A stretch of DNA of 64,000 bases, from NCBI RefSeq assembly GCF_016756315.1, contig NZ_AP024235.1:3162001-3226000 (forward strand), in the 5' to 3' direction. Positions 1-64,000 of this stretch are shown here, in pieces (position 1 is the stretch's first letter; each line of letters begins with the position of its first letter). The position numbers and the translations under genes are program-made. The stretch is from Alteromonas sp. KC3. Its GTDB lineage: Bacteria > Pseudomonadota > Gammaproteobacteria > Enterobacterales > Alteromonadaceae. The notes below the pieces were generated by a model. The model had not been told where the DNA came from and did no database searches. It was given only the letters and a program-made list of their open reading frames with translations.

Positions 1-1013
1 ATATCAGGCGCACTGCCAACCTTGGTACTTACCGCTGAGCAACCACAAGCCAATGCTTCTGTAAGCACATTGGGGCTCCCCTCCCCTCTACTTGATAAGC
101 AAAAAACATCTGCTGCATTATACCAGTCGACTAGTGTTTCGTTAGGAACGGCACCTACAAAATGCACGAAGTTTTCTAACTCTTTTTCCCTTACCAGTTT
201 TTTCAACTCGCTTCTGTAATCGCCTTCAGGCCCTTCTGAACCTAATATGTAGAAGTGAAACAGCTTTTCTTTCGATTCAATTTCAGCCATGGCCTTAATG
301 ACAACATCGAAGCCCTTTCGATGAATAAGCGATCCTACGCCAAGCACAATTCTATGCTCTTTCGGCAGCTTTAAAAGCGCTCTACTCTCTTCAACAGGCT
401 TGTAGTAAAACATTTCGGTGTCTACGCCATTTCGAATTACAGTGACCTTTTCCGGGCTTACTCCCATTGATATCGCTTGATTAGCCATCTCAGTACTAAG
501 CGAAATAATGCTATCAACTTTATTTAAATACTGTGCTACAGACGCCTGACGTACGTCACCATCTTGAATATGAAAGGCTTCCATCCCTCTAAGTGTTACT
601 CTATACGGCACACCATAACGGTTACTTAAATAGTCACCTGTTGGAAGGTCTGGGAAAGTCCAATGCAAGTCAATCAAATCAAAATCGAAGCCTATTTCGT
701 TAATCACCTTTTTCACTGCGCTGCGATAGGTAGGAATTTCAATCCCTTTTGCATATCCTGGAATTGACAGGTATCTGGGGTGATATATGGTCAGATTACC
801 ACGCTGGGTCTTAGCAGGAATATTCCTTAGGTGTTTAAACTTATCAATAAAGGAATGCAACGGTGACCAAGGTATAGGGTTAATAACCGTGACATCGGCA
901 TACTTAGCCATGGCATTTAAGCGGTTATACACAAATATACCGTGATTAGGTTTTTCCGAATTTGGAAACAAATAACTGATAGCGAGTATTTTTTTTCTGT
1001 TGCTAGATGACAT
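1..1013 (-). CDS. Glycosyltransferase family 4 (GT-B), C-terminus cut by window edge
   Basis: The reading frame is open from an ATG at 1013 to the window edge, giving about 337 residues, so the C-terminus is missing. It starts MSSSNRKKILAISYLFPNS, a typical GT-B N-terminal strand followed by a HGIFV acceptor-domain motif. Near the visible end is the retaining GT4 E-x7-E signature (EGSPNVLTE), with RGEG just before it and ALACG just after; these bind the nucleotide-sugar donor. It probably adds a sugar to the lipid-linked exopolysaccharide repeat unit on the cytoplasmic face. The start lies 3 bp after the stop of the acyltransferase upstream, so it belongs to the same minus-strand operon. Donor and acceptor cannot be told from sequence. 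Confidence 0.88.
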   Translation of the reverse strand, partial: MSSSNRKKILAISYLFPNSEKPNHGIFVYNRLNAMAKYADVTVINPIPWSPLHSFIDKFKHLRNIPAKTQRGNLTIYHPRYLSIPGYAKGIEIPTYRSAVKKVINEIGFDFDLIDLHWTFPDLPTGDYLSNRYGVPYRVTLRGMEAFHIQDGDVRQASVAQYLNKVDSIISLSTEMANQAISMGVSPEKVTVIRNGVDTEMFYYKPVEESRALLKLPKEHRIVLGVGSLIHRKGFDVVIKAMAEIESKEKLFHFYILGSEGPEGDYRSELKKLVREKELENFVHFVGAVPNETLVDWYNAADVFCLSSRGEGSPNVLTEALACGCSAVSTKVGSAPD

Positions 1014-1016
1014 AGC

Positions 1017-2087
1017 CTACTTAACTTTCCCTACAAACTTTGTGCACAAATCATTCAAGATGTTTTTTAAGTTGCTTTTTTGTTTTTCTGACCAATAACC
1101 TACGGTAAATACGATTAATAAGGGAATCAATAGAAGGCTTAATCTATAAAAAGAATCTTCGAGGTCGGTAGGTGTAATAGCAGCAATCAGCTGTATAAGT
1201 GGCCTATGAAAAAGGTAAAGCGCAAAAGTACACGCAGCAACCTTCCTGATGGCACTAGCATACCTCTCTAATATGTAGCCTCCATAATGTAATATCGACG
1301 GTGCAAAATAGAGGTGTATGCAAAACATTATTGCATCAAAGTAATCGCCATATACTTCTTTTCTAGCTATAAGGGAACTTGAAAACTCTATTTTACGTAT
1401 TTCAGGACCCACAAGGACCATCGCAACTACCGCACTAAATGAAATTAGCACTGAAAGAAGTGAGTTAGTTTGGCGCGCATTATTTGACATCACTCGATAT
1501 AAATAATAACCCAGTAACCAAATAGGGAAAAGCGCCACAATCGTAGGCCCGGCCAAAACTAAAATCAATGCAAGCCAAGCATACTTCCAGTTAGACTTAA
1601 AATAAAATACGGCAGCAAATGCAATGTAGTAAATCCATTCAAACGTTAATGACCAAAATGGTTGATTGATACCTGGATTTAACCCAAGGTCCCAAACATT
1701 TTGAATCATCAAGAAAGACAGGAAATATGTAAGTAGATAGCTATCAGTCTCAAACGGCCAAGGCCCTTCCGTGTAGAATTCAGGGTTAATAGAATAACCA
1801 ATGGAGTCGGCAATAAAAGTGATCAACAACGCAGGAACTACAACTGAATAGAGCCTACTTACTCGTGCTATAGAGTAGTCTTTTAATTCAGTCTCTTTAG
1901 TCGATGATATATATGAAATGACGAATCCTGACATGACAAAGAATATCATCACAGCAGTTTGGTCATAATGTTTAGTCTGCCAAAACAAACCATTACTTAT
2001 CTTCTGTGATGCTACATGAGAAAGAAATACTACTAATGCAGCTCCAAAGCGCCAAACATCCAGATACAAAGAAATATGCTTATTCAA
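1017..2087 (-). CDS. Acyltransferase 3 family membrane protein (polysaccharide O-acyltransferase)
   Basis: This 356-residue integral membrane protein has about ten hydrophobic segments and begins with the family pattern (LDVWRFGAALVVFLSHV), in which the Arg and the His on the first helix are the usual AT3 catalytic-site residues. A second hallmark is VMSGFVISY. The family (OafA/WecH type) transfers acetyl or other acyl groups to sugars on the periplasmic side. There is no SGNH domain, unlike the neighbour at 2080-4008, whose 3' end it overlaps by 8 bp, which implies translational coupling. It probably decorates the exopolysaccharide made by this locus; acyl group and position are unknown. Confidence 0.88.
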   Translation of the reverse strand: MNKHISLYLDVWRFGAALVVFLSHVASQKISNGLFWQTKHYDQTAVMIFFVMSGFVISYISSTKETELKDYSIARVSRLYSVVVPALLITFIADSIGYSINPEFYTEGPWPFETDSYLLTYFLSFLMIQNVWDLGLNPGINQPFWSLTFEWIYYIAFAAVFYFKSNWKYAWLALILVLAGPTIVALFPIWLLGYYLYRVMSNNARQTNSLLSVLISFSAVVAMVLVGPEIRKIEFSSSLIARKEVYGDYFDAIMFCIHLYFAPSILHYGGYILERYASAIRKVAACTFALYLFHRPLIQLIAAITPTDLEDSFYRLSLLLIPLLIVFTVGYWSEKQKSNLKNILNDLCTKFVGKVK

Positions 2088-4008
2088 ATTGCACTCCGCG
2101 TTTTATTGTAACTTCAAAGTCAGACATAACATCACTGTCCCTGGTAACTATTGCGTCCAAATGACTTCCGTCATAGTAAATGAGCCTACCAGCTTTATAG
2201 GGAGTACATTCTTCTTTGCATAACCAACTGTTGAGTGATGCAAAGTGAATTTTCGGACTACTTTCAGTAAAACGACTCAGTGTTTTGTTAATCTCTTCAA
2301 TCTTTTTCGTATCTGCAACATAGTCACACTTGAGCCAAGGATAAGTAATCGCTTTGGCAAGACAGTTTCTATCAAAATTATCAAACACAGGAACATTGCC
2401 CAACACAACAATCTTATGTGTTTCGCTTAGCGTAGTTAATGCTTCAAAAAAATGAATGAAGTAATCGTCATTCTTTTCTATGTAATAATGAAAGGCAGAC
2501 GAGATAATAATTGTGTCGTACTGTTTCAGTGTACTTCTCACTAACTCTATAGAACTAAGACAGTCACTAAGTCGTTTTGCTGTTACAAATTTCTCTACTC
2601 CAGAAAAAATTGGAGGACATGCTGCGTGAGAAATATTTCTAAAGCTCCACTTTTGCTTATTCGCGATGCTTTCTAACACTCCGATGTACTGTGCTGCATT
2701 GGAATCTCCCCACAACAAAACCTTTGGCGTGTTTCCTTTACCTAACACACAGTTATCATCTGCTAAATGACCTTGCTCTAAACGCCAATATTGGCAAACA
2801 TGTTTGTAAGAATTTGGGGCTTTCGCATTATTTTGATTTTCTACAAGCTGACTTTTGTATTGTTCACTGAAATACCTTACACCAAAGCCATCTGAATAAA
2901 TCACACTAGCGCTAATAAGAGATACGAAAAAAATCGGAGCAACAGCTTGCCTTAACAATAGTTGTCGAAATGGCAAGCTCTTATGTCTGAATTTTTCTTC
3001 CACAAATCGCCAATTTAGATGGGCTAATACAAATATTAGAAAAAATAAAACTAACTGTATCAGTAGACTAGGTTCACCGTAGCCATACCGGAAAAATGCT
3101 AATAGCGGCCAATGCACAAGGTATGCAGAAAAAGAAATTTTACCTACCCATAGCAGTACCTGGTTACTTAGCAACTTTGCCAAATGCGAGTTATTGTTGA
3201 AGCCGCTCCAAATGAAACCTGCGGCAGCCAAAGTGGGTAGTAAATATAAAAAGCCTGGGAATGTATGTTCTTTATGAATAAATAAAACGGAAATAAGTAG
3301 CGCGATACATGATACGGGAAATACCCAACTCGCCTTTTTTGGTTTTTCAAGAAAACCGTAATGTAAAAGCGCAGCTAGGCCACCACCAACTAATAGCTCA
3401 CCCGCTCGAGTGGGTAGCATGTAATAAACGAAAGAGTGCCGTGACGCAATTAACCACTCTGCTATACCTGCGGACAATAAAACAGTAAGTACTAACATCA
3501 ACATAAATGCCGAAGCACTTAGCCTTCTGTAAAACAGCACGATAACTAAAGGCCATACAAAATAAAACTGCTCCTCAACTCCCAATGACCAATAGTGCAA
3601 CAATGGTACTGTATAGCTACTAGAGGCAAAGTAACTAGTATCGTCAAACTTCCAAAAATAAACGTTGGGCAGAGAAAGCGATGACCAAATGGCGGAGGAT
3701 GCTACATCGACCGCGTCATCTGGCAAGTATATGAATTGCGTTATGAGAACCGTACACCCAATTACTGACAGCGCAGCTGGCAAGATTCGTTTAATCCGCC
3801 TACTGTAGAAATCTTGAAATGAAAAACGATTCTCACTTACTGCTTTTAATATTTGCGCAGTGATTAAATAGCCCGAAATAACAAAAAATATATCAACGCC
3901 AACAAAACCACCTTCCAGATAATTGTGATTAACATGAAAAATGATCACAGCAAGCACAGCAAATGCACGCAATGCATCAATATGTGGGTGATAAGTTGTC
4001 TTACTCAT
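2080..4008 (-). CDS. Acyltransferase 3-SGNH fusion (OafA-like O-acetyltransferase)
   Basis: This 642-residue protein has an N-terminal AT3 membrane domain (about residues 1-370; HPHIDALRAFAVLAVIIFHV and the RRIKRILPA motif) fused to a periplasmic SGNH-hydrolase-like domain. In that domain the block I motif reads LLWGDSNAAQY and a C-terminal block with the catalytic Asp/His reads DGSHLDA. Such fusions O-acetylate lipopolysaccharide O-antigen or exopolysaccharide. The variant GDSN, where many relatives have GDSH, keeps the nucleophilic Ser. It follows asparagine-synthetase-like 4014-5894 by 5 bp and overlaps the second AT3 gene by 8 bp, so two O-acyltransferases are co-expressed and may act on different sugar positions. 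Confidence 0.9.
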   Translation of the reverse strand: MSKTTYHPHIDALRAFAVLAVIIFHVNHNYLEGGFVGVDIFFVISGYLITAQILKAVSENRFSFQDFYSRRIKRILPAALSVIGCTVLITQFIYLPDDAVDVASSAIWSSLSLPNVYFWKFDDTSYFASSSYTVPLLHYWSLGVEEQFYFVWPLVIVLFYRRLSASAFMLMLVLTVLLSAGIAEWLIASRHSFVYYMLPTRAGELLVGGGLAALLHYGFLEKPKKASWVFPVSCIALLISVLFIHKEHTFPGFLYLLPTLAAAGFIWSGFNNNSHLAKLLSNQVLLWVGKISFSAYLVHWPLLAFFRYGYGEPSLLIQLVLFFLIFVLAHLNWRFVEEKFRHKSLPFRQLLLRQAVAPIFFVSLISASVIYSDGFGVRYFSEQYKSQLVENQNNAKAPNSYKHVCQYWRLEQGHLADDNCVLGKGNTPKVLLWGDSNAAQYIGVLESIANKQKWSFRNISHAACPPIFSGVEKFVTAKRLSDCLSSIELVRSTLKQYDTIIISSAFHYYIEKNDDYFIHFFEALTTLSETHKIVVLGNVPVFDNFDRNCLAKAITYPWLKCDYVADTKKIEEINKTLSRFTESSPKIHFASLNSWLCKEECTPYKAGRLIYYDGSHLDAIVTRDSDVMSDFEVTIKRGVQFE

Positions 4009-4013
4009 GTTAG

Positions 4014-5894
4014 CTAGCTATTTTTTCTCAGCCACTCTTCCAACACCACCAATTGCCACAAGGTTTTATGATGGTCATACTTATCGGCGTTGTGTTCCTC
4101 AATCAGCTGCGCGATACGCTCCTTATTAAAGAACTTGTGAACTCGAGTGTCTTCAGCCAATAGTAAATTGGTTGCATACTCTCTGAGCTCATTTTGAAAC
4201 ATTAACTTTAAAGGTGTAGGGAAGCCCATTTTCTTTCGGTAAATAATGTCATTAGGCAAAATACCTTCCATCATTTTCTTCAATGGATATTTACCTTCAC
4301 CTTTATTGATTTTGTGTTTAGAAGGAATGCTAGCGGCAAACTCTACAAGCCTGTAGTCCAAAAACGGAACACGAAGTTCAACCGATGTAGCCATGCTCAT
4401 TCGATCAGCTTTAATCAACAAATCGTCCACTAACCACGTCTTCGTATCGAAATAAAGCATCTTACTTAGTTGGTCGTTGTCTTTTGTTTTATCAAACAAC
4501 TTCGCTGAAAAGGCACCATGGCCAGTTTCTGTTTTGGCTTTTTCTAGCTCTACTTTAAAATCAGGACGGTACAAAGCCTCTTTTTGCGCATCGGGGTATG
4601 TCGACATACCTTTGTAACGCTTTTCTATGGGTTGCGTTGCCATATTTAAGTATTTAGATACCTTGTGGCTTTTACCCAATACTTTATTGGCAATTCCTGC
4701 AAAAAGGTCTGTGCCTTTTTGACCAACGACACCGCGGTACTTTTCTAACACATTCATATACTGATACAGGTCGTAACCAGCAAATATTTCGTCAGAGCCC
4801 TCACCTGAAAGCGCAACGGTCACTTTTTCTTTTGCCAATTTTGAAACAAAAAACAGGGAAATAGCGGCAGCCTCGGTGACAGGCTCATCCATTAAGTGAA
4901 TATATTCAGGAATAAAGTCGGCAAACTGTTGAGGGGTAATCTTTAACTCATGATGATCAGTACCAAACTTGTCTGCCACCATTCTGGCGTACTGTGTTTC
5001 ATCAAAGTTCTTACCAAAATCGTAGGCTATCGAAAACGTTTTTAATGGCTCTTTAACTTTGTCCGCAAGCAGCCCAACTACTGCACTTGAATCAATGCCA
5101 CCACTTAAGAAAATACCGAGCGGCACATCACTTCTTAACCGCAAATCGATGGCACTTTCAAGTAACCGTTTACTCTCATTTAAGTAATAATCGAAACCTT
5201 TGTCTTCGTCATTATTAAATGTTAAATCCCACCATTGCGTGATTTTCATTTCGCGACCTTTCACAATGGCGTAGTGCCCTGGCATTAGTCGGTTAACGCC
5301 TTTGTGCAAGGTTTTTTCACCAGGTATGTATCCAAAGCTCATGTAGTCATCGATGAGTTCGACATTAAGTTCTGGAAGCGCGCTTAACCCTTTTAGTATT
5401 GCTTTGGTTTCAGAGGCGAAGATAAGCTCATGCTCATCTTGATAGTAATAAACAGGTTTAATGCCCAAACGGTCTCGGGCTAAAAATAGGGTTTCGGTTT
5501 CATTGTCGTATATAGCAATGGCGAACATACCATTGAAGCGATTTAAGCAATCTTCGCCCCACTCAATGTACGCACTTAAAATAACTTCAGTATCAGTGCC
5601 CGTTTCAAACGTATAACCTTTTTTCTGAAGTTCGGCCCTAATTTCAATGTAATTATACACTTCGCCGTTATACGAAATAACGAAACGACCATTCTCTTCT
5701 ACCCTAGGTTGGTGGCCAGCGGGCGTCGGATCTAATATGCTTAAACGCAAATGAGCAAGACCACAGTGCAAATTGTTGGAAATCCAAATTCCGTTGCTGT
5801 CTGGACCACGATACGGCATTGTGTCTCGCATTGAGGCAAGTCGTTGTTCATCAACCGTATTAGTAAAATTTAGCGTTCCTAATATCCCGCACAT
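4014..5894 (-). CDS. asnB: Asparagine synthetase (glutamine-hydrolysing)-like amidotransferase of the EPS locus
   Basis: The 626-residue protein has an N-terminal class II glutaminase domain with the catalytic Cys2 (MCGILGTLNF) and the RGPD motif, then a C-terminal synthetase domain with the ATP-pyrophosphatase loop SGGIDSS (residues 264-270) and LSGEGSDEIFAGYD. It is an intact AsnB-type enzyme. It could make asparagine, but its place among glycosyltransferases suggests amidation of a uronic acid or other acidic group of the polysaccharide. A second paralogue lies at 10777-12702. The gene is separated by about 183 bp from the Tat-signal gene upstream, the largest gap in the operon, so an internal promoter is possible. 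The start has AGGA about 10 nt upstream. Confidence 0.88.
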   Translation of the reverse strand: MCGILGTLNFTNTVDEQRLASMRDTMPYRGPDSNGIWISNNLHCGLAHLRLSILDPTPAGHQPRVEENGRFVISYNGEVYNYIEIRAELQKKGYTFETGTDTEVILSAYIEWGEDCLNRFNGMFAIAIYDNETETLFLARDRLGIKPVYYYQDEHELIFASETKAILKGLSALPELNVELIDDYMSFGYIPGEKTLHKGVNRLMPGHYAIVKGREMKITQWWDLTFNNDEDKGFDYYLNESKRLLESAIDLRLRSDVPLGIFLSGGIDSSAVVGLLADKVKEPLKTFSIAYDFGKNFDETQYARMVADKFGTDHHELKITPQQFADFIPEYIHLMDEPVTEAAAISLFFVSKLAKEKVTVALSGEGSDEIFAGYDLYQYMNVLEKYRGVVGQKGTDLFAGIANKVLGKSHKVSKYLNMATQPIEKRYKGMSTYPDAQKEALYRPDFKVELEKAKTETGHGAFSAKLFDKTKDNDQLSKMLYFDTKTWLVDDLLIKADRMSMATSVELRVPFLDYRLVEFAASIPSKHKINKGEGKYPLKKMMEGILPNDIIYRKKMGFPTPLKLMFQNELREYATNLLLAEDTRVHKFFNKERIAQLIEEHNADKYDHHKTLWQLVVLEEWLRKNS

Positions 5895-6077
5895 TTTCAG
5901 AAAATCCTATTAACTATATTCATACTCTTTTCCAGCAGCGGGCAGAGCGTGTTGTATTTATCATTTTTTTGAATAACAGAGATTGTTTATTTTTTCTCAT
6001 GCTTCATTTCTTTACCACTACTCTTTCTCAACCCAAAGTAAAGTCGTAAAAGCAATGCGTTTATAAGGTTGGGGTAG

Positions 6078-6392
6078 CTACAATGTTAGTAGCGTTGATA
6101 TCCCTGCGGCTTCTGTTTTGCTTAAGATCACACCGTCAAATTCAAAAACATCATCTGTCAAAAAATCATGTTTGATTTTACTTTTGTAAAAAGAAGGATC
6201 TTTAATCTCATTTCCCAAAGAAGCTAGATAACTCTCCGGAGTTTGTCCATAGTGGTTCATCCAGCTTTTATACAATGAAGTCAGAAAATGCAGATCGCCA
6301 CTACCTACGGTTGACTCTAGGCCAAAGCATTTTGTAACAGATAATGAACTTGCTGCCAAAACAGTTTTTAGAAAGCTTCTTCTACTTGTCAT
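6078..6392 (-). CDS. Small Tat-signal protein, probable partner subunit of the GMC oxidoreductase
   Basis: The 104-residue protein begins MTSRRSFLKTVLAASSL, a twin-arginine (Tat) signal with the SRRSFLK consensus. The rest has no cofactor motif that I can see. It starts 3 bp after the GMC flavoprotein stop. By analogy with the small subunits of gluconate 2-dehydrogenase and FAD-glucose dehydrogenases, which carry the Tat signal for a leaderless flavoprotein partner, I infer that it escorts the GMC protein to the periplasm. It is shorter than the usual gluconate-dehydrogenase subunit 3 (about 170-240 residues), so family membership is uncertain. Confidence 0.65.
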   Translation of the reverse strand: MTSRRSFLKTVLAASSLSVTKCFGLESTVGSGDLHFLTSLYKSWMNHYGQTPESYLASLGNEIKDPSFYKSKIKHDFLTDDVFEFDGVILSKTEAAGISTLLTL

Positions 6393-6395
6393 GTT

Positions 6396-7973
6396 TTACA
6401 CTCCACTCTTAAGGTGGTCTGCTAATCGTACGGATATCGCGGAAATCGTCAGCGTTGGAGGTACGTGGCTACCAGTCGGAAAAACGCTAGAACCAGCAAC
6501 GTATAAATTACCAACATCAAACACTTTACAGTTTTTGTCCACAACGCCATTCTCTGGTGTATCAGACATACGAGTAGTTCCCATGTGATGATGCCCAAAG
6601 CCCATTTGGTCACCGAAAAGTCTTGATGCTCTCTCTTTTAGTAACCTGAGTCTTCCGATTGAGGTAATACCCATGTCTCTCGCGAAAACTTCAAGAGACC
6701 TCCACATTAGCTCTCTATTTCGCTTCGATACCTGCCATTCGATTGAAAGTTTGTTTAACCCAAATTTATCTTTTTTAGATGAAAGGTAAATGCGGTTATT
6801 TCGCTCAGGTAGCTGCTCCACCATCATAGGTATTTGGTACCCCAACTTATCTTTAGCACTTTCAAAAATTTTCGTGTCAAACTGCTTTCTAGCAACAGCC
6901 TCAATTACCATATCCGCATCGAGGATCAAGTTGCCATAATGGGTGAACAAATCTTCTGGAAGTTCGCCTTTTATCAAAGCATTTTTCAGAATATGAAACG
7001 ACGATACGCCGTCAGACATACCATATTCTGTGCCGCTTACAACTGGCATTCTCAGGTTTATAAGCTCTTCTTCTCTCAAAGCCTTTTCGGTCAACTCAAA
7101 GAAAGCAACTAAGAACCTCTGCCCTTCAAAGCGGCTCATTGAGTCTAATTTTGCAACATCACTAATAAGATGAGCAGCGTTCATTGTGGGATGATCCATA
7201 AAATACCTTCCCACGTTGTCGTTCTTGTTACCTACCTTGTTTTTATACTTCTCGTTAAACAACAGAAGCATACGCGCATTTTCCATACCTCCCATAGAAA
7301 GTACAAATCGATCCGCAACCACTTTATGTGTTTTTCCATTGTAAGATGTAAAAGAAGCGGAAATGATGCGTTTATCAGACTCATCAAACTCTAAATCAAC
7401 TACACTTGCATACGTATAAAGTTTTACGTTATCGCTTTCAACAAGAGGCTTACCATGTGACACGTAGAATCGAGTAGGAGGTAAAGACGCTTTAGCTATG
7501 CCTAGTCGAGAAAACTTAGCTTCTGAAAGCAAGTCGGTTAATCCCATTGATGGCAACCAATATTCACTTGAGTAACCATCATCGCCTGTTTGACAGTACA
7601 TAGCAGCCTTTTCATAGTAAGGCATCATTTCGTTGTAGCTAATTGGCCAACCACTGTGTTCTAGCCAATCCCTCTTTTCAAAGTCTATAGGAGAAAAAGG
7701 AGACGTATTATTAGCCCAGTGGTTACTGGCACCACCTAAAAAACGAAGTCGTGATATTTTAGGGTCAGGATAAAACTCTGGAACGCTGTCAGCTTCGTAA
7801 AGCTCTTGAACTTGGGCTTCATACTGCTCTCCGCCAGCATCTAATAGAACTACATCTAGAGCAGTCCCATTGAGTTCATTTGCCAATGTTATCCCGGCAG
7901 GCCCACCGCCTAAGATACAGATGTCAGTATTAATTACTTCACCTTCGTTCAGTGTGCGTCCATCAATTAGCAT
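6396..7973 (-). CDS. GMC-family FAD oxidoreductase
   Basis: This 525-residue flavoprotein has a dinucleotide-binding motif at residues 22-27 (LGGGPAGITLA), the GMC FAD-contact region around the sequence RLRFLGGASNHWAN, and the C-terminal GMC block with the catalytic His region (GFGHHHMGTTRMSD) and a closing VAGSSVFPTGSHVPPTLT. Members oxidise alcohol or sugar hydroxyls. It has no signal peptide of its own; the Tat-signal protein encoded directly downstream could carry it out. Its start overlaps the ligase gene upstream by 11 bp. In an exopolysaccharide operon it could oxidise a sugar unit of the lipid-linked or finished polymer. Substrate unknown. Confidence 0.9.
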   Translation of the reverse strand: MLIDGRTLNEGEVINTDICILGGGPAGITLANELNGTALDVVLLDAGGEQYEAQVQELYEADSVPEFYPDPKISRLRFLGGASNHWANNTSPFSPIDFEKRDWLEHSGWPISYNEMMPYYEKAAMYCQTGDDGYSSEYWLPSMGLTDLLSEAKFSRLGIAKASLPPTRFYVSHGKPLVESDNVKLYTYASVVDLEFDESDKRIISASFTSYNGKTHKVVADRFVLSMGGMENARMLLLFNEKYKNKVGNKNDNVGRYFMDHPTMNAAHLISDVAKLDSMSRFEGQRFLVAFFELTEKALREEELINLRMPVVSGTEYGMSDGVSSFHILKNALIKGELPEDLFTHYGNLILDADMVIEAVARKQFDTKIFESAKDKLGYQIPMMVEQLPERNNRIYLSSKKDKFGLNKLSIEWQVSKRNRELMWRSLEVFARDMGITSIGRLRLLKERASRLFGDQMGFGHHHMGTTRMSDTPENGVVDKNCKVFDVGNLYVAGSSVFPTGSHVPPTLTISAISVRLADHLKSGV

Positions 7974-9264
7974 TTTGATTCCTAGTTAATGACTGTTCTA
8001 AAAGTCTATTTATTATTGGTATTAGCGCAATAAGCCACACGGCGATCTCAAAGATTTTGTTGTTTGAAAACATTCCAGCGATCAAATAACAAACAAAACC
8101 CAAGCACAGACCAGCTTGAATTAATAGTAATTCGTTATCAACTTTTGCTTCGGTCTTTATCACTTTTCTCACTTTGAGCAAACTCTTAAATAAAGACAAG
8201 CTAATTAGCGCATAGAGGGTAACACCGATTATCCCATGATCTGTTAGCATACCCATTAAAAAGTTATGTGACGCCCTTCTTTGTACTACCTGCTCTCCAG
8301 ACTTCACTTTGGACAAATACTCTTGAGGGATATACAACGGACTTAAAACCAATGTTGTACGGTGCCCCTGACCTAATAAAGGCTTCTCTTTAAAAATTTC
8401 GTATTGCGCTTTAATAATAACTAGCCTTGATGCCGCACTCTTGTCTTGAATTTCGCCAAAGCTATTTTGTTGAGTGCTCTTGAAGCGCTCGACAATCTGA
8501 GGGCCCATTAGCAAACCAAAAGCTACCGCACCAAGAATGGCCAATGAAAAGAAGACTTTTTTAACGCTAGGCGGCACAAAGAAAATAGCAACTACGCCAG
8601 TGAGCACCAGAGATAACAATGCCCCACGACTCTCTGTTAACATAATGGTATTTAGAATCACCAGCACGGCGAAGAGCAATAAATACTTTATCTTTCCAAT
8701 TTTTATTAATAACAGATATGAAGAGATAACAAGCAGAATCGATAGATGCTGGCCCAGCCCATTAGCAGACTCGACTCCGGGCCCACCAACGCCCTCAAGC
8801 CTTCCTCCACCATACGAATACCCTAAATAACCAAAATATAGTGCCCCAAGCGCGTTACAGATAATAAAGCCAATAACGTCTTCTTTGGTTTTTAAACATT
8901 GCTGTATTAAGAGAATAAGAATGAAGTATTTGACCACTAACAACACAAAAATTGTGTGAAAAGCACTGTTCAATACCCAAAGGTATTGAGCTAACAGGTA
9001 AAGCAAAAATACTAAGTAGTACTTTGACTCTTTTGAGCTGAGCCAACGCCCCTTTTTCTTTGAAAAAAATACGGCTACCAAGGTGACGAGCGCCGCTAAG
9101 AAAGACCACCTTAGATCTGGCAGAGACTGTCCCCACCAGCGGCCAACGGGGTGTGCATAGAATGCTAAAAGATAAGCATATAACCCCCACTTGGGATCTT
9201 TGCTAAACGCCCTGAATAAACATCCAAAGTATGCAGCAAGAAATGCTATTGCTGTCAAAGACAA
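7963..9264 (-). CDS. O-antigen ligase/polymerase-like membrane protein
   Basis: The 433-residue protein has about eleven hydrophobic segments and one large loop (about residues 230-340) containing SRGALLSL, then GQGHRT and SHNFLMGMLTDHGIIG, the pattern of the Wzy_C / O-antigen ligase (WaaL) superfamily. In XrtA loci such proteins are described as putative O-glycosylation ligases or polymerases, so it may polymerise repeat units in the periplasm. The start is a TTG at 9264, supported by AGAGGA six bases upstream; the frame closes just before this site, and I see no ATG alternative nearby. The Shine-Dalgarno sequence lies within the 3' end of the preceding gene. Confidence 0.82.
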   Translation of the reverse strand: MSLTAIAFLAAYFGCLFRAFSKDPKWGLYAYLLAFYAHPVGRWWGQSLPDLRWSFLAALVTLVAVFFSKKKGRWLSSKESKYYLVFLLYLLAQYLWVLNSAFHTIFVLLVVKYFILILLIQQCLKTKEDVIGFIICNALGALYFGYLGYSYGGGRLEGVGGPGVESANGLGQHLSILLVISSYLLLIKIGKIKYLLLFAVLVILNTIMLTESRGALLSLVLTGVVAIFFVPPSVKKVFFSLAILGAVAFGLLMGPQIVERFKSTQQNSFGEIQDKSAASRLVIIKAQYEIFKEKPLLGQGHRTTLVLSPLYIPQEYLSKVKSGEQVVQRRASHNFLMGMLTDHGIIGVTLYALISLSLFKSLLKVRKVIKTEAKVDNELLLIQAGLCLGFVCYLIAGMFSNNKIFEIAVWLIALIPIINRLLEQSLTRNQNAN

Positions 9265-9274
9265 TGCGAATCCT

Positions 9275-9670
9275 CTACTTTACCCATATACGATCAGCTA
9301 AGAGATAGCCTTGTTCGACTTCTCTAGCGTGTACTTCTATTGTGAGATTGTGCTGCCGAGCCAATAACGCCATATCAAACATTGCCCGGCCATGTGAATT
9401 TTGAATATCAAAGGCAAACGCACTTCCTGAAGAAATAGCATATCCAAAATCAGATGCACTCTTAGTGTCAATATTACCGTCAATAAACACCAAACCCAGA
9501 CCATCACTATTCAGATAGACTTGTGTGGTTTTACCAACAAATTTACAGTACGGCGTTGACGTTTTACTTGGCTTACAAATCGCAATTGATTCATTACCTT
9601 TTAGAACAAGTACACTACCCAACGCTATAAGTAATACGAATAACACAGCCAGACTAATTATGCGCTTCAT
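9275..9670 (-). CDS. Uncharacterised membrane-anchored protein in EPS operon
   Basis: I do not recognise this 131-residue protein. It has one N-terminal hydrophobic segment (about residues 4-23), likely a signal anchor or signal peptide, and a small soluble domain outside the membrane. Two cysteines (C32 and C42) sit close together and could form a disulfide. Other hydrophobic segments are absent. It overlaps the upstream glycosyltransferase by 17 bp and is followed after 10 bp by the O-antigen-ligase-like gene, so it is translated as part of the operon. A role as accessory to the polymerase or ligase is only a guess from position. Confidence 0.6.
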   Translation of the reverse strand: MKRIISLAVLFVLLIALGSVLVLKGNESIAICKPSKTSTPYCKFVGKTTQVYLNSDGLGLVFIDGNIDTKSASDFGYAISSGSAFAFDIQNSHGRAMFDMALLARQHNLTIEVHAREVEQGYLLADRIWVK

Positions 9671-10799
9671 TTGCTACTCTCTTTGCCAAATCAACAACCT
9701 TTCTCGCATTCTCTTGCCACACAAACTGCTTATCTAATACGCTTTGCTTAACCGCTCTGCGTTTGCAGTCTAAAACTTTGTATGACGTGATTGCAGTAGT
9801 AAGCGCTTTTTTGAAGTCAGCCTTGTCGCCTTTTTCAAAGAAGAGCGCTGTATCGTCACTTAGTATTTCCTGAATATTCGACGTTTTCGGTGCCACTATT
9901 AAAGCACCAACGGCCATATACTCGAACATTTTCAAAGGTGATGCATAAGCGGTTACATCAGGCTGTAACGCAATGTCGAATTCTTTTACAAAATCCAATA
10001 CTTTATCTCGTGTAACTAGACCTTTGAACTCCACTTTTTCCGAAATGCCTAGCGTCTCAGCTTGCTGCCTTAAGTCAGGTAAAATATTTCCATCACCCAC
10101 ACAAATTAAGCGCAGCGGAAGTTCCTTGTGTTCTGCAATTGCCTCTAAAGCTTTGTCCATTCCGTGCCATGGGTGAATAAAACCAGTAAATCCAATAACA
10201 ATTTCTTGTTTATTAACGTTGATGTCATGTTGCATCATTTCATCAATAAACTGCTGCCTTACACCATTGTGAATAACCGTTATTCTTGACTCTGGAATAT
10301 CGGCCTCTCGCATGTAATCAGCCAAAACATCAGTAACAGGCAAGCAATGTGTGGCTCCTCTCCAGGTAAAGTCTTCTATCTTTTTGGCAAAACCTTGTAA
10401 CGCCAGACCACTATATTTTGCGCGCTCTTCAGCAAGAGGGGCATTAATTTCTAGTAGCAAAGGAATATTGAATAACTTTGCTGCTAGCACTCCCGCAGGT
10501 TGATAAAGGTTATAACGCTCGTAAATAACTTCGGGCTTAAACTTTAAAATAGCAACCACAAGCTTGATGAAAACCCATGCGCTGTAGCTCAGCTCAAGGA
10601 TTTCATACAACGCTTTGGGTAATGCTTTTTTGAGTTTACTTACAAAACCGCCATCACCACCGAAATCCGCATTTTCATTAACTTGCGGCGCAACAAAATG
10701 AAGTTCGTGCCCTAACTCGTCAAGCGCGTTAGTTAATTCTTCGACATGAACATACTGCCCATCTTTCGAGGCAATTCTATGGTGATACAATATTTTCAC
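9654..10799 (-). CDS. Glycosyltransferase family 4
   Basis: This GT-B fold enzyme of about 381 residues begins VKILYHHRIASKDGQYVHVEE (given here without its initiator Met) and carries an acceptor-side NAPLAEER, a GFTGFIHPWHGMD hinge and the donor-side stretch FEYMAVGALIVAP. I place the start at the GTG at 10799; an in-frame TTG at 10814 would add five residues, and neither has a strong Shine-Dalgarno. The gene overlaps the amidotransferase gene upstream by 23 bp. It should add a sugar to the repeat unit on the cytoplasmic side. It resembles the glycosyltransferases repeatedly found in XrtA loci; sugar specificity is unknown. Confidence 0.86.
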   Translation of the reverse strand: MKILYHHRIASKDGQYVHVEELTNALDELGHELHFVAPQVNENADFGGDGGFVSKLKKALPKALYEILELSYSAWVFIKLVVAILKFKPEVIYERYNLYQPAGVLAAKLFNIPLLLEINAPLAEERAKYSGLALQGFAKKIEDFTWRGATHCLPVTDVLADYMREADIPESRITVIHNGVRQQFIDEMMQHDINVNKQEIVIGFTGFIHPWHGMDKALEAIAEHKELPLRLICVGDGNILPDLRQQAETLGISEKVEFKGLVTRDKVLDFVKEFDIALQPDVTAYASPLKMFEYMAVGALIVAPKTSNIQEILSDDTALFFEKGDKADFKKALTTAITSYKVLDCKRRAVKQSVLDKQFVWQENARKVVDLAKRVANEAHN

Positions 10800-12702
10800 T
10801 TTTTTGTGTTCCAAAGTGTTTTTCTAAAAATGCGTTAAAAATAAGAAGTGACCAAATAGTCATCCCATGCTCGTGACCACGCTCGTGATGCTCATCTAGC
10901 AGTATGCTGATACCGTCTAGAGAAAATAGTCCAGTTTGCGCTAGCGCCCCCTCTGAAAGTTTACTTTTCAAACTCTCTTTGGGAATCTGTCGAAGCCACT
11001 CGTCAATGGGTGATGAAAACCCCATTTTGTTTCGCTTAGTGACAAATGAGGGAAGCAAGTGTTTAAATCCGTTGACCAGAAGTCTTTTGGTTTGGCCCCA
11101 CGATAAATTGAGCGATGGAGATGCAGCCAGCGTGCGCTCCACCAGGTGATGATCTAAATAAGGCACGCGCACTTCAAGCGAGTTTTTCATGCTTGCACGG
11201 TCTACTTTGGTAAGAATGCCACCTGCAAGATAGGTTTTAAAATCTATAAGCTGAATAGCTTTGAGGCTGTTAGTGCTTTTGCATTTCTTCGCTATATCAT
11301 CAAACATGTTCAAACTACTGTAGCCATGTAATTGCGCTTTAAGTTGCGGCGAATACAAGCGGGCTAATTCATTTTGATGCGTGATAGAAATAGCATTGTG
11401 ATAACTGGTTATTGCGCTACCAGACAAAGCATTTAAGGTTGTTTTACCGCGCAAAAATTTCGGAGCAGTTTTAAGGTTGGGATAGAGCTTTGCCAATGTA
11501 CCAAACATTTTTTTGCGTACGCCGTCAGGCAAACACTTGCGGATTTTCTCTTCAACCCACAGCATTTTGTGATTGCGATAACCGTATAACAACTCATCAG
11601 CACCGTCACCAGACAGCGCTACTTTGACATGCTGCGCCGCTACACCCGATAGAATGAATGTTGGAATAGCCGAATTATCTGCAAAGGGTTCATCGTAAAT
11701 ATCAACCAAGGTCTCCATAAAGGTTAAATCATTAATGGAAACACTGGTGTTCAAATGCTTAAACCCTAACTGCGTGGCCAACTGCTTCGCATAAAAAGAT
11801 TCATCATACTTAGATAAGTCAAAGCCAATTGAAAAGGTATTTATAGGTACTTCAGAGTGCTTTTGCATTACAGCAGAAATCACTGATGAATCAATACCAC
11901 CTGAAAGGAAACTGCCCAGCGGAACATCAGCTACCATACGCAGCGTAATCGCCTCTTCCGTCAGCCGAGCGAACTCTTCACCTATGTCTTGCTCGCGGGT
12001 AATTTCATCAGAAACAAAATTTTCAATTTCCCAATAACACTCCGGAGTTACATCACGCGCTGGGTCACTTAAATCTATTGAAATAACATGTGCTGGCGGT
12101 AATTTGAATACTTCTTTGAAGATGGTTTTAGGGTCGGCCACATAGCCTAGCGAGAAAAAGTCTTCAATGGCGCAAGGGTTCAATTGTTTTTCAATATCTG
12201 GATGCGCAGTAATAGCTTTAAGCTCAGACGCAAATAACAAATCGCCTTGAGATGTTCTTGCCCAGTGTAACGGTTTAATACCTAAACGGTCTCTGGCTAC
12301 AAACAGTGTATTTTGACGCTTGTCATAAATAACAAATGCGAACATGCCACGCAATTTATGAACCGCTGATACGCCCCACTCTTTCCATGCGAATAACAAA
12401 ACTTCAGAATCGCATTGCGAAGCAAAAACATGCCCTAAAGCTTCTAGTTCACATTTTAGTTGCTTGAAATTATAAATTTCTCCGTTGTAACTTAATACAA
12501 CGCCATCACTTTCAAGGGGTTGCTTGCCATTTTCAACATCTAAAATTGATAGTCGCTTGTGCCCCAATCCCACATTGCCGTCAATATAGTACCCTTCTCC
12601 ATCAGGGCCTCTATGATGAAGCGTTGCTGTCATTGAACGCAAAGTAGACTCGTCAACTTTTCCGTCAGTTGTCGCTTTTACCCAAGCCACTACGCCACAC
12701 AC
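10777..12702 (-). CDS. XrtA-associated asparagine synthetase-like amidotransferase
   Basis: The 641-residue protein has the class II glutaminase Cys2 (MCGVVAWV), RGPDGEG, and the synthetase SGGIDSS loop at residues 267-273, followed by ALSGDGADELLYGY. It contains SLGYVADPKTIF, a segment characteristic, from memory, of the 'amidotransferase 1, exosortase A system-associated' subfamily. It is a second complete paralogue next to the AsnB-like protein at 4014-5894, with clearly divergent sequence, so this is not a recent duplication. It probably amidates a sugar acid of the polymer using glutamine. It sits 5 bp downstream of the GT2 gene and overlaps the next glycosyltransferase gene. Confidence 0.9.
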   Translation of the reverse strand: MCGVVAWVKATTDGKVDESTLRSMTATLHHRGPDGEGYYIDGNVGLGHKRLSILDVENGKQPLESDGVVLSYNGEIYNFKQLKCELEALGHVFASQCDSEVLLFAWKEWGVSAVHKLRGMFAFVIYDKRQNTLFVARDRLGIKPLHWARTSQGDLLFASELKAITAHPDIEKQLNPCAIEDFFSLGYVADPKTIFKEVFKLPPAHVISIDLSDPARDVTPECYWEIENFVSDEITREQDIGEEFARLTEEAITLRMVADVPLGSFLSGGIDSSVISAVMQKHSEVPINTFSIGFDLSKYDESFYAKQLATQLGFKHLNTSVSINDLTFMETLVDIYDEPFADNSAIPTFILSGVAAQHVKVALSGDGADELLYGYRNHKMLWVEEKIRKCLPDGVRKKMFGTLAKLYPNLKTAPKFLRGKTTLNALSGSAITSYHNAISITHQNELARLYSPQLKAQLHGYSSLNMFDDIAKKCKSTNSLKAIQLIDFKTYLAGGILTKVDRASMKNSLEVRVPYLDHHLVERTLAASPSLNLSWGQTKRLLVNGFKHLLPSFVTKRNKMGFSSPIDEWLRQIPKESLKSKLSEGALAQTGLFSLDGISILLDEHHERGHEHGMTIWSLLIFNAFLEKHFGTQKSENIVSP

Positions 12703-12707
12703 GGGAG

Positions 12708-13529
12708 CTATCTCCTTTGAATTCGCTTGTAAAGTCCATTTAAACCCCAGAAGTATCTATGCTTTTTCATAAGGTAAAAAATGCCCGCGAGATGCGAAAA
12801 ATGGAATTTATTTAGCTTAAAACCGCGCGACAATTCCTGCGCGTCATGAATTACGGATACATCTGGAACGTAGTGAATCTGGAAGCCAGCCTCCCAAATA
12901 CGAATGCAGTAATCGACATCTTCTGGGGAGTAGAAGATCTTTTCATCTAACATTCCCACTTTATCTACAACGTGCTTAGGCAACATCCAACATGCTGATA
13001 TAGCATAATCAACCGCAACAGGATCGCTGACTAGAGATAAGTCATTGGGTTTTTGTTCCATCTTCTTCAAAAATAGGAAACGCTTTGCTTTACCCCATAG
13101 CGTGGGAAACTTGTCACATGAAAGCTGGAAATTACCAGATGCATAAGTCACTTTTGGCACAGCTAAGCCCACTTGCTTATTTTGCTCTAGGTAACTGATT
13201 AATCGCTTAAGTGCTTCTGCATTAACGTAGGCATCGGAGTCTAAAACTAACACGTGCTTGCCTGATGCACGCTTTAGTGCTTGATTTCTTGAAAATGTTG
13301 TACCGGTGTTTTCACCAAGATTTATTACGTGTAGCGCGCTACCAAACTTGTCAGCGTATTGGTTAATACATTCAAGTGAATTATCCACCGATCCATTTTC
13401 AACGACAAAAACTTCGCCGGTTAACTCTGCACTTTGTAACGCGTCAAAAAGTGCGGTTAAGCACTTGCCTATATGCTTTTCAGAGTTAAAAGACAGAATT
13501 ACTACTGAAATATCCACTTGCTCACTCAC
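12708..13529 (-). CDS. Glycosyltransferase family 2
   Basis: This 273-residue GT-A enzyme has the N-terminal nucleotide-binding strand VVILSFNSEKHIGKCL, an ENGSVDNS motif, and the metal-binding DxD as VLVLDSDAYVN. A later YSPEDVDYCIRIWEAG block provides the usual ED catalytic-base region of inverting GT2 enzymes. No membrane segments are seen, so it acts on the lipid-linked intermediate at the cytoplasmic face. It overlaps the exosortase gene by 8 bp. The Lys/Arg-rich C-terminus may help membrane contact. Confidence 0.9.
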   Translation of the reverse strand: MSEQVDISVVILSFNSEKHIGKCLTALFDALQSAELTGEVFVVENGSVDNSLECINQYADKFGSALHVINLGENTGTTFSRNQALKRASGKHVLVLDSDAYVNAEALKRLISYLEQNKQVGLAVPKVTYASGNFQLSCDKFPTLWGKAKRFLFLKKMEQKPNDLSLVSDPVAVDYAISACWMLPKHVVDKVGMLDEKIFYSPEDVDYCIRIWEAGFQIHYVPDVSVIHDAQELSRGFKLNKFHFSHLAGIFYLMKKHRYFWGLNGLYKRIQRR

Positions 13530-15012
13530 TCTTTTGTTGTTCTAGTTTTATCAGCGCTTCGATCAAGCTTTGTTGTGATACGTTCCCTTCAGATGCAGCA
13601 TATAATGCCACACCACCAAAGTCATTAAGAGAAAGCTTATTCAATACTTGCATCCCTTTCACAGTGATAGGATTTACCGTGTATACATCACCAACTTTCC
13701 ACATATATACCAGGTGAATTGATCTGCCCGTGCCATTTTTCAGCTGCAAATACTTATAGTGGAATCGCTGCTGTGCACTATCTATTACTCGCGCCTCAGA
13801 CTCTGCCACCGACCAAACTTCAGGGTCATATGGCTTGTTGTTCCATGTAACTAACTCTTTCTCTTCGTTTTCGGTCACATAGGTAATTTCATGCAGTATG
13901 ATAGTCGCTTCGTTGATTTGAACTGTCTCAAAACGATATTCGTCAAAACCCGTATAAATTGGTTGCCAACCCGATAGTGATTTAATGTCGGTTAGTACTA
14001 CCCCATCTTCACTCACTTTCTCCAGTGCCTGTGTTTGCTGACTATGGAAAGCCCCCATGAAAACAGGACCTAATGCGATTACAATGACTGCTGCAGCGAA
14101 ACGCTTCTTAGGCAACGCCACTGTCGTTGTACTGTCATTAAATTTGGGCACGTATTTTTCGTCATAGAAGAGGCGTGAAAATGCGAGCACTAAGGCTGTA
14201 ACAAAGAAGAAGAATACCCATCCGTAAACAAGATGGTCAAACCCAACGGCCGCCTCCATATTACTTACATGGCCTATATAAACCATGATAAATGCGCGCA
14301 TACCATTGGCAAGGATTGGAATAACAAGTACACAGGCAAGAAAAACGGCTTGTTTAATTCTAGAACGAATTTCCAAGTGCGCAATAAGTAAGCCAATGGT
14401 TATAGTAGAAAATAAGAAGCGAATACCGCTGCAGGCTTCAGCGACATGGAAAAGTCCCTCTGGAATCTGTAAATACCATCCCTCACGGTAAACGGGCACG
14501 CCTACCACTTTTAGCATCATTACAGTTAAATCGGCCGTCACTTCCTGAAGATGCGGAATCATAAACTCGCCGAAAGGCACAGACAGAATTAGGAAAAAAA
14601 GTGGAAAGAATAAATGCCGCAGTGTGACAAAGCCAAAAATTCCCCATACAAAGAAAAGGGGCATAGACATAAGCGCAAATTGCTGCAATGCGTTTATTAA
14701 AGATAGTTTGCCCACCACAAAGAGCAGAACGGCCGCTAGCAATCCAGCAAAGCCTAGAATTACATCTATATTGCGTCGACGAGCCAATCCGAAGGCATAA
14801 CGCTTTCGGTAAATCAACCAAATAGCAATGGGTGCGATAATAACCGCATGTTCAAAGGTGGTCGACTCGAACCACGTTAAAACAATTTGTTCAAACGTAC
14901 TGAAATAGGCAATCAGCCAAAGCACTGCAAGGGCCAGTAAGCAGGCCGCTTGCATAGGCACTATAGTAACGTTTCGATATGTATTAGGGACATCATTTGA
15001 TATAGACGTCAT
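13522..15012 (-). CDS. xrtA: Exosortase A (XrtA) with C-terminal EpsI-like domain
   Basis: This 496-residue polytopic protein carries the exosortase transpeptidase residues: Cys194 in AEACSGIRF, Arg239 in NGMRAFIM and His260 in FDHLVYGW. The C-terminal third (from about residue 300), after a last membrane segment, is an EpsI-type periplasmic domain, giving the XrtA architecture. Exosortases are thought to cleave PEP-CTERM tails and pass the protein to a cell-surface anchor or sugar. The family is known to be tied to EPS loci such as this one. The gene overlaps both neighbours (deacetylase by 20 bp, GT2 by 8 bp). No PEP-CTERM protein is in this window, so its substrates must be encoded elsewhere. 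Confidence 0.93.
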   Translation of the reverse strand: MTSISNDVPNTYRNVTIVPMQAACLLALAVLWLIAYFSTFEQIVLTWFESTTFEHAVIIAPIAIWLIYRKRYAFGLARRRNIDVILGFAGLLAAVLLFVVGKLSLINALQQFALMSMPLFFVWGIFGFVTLRHLFFPLFFLILSVPFGEFMIPHLQEVTADLTVMMLKVVGVPVYREGWYLQIPEGLFHVAEACSGIRFLFSTITIGLLIAHLEIRSRIKQAVFLACVLVIPILANGMRAFIMVYIGHVSNMEAAVGFDHLVYGWVFFFFVTALVLAFSRLFYDEKYVPKFNDSTTTVALPKKRFAAAVIVIALGPVFMGAFHSQQTQALEKVSEDGVVLTDIKSLSGWQPIYTGFDEYRFETVQINEATIILHEITYVTENEEKELVTWNNKPYDPEVWSVAESEARVIDSAQQRFHYKYLQLKNGTGRSIHLVYMWKVGDVYTVNPITVKGMQVLNKLSLNDFGGVALYAASEGNVSQQSLIEALIKLEQQKSE

Positions 15013-15829
15013 ACATGCTACCCCAGTTAAAATCCTTTAACAGCTTTTCAATTTTGGATTCCATTCTTGAGAGGTTGATGTAATGCCTGAACTTAGACCG
15101 CCAATTTGCCTCTTTTATATATGGCTGATCAGGGTCTATTTCCCAAGGGTGAAAGTAAAAGCTATACGGAGCGCTTTCCGCTTCCATGAACGCCATAATA
15201 CGCTTTTTAGAAAGCCAATACGGGTAGAGCCTATAGAAGCCTCCGCCGCCTATGCCCACGTTTGTTCCCTTCTTGCGAATGGTAGGAATAGGTATCTCAG
15301 TGATACCCTCCTTGCGTTCGTATTTAAATCTTGGCCACTGCGGAACACCATATAAATCGTGTTCGATTGGATAGGTGCTAGATGAATAGACGAAACCTTG
15401 TTCAACAAGCACGTCGTACACCCATGTATTCGAATCGTTAACTGAAAAGCTAGGCGCTCTGTAGCCTTTTATTGCTGTACCGCCCACGTCTTCAAGGATA
15501 GATTTGCTCGCATAAACATCTTCCTTGAACTGACTTTGTGACATAGTTGTCGCACGTTGGTGTTCTAGACCATGACTTGCAAGCTCATGACCTTCGTCGA
15601 CAATTCGCTTAATCACGTCAGGGCAACGCTTAGCTACCCAACCTAACGTAAAAAATGTCGACTTCACGTTATTTTCGGCAAAAAGATCGAGTAAGCGATG
15701 CGTATTTTGTCCAACTCGCAGCTGTTGAGAATCCCAGCTTTCCTTATTGATGACATCTTCAAAGGCAGATACTTGAAAGTAATCTTCTACATCTACAGTC
15801 ATCGCATTAAGGCGACTATCTAACTTCAT
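14993..15829 (-). CDS. Polysaccharide deacetylase, XrtA/PEP-CTERM-locus subfamily (NodB + DUF3473)
   Basis: The 278-residue protein is a compact NodB-fold deacetylase. The metal-binding Asp pair is in MTVDVEDYFQVSAFE and the two His ligands in ELASHGLEHQRAT; a GYRAPSFS block and the later FHPWEIDP fit the subfamily whose C-terminal part is DUF3473. It removes N-acetyl groups from a polysaccharide. There is no signal peptide, as is usual for this subfamily, so the compartment is uncertain. It starts 2 bp after the glycosylphosphotransferase stop and overlaps xrtA, tying deacetylation to the same operon. Confidence 0.92.
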   Translation of the reverse strand: MKLDSRLNAMTVDVEDYFQVSAFEDVINKESWDSQQLRVGQNTHRLLDLFAENNVKSTFFTLGWVAKRCPDVIKRIVDEGHELASHGLEHQRATTMSQSQFKEDVYASKSILEDVGGTAIKGYRAPSFSVNDSNTWVYDVLVEQGFVYSSSTYPIEHDLYGVPQWPRFKYERKEGITEIPIPTIRKKGTNVGIGGGGFYRLYPYWLSKKRIMAFMEAESAPYSFYFHPWEIDPDQPYIKEANWRSKFRHYINLSRMESKIEKLLKDFNWGSMYDVYIK

Positions 15830-15831
15830 TT

Positions 15832-17244
15832 CTATCGCCCTTTACCGAATAAAACAATTTCAACGGTTCTTATCAAAATTAGAATATCAAGCAGCAAACT
15901 TTGATGTTTTACGTAGTAAAGATCAAATTTAAGCTTTTCCATTGAGTCTTCAACGCTTGCACCGTAGGGGTAATTCAACTGTGCCCAACCCGCCAATCCT
16001 GGCTTCACGTTGTGACGTTGATTGTAGTAAGGTACTTCTCTTACAAGCTGCTCTACAAACTGTGGTCTTTCAGGGCGTGGACCAATAAACGCCATCTCGC
16101 CTCTAAATACGTTCAGTAACTGAGGTAATTCGTCTATGCGGTATTTACGGATAAAATGACCAATACGTGTAACACGATCATCATTTTTACTTGCCCATTT
16201 CGCACCGTCTTTCTCTGCGTCTGGGCGCATGCTTCTAAATTTTATAATTTTGAACAGTTTTCCGTTCAGTCCAACACGCTCTTGTTTGTAGAAAACAGAA
16301 ACACCTGTGCGTCTTCCATCGTCTAAGTAAATGAAAGCGGCAGTAAATAGCATTATGGGCCAAACAAAAAACAGAATAAATATGGCGAGTACGGCATTTA
16401 AGGTGTAATCCAATGCATCTCGTAAATAGTTCTGGCTCTGAAAACCATTTGAATAAATAACCCAGCTCGGGTACATCAGGTTCACAACAATTTGACCAGT
16501 CTCGCGCTCCATAAAATCGAGTAATTCAGTTACTTCGATTCCACGTAAACGACAGTCAAATAACACCTCAACAGGCAAAGTACCTCTGCGTTGGTCACAC
16601 GCGATAACGATTTCTTCAATGTCGTTGTCAGCAATAAATTGCTGGAAGCTATCGTCAATTTTCAGATGTATGATTTTTTCTTTTCTAATGCCATCTTCAC
16701 GGTTATCGCCAGGAATAGGAATAAAACCCACTAACTCAAAACCAATTCGATCTACGTCGCGGCGCATTCTCTTTTCAATAATGGAAGCACGTTCTCCTGC
16801 ACCTAATACAAGAATACGAACTTTCCCTAAGCCAAGTAGCCCTAAACGATTAGTGAAATACCGAAATACCACTAGTGTGATTATAATTGAGCTAACAGCA
16901 GCGGGTAAAAAGTAGGAGTCCATTACCAGTTCGTCAAAGAATGCACGACTAAGCACTTCAACTAAAAAGTAACTAAGACCTACACTTACAAAGATACGAC
17001 GAATGATGCCGCGGAATGTTTCACGAAGCTTGGCCTCGTATAATCCCACTGACAATGAACAAAGCAGTATAGAAACGGTGAGCATGCCCACATTAATAAT
17101 GAGCTTTTCTACCGAGACCGTTGCTGACATACCTATTTGAGTAAGTATGAAATGGGAAATGTACCCCATGTATGCAATGAGCAACGCCTCTGTTACTACT
17201 AAAATATTTGAGCGTTTATTTTGATTGCGCTTGTTTACTGCCAC
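15832..17244 (-). CDS. Polyprenyl glycosylphosphotransferase (EPS initiating sugar transferase)
   Basis: The protein has four N-terminal hydrophobic helices, a CoA-binding-like soluble domain (VLVLGAGERAS) and a C-terminal bacterial sugar transferase domain with KFRSMRPDAEKDGAKWA, RIDELPQLLNVFRGEM and GPRPERP. It moves a sugar-1-phosphate onto undecaprenyl phosphate, the first step in repeat-unit assembly. I choose the GTG at 17244 (470 residues). An AGGGGG Shine-Dalgarno lies six bases upstream, while the longer ATG at 17322 overlaps a TATAAT promoter element and has no ribosome site. It is the first gene of the minus-strand operon. It matches the sugar transferases of PEP-CTERM/XrtA loci. 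Confidence 0.92.
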   Translation of the reverse strand: MAVNKRNQNKRSNILVVTEALLIAYMGYISHFILTQIGMSATVSVEKLIINVGMLTVSILLCSLSVGLYEAKLRETFRGIIRRIFVSVGLSYFLVEVLSRAFFDELVMDSYFLPAAVSSIIITLVVFRYFTNRLGLLGLGKVRILVLGAGERASIIEKRMRRDVDRIGFELVGFIPIPGDNREDGIRKEKIIHLKIDDSFQQFIADNDIEEIVIACDQRRGTLPVEVLFDCRLRGIEVTELLDFMERETGQIVVNLMYPSWVIYSNGFQSQNYLRDALDYTLNAVLAIFILFFVWPIMLFTAAFIYLDDGRRTGVSVFYKQERVGLNGKLFKIIKFRSMRPDAEKDGAKWASKNDDRVTRIGHFIRKYRIDELPQLLNVFRGEMAFIGPRPERPQFVEQLVREVPYYNQRHNVKPGLAGWAQLNYPYGASVEDSMEKLKFDLYYVKHQSLLLDILILIRTVEIVLFGKGR

Positions 17245-17320
17245 CCCTGGCCCCCTAAAACTACAGCGATATTTCCCATCATAAAGGGATTTATTCCAAT
17301 AGACTAGAATTGTTATTGGC

Positions 17321-17343
17321 ATTATAGTGACATTTACCGTAGG
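17321..17343 (-). promoter_or_regulatory. Candidate sigma70 promoter of the EPS operon
   Basis: On the minus strand TTTACC (-35, four of six consensus bases) is followed after 16 bases by TATAAT (perfect -10) at 17326-17321. This gives a leader of about 70 nt before the GTG at 17244. It lies in the divergent gap between the two EPS operons, 50 bp from the export-protein gene. Not tested experimentally here. Confidence 0.55.
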
Positions 17344-17393
17344 GTAAACGACTAAAGTACAATTTAACCATAATGAGTGTAGGATGATCTCTT

Positions 17394-18026
17394 ATGTTCC
17401 GTTTTAGAACGCTACTTACTTGCTGTGCAACATTAGTTTTAATAGGCCTTAGTGGTTGTAGTAACACTGGCGTTTTGCCACAAGCAACAACCCGCGCGTC
17501 GCTGACTACCGACGTTAACGACTACCAATACCTTATTGGTCCAGGTGATTCGCTGACCATCTTCGTCTGGCGTAACCCTGAAGTGTCTGGCAACTTTATT
17601 GTTCGCCCCGACGGAAAGGTAACCACATCGCTAGTTGAAGATATTGACGTTGCGGGAAGAACTCCCACCATGCTCGCTCGTGAAATAGAAGAACAACTAT
17701 CTACTTATATTAACAACCCACGCGTGACAGTAAGTGTTAACAACTTTACAGGGCCATTAAGTGAGCAGGTTCGAGTTATTGGTGAAGCAACTAATCCAAG
17801 CGCTGTGAGTTACACAGAACACATGACATTGCTAGATTTGATGATAGCGGTGGGTGGTCTTACCGAATTTGCTAACGGTAACGGGGCAAAACTTGTACGT
17901 GTAGTAAATGGTAATCAGAAAACGTTCGATATTAATATTGACGATCTTATTCGCGACGGTGATATCTCAGAAAACGTGGATATGTTACCGGGTGATATCG
18001 TTATTATTCCAGAAGCCTGGTTCTAG
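17394..18026 (+). CDS. Polysaccharide export outer-membrane lipoprotein (Wza/XrtA type)
   Basis: The 210-residue protein has a lipoprotein signal peptide ending in a lipobox (GLSGC, Cys22). A Poly_export domain follows (YLIGPGDSLTIFVWRNPEVSG, then VRPDGKVTTSLVEDIDVAGRT), then an SLBB-like beta-grasp segment (RVIGEATNPSAV). It is short compared with Wza of E. coli (about 380 residues), as is typical of the XrtA-associated export proteins. It should form the periplasmic or outer-membrane part of the export channel. AGGA lies nine bases upstream of the ATG. It heads the plus-strand operon that continues with the chain-length protein. Confidence 0.92.
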   Translation: MFRFRTLLTCCATLVLIGLSGCSNTGVLPQATTRASLTTDVNDYQYLIGPGDSLTIFVWRNPEVSGNFIVRPDGKVTTSLVEDIDVAGRTPTMLAREIEEQLSTYINNPRVTVSVNNFTGPLSEQVRVIGEATNPSAVSYTEHMTLLDLMIAVGGLTEFANGNGAKLVRVVNGNQKTFDINIDDLIRDGDISENVDMLPGDIVIIPEAWF

Positions 18027-18057
18027 TTGTTAAGTAGTATACGGAACAAAAAATAAA

Positions 18058-19626
18058 ATGCAGGATTTACAGCAAACGCTCACTCAGATCCTTGACTACG
18101 TCAAGGGTGTCTGGATAAAGAAGCGTTACGTAATTATATTTTCATGGCTGATCTGTCCGATCGGCTTTTTATATGTAGCAACACTTCCGGACGTGTACTC
18201 TTCAAAAGCTCAGGTTTATGTAGATACACGTTCAGTACTTCAACCGCTTCTTCGCGGCCTCGCCATTCAAACTAACCCTGACCAAGAAATTCAAATGATG
18301 GCGAAAACATTACTAAGCCGCAGTAATGTTGAAAAAATAGCGCGTGAAAGTGATTTAGATATTACAACATCAACCGAGGCTGAGTTTGAAAGCTTGGTTA
18401 CGTCGTTGTCAAAAGATATTGCACTGCAATCGACAGGAAGAGATAACATTTTCAATATTTCATTTGAAAATGAATCGCCCACAGTAGCTCAGCGTGTTGT
18501 ACAAGAAACCTTAGACTTATTTGTTGAAGGTGCCTTGGGTAACAATCGAAAAGATACTGACACGGCGGGTCGCTTTCTGGATGAGCAAATAGCCGAGTAT
18601 GAATCGCGATTGTCTGAGGCTGAACAGCGTCTGGCTGATTTTAAGCGTCAATACAATGACATTTTGCCACTTGCGGGTACCTATTATTCTAGTTTGCAGT
18701 CGCTCAATAACGAGCTAGAGGCAACACAGCTTCAAATAAAGCAAACACAACAACAAGCTCAGTCACTAAAAAATCAGATTAACAATGCGAAACGTAGCGA
18801 TAGTTTTGGTGTTACTGATGCGGAAGAGCCCGTGCTTCGTACCCGATATGACGACCGTATAAAAACACTGGAAGAAGAGCTTGACCGATTAAAGCTTCGC
18901 TTTACCGATAAGCACCCAGATGTTGTGGAAGCGACAGCGTTACTTGAAAGCTTAGAAAAGTCTCGTCAAACTGAAATAGACGCGTTTTTAAATCAAGCTG
19001 ATGACAACGGAAGCCAACCACTAACAGAACTTAATCGCGAAATATCCCTTGAAGCAAGTCGCCTTGAGAGTCAAATTGCATCGCTTCGCGTGAAAGAAAC
19101 TGATCTTGAGGGTAAAATTGCTGCGCTTGAAAGCAAAGTAGACTTGATACCCCAAATTGAAGCTGAGTCTAGTGCGTTAAACCGTGATTACGGTATAACA
19201 AAGCGTAAGTATGAAGAATTGCTTTCTAGAAAAGAGTCTGCGGATTTATCAAGAAGAGCAGATGTATCTGCAGAAGACTTGCAGTTCAGAATAATTGAGC
19301 CGCCACTACTGCCCAAACGCCCTTCAGGCCCTAATAGAATAATTTTCTATACTGCCGTGCTAATTCTTGGCTTTGGTGCAGGTATTGCTATGGCGTTTTT
19401 AGTTAGCCAGCTTAAACCGGTACTAATACGACCTAAGCAGTTACTTAGCGTATCTGACTACCCTATTTGGGGAACAGTAACTCACTTAAATATTGAACAA
19501 ATTAATAAAACCAATAGGTCTCGCTTGATTATATTCTTAATGTCCAGCGGTGCTATTGTCGCGATGTACAGTGTTTTAATTGCCGCGGAAATTATGAATA
19601 TTGATTTATTCGGAGGCTTATTTTAA
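18058..19626 (+). CDS. XrtA-system polysaccharide chain-length determinant (Wzz family)
   Basis: This 522-residue inner-membrane protein has a first transmembrane helix near residues 24-44 and a final one near 420-445, with another hydrophobic stretch close to the C-terminus (about 488-508). The periplasmic part between is rich in long coiled coils (about 175-390; many Gln/Glu/Leu heptads). It matches the Wzz/GNVR family that controls chain length together with the tyrosine kinase. The kinase gene starts in the stop codon (TAATG, 1-bp overlap), so the two are translationally coupled. Confidence 0.92.
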   Translation: MQDLQQTLTQILDYVKGVWIKKRYVIIFSWLICPIGFLYVATLPDVYSSKAQVYVDTRSVLQPLLRGLAIQTNPDQEIQMMAKTLLSRSNVEKIARESDLDITTSTEAEFESLVTSLSKDIALQSTGRDNIFNISFENESPTVAQRVVQETLDLFVEGALGNNRKDTDTAGRFLDEQIAEYESRLSEAEQRLADFKRQYNDILPLAGTYYSSLQSLNNELEATQLQIKQTQQQAQSLKNQINNAKRSDSFGVTDAEEPVLRTRYDDRIKTLEEELDRLKLRFTDKHPDVVEATALLESLEKSRQTEIDAFLNQADDNGSQPLTELNREISLEASRLESQIASLRVKETDLEGKIAALESKVDLIPQIEAESSALNRDYGITKRKYEELLSRKESADLSRRADVSAEDLQFRIIEPPLLPKRPSGPNRIIFYTAVLILGFGAGIAMAFLVSQLKPVLIRPKQLLSVSDYPIWGTVTHLNIEQINKTNRSRLIIFLMSSGAIVAMYSVLIAAEIMNIDLFGGLF

Positions 19627-20633
19627 TGAAAAATACAATTGAAAAAGCACTCCAGAAACAAAGAGAAGCAAAGGCGAACAGTAAGAAAGCCAGCACGGAT
19701 GATTTGAATCATGAATCCCCTCAGGTGGACGCACAGGTTAACGCGCCCACAGAGCATTCTGCTGACTCTGTTCAAGCCAATACGCCAGTTACAGGCGAAA
19801 CTCCAGCTCAAACAGTTACTCAAGAAGCAGAGTTACCCAAAGGTGAAGCTCAGCAATCACCCGCTTCTAGTAATCAACCACAGCGTTCTCCACTTCCTGA
19901 GTTCGTGATTGATTTCGAACGTTTGGAAAAGAATGGTCATATTTCATTAACCGGTGAAAGAAAGCAGATTAACGAAGAGTATCGTGAAATAAAGCGTAAG
20001 CTTTTAGCAAACTCTTTCGGTTCTCTGTCAAAAACGCTTCATAACCCTAATATTATTATGGTGACAAGTAGTCGACCGTCTGAAGGAAAAACCTTTACGG
20101 CAACTAACCTTGCAATGAGTATTGCGTCAGAGAAAGACAAAACTGTACTGCTTGTTGACGCTGACGTGCTAAAACCTAATGTATTAAATACGTTAGGTTT
20201 AGAGCGTCGAAAAGGTTTGATGGAGTATTTGACAGGTGATGTTGAAGATATCGCTGATGTGTTGTATCCAACGAATATCGACAAACTTAAGATAATTCCG
20301 GCGGGTAAATCACACCACTTGTCTACGGAACTGCTAGCCAGTCAGAAGATGCACGACACTGTAGATGAATTTGCCAACCGCTATCCTGATCGTATTGTTA
20401 TTTTTGATACACCACCGCTTATCGGTATTAACGAAAGTGCCATACTTGCCAACTTTGCGGGTCAAGCTGTTGTTGTGGTGGAAGAAGGTAGAGCGAAAAT
20501 AAATGACATTAAAATGTCGGTTGAGCGATTAAACCCAGATATGGCAATTGGTTTTGTTGTGAACAAATCAATACATAATGACACCGATGGAAGCGGATAT
20601 TATGGATACTATTACTCAGAACGAAGCAACTAA
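19626..20633 (+). CDS. XrtA-associated tyrosine autokinase (BY-kinase)
   Basis: This 335-residue cytoplasmic kinase has a Walker A motif SSRPSEGKT (148-156) and Walker A' LLVDADVLKP (from 175). A later stretch, IVIFDTPPLIG, is the Walker B-like motif. Its C-terminus ends in a Tyr cluster (GSGYYGYYYSERSN), the autophosphorylation site that controls assembly of bacterial tyrosine kinases. The first about 90 residues are Gln/Ala/Pro-rich and probably disordered. It works with the chain-length protein encoded just upstream. The next gene begins within its last codons. Confidence 0.93.
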   Translation: MKNTIEKALQKQREAKANSKKASTDDLNHESPQVDAQVNAPTEHSADSVQANTPVTGETPAQTVTQEAELPKGEAQQSPASSNQPQRSPLPEFVIDFERLEKNGHISLTGERKQINEEYREIKRKLLANSFGSLSKTLHNPNIIMVTSSRPSEGKTFTATNLAMSIASEKDKTVLLVDADVLKPNVLNTLGLERRKGLMEYLTGDVEDIADVLYPTNIDKLKIIPAGKSHHLSTELLASQKMHDTVDEFANRYPDRIVIFDTPPLIGINESAILANFAGQAVVVVEEGRAKINDIKMSVERLNPDMAIGFVVNKSIHNDTDGSGYYGYYYSERSN

Positions 20634-22284
20634 GTATTGCTTTGCGAAAAAGCCGCTTTGTGCTGTTGTCGCCACTTTACTGCTTGCAAACAGTAATGTG
20701 GCGCTAGCGAAACTAAAAGTCACAGCAAACGCTTCGGCCGAAGGTATATTTCAAGATGTTGACTCCGAAGAAAATGGCACGTTTTCGTTAACGACACTTT
20801 CGGTTAATCCAAGTATTAACGCCTCGTATGAGTCTCGGACATTCAACGGGTTATGGCAAGGTAAGCTTACTCATTTAGAACGTGACAACGACGATGCTAG
20901 CCGAGAAGATACCTATGGCGAGTATAGCTATTCTGCTAATTGGGCACCTTTTGATGAATTATTAGAGTTTGAAGCATCTGGTGCATTGAATTATCGAAAT
21001 GCCCAGGCTGGAAACTTCTTAGTATCTGACTTTTTCACAAACGCAGACGCACTAGCGAAGACACGCTCAAATCGTATTGGCGTGTCTACTGCCCTAACGC
21101 AAGGCGACTGGGTGCGAGGCCGTGGTCAAGCTTCTTATTCAGATGTAGCATCTGAACAGAATGCGCTGAATAACGGCTTTGCACTGAACAATGACACTTA
21201 TCAGATGTCAGCTAACCTTGTTAATGGTGATAGAGCAGAATACGTAATATGGAATGTTACGGGCAGCTTCCAAAACACTGACCGCGCACAAGCAGGACAA
21301 GGTGACTTTATATCGCGCAATGCGTCGGGCTTTTTAGATATTCATTTCGTAAAGCACTGGGCACTTCGATTAACCGGTGCTCATGAAGGTAACCAAGTAT
21401 CAGACAGAAATGATACTACAAGCTTGGTTCGCAAGTTTAATTCTTATGGTGCCGGTTTAACGTATCGCCAAAGCCAAAATAGGTACATTTCATTCACCGC
21501 CAATACCACTGATTCAGATATTGAAAATGATGACGGCGAAAGCTTTGTTGGCGTTGACCTTCAGTGGGCGTTTAGTTCACGCACTAGTTTGAGCGCAAAC
21601 TACGGCCGCCGGTTCTTTGGTGAAACGGCTGGCGCCAATATAAGTTACAATTCAAAGTATTTTAGAACGTCTTTTGGATACTCAGAAGATGTGACAAATA
21701 CAAGCCGATTATTTGCTGACCCAGAAAACTTGGGCGTGTTTGTTTGCCCTGTCAACTCAGGCTCAATTGCAAGTTGCTTTCAGCCAAATAGCTTAAGCTA
21801 TGTGCCAAATGCAGACGAGCAATTTGTACAAATCACCACGCAGAACCTTGAGTTTAACGATGACATCATTGTTCGTAAAAGTAGTAACTTTCAAATGGGA
21901 TACGACTTTTCTCGGGTAACGCTAGGTATGTCGTGGCGCTATTCAGAAGATGATGCGCTTGATCAAGATAGGCTTACACGTACATATTCTTTGGGCTCTA
22001 CCTTGGCTTATCGCATCGGTAATTATACTAATGTGAATGCAAGTGTTAACTACGCCAATATAACTCAACGTTCTGAAACGCTTAACAGTGGCGAAAGTGA
22101 CAACTGGAATGCTACGCTAGGTATTGAGCGTACGTTTGGTCGCGTATTGAAGGTTTACACGAATTTGAACTATGTCGATAGAAGTGGAGACCTAATAGGT
22201 GGTGGCGGTATCAGTAACGGCTTCTTTGGCGCCAACTTCACCGATAGACGCATTACGTTAGGGATCACCTACACTTACGATTAA
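20602..22284 (+). CDS. XrtA/PEP-CTERM system-associated outer-membrane beta-barrel protein
   Basis: The protein (560 residues from ATG 20602) has a signal peptide ending ANSNVALA, followed by a long run of alternating polar/aromatic beta strands with many Asn, Ser, Tyr and Thr, ending ITLGITYTYD. This fits the PEP-CTERM-system-associated outer-membrane protein family often encoded next to the kinase, probably a beta-barrel for polymer secretion. I choose the third in-frame ATG because GGAAG lies eight bases upstream; the first at 20578 would add eight residues. The gene overlaps the kinase 3' end by 32 bp. It is the last gene of the plus-strand EPS operon. Confidence 0.85.
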   Translation: MDTITQNEATKYCFAKKPLCAVVATLLLANSNVALAKLKVTANASAEGIFQDVDSEENGTFSLTTLSVNPSINASYESRTFNGLWQGKLTHLERDNDDASREDTYGEYSYSANWAPFDELLEFEASGALNYRNAQAGNFLVSDFFTNADALAKTRSNRIGVSTALTQGDWVRGRGQASYSDVASEQNALNNGFALNNDTYQMSANLVNGDRAEYVIWNVTGSFQNTDRAQAGQGDFISRNASGFLDIHFVKHWALRLTGAHEGNQVSDRNDTTSLVRKFNSYGAGLTYRQSQNRYISFTANTTDSDIENDDGESFVGVDLQWAFSSRTSLSANYGRRFFGETAGANISYNSKYFRTSFGYSEDVTNTSRLFADPENLGVFVCPVNSGSIASCFQPNSLSYVPNADEQFVQITTQNLEFNDDIIVRKSSNFQMGYDFSRVTLGMSWRYSEDDALDQDRLTRTYSLGSTLAYRIGNYTNVNASVNYANITQRSETLNSGESDNWNATLGIERTFGRVLKVYTNLNYVDRSGDLIGGGGISNGFFGANFTDRRITLGITYTYD

Positions 22285-22343
22285 TTCTCCATTTGTCACC
22301 GTCGACGGCATGAATAAATGGTGAATTGACAACAACGGTCTAA

Positions 22344-22386
22344 TAAAAAAGCGCCTGTACGTAAAAACGTATCAGGCGCTTTTTTG
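22344..22386. terminator. Bidirectional Rho-independent terminator
   Basis: The inverted repeat GCGCCTG (22351-22357) / CAGGCGC (22373-22379), extended by TACGT/ACGTA inside, is flanked by an A-run on the left and a T-run on the right. It lies between the convergent outer-membrane protein gene and the ATPase gene and can end transcription from both sides. Confidence 0.9.
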
Positions 22387-22415
22387 TTGTTTGCGTTTTA
22401 ATTGAGCGAGTAGTT

Positions 22416-23483
22416 TTACTGCTCTTTTTTGTCATCACTCTTTAAGCGAACGTAGGTTTTGAACTTCTTTTTCATCAGTTTATCTACGTACTGTGTCATT
22501 TTCACTTTTTGCGATATCGCGTCGTCTAACGCGTCTACAAGCTCAGCTAGCATATCAAGATAGTATTTAGTATCGCGTATTACATTACCTTTAGGTGTCA
22601 TCACCGTTTTGCTTTCAGGGCTGTCTGCGAAGCCCATATGCTCGGTCACTTCCGCGCCAGTTTTATCTGGCTCAAACATTTCCGCTTTAACTTCTTCTAT
22701 GACTTCATCGACAGCTTCTGCTGAAAATGTATCTAGCTCTTCAAGGAAGCCATAAAGCATGACGCGGTCCATGAGGGTATTAATTTTGCGCGGTACCCCA
22801 CGTGTGAACAAGTGAATACGCTCGTGCGCTTCATCACTGAACAATTGCGAACCGTTCCAACCTGCATGATGTAAGCGATAGTCAATGTATTCCTTACACT
22901 CTTCAAGTGTCAGTGGCGCAAGATGGCATGAAGCCACGATGCGTTGTCGGAATTGCTCCATATTTGGTGCGCGTAATATTGGCTGTAACTCTTCTTGGCC
23001 CAACAAAAAGCTCTGAATAAGCGGCTTTCCGTTAAGCTGGAAATTACTTAGCATCCGCAATTCTTCAATTGTTTCCAGAGGTAAGTTTTGTGCCTCATCA
23101 ACAAGCAATAACGCTCTGCGCCCTGCTCTATTTAGATCATACAGGAATATCTCTAGTGCCTTGAGAATATCTGCTTTTGAGCGTCCTTCAGTAGCGATAT
23201 CAAACTTTGCTGCCACCATTTTTACTAACTCATCAGGTGATAGCTTAGGTGTCACGATTTGTGCTGCGGCAATATCGTCTTCAATCTCTTCAAGCAGGCT
23301 ATTTGCAATAGTCGTCTTACCGGTACCAATACCACCTGTAATAACAATGAATCCTTCGGCTTGCGACAGGCCGTACTGCAAATAAGACATGGCTCGTTTG
23401 TGCCACTTACTGGCGAAGAAGAAGGCAGGATCTGGGGTTAACTGAAACGGTTTCGAGTTAAGTCCGTAATAACTTTCGTACAT
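22416..23483 (-). CDS. XrtA-associated ATPase (ExeA/GspA-like AAA protein)
   Basis: This 355-residue ATPase begins MYESYYGLNSKPFQLTPDP, the signature N-terminus of the ExeA/XrtA-associated family. The Walker A motif is GGIGTGKTT (50-58) and the Walker B motif is LLLVDEAQNL. The C-terminal 80 residues are charged and helical. Family members sit in EPS/PEP-CTERM loci, and its function there is unproven. It is transcribed toward the plus-strand EPS operon, separated by a bidirectional terminator, so it has its own promoter in the 113-bp gap upstream. Confidence 0.92.
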   Translation of the reverse strand: MYESYYGLNSKPFQLTPDPAFFFASKWHKRAMSYLQYGLSQAEGFIVITGGIGTGKTTIANSLLEEIEDDIAAAQIVTPKLSPDELVKMVAAKFDIATEGRSKADILKALEIFLYDLNRAGRRALLLVDEAQNLPLETIEELRMLSNFQLNGKPLIQSFLLGQEELQPILRAPNMEQFRQRIVASCHLAPLTLEECKEYIDYRLHHAGWNGSQLFSDEAHERIHLFTRGVPRKINTLMDRVMLYGFLEELDTFSAEAVDEVIEEVKAEMFEPDKTGAEVTEHMGFADSPESKTVMTPKGNVIRDTKYYLDMLAELVDALDDAISQKVKMTQYVDKLMKKKFKTYVRLKSDDKKEQ

Positions 23484-23596
23484 GCAAAATTACCGTTGAA
23501 TATCGTGTTTAAAAAGCGCGCAGCTATAGTACCCAACAACACGCTTATATCGAAGTGTTAAATGTGCGCAGTAGATGATTTTACATTATTCACCGC

Positions 23597-25027
23597 TTAT
23601 CGAAGTTTGTTTTGCGTAATGCGCTCAATGATACCGGTAGTAGAAACGCCATCTTCGAAGGTTAACACCTCGACACGACCACCATTAGCCATCACTTCTT
23701 TACCACCAGCGATGTCTTCTACTTTGTAATCGCCGCCTTTCACAAGGACATCGGGTAGTAATCGTGCAATTAAACGCTGAGGCGTGTCTTCTTCAAACGG
23801 GACTACCCAATCAACCGCACTTAGCCCAGCTAAGACAGCCATACGACGATTAACATTGTTTACCGGACGACCAGGGCCTTTCAACGCCGTAACAGAGGCA
23901 TCGGTGTTCACCGCCACAATCAGCCTATCACCCAGCTGCGCCGCTTCCTCTAGGTAAGACACATGACCGGAATGTAATATATCAAAACACCCATTGGTCA
24001 TCACAATTCTTTCGCCACGTGCTTTAGCTGCTTTTAGCGCTATAGCCAGTTGGTCTTCTGTCATAACCCCACCATCTAGATGCACAGACTGCTCGCCTAG
24101 TACAAGAGCAAGCTCAGTGTTAGACACCGTTGAAGTGCCAAGCTTACCCACAACCACACTAGCCGCTAGGTTAGCCAACACACAAGCGGCCTGAAGTGGA
24201 AGGTCACACGCCATAGCCACTGATAAGGTTGATACTACCGTGTCGCCAGCACCGGTCACGTCGTAAACTTCTTTGGCCTTTGCAGGTAGATGAAATTCAG
24301 TATTTTCACTTTCAAATAGCGTCATACCGTCTTCTGAACGGGTTACAAGCAGCGCATCTAACGCTAAGTCAGCTTTTAATGTGTTGGCTTTTTCAACTAA
24401 GCTTTTCTCTGAATCAACTTCACCAACAATTCCGCGTAATTCATCCATATTAGGCGTAATAAGCGTAGCACCAGCGTACTTAGAAAAATCACTGCCTTTG
24501 GGATCAACCACTACGCGCTTACCTTTTGCTCTTGCACGTGCAATCAGTGTTTGAGGGTTACTCAAGCATCCCTTGGCGTAGTCACTTAAAATCACGACAT
24601 CAACGTCATCTAAGGCATTGTCAAAAGCCTTTTCTAAGTCTTGCTTATTGGTATCAGCAAAACTCTTTTCAAAATCGAGTCTAAGCAGTTGTTGGTTACG
24701 ACTCATAACACGCAATTTGGTAATTGTGTCAAAACCTGGAACGGCGAAGAATTGGCAATTAATATCGTAGGTTTGTAAACGCTCTTTTAATATGCGGGCA
24801 TTTTCATCATTACCGCACATGCCCAACAAGGTTACCTGAGCCCCTAAGGTTGCCACATTTACCGCAACATTTGCAGCACCACCGGCTCGATCTTCAGCAC
24901 TACTCACATTGACCACAGGCACAGGTGCCTCGGGCGATATACGTCCGGTGCCACCACTCCAATAACGATCTAACATTAGGTCGCCAACAATAAGCACTTT
25001 TGCTTTTGTAAAATCTGGTAATATCAT
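23597..25027 (-). CDS. hldE: Bifunctional heptose-7-phosphate kinase / heptose-1-phosphate adenylyltransferase
   Basis: The 476-residue protein has an N-terminal ribokinase-like domain (residues 1-about 320; [18 protein letters not shown] and the anion-hole [12 protein letters not shown]) and a C-terminal cytidylyltransferase-like domain (from about 340; [19 protein letters not shown], the HxGH motif). Length and order match HldE (RfaE), which makes ADP-heptose for the lipopolysaccharide core. Its start codon overlaps the start codon of the divergent GIY-YIG gene. The gene is alone on the minus strand after a gap of about 110 bp to the ATPase gene. Confidence 0.96.
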
Positions 25028-25403
25028 GCTGAAAATAACTTATAAGACAGTGAGTACATTGGCACAGAGTATAACAGCCAACAAGGGCAATACCCACAGT
25101 AGCGAAGCAAATAACCCTTGGTATCTTTACCTAATCGAAAACAAGTTAGGTCAGCTTTACACTGGCATTACCACCGACCCAATTCGGCGAATTGCACAAC
25201 ACCGCGGTGAGAAAAAAGGCGGCGCAAAAGCCCTAAAGGGAAAAACACCACTCGAATTTCGCGCTGTTTTTAAGATAGAGAGTAAATCTCAGGCAGCTAA
25301 GCTTGAAGTACAAGTAAAGCGCCTTAGTCGGTCGCAGAAAAACAAGGTCATCGAGCAAGGTGTACTCAATGACCTGCTATGTATTAAAGAACAGTTTAGC
25401 TGA
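25026..25403 (+). CDS. GIY-YIG nuclease superfamily protein (YhbQ/UPF0213 type)
   Basis: The protein has the compact GIY-YIG fold: [28 protein letters not shown] is read from about residue 32, with the conserved Tyr pair and the Arg of the active site, then GGAKALKG, typical of YhbQ-like proteins. Members are about 95-100 residues, so the first about 30 residues of this 125-residue frame may not be translated; alternative starts are GTG 25050 or TTG 25059. With the ATG at 25026, the start codons of this gene and hldE would share bases. DNA-related function of the family is not well defined. Confidence 0.8.
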
Positions 25404-25433
25404 GTAATTAAAGGGTTCTTTGCAGGATAACGG

Positions 25434-26339
25434 TTAGCCGCCTAATACTGCATTGATAATCATTGCATTGCCGATACTTAAGGTAAATCCAAGCGCGGCG
25501 ACGCCGACATTATGCTGTTGGTCAACTTCTTGGCGATAGTTCATACCAAACAAAATAATTTTTTTACTTACCAACACGAGAATGTGCAGTGCCAACGCCA
25601 TACAAACACTCACAATCAGCCAACCAGTAACATTACTCACATACCCAGATGGGCTGTAAATCAAAAGGTTCTTCGCAGCAGACACTATCATAGCAGTACC
25701 CAATAAATTCCCTGTGTGTTCTATTGCTAACGCCAGTTGGCCTTTTTCTAGCGCACCTTGAAAAGAATCGTTTTGGTTGTCTTTAGCATACCTAAATTCC
25801 AAAATACGCGTCATGACTAGCAACATAGTGAGAACCACTGAGAAGCCTGTGACAATAGCGATGAGCGCATTCATGTCACTGCCGTCGACCCAAAGCATGA
25901 TATTTCGAAGTACGATGGCGCTTGCCACCAAACTGGCAGCGTCTACTAGCGCAACACTTACACTGCGCTCGGCAATCATTTCATGGGTATCTATTTTGTT
26001 AAGTACTAACTTATCGTGCGCGAATCGGCCTAGTTTCACGAGTAATATACCCACTACACCAAACGTAACCATGCCAATTGCCGCTTCTTTAAAGCCCTGC
26101 CCTACATGTCTACCTACAACAGAGCTCAGTACAATACAAAGCGATAACATGCCACCGGCAATACTTATTCCAAACGCGAAATTGTCCTTAACGCCTAGCT
26201 CTTCAGTAACAGAGTACTCGCGTACTGCCCCCGTCACCCATTTCATGATCATCAATAGTACTAGTGCTATGCCTACATCCATTGCAAGATAGATCAATAA
26301 TTCTTCCGATAGAGGTACTAGTTTTACCAAGGCTTCCAC
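25434..26339 (-). CDS. Membrane protein with two DUF350 domains
   Basis: This 301-residue protein has about eight hydrophobic helices arranged as two similar halves (about residues 15-145 and 155-300), each with Gly/Ala-rich helices such as NFAFGISIAGGMLSL and NVGVAALGFTLSIGNAM. This is the DUF350 (YjfL-type) duplication. Its function is unknown. It is convergent with the GIY-YIG gene and divergent from glnE (97 bp apart). I see no strong terminator between it and the GIY-YIG gene. Confidence 0.78.
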   Translation of the reverse strand: MEALVKLVPLSEELLIYLAMDVGIALVLLMIMKWVTGAVREYSVTEELGVKDNFAFGISIAGGMLSLCIVLSSVVGRHVGQGFKEAAIGMVTFGVVGILLVKLGRFAHDKLVLNKIDTHEMIAERSVSVALVDAASLVASAIVLRNIMLWVDGSDMNALIAIVTGFSVVLTMLLVMTRILEFRYAKDNQNDSFQGALEKGQLALAIEHTGNLLGTAMIVSAAKNLLIYSPSGYVSNVTGWLIVSVCMALALHILVLVSKKIILFGMNYRQEVDQQHNVGVAALGFTLSIGNAMIINAVLGG

Positions 26340-26436
26340 GTTATCTTTGCTCCCTGAACTCTTTTTTTAGTTCGTGTGTATTCGATTAGGGCCTGCTTGC
26401 CCATGCAAGGCTACCATTAAGTAATAAGCGAGTATT

Positions 26437-29340
26437 ATGCCAATAGACGACGAAAATAGCATGACAAACCGAGAACACGGCGAAAAGTTGTGGCAGCAAT
26501 TGTTGTCATCACCGCATTCAACCGAGCAGAGCAATGCAGCCATTGAAGCCCATAAAACAACATTAATTACGGCATTTTCTCGCTCGTCTTTTCTCGCTGA
26601 CACTCTAACAAAATGCCCTGATGCACTTACAACCATCATGCAAGCGCCCCCCACAAAAGCGCATTTGTCTTTCTATAAAGGGCTGTTAGCAGAAGCGTTG
26701 AACGAGGTTTCTAATGAAGACCAATTGATGTCATGTTTGCGTAACATTCGCAATCAACAGATGGCATGCATTACCTTTCACGATGTACTAAACAAACAGT
26801 CAATTGAAGACTCGTTGCATCAAGTGTCTGCACTGGCAGATGCTCTGATTTGCTCAGCCTACCAATGGTTATACGACAACCTTGTAGATCGTTACGGAAA
26901 ACCCACGTGTGATAGTGGTGACATGCACATGTACATTCTTGGCATGGGCAAGCTAGGTGGTAAAGAACTCAACTTTTCTTCTGATATCGACCTCATTTTT
27001 GCCTACCCTGAAAAAGGGGAAACCCAGAGAGGGCGGAAATCTATAGAGCACCAACAGTTCTTTACCAAACTAGCCCAAAAGCTCATCCAAGCCCTTAATA
27101 AGGTCACCAATGATGGACAAGTTTACCGCGTTGACATGCGCTTGCGACCTTTCGGCGACTCTGGTCCATTAGTCATGCATTTCGCTGCGCTGGAAGACTA
27201 TTACCAAGATCAAGGTCGACATTGGGAGCGCTTTGCAATGGTGAAAGCACGTATAGTGAATGACGATAACTCTGACAATGCGAAATGGCTGAAAAGTATC
27301 CTTCATCCTTTTACGTTCAGACGTTACTTAGACTTCACTACGCTTGATGCACTTCGCAATATGAAAAAGCTTATTGCCACTGAAATTCGCCGGCGTCGTT
27401 TAAGCAACAACATCAAATTGGGCGCAGGCGGCATTAGAGAAGTGGAATTCTTTGCGCAAAGCTTTCAGCTTATACACGGTGGCAGAGAGCCTTCACTACA
27501 AAGTAAGTCATTACTTACTACGCTTTGTGCGCTTCATGAAATTGGAATTATTGAGCAATCAGTAACTCAGCAGTTAGCCAACGACTATTTGTTTTTACGT
27601 AAAGTCGAACACACCCTTCAACAATGTGAAGATAAGCAAACACAAACACTACCAGATTCGCGCTGGCAGCAGAACGCGTTAGCTGAAGTCATGAATTTTG
27701 AACGCTATGAGGATTTTTTGAAATCATTAGAAGCAACCATGGCACGGATCCATGGTCATTTTAATGAGCTAGTCGAGGAGTCGCACGAAACCCATGACGA
27801 AGAAGATACACTCTTTTCTGCTTGCCAAGACGCATGGCGCCTTTCACTTCAAGAAGAAGAGTTTCGTGATGCATTTTGCAACTATTTATCCAACATCGAA
27901 ATAAGCGGTATTTTTAGCGCCTTATCTGACTTTAAAGAAAAACAACGTCACTACCGCATGGGGCAAAAAGGTGAAGACACCCTAAATAAACTGCTTCCTG
28001 AAATTTTATATGTGTTGGTAAATCAACACCCAACTAATGCAATCTATGTGTTACACCGAATACTAGGTGTGATTGAGGCCATAACAGGTAGAACAACATA
28101 CCTTGACTTACTACTTGAAAACCCTGACGTATTGCGACAATTAGTCCGTTTGTGTGAACGCAGTGAATGGATAGCACAGGAAATTAAGCGCTTTCCATTA
28201 TTGCTCGATGAGTTACTCACGCCGCTCTATTTAGGCCAACAAAATACCGACATTGTCACCAGCAAACGTGAATACGAGCTAGAACTAAGAGAAACCATGC
28301 TGCGTATTGAACAAGACGATGTTGAAATGCTGATGGATGCATGGCGACAGTTTAAGCTTTGTCAGCAGCTGCGTATTGCGGCTAGTGATATTAGTGATTC
28401 TTTGCCCATCAACAATGTGAGCGATAAATTAACAGTCTTAGCCGAAGTTATTCTAGACAATGTAGTTAACGCTGCATGGATACAGATGCAGGCCCGTTTC
28501 GGGATCCCCAGCCACTTAGAGGGTACTGACAAAGGGTTCGCTGTCGTTGGTTATGGCAAGCTTGGCGGCTATGAGCTTGGTTATGGCTCTGATCTTGATT
28601 TAGTGTTTTTGCACAATGCGCCTAGAGGTAGCACAACAAATGGCACTAAATCGATTGAGTCACAACAGTTTTATATCAAACTTGCACAACGCATTATGCA
28701 TCTGCTCAATACCAAAACCTTGTTTGGGCAGTTGTACGAAACCGATTTGAGGCTGCGCCCGTCTGGTAACGCAGGGCTGTTGTGTTGCCATATTGATGGC
28801 TTTGAGAAATACCAAAAAGAAGAAGCGTGGACGTGGGAGCATCAAGCACTAGTAAGAGCTCGCGCTATATGTGGCGATGCATCTTTACTTGAAGCGTTTA
28901 AGCATGTGCGAAAGGCAATATTGTGCCAAAAAAGAGATGTCGCTACCCTTACTGAAGATGTGTGTAAAATGCGTATAAAAATGCGCGAGCATTTACTGAA
29001 TAATAGCGATGATAAAGTTGATTTGAAACAATGTGAAGGCGGCATTACCGATATCGAGTTTATGGCGCAATACTGGGTTTTAGCCCATGCGCATCAGTTA
29101 GAAGCACTTACTGTATACCCTGACAACTTGCGTATCTTTGATGCTGCAGCATCGGGAAACCTAATTAAACAAGAAACGGCAAACGAACTGCAAAATGCCT
29201 ACTTAGCATTGCGTGAGCAATACCATCATCTTACGCTGGCTGACACTAAATTTGCAGATCAAACAGAAGAGCTTGAAGTCATTCGAGAACGTGTAACAAC
29301 ACAATACAACGCATTATTTGGGAAGTGTGGTACATCGTAG
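26437..29340 (+). CDS. glnE: Glutamine synthetase adenylyltransferase / adenylyl-removing enzyme
   Basis: The 967-residue protein has two nucleotidyltransferase domains. The N-terminal adenylyl-removase motif GMGKLGGKELNFSSDIDL is near residues 169-186 and the C-terminal adenylyltransferase motif GYGKLGGYELGYGSDLDL near 704-721. Between them lies the helical linker (GlnE regulatory domain). Length and layout match GlnE (about 946 residues in E. coli), which switches glutamine synthetase activity with PII input. In E. coli glnE and hldE are adjacent; here the same genes are near each other but with two genes between and opposite strands. Confidence 0.97.
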   Translation: MPIDDENSMTNREHGEKLWQQLLSSPHSTEQSNAAIEAHKTTLITAFSRSSFLADTLTKCPDALTTIMQAPPTKAHLSFYKGLLAEALNEVSNEDQLMSCLRNIRNQQMACITFHDVLNKQSIEDSLHQVSALADALICSAYQWLYDNLVDRYGKPTCDSGDMHMYILGMGKLGGKELNFSSDIDLIFAYPEKGETQRGRKSIEHQQFFTKLAQKLIQALNKVTNDGQVYRVDMRLRPFGDSGPLVMHFAALEDYYQDQGRHWERFAMVKARIVNDDNSDNAKWLKSILHPFTFRRYLDFTTLDALRNMKKLIATEIRRRRLSNNIKLGAGGIREVEFFAQSFQLIHGGREPSLQSKSLLTTLCALHEIGIIEQSVTQQLANDYLFLRKVEHTLQQCEDKQTQTLPDSRWQQNALAEVMNFERYEDFLKSLEATMARIHGHFNELVEESHETHDEEDTLFSACQDAWRLSLQEEEFRDAFCNYLSNIEISGIFSALSDFKEKQRHYRMGQKGEDTLNKLLPEILYVLVNQHPTNAIYVLHRILGVIEAITGRTTYLDLLLENPDVLRQLVRLCERSEWIAQEIKRFPLLLDELLTPLYLGQQNTDIVTSKREYELELRETMLRIEQDDVEMLMDAWRQFKLCQQLRIAASDISDSLPINNVSDKLTVLAEVILDNVVNAAWIQMQARFGIPSHLEGTDKGFAVVGYGKLGGYELGYGSDLDLVFLHNAPRGSTTNGTKSIESQQFYIKLAQRIMHLLNTKTLFGQLYETDLRLRPSGNAGLLCCHIDGFEKYQKEEAWTWEHQALVRARAICGDASLLEAFKHVRKAILCQKRDVATLTEDVCKMRIKMREHLLNNSDDKVDLKQCEGGITDIEFMAQYWVLAHAHQLEALTVYPDNLRIFDAAASGNLIKQETANELQNAYLALREQYHHLTLADTKFADQTEELEVIRERVTTQYNALFGKCGTS

Positions 29341-29350
29341 TACCACACTT
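29323..29350. terminator. Strong hairpin at the glnE stop codon, between convergent genes
   Basis: Perfect 11-base arms AAGTGTGGTAC (29323-29333) and GTACCACACTT (29340-29350) with a 6-base loop span the glnE stop codon. No T-run follows on either strand, so it may be a weak or Rho-assisted terminator or a 3'-end stabilising structure. Confidence 0.6.
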
Positions 29351-29370
29351 AACAGATTACAGCGGTTAAT

Positions 29371-29988
29371 TTACCCTCTAACAATTTCACAATTAGTGGT
29401 TAGAAACTCAGTTTCATTCGCCGTCACCACTAACGAGCGCTGACGGGCACATAAGTACGCTTTGACTTCACCCTCAAAACTACCATCAATGGCACTGGCA
29501 ATTTTAGCCAATGAACCAGACACAGTATTGTCCAATTGGAATTGATATTTAATGACAAAGTCTTGCTCGAGGTTCCAAATCAGTTGCATACCTTCCGCTT
29601 GGGCGTATTGTGAAATGGCTTCTCTTAAGGTGTTACCTTCCTTAAAGGTGCGATACTTATGCTCACCAGTCCAGTTCTTTTCCACTGGACGAGTTTGGCT
29701 AGACATTTGCGCAAGCTTGCTATCTAAATTTGGATCCACACCAGCGATATCAAGAACAAAGTCACCCTGCTCTTCTTCTACAGGGTCAGTCGCTGACATT
29801 CTAAAGTCTCGGTAAAAATCGCTGAGTCCACGGGAAATAGATTTTTCCTCAATTTGCGACTCTGGCACAGCGCTTTGTTCTCTATTTTGTAGAACAAAGA
29901 TTAGTACACCTGCAATAACGACAAGTGCTACAGCAAGCCCTATTTGTTTTGCCCAAAATGATGAACTTGAGTAACCTGTTTGTGCCAT
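29371..29988 (-). CDS. Membrane-anchored TcpQ-domain protein
   Basis: This 205-residue protein has an N-terminal transmembrane helix (about 14-32) followed by a linker and a C-terminal domain (about 110-205; LREAISQYAQAEGMQLIW, then YLCARQRSLVV). That pattern resembles the toxin-coregulated pilus biosynthesis Q (TcpQ/PilL) domain, a secretin/peptidoglycan-associated fold with a KGNTLR-like start. It faces the periplasm. No pilus genes are nearby, so its role here is open. It is convergent with glnE. Confidence 0.65.
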   Translation of the reverse strand: MAQTGYSSSSFWAKQIGLAVALVVIAGVLIFVLQNREQSAVPESQIEEKSISRGLSDFYRDFRMSATDPVEEEQGDFVLDIAGVDPNLDSKLAQMSSQTRPVEKNWTGEHKYRTFKEGNTLREAISQYAQAEGMQLIWNLEQDFVIKYQFQLDNTVSGSLAKIASAIDGSFEGEVKAYLCARQRSLVVTANETEFLTTNCEIVRG

Positions 29989-30184
29989 AATTCCTTTTTA
30001 CCTACTGCTTTATTAGTGACATTTCATATTTTTTATATCAAATAATGGTGTAACACATTACGTGTTGAGCATCGCTTTATTCGACTTATATTCTTTTATT
30101 TTAGTCTAAGTAGTGTGGTTAACCCATTAGCCTATTTATCTAAATTTGCCACTGTAAAGACCCAAATCAAACAAAACGCCCAAT

Positions 30185-30216
30185 ACTAGCTAAATCAAAG
30201 ACTAGCTAAATCAAAA
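30185..30216. repeat. 16-bp tandem repeat
   Basis: ACTAGCTAAATCAAAG occurs at 30185-30200 and again, with only the last base changed, at 30201-30216. It lies in the 256-bp gap between the TcpQ-domain gene and the lpxL-type gene, which otherwise is AT-rich with no gene. Confidence 0.9.
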
Positions 30217-30244
30217 ACATCACCAATGAATACGCAAAGACGCT

Positions 30245-31207
30245 TTAATCATAAAGTGATGTAGGATTGTGTGGAGGTCTTGTTTTAAATCGTTTGTGCA
30301 TCCAAAGATAGCTTTCGGGCTGCTCTTTCACTGCCGCATCAATATGCACATTTAACATGGCAAGCGCGTCTCTATCTTCCATTTCACCAAGACCGTGAAG
30401 TGGTGGATAAATCTTAATTTTGTAACCACGCTTAGTATATTGTGATGTAATGATCATAGGCTCACTGTTACTGCGGCGAATAAACATCAATGTCGCCGTA
30501 GTTGTTGCTGTTTCCTTAACACCACCAAATGGCACAAATATACTTTGTTTAGGTCCGTAATCTTGGTCAGGTAAATACAAACACAATTCTTGTTCATCTA
30601 ATGCAGCCAACAGCGCCTTGGCATTGCGCTTGTCTATCATATATTTATTTGAACGATTACGACCGTGATATTGAAGGTAATCAACTAACGGATTGTTATG
30701 CTTTCTGTAAAACGCGATGCTCGGGTGAAAAAAGCCAATCCCGCGACATGCAAATTCAAGGTTCATATTGTGAAGTGCCATACCAAACACCCCTTTCCCT
30801 TTAGCAAAGGCCGCTTCAACATGTTCGGTACCTTCTATCTCGATAGCTCGCTTTACGCGCCACGACGGCCACCACCAGCCCATAGCCGTCTCAAATAAGG
30901 CCATTCCCGTGCGGCGAACGTTTTCTTTAAATAGAACTTCGACTTCTTTCTCGCTAAGTGCCGGGTTCCACAAGGCTAGGTTTTTTTTCGCGACTTTTGC
31001 TCGCTTAGGTACAATTAGTGCTATCAAGCGTCCAGTACCTGCACCGATGCGTCTTATCACGGGTAGTGGAAGCCACGTAATAAGATACAAAATAAATACA
31101 CCCAGCCACACTGGCCAAAATTTAGGCCCTAGGAAGGCGAGTTTAAATTGAGGAGCTTTGATTGCCGCTGCCAATGTCGATTTCCTTACAATAAACGAAG
31201 CGAGCAT
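30245..31207 (-). CDS. Lipid A lauroyl/myristoyl acyltransferase (LpxL/LpxM family)
   Basis: The 320-residue protein starts with an amphipathic and hydrophobic region (KFWPVWLGVFILYLITWLP) resembling the LpxL N-terminus. The catalytic dyad is in the HxxxxE-type motif ALHNMNLEFACR (about residue 143). Later come FYRKHNNP, YLPDQDYGP, and SYLWMHKRFKTRP at the C-terminus. It transfers a fatty acyl chain from acyl-ACP onto lipid A precursors at the inner membrane. The family is certain; LpxL versus LpxM/LpxP cannot be decided by eye. It stands alone, with a gap to its neighbours. Confidence 0.9.
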   Translation of the reverse strand: MLASFIVRKSTLAAAIKAPQFKLAFLGPKFWPVWLGVFILYLITWLPLPVIRRIGAGTGRLIALIVPKRAKVAKKNLALWNPALSEKEVEVLFKENVRRTGMALFETAMGWWWPSWRVKRAIEIEGTEHVEAAFAKGKGVFGMALHNMNLEFACRGIGFFHPSIAFYRKHNNPLVDYLQYHGRNRSNKYMIDKRNAKALLAALDEQELCLYLPDQDYGPKQSIFVPFGGVKETATTTATLMFIRRSNSEPMIITSQYTKRGYKIKIYPPLHGLGEMEDRDALAMLNVHIDAAVKEQPESYLWMHKRFKTRPPHNPTSLYD

Positions 31208-31276
31208 TGTAACAGAAGGAATTTTTTGCGGCTATGTGGTGCAAGTCAGGATACGGTGAGCACCGAGTGAAAATAG

Positions 31277-31300
31277 GATAAAAGCGCGCTGGTGCGCGCT
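31277..31300 (-). terminator. Rho-independent terminator of the DUF3081 gene
   Basis: Read on the minus strand, AGCGCGC (31300-31294), loop ACCA, then GCGCGCT (31289-31283) and TTTT. The stem begins at the last base of the DUF3081-gene stop codon. Confidence 0.75.
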
Positions 31301-31557
31301 CAGTAGGCTTTATCGATTTGCTTTAGTTTTTTCTCGAATGCTTCGTATTGTTCTTTAGTGTCATAATCAAAATGATATTGATTGTGAAAACCAAATTGTA
31401 ACTTAACTGTGGCATCTTCAATAAACAAGGTGTAGCCATCGTGGTCAGTATACGCAGTTATACCCATCAAATGGTATTGCTCGTTTTCTTTTGCGCCGTT
31501 TTGACGAATCTTATCGAATACTTGAAGAAGAAACTTGCTGTCGAGTTCGTTTTTCAT
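31300..31557 (-). CDS. DUF3081-family small protein
   Basis: The 85-residue soluble protein begins MKNELDSKFLLQVFDKIRQNG and contains YTDHDGYTLFIEDATVKLQFGF, then a C-terminal charged helix. This matches my memory of the DUF3081 family of marine gammaproteobacteria, whose function is unknown. Apart from an intrinsic terminator at its stop codon, nothing nearby suggests a role. It is followed on the minus strand by the lpxL-type gene after about 90 bp. Confidence 0.6.
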   Translation of the reverse strand: MKNELDSKFLLQVFDKIRQNGAKENEQYHLMGITAYTDHDGYTLFIEDATVKLQFGFHNQYHFDYDTKEQYEAFEKKLKQIDKAY

Positions 31558-31700
31558 AATTAATCCGTTGTTATTTCGTTATGTTTGATACACACAACAT
31601 CAATAGTTGGATTTGCTTTTAGAAAAAATATGTTCGCCAAGCGGTGGGCGCATTGACTAATTCACGGAAAAGGATTTACCACGCCTCTACACCACTCGCT

Positions 31701-32255
31701 TTAAAAGTTATACCTGAATCCCAAGTTAAGAACGTGAGCGGAAAAATCGTCTTTCCCACCAAAATACGAATATTCAAAACGCAACATGGATTGGTTACCT
31801 ACGTAGTAGTCGAAGCCAAGACCTATCAATCCAGCAATAACATCATCGTCGTATCCACAAACCAATACATCGTCACCGCATGCACCGCTATTAATCGACG
31901 CTTGTTCAATATCGATGTTAGCCACACCTATTTTGTAAAAAAGCTCACCTTGTTGACTACTTGCTTTCCCTAATAAGGCAACATAAGGTCCCTTGCTAGA
32001 CAGTATTTGTTCGTCAGTATCGACATCAATAAGCGATACGTAACCACCCTCTACATACCACTGTCTATGAAATTGATATCCAATCGCTGCCGAATAGCTG
32101 ACGTCACTTTCGCTGTCCACTTCGGTATCAACATTTCCATAACCAATATTAACTACACCGTAACCGTTCGCTGAAGCATTTGTCGAAAACATTGCTGTTG
32201 CTGCTAGCGCACTTAAACCGGCCGCTTTCATCAGTGGACTAAGACACTTAATCAT
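31701..32255 (-). CDS. Small outer-membrane beta-barrel protein
   Basis: This 184-residue protein has a signal peptide ending ATAMFSTNASA, then eight amphipathic strands of alternating residues (GYGVVNIGYG, YSAAIGYQFH, YVEGGYVSL...) and a terminal aromatic (FRYNF), the signal recognised by the BAM machinery. This is the OmpA-barrel / opacity-like eight-strand fold. One Cys pair (CGDDVLVCGYDDD) sits in an extracellular loop and may form a disulfide. Function unknown. It is divergent from fadE by 266 bp. Confidence 0.75.
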   Translation of the reverse strand: MIKCLSPLMKAAGLSALAATAMFSTNASANGYGVVNIGYGNVDTEVDSESDVSYSAAIGYQFHRQWYVEGGYVSLIDVDTDEQILSSKGPYVALLGKASSQQGELFYKIGVANIDIEQASINSGACGDDVLVCGYDDDVIAGLIGLGFDYYVGNQSMLRFEYSYFGGKDDFSAHVLNLGFRYNF

Positions 32256-32455
32256 TAACTTAACTCTCCTTGAAGTTGACTCACAACTATAAAAGAGAAC
32301 CTGTGGAAATCAACTTGAATGCGCACAATTTTAGGCAGCACGTAATTAACAAATATTAAAACGGCGCAATATTGAACAACTGTTTGAATTATTTGTAACA
32401 GCCCCTGTCAAAATAAATGATTAAACACATGAATATTAGTTAATTTTTACAAAAT

Positions 32456-32510
32456 TTGATCTTTTTCGAATCTGGTGTAGTATTAATACACACAACTGGT
32501 CAGATGAGCG
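32456..32510 (+). promoter_or_regulatory. fadE promoter with candidate FadR operator
   Basis: TTGATC (32456-32461) and TAGTAT (32478-32483) form a 16-bp-spaced -35/-10 pair. Just downstream, AACTGGTCAGATGAGCG (32494-32510) matches the left half of the FadR site (AACTGGTC) fully and the right half in part, with the central GA kept. In E. coli, FadR represses fad genes from sites overlapping the start of transcription, as here. The regulator itself is not in the window. Confidence 0.5.
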
Positions 32511-32521
32511 GATGAGTTATT

Positions 32522-34771
32522 ATGAGTATCAGAACTAGCTTAAAGAAAGTATTACCCCCAATTTCAATCACAGAACAAGAAGCCCTAGATGCGGGTGACG
32601 TGTGGATTGAATCTTCTATTTATCAGGGTAAGCCTGACATGCAGGCACTACGCGATATCCCTCAGGCAAAACTGAGCGCAGAAGAACAAGCATTCATGGA
32701 CGGTCCAGTAACAGAATTACTGAACATGGTCGATGATTTCGAACTAGGTAACGGCAAGCACATTCCTCAGGAAATTCTTGATTTCCTAGGTAAGAACCGT
32801 TTCTTCTCAATGATCATTCCAAAGAAATTTGGTGGTCTTGAATTTAGCCCATATGCAAACTCGACTATTGTTGCAACGATTGCAGCAAAAAGCGGTGCGA
32901 TTGCGGTAACCGTAATGGTTCCAAACTCGTTAGGCCCAGGCGAGCTACTAATGCACTATGGTACTAACGAGCAACAAGATTACTGGCTGCCTCGTCTTGC
33001 TGATGGTCGCGATATTCCATGCTTCGCGCTAACAAGCCCAGAAGCAGGTTCAGACGCAGGTGCTATTCCTGACGCAGCTATCGTAACGAAAGGCGAGTAC
33101 AACGGAGAAGAAGTACTTGGTCTGCGCGTAAGCTGGGACAAGCGTTACATCACGCTTGCTCCAATTGCGACAGTTCTTGGTCTTGCCTTTAAAGTATTCG
33201 ACCCAGACCAACTTCTAGGTGACAAGTTAGAGCTAGGTATTACTTGTGCTCTTCTACCTAAGTCACACCCTGGTGTTGAGCTTGGTAACCGTCACGATCC
33301 TATGGGCGTACGTTTCTACAATGGTACAACTCGTGGTCAAGACGTATTCATTCCAATGGATTTCATCATTGGTGGGCAGAAGAACATCGGTCGCGGTTGG
33401 CAGATGCTAGTTAGCTGTCTTGGTGCAGGTCGTGGTATTTCACTTCCAGCAATGGGCGTGGCAACAGCACAGTCAGCATTTAAAGGTACGGTTGAATATT
33501 CATTTGTACGTGAGCAATTTGGTCTTCCAATTGGTCGCTTCGAAGGTATTCAAGAGAAAATGGCAGACATCGCTGGTAAGACATTCTTACTAGAAGCGAT
33601 GCGTGTATTAACTACTGAAGGTCTTGGTCTAGGTGTTAAGCCATCTGTTGTAACGGCTATCGCGAAATATCACATGACTGAACTAGGTCGTGATGTAATG
33701 AACTCTGCAATGGATATCCAAGCAGGTAAAGCGATTCAACGCGGCCCACAAAACACGTTAGCAGGCGGCTACGCAGCATTGCCTATCGCCATTACGGTAG
33801 AAGGTGCAAACATTCTAACACGTAACCTTATGATCTTTGGTCAAGGTGCAATGCGTTGTCACCCTTACCTAAAAGACATGGTTGACCTAATTCACAGCAA
33901 CGAAAGTTCTGCGGATAAAGAGTTCAACAAAGTACTTCGTAAAACTGTAGGTTTCAGTGTGAAGAACGCGTTCCGTAGCTTCGGTAAGGCATACCTTCCG
34001 TTCCTACGCGGCAGCGAGTCTGCTCTTCCAGAAGTACGTAAGTACGAGAAGCGTGTTAACAGCATCTCTGCGAAACTAGCACCTCTTGCTGACTTGTCAC
34101 TTGCGGTACTTGGTGGTGACTTGAAGAAAGCTGAGCTTCTATCTGCACGTTTAGGTGACGTAATGAGCTACCTTTACGGCGCGATGGCTGCAATTCGTTT
34201 CTACGAGCAGCGCATTGAAGATAGAAAACTTGCACTACCATACTTTGAGTATGCGATGCAGTGGTCACTACAACAAGCTGATCAGGCAATTGTTAATTTC
34301 ATCAACAATTTCCCGAATACAGCAACACGCGGTTTAATGCGTCTGCTAACAAACACGTACTCTAACAGTGTTGCTGGTATCAGCGATGATCTAGTGCGTG
34401 AGCTGTCAATTGCATCTATGCAAGACAACAGTGTTAAGGCACAGCTAACGCACCTTGTGCGCGTAAGCCCAGGTGACGGTAACGACATTAACGAGCAGGC
34501 GTTTAAAGCGAAGCACGCTGTTGCTCACCTTCTTGGCAAAGTGCAAAAAGCACTGCGTAAAGAGCCGGTTGTTCCGTTTATCTCTTTCGAGCACGCGCTT
34601 AACAAGCTTCAAGAAAAAGGTGTAGTTAATGCCGATGAAGCTGCTAAGCTTCACGACTACAACGAAAAACGCAAACTTGCGGTTCGTGTAGACGAATACA
34701 CGTTTGACATGGAACTTGTTCCAGCGTCACAAACGCTTAAAGCGATTGATGGCGGTCAAAACGCAGCCTAA
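32522..34771 (+). CDS. fadE: Acyl-CoA dehydrogenase FadE
   Basis: The 749-residue protein has the acyl-CoA dehydrogenase core (IIPKKFGGLEFSP, then CFALTSPEAGSDAGAIPD, the FAD/substrate segment) and a C-terminal DUF1974 extension (about residue 480 onward), the FadE architecture. It catalyses the first step of beta-oxidation. E. coli FadE has about 815 residues with an N-terminal membrane segment; this protein starts directly with SIRTSLKKVLPPI and lacks that part. Codon use is strongly biased (GGT, CGT, AAC, GTT), suggesting high expression. A terminator follows the stop by 17 bp. Confidence 0.94.
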   Translation: MSIRTSLKKVLPPISITEQEALDAGDVWIESSIYQGKPDMQALRDIPQAKLSAEEQAFMDGPVTELLNMVDDFELGNGKHIPQEILDFLGKNRFFSMIIPKKFGGLEFSPYANSTIVATIAAKSGAIAVTVMVPNSLGPGELLMHYGTNEQQDYWLPRLADGRDIPCFALTSPEAGSDAGAIPDAAIVTKGEYNGEEVLGLRVSWDKRYITLAPIATVLGLAFKVFDPDQLLGDKLELGITCALLPKSHPGVELGNRHDPMGVRFYNGTTRGQDVFIPMDFIIGGQKNIGRGWQMLVSCLGAGRGISLPAMGVATAQSAFKGTVEYSFVREQFGLPIGRFEGIQEKMADIAGKTFLLEAMRVLTTEGLGLGVKPSVVTAIAKYHMTELGRDVMNSAMDIQAGKAIQRGPQNTLAGGYAALPIAITVEGANILTRNLMIFGQGAMRCHPYLKDMVDLIHSNESSADKEFNKVLRKTVGFSVKNAFRSFGKAYLPFLRGSESALPEVRKYEKRVNSISAKLAPLADLSLAVLGGDLKKAELLSARLGDVMSYLYGAMAAIRFYEQRIEDRKLALPYFEYAMQWSLQQADQAIVNFINNFPNTATRGLMRLLTNTYSNSVAGISDDLVRELSIASMQDNSVKAQLTHLVRVSPGDGNDINEQAFKAKHAVAHLLGKVQKALRKEPVVPFISFEHALNKLQEKGVVNADEAAKLHDYNEKRKLAVRVDEYTFDMELVPASQTLKAIDGGQNAA

Positions 34772-34787
34772 GCAGCGTTAGTAACCC

Positions 34788-34818
34788 AAAGCCCTGGCAA
34801 TAGCCGGGGCTTTTTTTT
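34788..34818 (+). terminator. Rho-independent terminator after fadE
   Basis: AAAGCCCTGGC (34788-34798), a 4-base loop and GCCGGGGCTTT (34803-34813, one T-G pair) are followed by a run of eight T. Confidence 0.93.
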
Positions 34819-34944
34819 ACCTGAATTAAATTTAACTTCTTATCGCACCACTTCATTAGACAATACCTCAACTATAGTCTAACTTTTATTGCGATATCCC
34901 GTAGCTGCAAACATGCGTATTTTTCGAGTTTCAAGGATGTAAGA

Positions 34945-35619
34945 GTGAGAATTGCGTTTACTTTTCTGTTAGCAATAACATTGTTTTCTATTGGACTTTG
35001 TGTTTCAGCAAACGAAGACCGCTTTATTATTGGTTATGTCAGTCACCCCAGAGTACTAAACCATTACAAACCATTTATGGAGCAGGTATATGCCGATATT
35101 GGTATAACTGCCGAATTTGTTGAAGTGGGTGGAGAGCGGGGTTTACGCCTGCTAGAAGAAGGAATGACTGATGCCGATGTTATTCGCTACGACGTTGTTG
35201 CTACGCCTTCAAACAATATCATAGCGATTGAACCGCCTTTCTCACAGGGTGCCTCTTTCTTGTTGTGCATTCGCAATGCACCGTGTCACAGCGACATCAT
35301 TAATGACGCCAGTAATGCCATAGCGGTAACAACTCGTTTTTTTTCTAACATGGGTAAACCCAAGGCCAGTATTGCGGCTAACATTTTCGAGTTTGATGAT
35401 TTCAATCATGTTTTAGAACTGCTTGTGAATGGTCGTTTTAATTACGCCATTCTGCCCAGCGACTTTACACAAAATGCTATTTTCGAAAAGCAAGGCATTG
35501 AGTTTTTGCCCATTGTTGAGCATAAATTGGTACATGTTATAAACAAGAAGCATGCATATCTTTACAGCGCATTGTCAAATGCAATTGCCATCCGTTTGTC
35601 TCAGGAAGAAAAAGAGTAG
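34945..35619 (+). CDS. Periplasmic substrate-binding-like protein (PBP2 fold)
   Basis: The 224-residue protein has a signal peptide (MRIAFTFLLAITLFSIGLCVSA) and a type-2 periplasmic-binding fold of the small extracellular solute-binding family 3 (IIGYVSHPRVLNHYKPFME..., then VEVGGERGLRLLEEG). It starts at GTG 34945 with AAGGA seven bases upstream. No permease or ATPase gene is nearby. The next gene encodes a membrane GGDEF-EAL protein 181 bp downstream on the same strand, so a sensory role in c-di-GMP control is possible but inferred only from proximity. Confidence 0.7.
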   Translation: MRIAFTFLLAITLFSIGLCVSANEDRFIIGYVSHPRVLNHYKPFMEQVYADIGITAEFVEVGGERGLRLLEEGMTDADVIRYDVVATPSNNIIAIEPPFSQGASFLLCIRNAPCHSDIINDASNAIAVTTRFFSNMGKPKASIAANIFEFDDFNHVLELLVNGRFNYAILPSDFTQNAIFEKQGIEFLPIVEHKLVHVINKKHAYLYSALSNAIAIRLSQEEKE

Positions 35620-35800
35620 CTTCACCAACTTTTGAAAAGAGAAGCTTAAGTTAAAGTTTACCGCAACATCGCCAGTATAAATTTACTCTGCTAGCCTTAT
35701 AAGGTATATAAGATATAGTAAGTTGGTCATACGCTCTAAAACTACAACTAAGAAGTATGACGTCGCTTATTTGCTCAAAGTAGATTAGGTAATCCAACCA

Positions 35801-37819
35801 TTGCAGCTTGAACAAAACACGATATCTACAACAGAAATAAAACGCGATACTGCCAACATGCTTGTGGGCAACAGTTTTGTCGGTTTGTTAATGACCATAT
35901 TTGCGTTTTCTGGCTTAGTGTTCTTTTTTGAAACAGATAATGAATCGCTTGTTTCGTTAAAACACAAAGTGTGGCTAGTGATGATGATAGTGTGCTTGCT
36001 GCGCTTCATCGATGCCTGCTACTGGCGTTTTGGTTTGGCACACAAATCTTTCGCTCCCGACGCCGTCATAAAGCGTTTTTCTGTCGGTGTATGTCTTACC
36101 GCAAGCGTATGGGCCTTCTATTCGGTAGTTTTCTATCCCTCCATGGGCGCAGTAGAACTCTCCGCCACCATGGTAATACTGTCAGCAATGTCAGGTGGTG
36201 CTGGTACAGTGCTTTCACCAAGCAAGCGTTTGGTTTCCTTTTATTGCACCGCGCTGCTTGTACCTATGTCGATGTGTGTATTAGCTGACGAGTCTGGAGA
36301 GTTTTTTATTCTCGGTGTGCTCGGCTTAGTATTTTGGATAGGTATATTCCTTAGTGCTTCTCGCTACAACCGCTTCTTCGTAAATACGCTTTATCTAAAA
36401 GAAAACAACGAAAAGCTGCTAGCACAAATGCGCGTCGAACGAAGCGAAACTGAAAAGGTCAATCAGCTACTCATTGCCACCAATGAAAAACTCGACGCAT
36501 CTAACGCCAATCTTGAAGCAGAAGTTGAGCGTCGTACTGAAGACTTATTTAGGCTATCAAATCGAGACCCTCTTACTAATTTACTTAATCGCAATGGTTT
36601 TCTTAAACACCTCAATAATTTGCTAGATACTACAAAAGTGCTTAATAACTCCCTTGCCATTTTGTTTATCGATCTGGACGGCTTTAAACAAGTCAACGAC
36701 AGCTTAGGCCACAAAGTTGGCGATATAGTGCTGGCAGAAATAGCCGCTAGGCTTCGCAACTATAGTGAGAAAAATCATTTAGCGCGCTGGGGTGGCGACG
36801 AATTTGTCGCCGTTATCCCTTATGCAACAGTAGACACAGCAAAGGCCGTAGCACATGCAATGCGAAGCGGCGTTACTATTCCCATCATGGCGAACGACAA
36901 TCAAGTTACTCTTGATGCGACCATCGGGATTGCCATGTATCCAGAGCATGGCGATAGTGCGGTTGACCTTATTCAACAGGCCGATCTCACAATGTACGAT
37001 CAAAAGCGTAAACAACGTGGGTCAGTTGGGGTGTTTAATGAACTGTTGCATGCAGAAATTAAGCGTGATCAACGGCTATGCGAACGTTTACGTTGTGCGA
37101 TAGATAACGGCGAACTCAGCGTCTTCTATCAACCCATCATCGACGTTAAATCTGATAAAGTGTCATCTGTAGAAGCCCTACTCAGATGGAAGTGCGATGA
37201 TGAAATGATCACGCCTGATGTTTTCATTCCTCTTGCTGAAAGAAGCGGGCTAATGCCTGAGATTGGGGCTTGGGTGCTCAACCGAGCGCTTATCGACTTG
37301 TCACACTGGCAGTTTGCTGAAAGTTTGTGTATGTCAGTTAACGTATCAATCACTCAACTTCTTGATGATGGCTTTGTTAAAGTACTCGATAGCGCACTAA
37401 ACACAACTTCAATAGCGCCACAACGCCTGTATTTAGAAGTAACGGAAAGCGTGTTTGCCAATAATGCGGAATTGGTTACTCAGCGGCTACATGATCTTGT
37501 TGACCGCGACGTAAAGATATCAATTGATGATTTTGGTACGGGATACTCTTCACTCCACCGTTTACAATCAATGCCTTTTGACTTTATAAAAATTGATCGT
37601 TCATTTGTACAGAATACCTCAGAAGAGAGTGATACCATAATAAGAGCGACACTGTTGATGGCACGAGAGTTTCGTTGTAAGACTATTGCAGAAGGTATCG
37701 AAACTGATGCGCAACGAGTCCACCTTGCAGACCTAGGTACAGACTATTTACAAGGTTATTACTACGCAAAACCCATGAGTGCCAGCGACTTTATTTCTTG
37801 GTATAACAAAAACTATTAG
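35801..37819 (+). CDS. Membrane GGDEF-EAL c-di-GMP regulator
   Basis: The 672-residue protein has about six N-terminal membrane segments (residues 24-200), a coiled-coil linker, a GGDEF domain with intact RWGGDEF (about 330) and an EAL domain with EALLRW (about 456) and DDFGTGYSSL, so both diguanylate cyclase and phosphodiesterase activity are possible. The start is uncertain: a TTG at 35801 with poor Shine-Dalgarno, or an ATG at 35858 that would trim 19 residues. It lies downstream of the periplasmic-binding-like gene and 12 bp before tdk. Confidence 0.88.
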   Translation: MQLEQNTISTTEIKRDTANMLVGNSFVGLLMTIFAFSGLVFFFETDNESLVSLKHKVWLVMMIVCLLRFIDACYWRFGLAHKSFAPDAVIKRFSVGVCLTASVWAFYSVVFYPSMGAVELSATMVILSAMSGGAGTVLSPSKRLVSFYCTALLVPMSMCVLADESGEFFILGVLGLVFWIGIFLSASRYNRFFVNTLYLKENNEKLLAQMRVERSETEKVNQLLIATNEKLDASNANLEAEVERRTEDLFRLSNRDPLTNLLNRNGFLKHLNNLLDTTKVLNNSLAILFIDLDGFKQVNDSLGHKVGDIVLAEIAARLRNYSEKNHLARWGGDEFVAVIPYATVDTAKAVAHAMRSGVTIPIMANDNQVTLDATIGIAMYPEHGDSAVDLIQQADLTMYDQKRKQRGSVGVFNELLHAEIKRDQRLCERLRCAIDNGELSVFYQPIIDVKSDKVSSVEALLRWKCDDEMITPDVFIPLAERSGLMPEIGAWVLNRALIDLSHWQFAESLCMSVNVSITQLLDDGFVKVLDSALNTTSIAPQRLYLEVTESVFANNAELVTQRLHDLVDRDVKISIDDFGTGYSSLHRLQSMPFDFIKIDRSFVQNTSEESDTIIRATLLMAREFRCKTIAEGIETDAQRVHLADLGTDYLQGYYYAKPMSASDFISWYNKNY

Positions 37820-37831
37820 AGCCTCTCAACC

Positions 37832-38410
37832 ATGGCACAACTTTATTTTTATTACTCTGCAATGAACGCAGGTAAATCCACATCACTCCTTCAATCTGCA
37901 TACAACTACCGTGAACGCGGCATGCACTCTGTAATATATACCGCGGCATTAGACGATAGATACGGGGTGGGTAAAGTGACTTCTCGTATTGGCCTTCAGG
38001 CTGACGCCAAACTTTATGCAAAAGGTGATGACCTATTCGCTTCGATAAACAACGACCACAATACACGCAAGTTAGACTGCATATTCATTGACGAAGCTCA
38101 GTTCTTAACGAAAGAACAAGTTCGACAATTGGTTGATGTAGTTGATGAGCTAAAAGTCCCCGTTTTGGCTTATGGGCTTAGAACCGACTTCCTTGGCGAA
38201 ACCTTCGAAGGAAGTCATTACCTCCTTGCGTGGGCTGATAAATTATCTGAGCTTAAAACCGTATGTCATTGTGGTAGGAAAGCCAGTTTTGTTGTGCGCC
38301 TAGACGAAAACGGCAATGCCGTTAAAGGTGGCGATCAAGTCCAGATTGGTGGCAATGACACCTATGAGTCCATGTGTCGAAAGCACTTCAAAAGTCTAGT
38401 CTGGGATTAA
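37832..38410 (+). CDS. tdk: Thymidine kinase
   Basis: The 192-residue enzyme has a P-loop MNAGKST (residues 11-17), the DEAQFL Walker B/active-site Glu motif, and a zinc lasso with a Cys-containing CHCGRKA and a later MCRKH. It phosphorylates thymidine with ATP in the salvage pathway. Length fits the bacterial type II kinase (about 190-205). It follows the GGDEF-EAL gene by 12 bp and could be co-transcribed. A long imperfect hairpin starts 18 bp after the stop codon. Confidence 0.96.
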
Positions 38411-38427
38411 ATTCTTGCTATCGCGTG

Positions 38428-38488
38428 GCGCTTTTATGAACTTAGCGCTACGCTTATGTCACAAATGGCGCAAGTTCACTAAAAGCGC
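38428..38488. repeat. Long imperfect palindrome downstream of tdk
   Basis: Left arm 38428-38448 and right arm 38468-38488 pair over about 20 bases: outer GCGCTTTTA/TAAAAGCGC, middle GAACTT/AAGTTC, inner GCGC/GCGC, with single-base bulges and a 19-base loop. There is no T-run after it, so it is not a classic terminator. It could be a REP/MITE-like element or a 3'-UTR structure. Confidence 0.7.
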
Positions 38489-38593
38489 AGCACCGATCTC
38501 TTATCTCCCCATTTTGCATGCCTCTATAAAAATGCATTAAGTAAATATTATATGACCACGCTGTCAGATCTAATAATCAAACACATTTTTTAA

Positions 38594-38607
38594 CTTAATC
38601 AATTAAG
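38594..38607. promoter_or_regulatory. Inverted repeat upstream of the TonB receptor gene
   Basis: CTTAATCAATTAAG is a six-base inverted repeat with a 2-base spacer, about 94 bp upstream of the receptor ATG. Its arms CTTAA/TTAAG and spacing match the site upstream of GH97 at 48247-48260. It lacks the central CG typical of LacI-family operators, so it may be a weak site or chance in AT-rich DNA. Confidence 0.35.
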
Positions 38608-38700
38608 AAAATTCTTGCCAACGTGTATTTTTCGGACTATTGTTAAGAGGTTGTAAAACAAAAAACCTGCATTTAACACACTTTTAGCAAGGTAAAGCAT

Positions 38701-41604
38701 ATGAAGCACACTGGAAAATTCAAACCTGCGGTTATTGCATTATCAATTACTGCAGCGCTCCACGGTCACGTTGCATTAGCACAAGAAACGCCAGACGAAG
38801 ACAACTTAGAAGTAATTCAAGTGTCAGGGATTCGCGGTTCACTCATGCGTGCCCAAGCAGTTAAAATGGACAACGACTCAATTGTTGAAGCTATCTCAGC
38901 GGAAGATATTGGTAAGTTACCCGATTCTTCAATTGCCGAATCGCTTGCTCGCCTCCCGGGCTTATCTGGTGAACGCGTAGGTGGCCGTACATCTGGTATT
39001 TCAGTTCGTGGTTTCAAAGAAGACTTTACCGGCACATCACTTAACGGCCGTGAATTAATTGGTATTGGTGACAACCGCGGCGTTGAATACGACCTTTACC
39101 CTGCGGAAATCATGACAGGTGCCACAATTTACAAAACCTCTGATGCAACGCTATTAGTACAAGGAATTGGTGGTACCGTTGATCTTCAAACAGTCCGTCC
39201 ACTGTCTGCGCAAGAAACCCTCACAGTAACGGGTGTATACGAACTTGGCGGCAACGACTCAGACAACCCTGAATTTGATAATACGGGTAATCGTTTTGCA
39301 CTTTCTTTTGTTGAAAAGTTTGCTGACGATACCATGGGCTTAGCACTTGCCATTGCGTCTACCGAGTCACCGCGTAACGAAAGAAAGTACGGTGTATGGG
39401 GTTATGGCGAAAATGATGACGGCCAAGTATTGCCATTTGGTCTTGATACACAAGCTATTAGCCGCGTACTTGAGCGCGACACGGTGTCTGCAATATTCCA
39501 GTGGCGTCCCACCGATAGACTCGACATTGTCGTTGACGCTCTTGATATCGATTATTCAGATTCTGGCGTAATCCGTGGTTTCATCGAACCATTCGCCGCT
39601 GCGAATGTTACGGGCAGTGGTGTTAATAATACAGGTACTCAAATTAACGCGAATCCGGTTTTGCGTACCGACCCAGCACAAAAAGACGGTGAGTTACAAA
39701 CTTTCGGTTTAAATATTCGTTACGACATTAACGACGAGTGGTCGATGACACTTGACGTTGCTGATAGCGAGTCGAGCAAGCGTGACCTACGTGGTGAGTC
39801 CTATGCGGGTCTTGCTCGTTCAGGCGCGCTAAGCAATGATGAACTTGGTTCTCGACAGTTCCAAATGAGTGCTGATGGTATTTTCTTTACCGATAGCACA
39901 GGCCTTGACGCCTTTTCCGATCCTGCGCTACTGCAGCTAGCGGGCCCACAAGTATGGGGTGGCGGTATGGCAAACATTGCAGATCAATTTGCTACCAATG
40001 AACTTCAGGCCAATGGCGACCCCTATAGCTACTTTAATGCGCAAGACGGCTTCCTTAACTTTGCTGACTTTGAAGAAGAGTTAACAACCGCGCGCTTTGA
40101 AGTGACTGGTTTTGTAGATTGGAGTATTTTTAACACCTTTACCGCAGGTTTGAACTACAGTGATCGCTTTAAATCAAAGGACAACAAAGGATTCTTCGCA
40201 ACGGCTTCTTCTTATCCGTTCTCCGAATCAATTCCTTCACAGTACCTCTACAACGGATTAGCTGATCTTACATGGGCGGGTCTAGGCTATGTGGTTGCCT
40301 ATGATGGATTTGCACCATACAACGATGGTGAATATACCCTAAACGATGCAGGTCTTCTGGAGCCAGATAGACTAGGCGACTCATACACGGTAGATGAAGA
40401 AGTAGTCACTCTATACGCTCAGTTAGATTTTGAAACCGAAGTAAGCGGATTTAACGTTAAAGGTAATGTCGGTGCACAGTATGTTCAAACCGATCAAAGC
40501 TCTACAGGTTTTATCGGTATTGTGGGCGATAACTTCGCGGTTTGTGATGACGATGGCAACCAGGTTGTAGATGCCGATTGTATTATTAATGATGGCGATG
40601 ACTACTCACACTTCTTACCAAGCTTGAATGTGAGTGTTGAGTTGACCGAAAACCGCTACTTGCGTTTCGGTGCATCGAAAACAATTAGCCGTGCGCGAAT
40701 TGACCAGATGAAAGCTTCTGGGTTTGTGAAGTTCGACCAAAATATTGAGCTAATTGCTACACCAAATACACAAGCAGCTGTAGAAGAGTATGGTTCACCT
40801 TGGTCGAAGTTTACTGGTAACCCAACACTTCAACCTCTAGAAGCTAATAACTTCGATTTGTCGTTTGAAAATTACTTTGAAGATGAAGGCTATATATCCA
40901 TTGCCCTCTTCTACAAAGACTTAGTTAACTGGACCCGTGACGGGAACCAGCTAATAGACTTTACCAATGATGAAACGAACGGCGGTGCTAACTACTTCAT
41001 TCCAGGTTTCCACGACCGTGTAATTGATGTTGATGGTAACTACGGACCAGAAGATACACCATATCAAGCTGGTGATCTTGTTACACCACCTGACTTAGGT
41101 TTCTATTCATTCTTCGAAGATGGTCTTGAAGGCAGTATGAAAGGTGTGGAGCTAACCGCGAATATTCCACTTCGTATGCTGACTGATTCGCTAGACGGAT
41201 TTGGTATTGCTGCTTCTGCAACTATTCTTGATGCTGAGCTAGAAGATGGAACGGCAATTCCTGGTCAATCTGATAACACATACAGTATTACGGCTTACTA
41301 CGAAATGAATGGTTTTGAAGTAAGGGTGGCTGCAACAGACCGTTCGGAATTTTTGACCTACCAACGTGGTGGCTCGAACAAAATTGAAGCCGCAACACGT
41401 GATGCTGTTACTCAGGTAGATGCTCAAATCAGCTACGACTTTGCACAAAGTGGTATTGAATATCTGGAAGGCTTACGTATTGCGCTTCAAGGTGTAAACC
41501 TGACCGATGAAAAAGAAGAGACAATTGACGGAAACGGCATTGTTACCTTGCGTCGAGAATTCGGCCCATCTTACATGCTAAACCTAAACTACTCTTTCTA
41601 CTAA
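38701..41604 (+). CDS. TonB-dependent receptor (Xanthomonas/Caulobacter type)
   Basis: The 967-residue outer-membrane receptor has a signal peptide (to about residue 27, ALAQ), a TonB-box-like segment (NLEVIQVSGIRGS), and a plug domain with DNDSIVEAISAEDIGKLPDS, SVRGF and IYKTSDATLLVQGIGGTVDLQT. A 22-strand barrel ends RREFGPSYMLNLNYSFY (terminal aromatic). The family imports oligosaccharides or other large solutes. It is convergent with a LacI-type regulator gene, so a sugar is the likely substrate. The upstream gap of 290 bp holds its promoter region, the long hairpin after tdk and the inverted repeat at 38594-38607; I see no gene in it. Confidence 0.93.
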   Translation: MKHTGKFKPAVIALSITAALHGHVALAQETPDEDNLEVIQVSGIRGSLMRAQAVKMDNDSIVEAISAEDIGKLPDSSIAESLARLPGLSGERVGGRTSGISVRGFKEDFTGTSLNGRELIGIGDNRGVEYDLYPAEIMTGATIYKTSDATLLVQGIGGTVDLQTVRPLSAQETLTVTGVYELGGNDSDNPEFDNTGNRFALSFVEKFADDTMGLALAIASTESPRNERKYGVWGYGENDDGQVLPFGLDTQAISRVLERDTVSAIFQWRPTDRLDIVVDALDIDYSDSGVIRGFIEPFAAANVTGSGVNNTGTQINANPVLRTDPAQKDGELQTFGLNIRYDINDEWSMTLDVADSESSKRDLRGESYAGLARSGALSNDELGSRQFQMSADGIFFTDSTGLDAFSDPALLQLAGPQVWGGGMANIADQFATNELQANGDPYSYFNAQDGFLNFADFEEELTTARFEVTGFVDWSIFNTFTAGLNYSDRFKSKDNKGFFATASSYPFSESIPSQYLYNGLADLTWAGLGYVVAYDGFAPYNDGEYTLNDAGLLEPDRLGDSYTVDEEVVTLYAQLDFETEVSGFNVKGNVGAQYVQTDQSSTGFIGIVGDNFAVCDDDGNQVVDADCIINDGDDYSHFLPSLNVSVELTENRYLRFGASKTISRARIDQMKASGFVKFDQNIELIATPNTQAAVEEYGSPWSKFTGNPTLQPLEANNFDLSFENYFEDEGYISIALFYKDLVNWTRDGNQLIDFTNDETNGGANYFIPGFHDRVIDVDGNYGPEDTPYQAGDLVTPPDLGFYSFFEDGLEGSMKGVELTANIPLRMLTDSLDGFGIAASATILDAELEDGTAIPGQSDNTYSITAYYEMNGFEVRVAATDRSEFLTYQRGGSNKIEAATRDAVTQVDAQISYDFAQSGIEYLEGLRIALQGVNLTDEKEETIDGNGIVTLRREFGPSYMLNLNYSFY

Positions 41605-41612
41605 CCTTACAG

Positions 41613-41641
41613 TGCGCCGTCCTTGACGGCGCATTTCTTTT
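41613..41641. terminator. Terminator between TonB receptor and LacI regulator genes
   Basis: TGCGCCGTC (41613-41621), a CTT loop and GACGGCGCA (41625-41633) form a perfect nine-base-pair stem, followed by TTTCTTTTT. It ends the receptor transcript and may also stop the convergent lacI-type transcript. Confidence 0.92.
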
Positions 41642-41654
41642 TCCTAGCCAGTCG

Positions 41655-42680
41655 TTATACCGTTTCGCCGTATCGTACTTCAAACGGCAATACTGTTTTA
41701 TCTTGAATTTGCTCAAGTAACGCATCGGCAGCTTTAATGCCTTTTTCTATACTTGATTGGCATACCGTAGTTAGGCTAGGACGCGCTCGCTCCGCTTCCT
41801 CAATTCCGTCAAACCCAGTTATTCTCAACTCTTCTGGTACCTTAATACCCATTTCCAGTGCCATATGTAATAGCTCAAGTGCAATAATATCACTCATACA
41901 CAACACTACGTTAGGGCGTGGAGAACTCGTCAGCACCTCTTTCGCAGCTTGACGGGCAAAGCTTCGCTCACTCTCCGGCAAGTGCCAAATACGCTCGCGA
42001 CTAATCGCCACTTGCTTTTCCTCTGCAGCTCGCAAATAACCATCTAAACGTCTGTGAGAAATAGAAGAATCTACACCGATAATAGGATTGTCGTAAATAC
42101 GACAAGTAGAAGGTGAGTCGATTAGGCGCAAACCAAATATCGCCACATTATCGCCTTTTTGTAAGGCGTGCTGAGCCACTTGATAAGCGGCTTCTTCATT
42201 GTCAATGTTGATAGAAGGCTTTTCTTCAATATCAAAGTCTACCGTGACAACAGGCTTAACCGACACTGACAATTCGTCAACAAGCTTTACGTTACGTGGT
42301 TGACCGTAACAGATAAATCCATCGACAAAATCGACAACATCAAGAAGACTATCAGAGTCGCCAGCGTAAAGTAAAAGGTGTTTACCTTGCTCTCTTAATG
42401 CCGTGGAGACCCCTTTAATAAACGTACTTGCAACAGGGTCGCTAACCATATAGGAAATACTATCGGCTAGCACCAATGCAACTATATTTGACGTCCCTTT
42501 TCTTAAGATTTGCGCCGCCTTATTTGGGCCGCTATAACCAATCTTTTTACATTGTTCTAGAATTTCTTCACGTTTCGCCTTTGACAACTGATCAGGGCGG
42601 TTAAATGCATTTGAAATGGTTGCTGTAGACACACCAAGCTGATGTGCCACATCTTTTAGGGTTAATTTTGTTTTGTTCAT
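41655..42680 (-). CDS. LacI-family transcriptional regulator
   Basis: The 341-residue protein has an N-terminal LacI helix-turn-helix (LTLKDVAHQLGVSTATISNAFNRPDQLSKAKRE, read from about residue 6) with the hinge region, then a type 1 periplasmic-binding-like effector domain (about residues 60-335). Such proteins usually respond to a sugar. It is convergent with the TonB receptor gene and lies upstream of upp and a secreted esterase. A CG-centred palindrome sits about 70 bp upstream of its own start (42752-42763), suggesting autorepression. Confidence 0.94.
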   Translation of the reverse strand: MNKTKLTLKDVAHQLGVSTATISNAFNRPDQLSKAKREEILEQCKKIGYSGPNKAAQILRKGTSNIVALVLADSISYMVSDPVASTFIKGVSTALREQGKHLLLYAGDSDSLLDVVDFVDGFICYGQPRNVKLVDELSVSVKPVVTVDFDIEEKPSINIDNEEAAYQVAQHALQKGDNVAIFGLRLIDSPSTCRIYDNPIIGVDSSISHRRLDGYLRAAEEKQVAISRERIWHLPESERSFARQAAKEVLTSSPRPNVVLCMSDIIALELLHMALEMGIKVPEELRITGFDGIEEAERARPSLTTVCQSSIEKGIKAADALLEQIQDKTVLPFEVRYGETV

Positions 42681-42740
42681 TATTATTAGCTCTTGTCACG
42701 AACGCTAACGTCTGTCGTGTCCTGTTTCTACATAAGAACT

Positions 42741-42764
42741 ATAACATTATCTTAAACGTTTAAC
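42741..42764 (-). promoter_or_regulatory. Candidate lacI-gene promoter and LacI-type operator
   Basis: TTAAACGTTTAA (42752-42763) is a perfect palindrome with the central CG typical of LacI-family operators. A TATAGT -10-like element lies close downstream on the minus strand, and the palindrome falls in the -35/spacer zone. It likely controls the regulator gene itself. Confidence 0.55.
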
Positions 42765-42817
42765 CCATGTAATTTAACGTCTAGCAGATATACTGTAATA
42801 CTTTTAAGAAGAATTGA

Positions 42818-43447
42818 TTAACGCGTGCCGAAAATCTTATCACCTGCATCACCAAGGCCAGGCAAAATATAACCTTTATCATTGAGTCGTTCGTCAATAG
42901 CTGCGGTAAAAATATCAACATCGGGGTGTGCATCAACAACGGCTCGAATCCCTTCAGGTGCTGCTACCAGAAATAGCCCCATAATTTTGGTGCATCCCTT
43001 TTTCTTTAATAAATCGATAGTGGCAATCAAAGTTCCACCTGTTGCCAGCATAGGATCAACAATCAGCGCGGTGCGCTCATCAATATTTTTTACAACCTTG
43101 TCAAAGTAGGCCACAGGTTGCAGCGTTTCTTCATCTCTATACAGCCCAACCACGCTTATTTTGGCATTTGGAATTAACTCTAAAACACCTTCTAGCATGC
43201 CCAATCCAGCACGTAAAATAGGTACAACAGTAATTTTTTTGCCTTTTATTTGTCTAACTTCTACTTCGTCTCCCGACCAACTGCGTATTTTGGCTCGCTC
43301 TGTCGGCAGTGTTCTTGTTGCCTCGTAAGTCAGTAGATTGCCAACTTCTGAAGCAAGTTCGCGAAAGTCTTTGCTGCTTATTTTAGCGTTGCGCATTAAG
43401 CCTAGTTTGTGTGCAATAAGCGGGTGTGTAATTTCATGAACAGCCAT
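42818..43447 (-). CDS. upp: Uracil phosphoribosyltransferase
   Basis: The 209-residue enzyme has the PRPP-binding motif [16 protein letters not shown] and the C-terminal uracil-binding segment [24 protein letters not shown]. It converts uracil and PRPP to UMP in pyrimidine salvage. Length matches E. coli Upp (208). The gene is single, between lacI-type and esterase genes. It lies in a neighbourhood of carbohydrate genes but has no evident link to them. Confidence 0.97.
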
Positions 43448-43752
43448 GACGAAGCTCCTGTTGAGTTAAATTAGTAGAACAATACCTCAAGCGACCTTTA
43501 GAGATGTTTCTATTTTGTATGACACTTCAGCAGACCTATAAAATCTTGCTCAAAGTATAGACAGTATTTATATTTCATTTAATCTGTATCTACATGGTGT
43601 AGTAGAGAGCGTTGTTGTACAAATCTCTACTCTCCATATCGTTTGTATTTTACTGATTTGAGCGTTATTAGAAAGTAGTGCTCTTAGTAAGCCTCTAAAA
43701 GATAATCATTTATTACCCTGTTAACAATGAAATGACAAAAGGAAATTGCTTT
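43448..43752. other. Intergenic region, divergent from upp and the esterase gene
   Basis: No gene is seen. The stretch is AT-rich and contains an inverted repeat AGTAGAGA (43601-43608) / TCTCTACT (43624-43631) with a 15-base loop. It must hold the upp promoter and the esterase promoter, which I cannot place with confidence. Confidence 0.5.
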
Positions 43753-45036
43753 ATGAATTCGCTATCTACGTGCATTCGCCTGATAGTAACCAGTGTTTGT
43801 TTGGTGGTATCGTCAAACGCTTTTGCTGACTGGCAGCGCATCACCCCTGATTCAGAAGTTGTCGTAACACTCCCAAGTGGCGCTGAACAAACTGTTTATC
43901 CCTCTTGTGCCCTACCTGCACTCGTTGGTCCTCAAGGAATAGAGCCAAACCCGTTTTCATTCTATTTTGAGCAAGGTGAAAGCGATAACCTGTTAGTTTA
44001 CTTTAACGGTGGCGGCGCGTGTTGGGACAGTTCAACGTGCCTAGCATCGATGCAGCTAGAGTTCGACAATGACCCGATGAGTAGAGCTGCATATAATCCT
44101 TCTGCGCAATTTGAAAACACACCTGAAGTAGCAGGTGGAATATTCAAAGATGTAGAAGAGAATCCATTCAAATCGTGGTCAAAAGTATTCATTCCTTATT
44201 GCACCGGCGACCTTCACTTGGGATCTTCTGACACAACATATACTGACGACTTAGGCATAGTAACGGGACTTCCAGGCGCTGACGTCACAATTAGACACCG
44301 AGGTCATGATAACGCCATGGTTGTTATGGATTGGCTAAGAGAGCAACTGCAGCAAAATACGCTTTCACCCAACAAGGTGTTGTTAAGCGGCAGTAGTGCC
44401 GGTGGGTATGGCGCAATATTCAACTTCCCTTATTTGCAACAGCTCTTTGGTCGTAAAAAGGTTGCTCTATTTGCAGATGCGTCTCTTGGCGTAATCTCAA
44501 AAGGCTTTACGGAGACTGTGTTGAACTATGGTGGACCGTGGGCTATTGAGGACACACTGCCTGATAATTTCCAATCGCTTATCGGCAATTTCAGCCACCT
44601 TTCGCTCAATAAGCAAGTTATGCTTCGCCTTGCTTATCAATACCCTTGGAATAGGTTTGCGCAATATTCTACCGGGACCGACTTTGTTCAAATACAGTTT
44701 TCTAAAATTTCAGACCAAGTAGCAAAAGGTAACGTTGATCCCTCAACATGGGGAGTAAACGAGTCTGATTTGGGTTACATCTTAGGTTGGCAAATTCAAG
44801 CACACTCATCAGTGCATGCCCTATCTGCATTCACATGGAACTACCAATTCTATCTGGGAGAAGGTACCTGCCACATGGTACTAAACGACTTCTGTGAGGA
44901 TAATGCATTTCCGGTCTCGTCACCCAGCCCATTTTACAATGAGCGAAGTGCCAAAGGTATCTCGTTTAACGAGTGGCTATATACATTCGCAACAACAAGA
45001 CGCTTTAGAGAAAACAGCGTAGCCTACTATCACTAA
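43753..45036 (+). CDS. Secreted pectinacetylesterase-family (Notum-like) hydrolase
   Basis: The protein (427 residues from ATG 43753) has a signal peptide ending SSNAFA, then an alpha/beta-hydrolase core of the pectinacetylesterase family. The oxyanion-loop motif is YFNGGGACWDSSTC, the nucleophile Ser215 lies in LLSGSSAGGYG, and a C-terminal His is in the region around HMVLNDFC. It probably removes acyl groups from a polysaccharide or other ester outside the cell. I choose the second ATG because AAAAGGAAA precedes it by nine bases. It sits near the LacI regulator and GH97 genes, which suggests a carbohydrate role; its substrate is unproven. Confidence 0.75.
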   Translation: MNSLSTCIRLIVTSVCLVVSSNAFADWQRITPDSEVVVTLPSGAEQTVYPSCALPALVGPQGIEPNPFSFYFEQGESDNLLVYFNGGGACWDSSTCLASMQLEFDNDPMSRAAYNPSAQFENTPEVAGGIFKDVEENPFKSWSKVFIPYCTGDLHLGSSDTTYTDDLGIVTGLPGADVTIRHRGHDNAMVVMDWLREQLQQNTLSPNKVLLSGSSAGGYGAIFNFPYLQQLFGRKKVALFADASLGVISKGFTETVLNYGGPWAIEDTLPDNFQSLIGNFSHLSLNKQVMLRLAYQYPWNRFAQYSTGTDFVQIQFSKISDQVAKGNVDPSTWGVNESDLGYILGWQIQAHSSVHALSAFTWNYQFYLGEGTCHMVLNDFCEDNAFPVSSPSPFYNERSAKGISFNEWLYTFATTRRFRENSVAYYH

Positions 45037-45045
45037 ACTCTACAT

Positions 45046-45069
45046 CGCTACCCTACTTGTAGGGTAGCG
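45046..45069. terminator. Hairpin between convergent esterase and XRE genes
   Basis: Arms CGCTACCCTAC (45046-45056) and GTAGGGTAGCG (45059-45069) are perfectly complementary, 11 bases each, around TT. The stem includes the last codons of the XRE gene. No T-run follows, so termination strength is uncertain. Confidence 0.55.
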
Positions 45070-45269
45070 CCATCTGGCATAGTTACCTCAATTTTGACAT
45101 TTCCTCCAACAGCTGCCAAATAGGCAGCAGCGCGCTGCAAAGAAACATCTTGAATACGTTTAGATTCCAGCTTACTGACGCCCGATGCTGTTACTGATAA
45201 CGCCATCGCCACAACTTCTTGCTTCACCCTGTGTTGCTTTCTGATTTCGCCTAATGTGAGTTCTTTCAT
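45048..45269 (-). CDS. Small XRE-type helix-turn-helix regulator
   Basis: The 73-residue protein is almost entirely an HTH domain (LGEIRKQHRVKQEVVAMALSVTASGVSKLE...), with a C-terminal strand GGNVKIEVTMPDGATLQVG like that seen in HigA-type antitoxins. No toxin gene is adjacent, so it is an orphan. A leader with terminator-like hairpins lies directly upstream (45293-45416), and a nine-codon frame (45295-45266) ends in an overlap with its ATG. This suggests controlled expression. Its targets are unknown. Confidence 0.75.
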   Translation of the reverse strand: MKELTLGEIRKQHRVKQEVVAMALSVTASGVSKLESKRIQDVSLQRAAAYLAAVGGNVKIEVTMPDGATLQVG

Positions 45270-45296
45270 TGTTCTTTACCGAGAATAATGGGCATT

Positions 45297-45404
45297 AAAA
45301 AAGCCCAGATAGTTTACACCTTCTGGGCTTTTGCAAAACGTTCTACCTGCGTGCCCAGAAGCCAATAATTGCCCCTGAACACCGATGGTCAGGTGCAATC
45401 AGTA
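45297..45404 (-). ncRNA. Structured leader (attenuator) of the XRE gene or ~110-nt small RNA
   Basis: On the minus strand, a perfect TATAAT (45416-45411) is followed by a first hairpin (45399-45389 with 45378-45368) and then an intrinsic terminator: AAAAGCCCAGA (45332-45322) pairs with TCTGGGCTTTT (45309-45299), ending in T6. An upstream segment TTCTGGGC (45360-45353) can pair instead with GCCCAGAA (45328-45321), which breaks the terminator. This is the logic of a transcription attenuator in front of the XRE gene, whose ATG is about 28 nt further on; alternatively it is a free small RNA. No -35 hexamer is evident. The 316-bp gap 45270-45585 holds no other gene. Confidence 0.5.
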
Positions 45405-45585
45405 ATTAAAATTATAAAAATAGCCTGTAGAAACGTTTCGCATGATAATTCTCTTTCTCACAATAAGTGTGGTTACGCAGTGCTCTTTATACGCAGACTG
45501 CTTGTGTCATTTATCCTTTACCATACCATCAAAATAAGCAATAGCAACGACTTTCCAAATCGGAAAGTTGATAGGTAATCTGATG

Positions 45586-46095
45586 CTATACGCTATCCAT
45601 CACATCTAGCGCCATATTTTGCCCCACTGTGGCCGTTTTAAGACTGGCCAAAAACGTGCTCACATCGTTGCTTCCCTCAGTCGGCGCCCATGCTGCAAAA
45701 CCTTTATCATCGGTTACCTCATAAGGCCCCTGTTTAACTTCCATAAATACAACAGGTGCATGACACACTGTGGCGTGCCATACATTAGGCGGAATTTCCA
45801 CACCCGAGCAATCTCCATTGCTACTTAACGTTAAGCGTTCTGAGACAGTGCCTTTATCATCAAAGAATATGAGATCTAATTCTCCCTCTAGCACCATGAA
45901 AAACTCCCATTTGTGCATTTGGCAATGACGGTGTGGACGCACATAAGAGTCAGGCATCATAGCAATAAACAAACGCTGCACGACATCTTCATAAGAATCA
46001 TGCACATTGAGATTCGCTCTGCGCCGTTCACTTTTTGCCGCGTTTTCCAGTAATGCCTCAAATGTCCGTTTATCAAACCGTTTTAACTGCTTCAC
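45586..46095 (-). CDS. WbuC-family cupin-fold metalloprotein
   Basis: The 169-residue protein has a cupin barrel with a metal-binding set VRPHRHCQMHKWEFFMVLEGE and a downstream second cupin motif ending IPPNVWHATV. The N-terminal segment RRRANLNVHDSYEDVVQRLFIAMMP is typical of the WbuC family known from O-antigen clusters. It starts at GTG 46095 with AGGA seven bases upstream, 24 bp after the GH97 stop, so it is in one operon with GH97. Its reaction is unknown. Confidence 0.85.
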   Translation of the reverse strand: MKQLKRFDKRTFEALLENAAKSERRRANLNVHDSYEDVVQRLFIAMMPDSYVRPHRHCQMHKWEFFMVLEGELDLIFFDDKGTVSERLTLSSNGDCSGVEIPPNVWHATVCHAPVVFMEVKQGPYEVTDDKGFAAWAPTEGSNDVSTFLASLKTATVGQNMALDVMDSV

Positions 46096-46119
46096 GTTGT
46101 AATCCTGTGTTTAAAAATC

Positions 46120-48180
46120 TTAGGGCAGCTTTCTAAAACGCACAGCCGCTCCACCTGATGACGCCAGTTTCAGCGTTAGCGTATCTTTGGCGCTAACTTG
46201 CTTGTGGGTTATCGACAATGCATAGGGGTTAGTTTCCCAATGCGCGTCTTCACCATCACTGTATATTTGCGCTTCGTAACGCTGGCCTTCGTCTAAGAAA
46301 CTAAGTGGAATGTCTAGCGAGATCGCGTTCTCGTCAGTAACAGCACCTAGAAACCAATCATCACCTAAATAGTGCTTATGTTGGCTTTCCTTTCGTGCCA
46401 TGACAATAAAATCGCCTACTTCGCCTTGCAACGCAATACTTTCAGACCAGTCAGTTGGCACATCTTTAATAAATTGGAAAGCATCAGGCTTGGCTTCATA
46501 ATTTTCGGGTAGGTCTGCTGCCATTTGTATGGGGCTGTATAACACCACGTATTGAGCCAACTGTTTTGCCAGTGTAGTTTGCGGGCGCATTGTATTACCT
46601 TTACCCCACTCTACACCGCCATCTTGTTGACGGATGTAGTCAAAATTGAAAATACCGGGCGTAAAGTCCATAGGGCCTGCAAGCATCCTAGTAAATGCTA
46701 GCATAGGAATATGTTCTGGTGGATTTGGTGCAGCCCAACCAGAGTTATACTCTTGCCCGCGGGCACTTTCTCGAGAGATCCAGTTTGGGTAAGTACGGCG
46801 AAGCCCCGTGTCTTTTACCGATTCATGAGTATTGATAGCAAGCTCATATTTTGCGGCTGTTTTTACGTTGTGCAAAAAGTGATTCACCACGCGCTGACTG
46901 TCAGTATATTCATAGCGAACATGGCCTTGGTCATCCTTTACTTTTAGATTTTGTCCGTGTGCAACGTAACCTGTTTTAATTTGAGAGACGCCTAATTTTT
47001 GGTAAAGCGCGAATCCATCCTCCATTTGCGCTTCATAATTACTAATACCGCCAGAAGTTTCATGATGTCCAATAAGCTTCACACCTTTGCTTTTACCGTA
47101 CTCTGTAATTCGTTTGATATCAAAGTCTGGATAGCTTTCAGTAAACGAAAAGAGCTCGGAGTTGGCAATCCAGTCGCCATCCCACCCTTTGTTCCACCCC
47201 TCTACCAAAACGCCATCAAAACCATTAGCTGCGGCAAAATCCATATACTCCATGGTTCGCTCAGTAGTTGCACCGTGCTTATCTGAAGAGCCCCAAGTAA
47301 ACTTGTCGATGTGCATTCCCCACCATATTCCCACATATTTACCGGGCTCTACCCAGCTTACTTCTCCCAACTTGTTTGGCTCATTGAGGTTAAGAGAAAT
47401 AAACGAGTTGGCTAAATCGACGGCTTCATCACCAATCGTTATTGTTCTCCAAGGCGTAGTAAACGAGCCATGCTTTCGAACCAAAACACCATCGTGCGAA
47501 GGCGCAAGAGCAGCGGTAAAGCGACCCAACTCTTGTTTATCAAGACTCATACCGGCATAGTCGACAAGTGCCGCTTCGTGCACGGCAACATGAACACCAT
47601 TTTCATAAGCAACTGTAAATGGCGTGTGGGCTTTGTATACTTCTTGAAGTGGGGTTTTACGATATAGATATTCGTATCGCTCGCGGCCATGAGCAGGGAT
47701 CCAATACGCCGTTGCCTGATGAGAATTGACAAAATTAAACTCTGTCAGCTCTCGCGTAATTGTCCGTTTTTCATCAGTCACAATTTCATATCTAAAACCG
47801 ACACCGTCGTTGAAAACCCTGGCACGCACCTGAAAACGATTTTCATTATTGCCATTGTCGATGAATTCAACCACTAATTCGTTGTGGTAGTCACGGATTT
47901 GAGTTTGCTCTCCCCATGGCTGTGTCCATGTGGCATCTACGCGATTTCGACTGATTTCTTTAACAGAAAAATCGCGATACATAGGTGCCGCACTTGCAAA
48001 AGTAAAACCTAATTTACTTGATGCAAAAAGCGGCGTACCGCGATAGTCAATGCGATACTGCGCGATACTTTTGTCGCTACTAAAGGTGAGTACGATTTTT
48101 TTGTCCGGCGATTTAACAACAACTTCGCTGGCGAAAACGGAGGTGGCAGACAGTAAAAGTAACAGGCAAATTGCTCGCAT
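46120..48180 (-). CDS. Glycoside hydrolase family 97 (alpha-glucosidase, SusB-like)
   Basis: The 686-residue protein has a signal peptide (cleavage near residue 17) and the GH97 fold. By my memory-based alignment to SusB, its acidic site residues are all present: Glu202 (HEAAL), Glu327 (EGWNKGW), Glu374 (HHETSG), Glu453 (THESVK), Glu471 (RESARG) and Glu477 (GQEYN). The spacings 453-471-477 equal those of the Ca-binding and acid residues of SusB, which points to the inverting alpha-glucosidase type rather than the retaining alpha-galactosidases. It probably trims alpha-glucans in the periplasm. A LacI-like operator lies upstream. Confidence 0.9.
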   Translation of the reverse strand: MRAICLLLLLSATSVFASEVVVKSPDKKIVLTFSSDKSIAQYRIDYRGTPLFASSKLGFTFASAAPMYRDFSVKEISRNRVDATWTQPWGEQTQIRDYHNELVVEFIDNGNNENRFQVRARVFNDGVGFRYEIVTDEKRTITRELTEFNFVNSHQATAYWIPAHGRERYEYLYRKTPLQEVYKAHTPFTVAYENGVHVAVHEAALVDYAGMSLDKQELGRFTAALAPSHDGVLVRKHGSFTTPWRTITIGDEAVDLANSFISLNLNEPNKLGEVSWVEPGKYVGIWWGMHIDKFTWGSSDKHGATTERTMEYMDFAAANGFDGVLVEGWNKGWDGDWIANSELFSFTESYPDFDIKRITEYGKSKGVKLIGHHETSGGISNYEAQMEDGFALYQKLGVSQIKTGYVAHGQNLKVKDDQGHVRYEYTDSQRVVNHFLHNVKTAAKYELAINTHESVKDTGLRRTYPNWISRESARGQEYNSGWAAPNPPEHIPMLAFTRMLAGPMDFTPGIFNFDYIRQQDGGVEWGKGNTMRPQTTLAKQLAQYVVLYSPIQMAADLPENYEAKPDAFQFIKDVPTDWSESIALQGEVGDFIVMARKESQHKHYLGDDWFLGAVTDENAISLDIPLSFLDEGQRYEAQIYSDGEDAHWETNPYALSITHKQVSAKDTLTLKLASSGGAAVRFRKLP

Positions 48181-48189
48181 GGACTAACC

Positions 48190-48260
48190 TTAACATTGTT
48201 AATGTTATGTTAGTATCAAGCAATTTGCCTATTTTGCAAGCAATTTCTTAAACGATTAAG
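48190..48260 (-). promoter_or_regulatory. Upstream region of GH97 with operator-like sites
   Basis: Three elements lie upstream of the GH97 ATG: a palindrome AACATT/AATGTT (about 48192-48206), two copies of CAAGCAATTT exactly 20 bp apart (48217-48226, 48237-48246) and CTTAAACGATTAAG (48247-48260). The last agrees with the lacI-upstream site CTTAAACGTTTAA in 12 of 13 bases. A possible promoter on the minus strand is TTGCAA-N16-GATACT within the same stretch. Confidence 0.5.
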
Positions 48261-48282
48261 ATCAGCTGATTTAATTACACTT

Positions 48283-49287
48283 TTATTTTCGCGCTTTTTT
48301 CATTCTACGGCTTTGTTCTTGACGCTTTTCTTCACGTTTTTCTTTGCGGTCTTTTTTATCTGGCGTTAACGAGCCAGTTTTAAATTTTTGCTTGCGCTTG
48401 GCTTTTGCTTCAGCTTTTCTTGCCGCCTCTTTCGCCATTTCTTCTTTTTCTTGTTCAAGCATCTCTGGCGTTTCTAACGTAATACGCCCCAGTTTTCCCG
48501 ACTGAAGTTCTTTCAGTAATATCTCGCATATTTTGTGTAAATTAACCCTACCCCCAGCTTGAATTGCGCCGCGATTTTTCGCCGCTGCTTCTAGAAACTC
48601 AATTTCTGTGTCTGGCAGTTCATCAAGCTTGTAGCGCTCTTGCATAACTTCTGGGTACGCTTTAATAAGGTAATCAGCCGCGAAAAATCCCACGTCGTCA
48701 TACTCCATTGCCGTATTTTTTACTGCACCTGAGGATGCTAAACGGTAAATCGAATTTGGGTTTTCTAACTTAGGCCAAAGTACTCCTGGCGTATCAAAAA
48801 GAATAATGCCGCTGCCAAGGTTAATCCGCTGCTGACTTTTGGTAACGGCCGGTTCATTGCCCGTTTTAGCAATAATTCGCTCGGCCAATATGTTAATCAA
48901 GGTCGACTTCCCCACATTAGGGATACCTGTGATCATAGCCTTAATCGCTTTCGGTTGAGCGTCTTTATGGGCGCAAATGCTTCTTATCATCTGCATTATT
49001 TGTTTACTATTACCCGGGTTATCACTTGATGTGGTAATCGTTTTAACGCCGCGTTCTTTTTCTAAACTTTCCTGCCAGCGAGCCGTAATGTCAGGGTCAG
49101 CTAAATCATATTTATTCAGAATTTTTATACAGGGTTTGTCGCCACGAATTTTTGCAATTTCCGGGTTTTCGCTAGAATATGGGATACGCGCATCAAGCAC
49201 TTCTATTAGAATATCTACTTGATTTAACGACTCTTTAATTTCTTTCAAGGCTTTGTGCATGTGCCCTGGGAACCATTGTAATGCCAC
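48283..49287 (-). CDS. RbgA/YlqF-like circularly permuted ribosome-assembly GTPase
   Basis: The 334-residue protein has GTPase motifs in permuted order: NKYDLAD (G4) first, then GIPNVGKST (G1) and DTPGVL (G3). It starts MALQWFPGHMHKALKEIKE, which is the typical YlqF N-terminus, and ends in a highly Lys/Arg-rich tail suited to rRNA binding. It should act in 50S subunit assembly. The 103-bp gap upstream of the next gene (GH97 start at 48180) contains the GH97 regulatory sites. Confidence 0.9.
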   Translation of the reverse strand: MALQWFPGHMHKALKEIKESLNQVDILIEVLDARIPYSSENPEIAKIRGDKPCIKILNKYDLADPDITARWQESLEKERGVKTITTSSDNPGNSKQIMQMIRSICAHKDAQPKAIKAMITGIPNVGKSTLINILAERIIAKTGNEPAVTKSQQRINLGSGIILFDTPGVLWPKLENPNSIYRLASSGAVKNTAMEYDDVGFFAADYLIKAYPEVMQERYKLDELPDTEIEFLEAAAKNRGAIQAGGRVNLHKICEILLKELQSGKLGRITLETPEMLEQEKEEMAKEAARKAEAKAKRKQKFKTGSLTPDKKDRKEKREEKRQEQSRRMKKARK

Positions 49288-49336
49288 GGTTTATTCCTAT
49301 ATTTTGCGAGTATTAAGGGGTTGCAACAGCTGCGAG

Positions 49337-50098
49337 TTAACGCGAAAGTTCATAGACACACATATTGACGGCACTGGCCAGATTCAATGAGTCAATTTTG
49401 CCACACCCTGGAATTGTGAATGCTTCTGCGTTGAGGCTGGCTAACACTTCTCTAGGCACGCCTCTCGCTTCGTTACCAAAAAGATAGCACTGATAATCAC
49501 CAAATGTGGGCGACATTACTTTTTTGCCATTCATGTCTAAGTAAGCAAAGTGCTGAAATCTATCATTCAATGACTCAAGGGGCACATTAAGCTCCATATC
49601 AACGTGAAATATAGCCCCCATACTGGCTCGCACTACCTTTGAATTGTAAGGGTCAACACTATTTGGGCTCATCATTAATGTGACGTTGCCAAACCATGCC
49701 AACGTTCTTAATATCGTGCCTAAATTGCCTGGGTCTTGTGTTTCATAAAGGTACACATAATAGGTGTTCGCAGAGGTTTTATTGCTTGTTTCGGTGGAGC
49801 GTTTTTTCGGTAATGGAACAAGGGCAATAATGCCCTGAGGTGATTTAGTATCGCTCAACGATACCATTTGTTGTTCACTAAGAACTTCAACCTTATAGTT
49901 TGTTGAAAGCTTCTTAGAAAGCCAATCGGCGTACTGTGAGGTTGCGTAAAAGGTGATTTCACTCAGACTCAAAAAAGCCTGTTTATCATTAATGGCCTTA
50001 ATTAACTCAAGTACCAGATGCTCTCCTTCCACCAAATAATAGCCGAATTGAGACCGGTATTTCTTTTGGTGGAGCTTTTTTACATCACTGAGTTTCAT
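49337..50098 (-). CDS. SpoU/TrmH-family RNA 2'-O-methyltransferase
   Basis: The protein (253 residues from ATG 50098) has an N-terminal substrate-binding domain (FGYYLVEGEHLVLELI) and a C-terminal SPOUT domain with a knot: DPGNLGTILRTLAWFG, NEARGVPREVLAS and LNLASAVNMCVYEL, the three SpoU motifs. It methylates a ribose in rRNA or tRNA. The longer frame (start at 50173) is unlikely because AAGG-N9-ATG precedes the internal start. It is part of a minus-strand series after the transglutaminase gene. Confidence 0.9.
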   Translation of the reverse strand: MKLSDVKKLHQKKYRSQFGYYLVEGEHLVLELIKAINDKQAFLSLSEITFYATSQYADWLSKKLSTNYKVEVLSEQQMVSLSDTKSPQGIIALVPLPKKRSTETSNKTSANTYYVYLYETQDPGNLGTILRTLAWFGNVTLMMSPNSVDPYNSKVVRASMGAIFHVDMELNVPLESLNDRFQHFAYLDMNGKKVMSPTFGDYQCYLFGNEARGVPREVLASLNAEAFTIPGCGKIDSLNLASAVNMCVYELSR

Positions 50099-50191
50099 TA
50101 AACCTGACCTTAAAATCTTTTGCGGCGCAAGTGTAAGCCAAACAGACGAAAACTCAAGTACTGCGTGGTACACAACAAACTATTGTTACGC

Positions 50192-50980
50192 CTATTTTAG
50201 CCCTCTTACATCGGTTATGCGCTGTGGCAACGTAAACATGCTTTTACCCAGCGCTAACGCGTACCCAGGTCCCTCGTTATCAAGCACGTAACTCGGTAAG
50301 TAAAACACGCGCGCGTTTTGCTGATTGGTTAGCGCCGCATCAATACGCTGCCACCTGTTTTCGATATACAGTTCATTCCAAGCATGACCAAACGCTTCTA
50401 GTGTTTTATCGACCTCCACAAGAACTGAGCCCACAACCACGCGAGCGGGCACATCAAGACCTCTAGCCAACGCTGCGGTCAACACCGCAAACTCTGTACA
50501 GTCACCACTTTTACTTTTAGCAACGGTAGAGGCAAACGCAAAATTGTGAATGTAGCTAGGTTCAGTAATATACGTCGACACGTACTGCTCTATGCTTTGC
50601 CCAAGCAAATCTGGCGTTGATACCAGATTGGTTTGCTTAAACTGCGTTAGAACGGATTGAACTTGAGGCTCGTCATAATCAATGACAAAGCTGCTCTGGG
50701 TGTGCTTATTTATTACCGGCGCATTCGCTACGTAATGTTCATTTAGTGATAGCGTGAGCGTATTACCTGACACGTTATCCACTTGCACACCTTCCCAGCC
50801 AGCTAACAAAGTTTGATACTCAGACGGTTTACTCACCACCACTTCAAACTGGATGCTTGACGGTAGGGGTAACGCTTGTTCTGAATGAAGCGTTAATTCG
50901 ATTTGAGCGAAGGTAGGCGAGCTTTGCCCATGGGCAACACTCGCAAGTAGCCACAACACTAACGTATATAAACGCATCAT
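50192..50980 (-). CDS. Secreted transglutaminase-like cysteine protein
   Basis: The 262-residue protein has a signal peptide (cleavage near ASVAHG, residue 18) and a transglutaminase-like fold with a complete Cys161 (SGDCTEFA), His199 (FGHAWNEL) and Asp214 (RIDAAL) triad. Such proteins act as proteases or amidases or in scaffold formation outside the cytoplasm. It starts in the ATGA overlap with the secreted protein gene upstream, so they are translated together. A functional partnership is inferred from this. Confidence 0.85.
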   Translation of the reverse strand: MMRLYTLVLWLLASVAHGQSSPTFAQIELTLHSEQALPLPSSIQFEVVVSKPSEYQTLLAGWEGVQVDNVSGNTLTLSLNEHYVANAPVINKHTQSSFVIDYDEPQVQSVLTQFKQTNLVSTPDLLGQSIEQYVSTYITEPSYIHNFAFASTVAKSKSGDCTEFAVLTAALARGLDVPARVVVGSVLVEVDKTLEAFGHAWNELYIENRWQRIDAALTNQQNARVFYLPSYVLDNEGPGYALALGKSMFTLPQRITDVRGLK

Positions 50981-52215
50981 AACGCTGTAGGTTTACCAGA
51001 AACGAAAAGCGGTTTTATTAACATGGAGACAGGCCCGATACTCATGGTAGCAGATTGCATTATTAGGTCATCGTTGGCCTTATACTTTACCTCAAAACCT
51101 TCCATATCAGCCTTATACAGATGTAGACCATCCTGCTGCCCCTCTTTCAACATCGTTGTCGTTGTGGGTGCTGTTGGGTCGGTATCGGCAGACCAAGTTA
51201 CATACGTGGTGGTTTCTTTGTCAGTCTTATTCAGTTCGTCAACCACTAAGTAAGTACCAAAGTTAGAGACAAACTCACCTTGATATTCTAACTGTGCAGA
51301 AATGGGCTTACCTTGTATTTCGCCTTCAACGGCCCATACACCTTCAGATGCCGATAACGATAGCGACGAAGACATTTCGCTGTTCTCTACCGAATAGGTA
51401 TAAGCATTTATTAACTCGCCATCAGCATAACTCCATGAACGCGTAACAGTATCTGTTGTAGCAACATTGTTTGCATCTACAGGCAAAATCATTGAAAGCG
51501 CTTCTCTGATTTCAACATCACCATCAGCATCTTTAGTGAACTTCTCAACCGCAACACCAACCAATTCGTTATTCATATATACCGAATTAACTGAGTTAAA
51601 AAACGGTGTTGCATGAGCGCTTTTATCCGTCGCATTAACAAACGAGGTAAAGACATCCTTAAAGGTTTCGCGATAGCCAATTTCGTTGTGTAGACAAACT
51701 TGAAGACCATTAGGAGACTCGGCGGATAACCCCTTCATTAAACCTGTTAACTGCTCTGCACCTGTTCCCAGGTTATAAAGCACCTGATAATCAAGTACTG
51801 CTGTATCGGCAATATTTTCCACATTTAGTGAGTAGTTGTACTGGCTGGTTAGTGCTCTTTTGTGCAATGTAGCGATATTCTCTGTCGCATACTTCATCAT
51901 ATTAACAAGTGAATTTGCGGGGCCATCGTAATCTTGAAATGCCCAACACTCCACTGGGGTGTCAGTGCCGATGTCAACGGTGTAATACCAATACGTATCG
52001 GCTTTCTCTACATCAGACCACTTTCCCAAAATTGCAGCGCTTAGCGGAAACTCTGCAAGTGTAACATTCGACTTTTCAGTAATTTTCACTTCGCGTTTCA
52101 CCGCGTCGTTGAACCAGCCAGGAAGCTGTTCTTGTGAAATATAATCTTTCGCTAGTACTGGGGTTACACTGCACACCAGTGCCAAACCCATTAATGATGC
52201 GTTTACTTTTTTCAT
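50977..52215 (-). CDS. Secreted protein of unknown function, coupled to transglutaminase gene
   Basis: This 412-residue protein begins with a clear signal peptide (MKKVNASLMGLALVCSVTPVLA). I do not recognise the rest. It contains mixed beta-rich segments, a pair of Cys residues (VECWAFQ near 98 and LQVCLHN near 186), and regular Thr/Asp runs near its C-terminus. Its stop codon overlaps the next gene's ATG (4 bp). Conserved pairing with a transglutaminase is plausible, for example as its substrate or a periplasmic chaperone. Confidence 0.7.
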   Translation of the reverse strand: MKKVNASLMGLALVCSVTPVLAKDYISQEQLPGWFNDAVKREVKITEKSNVTLAEFPLSAAILGKWSDVEKADTYWYYTVDIGTDTPVECWAFQDYDGPANSLVNMMKYATENIATLHKRALTSQYNYSLNVENIADTAVLDYQVLYNLGTGAEQLTGLMKGLSAESPNGLQVCLHNEIGYRETFKDVFTSFVNATDKSAHATPFFNSVNSVYMNNELVGVAVEKFTKDADGDVEIREALSMILPVDANNVATTDTVTRSWSYADGELINAYTYSVENSEMSSSLSLSASEGVWAVEGEIQGKPISAQLEYQGEFVSNFGTYLVVDELNKTDKETTTYVTWSADTDPTAPTTTTMLKEGQQDGLHLYKADMEGFEVKYKANDDLIMQSATMSIGPVSMLIKPLFVSGKPTAL

Positions 52216-52230
52216 TGTTATTTTATTCCT

Positions 52231-54180
52231 TTACTCGTCTTCCACTACGTATATTTCACCATCGTAAATTCCCTGCACGGTAAGCTTTTGACTCGCTAAC
52301 GCCTGCAAGTAATCAATATGAGCTTGCTCAATTTTTTGTCCCGGTACAATCAGTGGGATCCCAGGAGGATACGGCGTGATTAAACCAGCGGCAGTACGCC
52401 CTACACTATTTTGCCACGCTATTGCCTCGCGCTTGCTAAAAAACGCTTTCGAAGGTAAATCGTCCAAATGAATGGGTGGTATATCAGCTGGCAGAGGGCT
52501 TTTGCTTTTACGCTTACTTAAGTTTACGGCACCATCGTCTAAACGCTTTAACGCATTGTATAGTCTTACTATCTTAGAGCGCATGCCGCCCAGCGTTAAC
52601 AACACCAAGATTGTACTGTGCGTAAACTTTTCTATTTCAAGACCCACTTCGTCCATTAAGAATCGATGAATTTCTTGGTTGGAATAATCCAATGCGGAAA
52701 CATCAATGAGGATTTTAAGTGGATCATGACCAATGTTATCGCTTTCGAAGTGCGAGAACATTGTGGCAAAATCTTGTGGACTTAACACCCGCAAACGCTT
52801 GAATTTAGCCATTTGGGCTTTTAACTCAGCCACATTGCTCAACAACTCATTGAGAATTTTATACCCTTCCATCTCTAACTGTTGACGACAGACGTCTAAC
52901 GAAGCAATGAGTTGATACTTTGGCGAAGTACTGGTGTGTATTGCGAAGACCTCTTTAAAGAAGTCTTTGTCGAAGTCAGGATCATTGACATGAATGAATG
53001 ACGCCTGAGAAAACGCAGAAACTACTTTGTGCGCTGAATGCGTGATGTAATCAGCGCCAGCCGCAATAGCTGAATAATCACGCAATGCTGGGTGAAATAG
53101 CGAATATGCAAACCAGGCTTCGTCAATGAAAACCTTAATACCATGTTCATGCGCAAGTTGAACCACTTGCTTTAAGTCGGTGAGCAAACCATCGTACGTA
53201 CAACCGGTAAGAACAATGAGTTTTGCATCAGTATTTTGCTCTATAAGGTTTTTAATTTGTGCCATGCGCGGCGGTGAAAAAATACCATACTCTGGGTTAA
53301 ACACACTGTCGAGATACACTGGCATTGCGCGCGCTTGAATAATGCCGTAGTGCACAGATTTGTGACAATTGCGATCGGCTATAACTTTATCACCCTCTCG
53401 CAGCAACGTTTGCAGAATTATTTTATTCGACGTTGAAGAACCGTTAGTGACAAAGTAAGAATGACGCACTTCAAATGTATTTGCCACAGCAGCCTGCGCT
53501 TTACCAATAGCATGTGTGCCGTCAGATAGTGATCCCAATGAGTCCACACTCACCGAAAGGTCACTGACAAACACGTTGCGTCCAAAGAAGCGGTAAAAAT
53601 CGCTGATGTAAGGAGAGTTTCTAAAGCTCGCACCGCCGCTGTGCCCTGGTGTATGCCAAGAGTCGTTTGCTTCTACAACATAATCTTTGTACTCAGTCCA
53701 AAACGGTGTTTCATTTCTATCATCAAAGTCATTAATGATGTAACCCAGTATAGATTCTGGGTCTGAGATAATGTCATTGCGATAAAAGAATGACTCTATA
53801 CCGTTGGCCTGATTAACGATGTCCAGTCCTTTAACCGCATCACCCAATACATAAACCGGTAGCTCAGGGCGTATTCGTTTGATGGCATCAATCACACGAG
53901 CGTTGTTTTGAATAACAGCACCTTTGTCGTCAGAGTCAGCAACCTGACTAACGAGTTCGTGTTCTTTTGCTACCACGTCCCAGCTAAACACAACCGCTTG
54001 AATGTCTCCGTCGTCACGCACAAACTGTAACGCTTTGGCTACCGCATTTGCCTCTATCAGACTTATTTCTACATCATCACGATCAAAATACGTGATGGTA
54101 TTGCTAATACTTGTGGTGATTTGCTCAAGCAAATCAGCGGCATCTTCTATAACAAGAATTTTCAAATGAGGGCGCATCAA
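52231..54180 (-). CDS. Orn/Lys/Arg decarboxylase family PLP enzyme
   Basis: The 649-residue protein has an N-terminal receiver-like 'wing' domain (about residues 1-150; ILVIEDAADLL), then a PLP-dependent fold: NCHKSVH (His273 stacks on PLP), FIDEAWFAY (Asp353) and the Schiff-base Lys385 in THSAHKVVSAF. A C-terminal decarboxylase domain completes the family layout. It would decarboxylate ornithine, lysine or arginine; I cannot tell which. It is somewhat shorter than the E. coli inducible enzymes (about 710-755 residues). No antiporter gene is adjacent. Confidence 0.87.
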   Translation of the reverse strand: MMRPHLKILVIEDAADLLEQITTSISNTITYFDRDDVEISLIEANAVAKALQFVRDDGDIQAVVFSWDVVAKEHELVSQVADSDDKGAVIQNNARVIDAIKRIRPELPVYVLGDAVKGLDIVNQANGIESFFYRNDIISDPESILGYIINDFDDRNETPFWTEYKDYVVEANDSWHTPGHSGGASFRNSPYISDFYRFFGRNVFVSDLSVSVDSLGSLSDGTHAIGKAQAAVANTFEVRHSYFVTNGSSTSNKIILQTLLREGDKVIADRNCHKSVHYGIIQARAMPVYLDSVFNPEYGIFSPPRMAQIKNLIEQNTDAKLIVLTGCTYDGLLTDLKQVVQLAHEHGIKVFIDEAWFAYSLFHPALRDYSAIAAGADYITHSAHKVVSAFSQASFIHVNDPDFDKDFFKEVFAIHTSTSPKYQLIASLDVCRQQLEMEGYKILNELLSNVAELKAQMAKFKRLRVLSPQDFATMFSHFESDNIGHDPLKILIDVSALDYSNQEIHRFLMDEVGLEIEKFTHSTILVLLTLGGMRSKIVRLYNALKRLDDGAVNLSKRKSKSPLPADIPPIHLDDLPSKAFFSKREAIAWQNSVGRTAAGLITPYPPGIPLIVPGQKIEQAHIDYLQALASQKLTVQGIYDGEIYVVEDE

Positions 54181-54198
54181 ACATCCGTGATTAGTTAC

Positions 54199-54215
54199 TT
54201 AGCGCATGGCGCTAA
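54199..54215. promoter_or_regulatory. Perfect inverted repeat in decarboxylase leader
   Basis: TTAGCGC-ATG-GCGCTAA (54199-54215) is a perfect seven-base inverted repeat, 19 bp upstream of the decarboxylase ATG, in the divergent gap to the crotonase gene. It could be an operator or an RNA hairpin near the ribosome site. Confidence 0.5.
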
Positions 54216-54403
54216 CGTGGTTACCAAAATTAGAGTGTAACGCTGAATTTCATGTTGTGTGAAGTTTTCATTTGCTCTATCACCATTATAAATCGCACTT
54301 TATTACTTTCTCGAAGTGGGCATTTTACGTTGTGTATAGGTATGATAGTGGCCCTTTTGAGATTTGCCCTTTGTCACTTACTGAAATGGAGCTAAAACAC
54401 AAC

Positions 54404-55060
54404 ATGGCTTTCGATTTAAAAATAGAAAATGATATTGCTGTAATTACCTTTGACGACGGAAAGGTAAATGCGGTTGGCTTCACGCTAATAGAACAACTTA
54501 ACAACGCATTAGATGAGGCCGAACAAAAAGCGAATGCCGTGGTGCTTCACGGCGGTGAAGGTAAGTTCTGTGGTGGCTTCGATTTGTCGGTAATGAAAGC
54601 TGATGACAAAAGCAAACAGCTTGAACTTGTTCAAGCTGGCGCTGACCTTATCGTTCGCCTATACAGCTTTCCATTACCTGTGGTGGTTGCAGCAGAGGGT
54701 CATAGTATCGCGATGGGTGCCATTTTATTAATGGCAGCAGATTTGCGCATTGGTAAAGATGCAGACACCAAATACGGCCTTAATGAAACCGCAATTGGTA
54801 TGGTATTGCCTCCTTTTGGTATGGAGCTAGCAAAAGCAAGACTTGCCAATACATGCCAAACAGAAGCGCTGTTATTCTCTCGTATTTATGACGGTAAAGA
54901 AGCGGTCAAAGCAGGCTTTCTGGATGCAGCCGTACCGCAAGACCAAGTACTGGCAACGGCGCTAGGTTATGCAGACAAGCTTAAGATGCTGCCACGTCAG
55001 GCTTTTGCAGAATCTAAGATGCAGTTAAGGAAAGCCACTCTCGCTAACATGAAAGGCTAG
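54404..55060 (+). CDS. Crotonase/enoyl-CoA hydratase family protein
   Basis: The protein (218 residues from ATG 54404) has the crotonase oxyanion segments EGKFCGGFDLSVM and AEGHSIAMGAILLMAADL, then TKYGLNETAIGMVLPPFG with Glu in the family position. It is short compared with typical family members (about 260 residues). The upstream frame (from 54272) would add 44 residues without a domain, so I take the internal start (GGAG lies 12 bases upstream). Its reaction within acyl-CoA metabolism is not assigned. It is divergent from the decarboxylase gene. Confidence 0.85.
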   Translation: MAFDLKIENDIAVITFDDGKVNAVGFTLIEQLNNALDEAEQKANAVVLHGGEGKFCGGFDLSVMKADDKSKQLELVQAGADLIVRLYSFPLPVVVAAEGHSIAMGAILLMAADLRIGKDADTKYGLNETAIGMVLPPFGMELAKARLANTCQTEALLFSRIYDGKEAVKAGFLDAAVPQDQVLATALGYADKLKMLPRQAFAESKMQLRKATLANMKG

Positions 55061-55171
55061 CTTTAATTGAAATAGCGCGCTAAGCCATAGCAGGCAAAAC
55101 CGAAGAGGCCTTTGCCATCTTAGCCTAGCGTGCTGTCATAACACCCTTAAAACACGCCTTTAAAACACACT

Positions 55172-55690
55172 TTAGTGTCGAATGGGGCCACAACGCTGTT
55201 CAATGTCTTGCTTCAATTTATTGCGAAGCCCCATCTCAAACGCCACTTCCGCTAGTACAAACAAGGGACCAATTGCCAACCCCATAATGTCGTCAACGAA
55301 AGCAGGCTTTTTTCCTTCAAAGTGATGGCCCACGAATTGAAGCGCCCAACCACCCACAAAAATACCTAGCGACACAGATAACCAAGAGATAACACCAAGC
55401 GCGGCAACTGATTGAGCAAAGTACACCATAACGGCGGTAATTAAGGCCATTACTGAACCCAGTTTTTTATCGAGCTTAAAATAAAATAGATTTCCAATAA
55501 CCCATACTGCTATAGCGGGGCTCACTATAGTCTCGCCCAAAAGCGGTACATCCGTTAAAAACGCAGGCTTACTTAAAAGACAAAACACCGAAAAGACAAT
55601 AAGTGGTATACCCGCATAGTGGGTATATATATTTCTCTGATCTCTATGATAATGGCCGTATTCGCCGAGGTATTGCTCTAATGTCTTCAT
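55172..55690 (-). CDS. DUF962 (Mpo1-like) membrane protein
   Basis: The 172-residue protein has the DUF962 pattern: EYGHYHRDQRNIYTHYAGIPLIVFSVFCL, four hydrophobic helices, and a metal-binding-like VGHHFEGKKPAFVDD. The yeast relative Mpo1 is a 2-hydroxy-fatty-acid dioxygenase, so a role in fatty-acid oxidation is a hint from family membership. It is convergent with the crotonase gene. Confidence 0.82.
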   Translation of the reverse strand: MKTLEQYLGEYGHYHRDQRNIYTHYAGIPLIVFSVFCLLSKPAFLTDVPLLGETIVSPAIAVWVIGNLFYFKLDKKLGSVMALITAVMVYFAQSVAALGVISWLSVSLGIFVGGWALQFVGHHFEGKKPAFVDDIMGLAIGPLFVLAEVAFEMGLRNKLKQDIEQRCGPIRH

Positions 55691-56186
55691 AAGTTGTTAC
55701 CACTTTTCACATATTGAGCAATAAGTGTATGTCTGCTTTTGCACTTAAACTGTCGCCTAAAAGACATTTCACCATTTTTGAAAACACATTAATTCTCACC
55801 AAGCAAAATAGTTAGACTCCGAACTATTTTTCGGTTTTTACTTGGGTAACCAAAATCCTTGATGACAATATCTTATTTACCGCAAAATTTAACACTAGCC
55901 GCAAAACCAAAAAACAACCTTTTAAAATCAACAAACTACATTAAATACAAGATTAAAAAAAGCGTTCCATATATCAGTTAGTAAACTTATCAAGTTGAAA
56001 AATTAGTTAGAGCACTATACAATTTATTTTTATTGAACAGCCAATCAAAATAAATTAATCAAATATTAAATGATTTTGACAGACTAAGTGCTTAACTTTT
56101 AAACACATATTCATGAAACCGTAGTGTTTGTTGTGTTTATAGAAAGTATCTCAGTGATTTTAAGTTAACAGCGTTAGGAGTTTTAC
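55691..56186. other. Intergenic region upstream of betB with candidate promoter
   Basis: About 496 bp of AT-rich DNA without a gene. AAAATAGTT/AACTATTTT (55805-55830) forms a nine-base-pair hairpin. TTGACA (56076-56081) with TTTAAA (56098-56103) 16 bp later is the best candidate promoter for betBA. I see no clear binding site for the BetI regulator. Confidence 0.5.
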
Positions 56187-57653
56187 ATGGCATTACCGAC
56201 TTATCAGAATTTCATTCATGGCAAGCCGTTGGCAAATAAAAACGGAGAAACCTTCGCTGTTACTAACCCCGCAACAGCAGAGGTGATTTATCACGTCGAA
56301 ATTGCTGATGAGTTCATTCAACAACAGGCAATAGAGAGTGCGAAACAGGGCTTTGCTGCTTGGTCTGCCATGATGCCTGTTGAGCGTATGCGTATTCTTA
56401 ATAAGGCGGTTGCGTTGTTGAGAAGTCGTAACGACGAACTCGCTAAATTAGAAGTGCTAGACACGGGTAAGCCTATTCAAGAAGCAGACTGCGTTGATAT
56501 TGAAACGGGTGCCGATGTTATTGAGTACTACGCAGGTCTCGCGCCAACACAATTAGGAACACAGCAAGGTGTGGGCGGTGACTTCTTTTATACGCGAAAA
56601 GAGCCGCTAGGTATTTGCGCTGGTATTGGCGCTTGGAACTACCCCATTCAAATAGCTTGTTGGAAATCAGGCCCTGCATTGGCGGCAGGCAATGCATTTA
56701 TATTCAAGCCTTCTGAAGAAACGCCAATGGGCGCTATGAAACTTGCAGAGATATTCATAGAAGCAGGTGTTCCTGCTGGTGTATTTAACGTAGTCCACGG
56801 CGCTGCAGAAGTGGGTCAATGGCTAACCTCACACCCTGACATTGAAAAAATCTCGTTTACCGGTGAAGTCGGTACTGGCAAGAAGGTTATGCAAAGTGCT
56901 GCAGCGACAAACCTAAAAGACGTTACCATGGAGCTTGGCGGTAAATCGCCATTGCTCGTCTTTGAAGATGCCAAAATTAGTCAGGCGGTAAGTGCCGCGA
57001 TGCTAGGCAACTTCTACACCCAAGGCGAAATTTGCACAAACTGTACGCGCGTTTACGTACAACGTTCTGTATATCAAAGATTTATCGATGAGCTAAAAAC
57101 ACGTACCGAAGCGAACATCATCATTGGTGATCCCCTTGACCCCAACGTCAATATGGGGGCTCTGATCTCACAAAAGCACCAAGAGTTGGTACTAAATTAT
57201 ATCGATAAAGGTAAACAGGAAGGTGCCACATTACTTACTGGCGGACACGCAGTTTCACCTGAATCAGCCCCGAACGGGTTCTTCGTCGCCCCTACTATCT
57301 TTACTGACTGTACGGATGACATGACCATTGTTAAAGAAGAGATATTTGGCCCCGTCATGAGCGTACTCGTCTTTGATGACGAAGATGAAGTGATAACACG
57401 TGCAAACAACACAACACTTGGGCTTGCCGCTGGAGTATTTAGTCAAAATATTCAACGTGCACACCGCGTCATTCATCAGCTTCAAGCGGGAATTTGTTGG
57501 ATTAATGCTTACGGTAACTCACCTGCTGAAATGCCAGTTGGAGGCTATAAACAGTCCGGTATTGGCCGAGAAAACGGCGTAGAAACACTCAACAGCTATA
57601 CCCAGACGAAGTCAGTCTATGTCGGTATGGTTGATATTGAGAGCCCGTTTTAA
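56187..57653 (+). CDS. betB: Betaine-aldehyde dehydrogenase
   Basis: The 488-residue aldehyde dehydrogenase has the catalytic Glu in [15 protein letters not shown] and the nucleophilic Cys in [14 protein letters not shown], with the NAD-binding [10 protein letters not shown]. The N-terminal sequence [28 protein letters not shown] and length fit BetB. It oxidises betaine aldehyde to glycine betaine, an osmoprotectant. betA follows 15 bp downstream, so they form an operon. No betI gene precedes it. Confidence 0.93.
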
Positions 57654-57668
57654 GGAGTAGTTTTACTA

Positions 57669-59327
57669 ATGACATCACAAACATTTAATTACATCATTGT
57701 AGGTGCGGGCTCTGCGGGGTGCGTACTGGCAAACCGTTTATCCGAAAACCCTAAGCATAGCGTACTGCTATTAGAGACGGGTGGTTCAGATAAAAGTATC
57801 TTCATAAAGATGCCCACTGCTTTGTCTATTCCAATGAACACCGACAAGTACGCATGGCAATTTCACACTGAAGAAGAGCCCTACCTTAATAACCGAAAAA
57901 TGCACTGCCCTAGAGGTAAAGTGTTGGGAGGTTCGTCTTCAATCAACGGCATGGTTTATGTTCGAGGGCATGCAAAAGATTTTGACGAGTGGGAAGCCCA
58001 CGGCGCTAAAGATTGGAACTACCAAGCTTGTTTACCCTACTTTCAAAAAGCCGAAAGTTGGTACAAAGGAAATGATGCCTATCGCGGCGGTAACGGTGAA
58101 ATAGGCGTTAACAACGGTAATGAAATGAAAAACCCGCTTTACACTGCTTTTGTAAAGGCAGGCGAGCAGGCTGGTTACGACATTACTGCTGATTACAACG
58201 GTCGCCAACAAGAAGGCTTCGGCCCCATGCATATGACGGTAAAAAATGGTGTTAGAAGTTCAACCAGCCGTGAATATCTCGACCCCGTAAAATCGCGTAA
58301 GAATTTAACTGTAGTAACAGGCGCACTCGTGACCAAAGTGCTTCTTGAAGACAAAAAAGCTACTGGCGTTGAGTACCAAGTAAAAGGAAAGACGCATAAC
58401 GCAATATCAGGTAAAGAGGTAATCTTAAGCGCAGGTTCTATTGGTTCTCCCCATATACTGCAACTTTCAGGTATAGGAGAAACTCATGCCCTTAATGCTG
58501 CTGGGATAGAGGTCAAACACCACTTGCCTGGTGTTGGACAAAACTTGCAAGACCACTTGGAGTTTTACTTCCAGTACAAATGTAAACAACCTATTACCCT
58601 TAATCGCAAGTTGGGGCTTATTTCAAAAGGGCTTATTGGGGCTCGTTGGTTGCTTAATCGCTCAGGGCTAGGTGCGACCAATCATTTTGAGTCATGTGCA
58701 TTTATCCGTTCAAAGCCTCAGGTCGAATGGCCTGATATTCAATATCATTTTTTGCCGGCAGCAATTCGCTATGACGGTAAGTCGGCGTTTGACGGCGATG
58801 GATTCCAAGTGCACGTAGGCCATAACAAGCCTAAGAGTCGCGGTAGCGTAACCATTCAATCATCAGATCCTAAAGTGCCGCCAAAGATAGTGTTTAATTA
58901 TCTACAGCATAAAGAGGATATCGAAGGATTCCGCGCCTGTGTGCGTCTGACTCGCGAAATAATTTCGCAATCGGCATTTGATGATTTTCGCGATGGTGAA
59001 ATTCAGCCTGGAGAGCACATTCAAAGCGACGAAGAAATAGATGCGTTTGTTCGTGATGCCGTAGAAAGTGCATACCACCCGTCTTGTTCTTGCAAGATGG
59101 GAGAAGACGATATGGCGGTGGTAGATTCTGATACCAAGGTTCATGGTATTAAAGGCCTAAGAGTTGTCGATTCATCTATATTCCCAACCATTCCAAATGG
59201 CAATCTAAATGCCCCCACCATTATGGTAGCGGAAAAAGCAGCAGATATTATCTTGGGAAAGCCGAGGCTGCCTGAGCAAAACGTCAGTGTTGGACTAAAC
59301 GCCAATTGGCAGACCGCGCAGCGTTAG
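57669..59327 (+). CDS. betA: Choline dehydrogenase
   Basis: The 552-residue GMC flavoprotein has the FAD motif [39 protein letters not shown], and the C-terminal active-site block [14 protein letters not shown] with the catalytic His, all typical of BetA. It oxidises choline to betaine aldehyde (and onward) at the membrane. The length matches the bacterial enzyme (about 550). It is second in the betBA operon; a separate short transporter gene follows after about 170 bp. Confidence 0.94.
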
Positions 59328-59377
59328 GAAATAAAACGTGAAACACCATTAAAGTCGAGCATTTACACCAGTGTTCT

Positions 59378-59392
59378 ACCTACCGGGTAGGT
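59378..59392. promoter_or_regulatory. Inverted repeat upstream of BCCT-like gene
   Basis: ACCTACC-G-GGTAGGT is a perfect 15-base palindrome with one central base, between betA and the transporter gene. The symmetry and length suit a repressor operator of the TetR (BetI) class, but no such regulator is in the window. Confidence 0.45.
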
Positions 59393-59503
59393 CACCCTGT
59401 GCAGTGTATTATCGTGCGATTAGCAAGGTAATTTGGGCACAATGTTTATAACTAAAAAAAGGAAAAAACATGTTACATTTTTATCAATATTGGGAGGGTG
59501 ATA

Positions 59504-60721
59504 ATGACAGTATGGCTTAGTGCAGGCATTATTTTCACTCTACTTTCTGTGGCCTATATTTTGTTTAAATGGGGCAATGTGAAAGTGGTTGGCGTTATGC
59601 CAGTGAGAACCCTTACCTTTATTGCTATCCTCTTTACCTCAGGTTTAGACGTGGGCTTAATTATGTTCCCACTGACTGAATTTGCCGGTTATGCTGACAT
59701 AAGCGCAAGCCCCGAATACGCATTTACCAACCCGTTGGCTATAGAATTTGGCTTCTGGGGGTTCTTAATTTGGGGGTTTTACTTTTTAACTTGTTTTTAT
59801 TTCTGCGTAATCGAGCCAAAGGTGAAGTTTTTCGAGCTTCCAGCAGTAAAGTTCGTTAACAACGTTGTGATCATTGGCACCTGTGCATTTACGGCCTTTC
59901 TATTACTCTCTAACTTGCCTTGGTACTTGCCCAGCGTAGGCGATGGTGAGTCAATTGTGCCGACGTTCTACGCCATTGTTTTTGCTGCTATTGCGTTTGC
60001 TGTGTATTCAAGTACCAGTATCAAGTTTGTTCGCATACTGAGTATTACCACAACATGGGTTTTTATCGCACTAATTGCAGGTATGTGGGCAGGCGCTTTC
60101 ATATTTGGCGAAAGTAAGATGGCAAGTTACTTTGCAAACTTAGGGTTAATCGGCGGCTACTTTGCCAATATCGATAAATTTGTACTACCGATTAATGAAT
60201 ATCATGAGTTTTATCTATTCTGGTGGTTTAGCTGGAGCATTATGATTGGCCAGTTTACATCGCGCTTTGTCGGTGGCCTTAAAACCTATCAGGTACTAAT
60301 TGCAATGATGGTGATACCGTCTATCCCAATTGCCGCATGGTTCTCAGTGCTTTACCACTACCACAGTGCGGGTATTTCAACAGATGGTTTGGTTAACTTT
60401 GCCATGGTATTTGTCGGTATTGTATTTGTGATCAATTCACTCGATTCACTCATTCGCCTTTACACCGACAATTTAAATATTACGGTAGAACGCATCGGTC
60501 GTGCCAACTACCTTGCATTAAACATTGTCGCTCTTTCGATGCTAACGTTATTGTTCAAGCTAGACTTCTTGCAAATTCAATGGGTCGGCGCTCTCGTCAT
60601 CGCCCTGTTCTTTGGCTGCTTTGGCTATATTCTCAGCCAAAAATATAAGTCGGTCATGGCGATAAAAGCATCGCCTAAAGAAAACAAAATCGATTTCACG
60701 AAGATCGAAAATCTGAACTAA
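59504..60721 (+). CDS. Short BCCT-like (choline/betaine) transporter
   Basis: This 405-residue membrane protein (about ten helices) looks like a compact BCCT transporter. It has FTSGLDVGLIMFPLTE where BCCT proteins have a Gly-rich stretch in helix 3, and FWWFSWSIMIGQFTSRFVGG (Trp240, Trp241, Trp244) that matches the substrate-binding aromatic box of helix 8 in BetP (WWISW...). Typical BCCT proteins have 500-680 residues with 12 helices; the N- and C-terminal regions are missing. The ATG at 59504 has a strong GGAGGG. It lies after betBA, so choline uptake is inferred. Confidence 0.68.
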   Translation: MTVWLSAGIIFTLLSVAYILFKWGNVKVVGVMPVRTLTFIAILFTSGLDVGLIMFPLTEFAGYADISASPEYAFTNPLAIEFGFWGFLIWGFYFLTCFYFCVIEPKVKFFELPAVKFVNNVVIIGTCAFTAFLLLSNLPWYLPSVGDGESIVPTFYAIVFAAIAFAVYSSTSIKFVRILSITTTWVFIALIAGMWAGAFIFGESKMASYFANLGLIGGYFANIDKFVLPINEYHEFYLFWWFSWSIMIGQFTSRFVGGLKTYQVLIAMMVIPSIPIAAWFSVLYHYHSAGISTDGLVNFAMVFVGIVFVINSLDSLIRLYTDNLNITVERIGRANYLALNIVALSMLTLLFKLDFLQIQWVGALVIALFFGCFGYILSQKYKSVMAIKASPKENKIDFTKIENLN

Positions 60722-60833
60722 CTTCACGCTTTTTCCTTTGCATACATCATGGCTTGCGAAAGCAAGCCGTGTGTTTGCTCGCGTGCGATTTGTAATAACT
60801 AACGAAAAAATAAAGACAAAAGGTTTTTATAAA

Positions 60834-61532
60834 ATGAACAAAACATATTCAATTATTGCTGCACTTGCTGCGCTTTTCACATTCCCCACATATGCCAATT
60901 GGAGTGCTACTGTATCTGGCGTATCAGATTACACCTTCAATGGTGTTAGCCAAACCCAAAATGATCCCGCTTTGCAAGTAGGCATAGACAAAGCATTTGA
61001 TAGTGGATTATATGCAGGTACATGGGCATCAAATGTCGATTTTGGTGGTGACACAAATCTTGAGTGGGACTTTTACGTTGGTAGCTACCAAATGCTCACT
61101 GAAACCGTCAGTGTTGACTACGGCATTGCCTATTACTCTTATCACGGCGCAAGCGATTCAAGCGACGGAAACTATCCTGAGCTTTATACCAAGTTTGGTT
61201 ATGCCAGTGATTATGGCGCATCAGAGCTAAACTTTTGGTACACGTGGGACTACTTTGGTACCGGCGCAAAGCATGCTATCGCAATGGTTGCACATACATT
61301 TCAGCTAGCAGAAAACCATGCATTGCGTGCAAGTTTTGATGTATCAAACTCTCTCGATAGCGATAAGTGGCTATGGCAAGACAATGAAACGTCGTTTTAT
61401 CACTACCGCTTGGCCTATCAAACCAGTTACTTGGGCTTCAACATAGAAATTGCGGCAGAAAATACCAATCTAGACTACAACACGGCTGACGAGAGAGTTG
61501 TGTTCGGCATTTCAAAAACGTTCGGGTTTTAG
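60834..61532 (+). CDS. TorF-family putative porin
   Basis: The protein (232 residues from ATG 60834) has a signal peptide ending FPTYA, then NWSATVSGVSDYTFNGVSQTQNDPALQVGIDKAFDSGLYAG, the typical start of the TorF / gcw_chp family, followed by regular amphipathic strands and a terminal aromatic (KTFGF). It is probably an outer-membrane barrel; solute unknown. An in-frame start at 60738 would add 32 residues that look like no signal peptide. It follows the transporter gene by 112 bp and may assist choline entry, which is an inference from position. Confidence 0.82.
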   Translation: MNKTYSIIAALAALFTFPTYANWSATVSGVSDYTFNGVSQTQNDPALQVGIDKAFDSGLYAGTWASNVDFGGDTNLEWDFYVGSYQMLTETVSVDYGIAYYSYHGASDSSDGNYPELYTKFGYASDYGASELNFWYTWDYFGTGAKHAIAMVAHTFQLAENHALRASFDVSNSLDSDKWLWQDNETSFYHYRLAYQTSYLGFNIEIAAENTNLDYNTADERVVFGISKTFGF

Positions 61533-61548
61533 ACTATACATCTCGTCT

Positions 61549-61598
61549 GGCTACACGTTTAGCGTTACCGCTTTCCAAGCGATGCGTTACGTGTAGCC
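61549..61598 (+). terminator. Stem-loop after the TorF-type porin gene
   Basis: GGCTACACGT (61549-61558) pairs perfectly with ACGTGTAGCC (61589-61598); CGCTT/AAGCG forms an inner hairpin. A short TTTA follows, so this may end the transcript, although the T-run is weak. Confidence 0.6.
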
Positions 61599-61689
61599 TT
61601 TATGGCTCTCCCTACAACCAAGCCTTACAAACACCAAGATGTCGACAATATCAGCACAATAAAGTAAATAAATACTAACAAACTCATTA

Positions 61690-61721
61690 TTAATGGTATT
61701 TTGTCGACAAAATATCATTAA
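61690..61721. promoter_or_regulatory. 32-bp near-perfect inverted repeat (operator candidate)
   Basis: The left half TTAATGGTATTTTGTC (61690-61705) and right half GACAAAATATCATTAA (61706-61721) are reverse complements except at one pair. The central 18 bases (61697-61714) are perfect. The core TTGTCGACAA fits the pattern TNGT-N-ACNA of FadR-subfamily GntR operators. A second TGTCGACA core occurs near 61640-61647. It sits 12 bp before the PQ-loop gene start. Confidence 0.6.
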
Positions 61722-61733
61722 AGAGGCAAGCGT

Positions 61734-62426
61734 TTGAACCTTTACGACATTACAGGTGCGGTTAATACCGCATTTATATTCATAAGCCTTATAGGTGTAT
61801 TTTCACAGTTAAGGAAAATATGGCGAAGAAAAAATACGGATAATGGTTTGCATCCCACCGAGCTTTTATCTTTAAACCAATTTACTGTGAGCTTCTTGGC
61901 TTATTTGTCTTTCTTCGTGTATGGATACTCAATAGAGCCTTTTAATCACTACATTGTTTGGCCTAGGCTAATCGCCTCTTTGCTGGTTTTATGCATCATT
62001 ATGGAAATCATGATGGATAGGAAATCGGCCAGGTCGATAGTCAGCTTTGTGCTGTCCGCGAGCGGTCTCTTACTTGCTGTTATTGGTCTTTTTTACGGTG
62101 AATCCATATCTGATAAAGGAAAGGTAATATCCACCTCTATTATATTGTGTGTTTCAGTGTTAATCGCGCAGGGCTATTTTCATCAAATCAGGCTTATTTA
62201 TAAATCGGGGCGCACAGGAGCGGTAGACTTAAAAATGAGTCAATTCATTTTTATGATGGACATATCAACAATTGCTTTTGCGCTAACCATGGGGTTTTCA
62301 AAAGGTTGGCCCCTCTTAGTATTAGCCGTGACAAGTGGAATAACTAAGCTGGTCATCATGTATTTGTTCAAGTGGGTAGCAGTGAGCCCTATTGCAGCAA
62401 AGCACAGAAATGCGCGCTTTTCTTAA
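61734..62426 (+). CDS. PQ-loop-like membrane protein (two repeats)
   Basis: This 230-residue protein has about seven hydrophobic segments in two similar halves. Each half carries a PQ-loop-like motif (FSQLRKIWRRKNTDNGLHP near residue 23, and FHQIRLIYKSGRTGAVDLK near 144), the pattern of SWEET/MtN3-type and related transporters. No charge-dense soluble domain is present. It starts at TTG 61734 with AGAGG seven bases upstream. Its substrate cannot be named. A large inverted repeat just upstream suggests tight control. Confidence 0.6.
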   Translation: MNLYDITGAVNTAFIFISLIGVFSQLRKIWRRKNTDNGLHPTELLSLNQFTVSFLAYLSFFVYGYSIEPFNHYIVWPRLIASLLVLCIIMEIMMDRKSARSIVSFVLSASGLLLAVIGLFYGESISDKGKVISTSIILCVSVLIAQGYFHQIRLIYKSGRTGAVDLKMSQFIFMMDISTIAFALTMGFSKGWPLLVLAVTSGITKLVIMYLFKWVAVSPIAAKHRNARFS

Positions 62427-62440
62427 GCGCGCATTTTTCT
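62408..62440. terminator. Bidirectional terminator between PQ-loop and rlmF genes
   Basis: AAATGCGCGCTT (62408-62419) and AAGCGCGCATTT (62425-62436) form a 12-base-pair stem that includes the stop codon of the PQ-loop gene; a short T-run follows, and A-rich DNA precedes it. Confidence 0.8.
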
Positions 62441-62452
62441 CAACGACAGGCG

Positions 62453-63355
62453 CTAAAAACGCCATGCCACAAACCGGCTAAGCTTGTTCCCCTGCCCCAT
62501 TTCAACAATGTCGAATTCTGAGGCATGGTGATAGCGAATACTGGTTTCAAGAGGTTTGAGGTGCGCACTTTTTGAAACCAAACAGGTAAACCAACCTACC
62601 TGAGTTTTGTACTGAGTGCTTTCTTCTATCATCCGCTGTATAAAAGCGAGTTCACCGCCGTTGCACCACAACTCATTCGCCTGACCTGCAAAGTTAAGGT
62701 TAGCGGTGGCTTTACCTATTGCGCTAGACTGTCCACCCCGCTTGCTCACGTTGCGCTTAAGGTTTTTTGTTTTTCGCCGCGTGCCCGATAACGCATCTTC
62801 CTGCGATTTGTGAAACGGTGGGTTGCACATCGTAAAGGTAAAGTAGTCGTCGTCTTTTATCACACCTTTGAATATGTAGTCGGAACTAGCCTGTTTGCGC
62901 ACACTAAAGCGCTCAGATAAGTGCGCATTTTTCTTGGCAATTCGACTCGCATTTACAAACGCGACTTCATCGATATCACTTCCCACAAACTCCCATTGAT
63001 AGCTACTTACACCTATTATTGGATAAATAGCATTGGCCCCAACACCAATGTCGAGCCCCCTTACCGAGTTTGTTTTTTGGGGCGGCTTTGCCACCAATAA
63101 ATCGGCAATTGCGTGAATGTAATCAGCACGCCCCGGCACCGGTGGGCAAAGGTAGCCTTTTGGTACTTCCCAAAAATCGACCTTGTAATAGTGCTTGAGC
63201 ATAGCCGCGTTCAGTGCCATTACGGCATTAGGATCGGCAAAATTTATGCTTTTGTTCCCGCTTTTAGCATTAACAACAAAAGGGATTAGCGCGGGAAATG
63301 ACTGACAAAGTGCCGCCATTGGGTAACCATTTTTATGGAGGTTTCTTACGTGCAT
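62453..63355 (-). CDS. rlmF: 23S rRNA (adenine1618-N6)-methyltransferase
   Basis: The protein (300 residues from ATG 63355) aligns from MHVRNLHKNGYPMAALCQSF with the start of E. coli RlmF. It has PPVPGRADYIHAIADLL, the AdoMet motif GLDIGVGANAIYPIIG and the catalytic NPPF in TMCNPPFHKSQED, typical of N6-adenine methyltransferases. It methylates A1618 of 23S rRNA. A longer frame (start 63442) would overlap soxR by 47 bp and adds no recognisable sequence. The start lacks a strong Shine-Dalgarno. Confidence 0.93.
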   Translation of the reverse strand: MHVRNLHKNGYPMAALCQSFPALIPFVVNAKSGNKSINFADPNAVMALNAAMLKHYYKVDFWEVPKGYLCPPVPGRADYIHAIADLLVAKPPQKTNSVRGLDIGVGANAIYPIIGVSSYQWEFVGSDIDEVAFVNASRIAKKNAHLSERFSVRKQASSDYIFKGVIKDDDYFTFTMCNPPFHKSQEDALSGTRRKTKNLKRNVSKRGGQSSAIGKATANLNFAGQANELWCNGGELAFIQRMIEESTQYKTQVGWFTCLVSKSAHLKPLETSIRYHHASEFDIVEMGQGNKLSRFVAWRF

Positions 63356-63395
63356 GAGAGATTGTGAAATCTTGTATTTAGTTGAAGTAAGACCG

Positions 63396-63875
63396 CTACC
63401 CTTTAAGGCGCTGTGCGAGGTACATAGACTGAACATTATCATCTAGCAATTGTGCACCTGCCCCATGCGCGGCCATTTTGTCATCGCTATTGTACAGCTT
63501 ACACCGCTCTAGTGACAAACAACCACAACCGATACAGCCCTGCAGCGACGTTTTTAAGCTAGTAAGCGCTGCTATTCTTTGTTCAATATGTTGGTTGAAT
63601 GTTTCACTAAGCGCTATCCAATCCTTTTGCGTGGGGGTTCTGTTATTTGGCAAAGACGATAACAACGTCTTTATCTGTGCAAGTGAATAGCCCATATTCT
63701 GTGCAATAAGAATAAATGAAATACGTCTTATGACCGAACGGGGGAAAACGCGGTTTCCTCCCTCGGTACGTACCGACGGGATCAACCCTTCATTGGCATA
63801 GTAACGAATGAGCGAAACGGCATTACCTGTCCGCTTCGCAATGAAGCCGATACTGACTAGCGGTTCTGGTGACAT
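63396..63875 (-). CDS. soxR: Redox-sensitive transcriptional activator SoxR
   Basis: The 159-residue MerR-family protein has the N-terminal HTH (VSIGFIAKRTGNAVSLIRYY), a dimerisation helix, and the [2Fe-2S] cluster motif Cys114-x2-Cys117-x-Cys119-x5-Cys125 (GCIGCGCLSLERC), the exact SoxR spacing. The cluster senses redox-active compounds and superoxide. The start ATG 63875 has GGGA six bases upstream; a TTG at 63887 is an alternative. It lies divergent from the VOC gene, separated by the SoxR-box region. Confidence 0.96.
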   Translation of the reverse strand: MSPEPLVSIGFIAKRTGNAVSLIRYYANEGLIPSVRTEGGNRVFPRSVIRRISFILIAQNMGYSLAQIKTLLSSLPNNRTPTQKDWIALSETFNQHIEQRIAALTSLKTSLQGCIGCGCLSLERCKLYNSDDKMAAHGAGAQLLDDNVQSMYLAQRLKG

Positions 63876-63894
63876 AAAAAATCCCAATCAGCAC

Positions 63895-63925
63895 TTGATC
63901 TAAAGTTAGCTTTAGATATTAAGCT
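63895..63925 (+). promoter_or_regulatory. SoxR box in a 19-bp-spaced promoter
   Basis: TCTAAAGTTAGCTTTAGA (63899-63916) matches the E. coli soxS SoxR box in 13 of 18 bases and is a seven-base inverted repeat around TTAG. TTGATC (63895-63900) falls exactly at the -35 place relative to the box centre and TAAGCT (63920-63925) at the -10 place, so the spacer is 19 bp, the length SoxR needs for activation. It reads toward the VOC gene. Confidence 0.72.
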
Positions 63926-63960
63926 GGTTTTCGTTAACTATCTACTTAAAGGGGTAAATA

Positions 63961-64000
63961 ATGAAAAATGCATATCTAGAACACGCCAATATTACCGTTA
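63961..64000 (+). CDS. VOC (glyoxalase)-family protein, N-terminus only
   Basis: Only 13 residues are in the window: MKNAYLEHANITV, which matches the first strand of many VOC-family dioxygenase/glyoxalase-like proteins (LEHxNITV). AGGGG lies six bases before the ATG. Its promoter contains the SoxR box, so it is probably induced by redox-cycling agents. The rest is beyond the edge. Confidence 0.6.
   Translation, partial: MKNAYLEHANITV

Follow-up and report, generated by a model that had tools for sequence, protein, structure and literature searches.

The question raised by this locus is how the expression of a small, solitary regulator gene is controlled by the RNA that precedes it. On the minus strand of the window (the whole 64,000-nucleotide stretch of DNA that was analysed), a gene for an XRE-type protein is preceded by three copies of one short block, which an earlier note had taken as evidence for either an attenuator or a small RNA. 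The blocks lie on the minus strand as claimed, as TTCTGGGC (45360-45353), GCCCAGAA (45328-45321) and TCTGGGC (45309-45303), and the T6 of the terminator follows TCTGGGC directly and ends at 45297. A ribosome-mediated transcription attenuator requires a translated leader ORF with regulatory codons, an intrinsic terminator between the leader and the regulated gene, and a mutually exclusive antiterminator whose formation is set by the position of the ribosome. The sequence comparisons and folding models described here make it very probable that such an attenuator, built from an aromatic leader ORF, exclusive pairings, a terminator and a helix that reaches from the leader ORF across to the terminator base, stands ahead of the XRE gene. 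The attenuator reading is upheld by the leader ORF, the conserved consensus fold and the ribosome-position folding, and the proposed opposition of antiterminator and terminator by the pairing analysis and the folding model. The leader ORF, the competitor hairpin 2:3 (with the competing segment at 45382-45369), the long-range helix and the upstream operator were missing from the earlier account. The features are listed below in the direction of transcription.

45551 to 45567, minus strand: palindrome CTTTCC-GATTT-GGAAAG, putative XRE operator, recognised by its conservation among leaders
45520 to 45547, minus strand: likely promoter, TTGCTA (45547-45542), 16 nt, TGG-TATGGT (45525-45520), recognised by the fixed operator-TTG spacing
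45399 to 45443, minus strand: leader ORF MRNVSTGYFYNFNY and stop, from ATG at 45443 to TGA at 45399
45432 to 45441, minus strand: arm A (GCGAAACGTT) of the long-range helix, from the third base of codon 1 through codon 4, supported by RNAalifold, covariation and the duplex test
45422 to 45408, minus strand: predicted aromatic stalling codons 8-12 (TAT TTT TAT AAT TTT, Y F Y N F)
45389 to 45398, minus strand: segment 1 (TTGCACCTGA), directly 3' of the leader stop; 1:2 is paired in 94.8% of cells
45369 to 45382, minus strand: segment 2 (GTGTTCAGGGGCAA), partner of segment 1 (read-through) or of segment 3 (termination)
45351 to 45362, minus strand: segment 3 (GCTTCTGGGCAC), partner of segment 2, or of segment 4 (antiterminator)
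45333 to 45342, minus strand: arm A' (AACGTTTTGC) of the long-range helix, directly 5' of the terminator stem
45319 to 45332, minus strand: segment 4 (AAAAGCCCAGAAGG), antiterminator with segment 3, terminator with segment 5
45297 to 45311, minus strand: segment 5 and U-tract (TATCTGGGCTTTTTT; segment 5 letters TATCTGGGC, then T6), 3' arm of the intrinsic terminator
45289 to 45294, minus strand: segment 6 (TGCCCA), conserved past the U-tract, which could pair with freed segment 5
45048 to 45269, minus strand: the regulated gene, for a stand-alone 73-aa XRE/HTH protein, HigA-antitoxin-like by Pfam scores near the cut-off and structure-profile matches

The comparison rests on 31 of 59 Alteromonas genomes, in which a 461-base query finds matches; a search with the XRE protein returns the same 31 genomes when the two sets are compared by eye, and no XRE gene without the leader was found in the 59. 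Among the homologues checked in 390-395 sampled family genomes, the stand-alone, leader-bearing form was found within the genus and in four further genomes, which the genome collection groups into four different genera. These outside genomes supply five leaders of divergent homologues, namely L063 (Alteromonas oceanisediminis), L064 and L194 (bacterium M269), L162 and L071, in all of which an ORF containing aromatic codons is accompanied by a terminator and by TGCCC past the U-tract. The RNA model R1 has strong matches only at the XRE locus in 395 family genomes and weak ones outside the genus (best E 7.7e-6); it misses the leaders of G117, G104, G118 and G059 and is therefore blind to diverged members. 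In a sample of 219 genomes from the whole class, only two are hit by the XRE profile at E 1e-10, namely the genome of the window itself and one of the four from outside the genus. The protein search listed 41 related clusters, mostly of 50-90 aa, and there is a homologue (P0040) in Ferrimonas marina; the leader counts given here cover the genus and the family sample. Bacterium M269 carries two stand-alone small XRE genes, at L194 (G104:C25) and L064 (G104:C1), both of which are preceded by an aromatic leader, with an operator-like palindrome and a long-range helix in each case. The genome of L162 (G059) is grouped by the genome collection in the window's family, yet its protein P0020 bears the name Endozoicomonas sp. 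G2_1 in the protein search, and name and grouping thus disagree.

The leader, which was recognised by aligning 30 of the 31 upstream regions, contains an ORF with at least three Phe, Tyr or Trp codons at the matching place in all 31 genus loci. Over codons 8-12 pN is 0.063 and pS 0.515, and over codons 2-14 the values are 0.219 and 0.468, uncorrected for relatedness; the set consists of 20 distinct versions out of 28 leaders, and excludes the opening six bases of L062 and, where a version has 15 codons, the final one. The Tyr codons swap between TAT and TAC, the Tyr residue is mostly kept, and ten genus representatives have two to three Tyr codons each. Which aromatic residue is used depends on the lineage, L061 being without Phe, and L063 and L064 having Phe and no Tyr. 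The constraint at the level of codons is thus that of a coding leader, the translation of which is predicted.

Recognition of this ORF changes the meaning of several elements to which other roles had been given. The TATAAT at 45416-45411 is present, but it forms codons 10-11 (Tyr-Asn) of the leader, and a promoter at this position is ruled out. A transcript start near 45404 is unsupported because the TATAAT is made of codons of an ORF that runs on to the TGA at 45401-45399, and a length of about 108 nt from start to terminator is likewise unsupported. The palindrome GAAACGTTTC was correctly located at 45439-45430 but not in a -35 region: it sits within leader codons 2-5 and overlaps arm A, and it is discarded as the operator of a regulator. 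The nine-codon frame at 45295-45266 does overlap the XRE start in the window, but the same overlap is seen in only 13 of 30 leaders, one of these 13 with TTG as the first codon, and the constant part is the letters TGCCC and not the frame, which is rejected as a conserved element.

The likely promoter is found about 105 nt further upstream than the TATAAT, in a conserved block where the palindrome is followed after 3 bases by a -35-like hexamer starting with TTG and, 16 bases further on, by TATGGT or a close variant of it. The TTG starts 3 bases past the operator in 27 of the 28 genus leaders, while anything from 74 to 233 nt can separate the operator from the leader ATG; from this arrangement we infer a transcription start near 45513. 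The pattern TTTCC-N5-GGAAA with a matching outer base is perfect in 22 of 33 leaders, and the palindrome scores at least 8 of 10.5, on a scale without a shuffle reference, in 32 of 33, being absent in L058. A perfect CTTTCC-N5-GGAAAG occurs once in genome G000, at the XRE locus, and the perfect palindrome is present in 34 of the 59 genus genomes, including some without the XRE gene. The XRE protein probably controls its own promoter through this putative operator beside the -35 box.

Evidence for a structured RNA comes from both single-sequence and consensus folding. The 110-nt stretch 45404-45295 folds at -41.8 kcal/mol, compared with -27.8 +/- 3.5 for 200 shuffles, none of which is as low (4 standard deviations). 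When the 28 distinct genus leaders (31 minus three identical copies) are given to RNAalifold with no structure supplied, it yields 2:3, 4:5, the long-range helix 45441-45432:45342-45333 and a two-pair stem. The three helices 2:3, 4:5 and A:A' are paired in 97.6% of cells and contain 6 pairs changed on both sides, a result that none of 500 shuffles equals; the terminator stem has four pairs with changes on both sides, and an intrinsic terminator of the kind an attenuator requires therefore stands between the leader and the XRE gene. The alternative structure 1:2, 3:4, 5:6 is paired in 95.8% of cells, but it hardly varies and is no better than shuffles, and it is therefore without covariation support. 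In the antiterminator structure covariation is almost absent. The earlier note would have given up the attenuator if close relatives had retained the XRE gene but not the alternative pairing; instead, the cores of 3:4 and 4:5 are kept in all 28 distinct genus leaders. The letters TGCCC past the U-tract are invariant in the same 28 and are present in L063, L064, L071, L162 and L194. They would be made too late to affect termination, and could instead pair with segment 5 or affect XRE translation.

The long-range helix pairs arm A (45441-45432) with arm A' through ten pairs, one of them G-U. Fifteen representatives drawn from the 33 leaders, 10 from the genus and 5 from outside it, were used in a duplex test, and the A:A' duplex was found in 14, none of which was equalled by more than 16 of its 300 shuffles; it was not found in L063, for which 157 of 300 shuffles are as good. 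In four of the five leaders from outside the genus the pairing is kept with entirely different letters: TTCGTTTCTTT:AAAGAAACGAA in L064, GAATATATTC:GAATATATTC in L071, GAATATATTT:AAATATATTC in L162 and CTTTTCGAAT:ATTCGAAAAG in L194. The helices of L071 and L162 are one compensatory change apart, and in these two leaders the arm overlaps the first Tyr codon instead of lying wholly 5' of it; within the genus, L062 has two compensatory changes. Since the letters have changed in several lineages and the pairing has been kept, the helix is directly testable. Its predicted role is to keep the untranslated RNA terminating in most of the representatives.

The dependence of the alternative pairings on translation was modelled by folding the RNA in the state just before segment 5 is synthesized, with a ribosome footprint placed on each codon and with two more footprint sizes at the compared positions in the 15 representatives. 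In the window leader the probability of the antiterminator, P(3:4), reaches 1.00 when the A site holds the first Tyr codon and falls to 0.00 when the ribosome is at the stop codon. The contrast between the first aromatic codon and the stop is at least 0.95 in 10 of the 15 representatives, the window leader among them, and is lower in L071 (0.82), L063 (0.50), L049 (0.37), L194 (0.15) and L060 (0.01). Shuffled leaders match the contrast in 0 of 60 cases for 12 representatives, 1 of 60 for L071, 1 of 60 for L194 and 3 of 60 for L060, but this is a weak null because the shuffles also destroy segment 2. The model thus gives a mutually exclusive antiterminator set by ribosome position, clearly in 10 of the 15 representatives and less clearly or not at all in 5.

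When no ribosome is present, the window leader has a P(3:4) of 0.03, which rises to 0.98 once A' is barred from pairing. The no-ribosome value is at most 0.1 in 8 of the 15 representatives and 0.29-0.44 in 3; in the other four, L045, L049, L052 and L194 (0.97-1.00), the model does not predict that untranslated RNA terminates. Barring A' clearly raises the no-ribosome value in 9 of the 15 (the window leader, L050, L051, L058, L061, L062, L064, L071 and L162), leaves L060 near 0 and L045, L049 and L052 at or near 1, and lowers it in L063 and L194, contrary to the role assigned to the helix. With the ribosome at the stop codon, barring A' raises P(3:4) by more than 0.3, to 0.58-0.99, in L045, L049, L051, L052, L058, L064 and L162; in the window leader the value is then 0.01, and segment 2 alone suffices. 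In the equilibrium fold of the full RNA the terminator is favoured at all positions tried (P at least 0.84), and the switch must therefore be kinetic, being decided during transcription.

The mechanism to which these results point is the following. Transcription would start near 45513. If charged aromatic tRNA is scarce, the ribosome would stall at the Tyr/Phe codons 8-12. There it would cover arm A but not segment 1, and 1:2 and 3:4 would already have formed by the time segment 5 is synthesized, so that the XRE gene would be transcribed. A ribosome that reaches the stop codon would instead cover segment 1; segments 2 and 3 would then pair, 4:5 would end transcription, and arm A would be available to A'. 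In the absence of a ribosome, A:A' would favour termination. In the model the XRE gene appears to be switched on only by stalling at the leader Tyr/Phe codons, and the XRE protein would in addition act on its own promoter through the palindrome adjoining the -35 box.

The same attenuator could respond to a different signal, if the leader were a general sensor of translation stress that reacts to ribosome drugs or to slow decoding of UNN codons by tRNA with an under-modified base 37. The drift of the residue among Tyr, Phe and Trp is in keeping with this, as are the raw counts of UNN codons, 6 of 13 in the window leader and from 3 of 13 (L052, L061) to 7 of 13 (L063, L071) in the 15 representatives, although UNN codons are an automatic consequence of Phe, Tyr and Trp. 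The E. coli toiL uORF is described as sensing several ribosome drugs (PMC12121999). A generic stall would, on the other hand, have no need of the Y-x-Y-N core, which is under strong purifying selection in the genus, and we regard the general sensor as unlikely, if a reading to be kept in mind.

Two further readings would dispense with the attenuator itself. A strong terminator and a conserved RNA are also what would be expected if a trans-acting small RNA were made here and the XRE gene merely lay past its terminator, but the constraint on codons and the mutually exclusive pairings indicate control in cis, the promoter implied for such an RNA is a coding stretch, and in the genus search the leader was found only with the XRE gene, with strong R1 matches confined to that locus in the 395 genomes. 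We consider this very improbable; of the two possibilities originally offered the attenuator stands, and nothing found here favours a small RNA as a by-product. The terminator might alternatively be constitutive, with the XRE gene transcribed from elsewhere and the alternative pairings arising as by-products, as the constant preference of the modelled full-length RNA for the terminator would allow. The U-tract is only 27 nt from the XRE start codon, however, the upstream operator and promoter hold a fixed spacing, and both the leader ORF and the long-range helix are conserved, which makes a constitutive terminator highly unlikely.

The Pfam scores of the XRE protein are just below the cut-offs (HTH_37 26.0 against 27, HTH_31 24.8 against 27 and HTH_3 21.7 against 23 bits), relatives such as P0003 and P0018 bear HTH Pfam labels, and none of 9 family members matches an NCBIfam model. 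Among solved chains its profile is nearest to HigA2 (PDB 7EWC) and HigA3 (6LTY), with which it has in common the HTH core and a C-terminal strand; unlike these antitoxins it stands alone, with a size of about 70-78 aa, and it lacks the roughly 30 N-terminal residues found ahead of the match in HigA2. Judged by its sequence, the protein is a stand-alone relative of HigA antitoxins. No HigB/RelE-like toxin gene is adjacent to it, its neighbours in the window being a pectinacetylesterase-like and a cupin-like gene. Upstream of 12 of the 13 other homologues whose upstream sequence was read there is what we take, by eye, to be the end of a RelE/HigB-like toxin gene.

Ribosome-mediated attenuators are the textbook case of feedback on amino-acid biosynthesis, and the his leader operates by a multi-segment logic. 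None of the Rfam families scores at its gathering threshold anywhere in the window; the top family is His_leader (RF00514), with 26.4 bits against a gathering score of 49, and the element would therefore work in a his- or phe-like manner, yet lies outside any described family. The his leader and the pheA and trp attenuators likewise have a short ORF rich in regulatory codons, alternative hairpins and an intrinsic terminator, but here the target is a lone DNA-binding protein and not a biosynthetic operon, the regulatory codons are a mixture of Tyr and Phe, with Trp in other leaders, and default termination is predicted to come from the long-range helix between leader ORF and terminator base. 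Attenuation of this type is described as a common control of amino-acid biosynthetic operons (PMC1183508); attenuation as such is already known, and it is the target that is unusual. The nearest precedent found is toiL, a stall-sensing uORF ahead of the topAI-yjhQ toxin-antitoxin genes, which works via the topAI ribosome-binding site and Rho (PMC12121999), whereas here an intrinsic-terminator switch is predicted and there is no toxin gene. In the literature searched (titles and abstract openings, subscription papers being mostly outside its scope), no such leader was found in Alteromonas or before an XRE gene.

It is possible, and perhaps not far short of probable, that these leaders form an Alteromonadaceae attenuator family which links the charging of aromatic tRNA, or slow UNN decoding, to a regulator of antitoxin type that has no toxin and controls its own gene. 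The position of the ribosome would be read twice: by segment 1, on the 3' side of the stalling codons, and by arm A, which lies in the leader ORF at or before those codons and would pair with the terminator base. If this is true, starvation would be an input to a regulator and not feedback on a pathway; since the output is a DNA-binding regulator of antitoxin ancestry, the same device would let stress in amino-acid supply or in translation set a transcription programme in motion. How such a leader stays off when it is not translated may be answered by the long-range helix.

The genes that might be affected along with the XRE gene can be considered from its surroundings and from the operator. 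In the window a pectinacetylesterase-like 434-aa gene (43732-45036, plus strand) is convergent to the XRE gene and separates it from upp. Past the XRE gene there is a long convergent ORF in 9 of the 31 genus loci, and a same-strand ORF of 210-234 codons in 22, at a distance of 0 to about 190 bases; the gene between XRE and upp therefore comes and goes in the genus. Twelve of the same-strand ORFs were read by eye as upp. This makes upp a possible co-regulated gene; in the window the 434-aa gene intervenes.

A regulon defined by the operator was sought and rejected, since TTTCC-N5-GGAAA is not commoner than its reversed control in the four genomes searched (8, 5, 7 and 11 sites against 12, 7, 10 and 8 in G000, G010, G039 and G013), and no wider regulon is visible from the palindrome sites in these genomes. 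Of the 7 other sites in G000, 5 are inside ORFs and 2 between ORFs, and the spacer sequence of neither intergenic site is repeated among the sites of the three other genomes. These two, at L218 position 1497 and L220 position 1533, are possible further targets of the XRE protein. They lie just upstream of ORFs of 312 aa and 298 aa, the latter of which looks LysR-like by eye.
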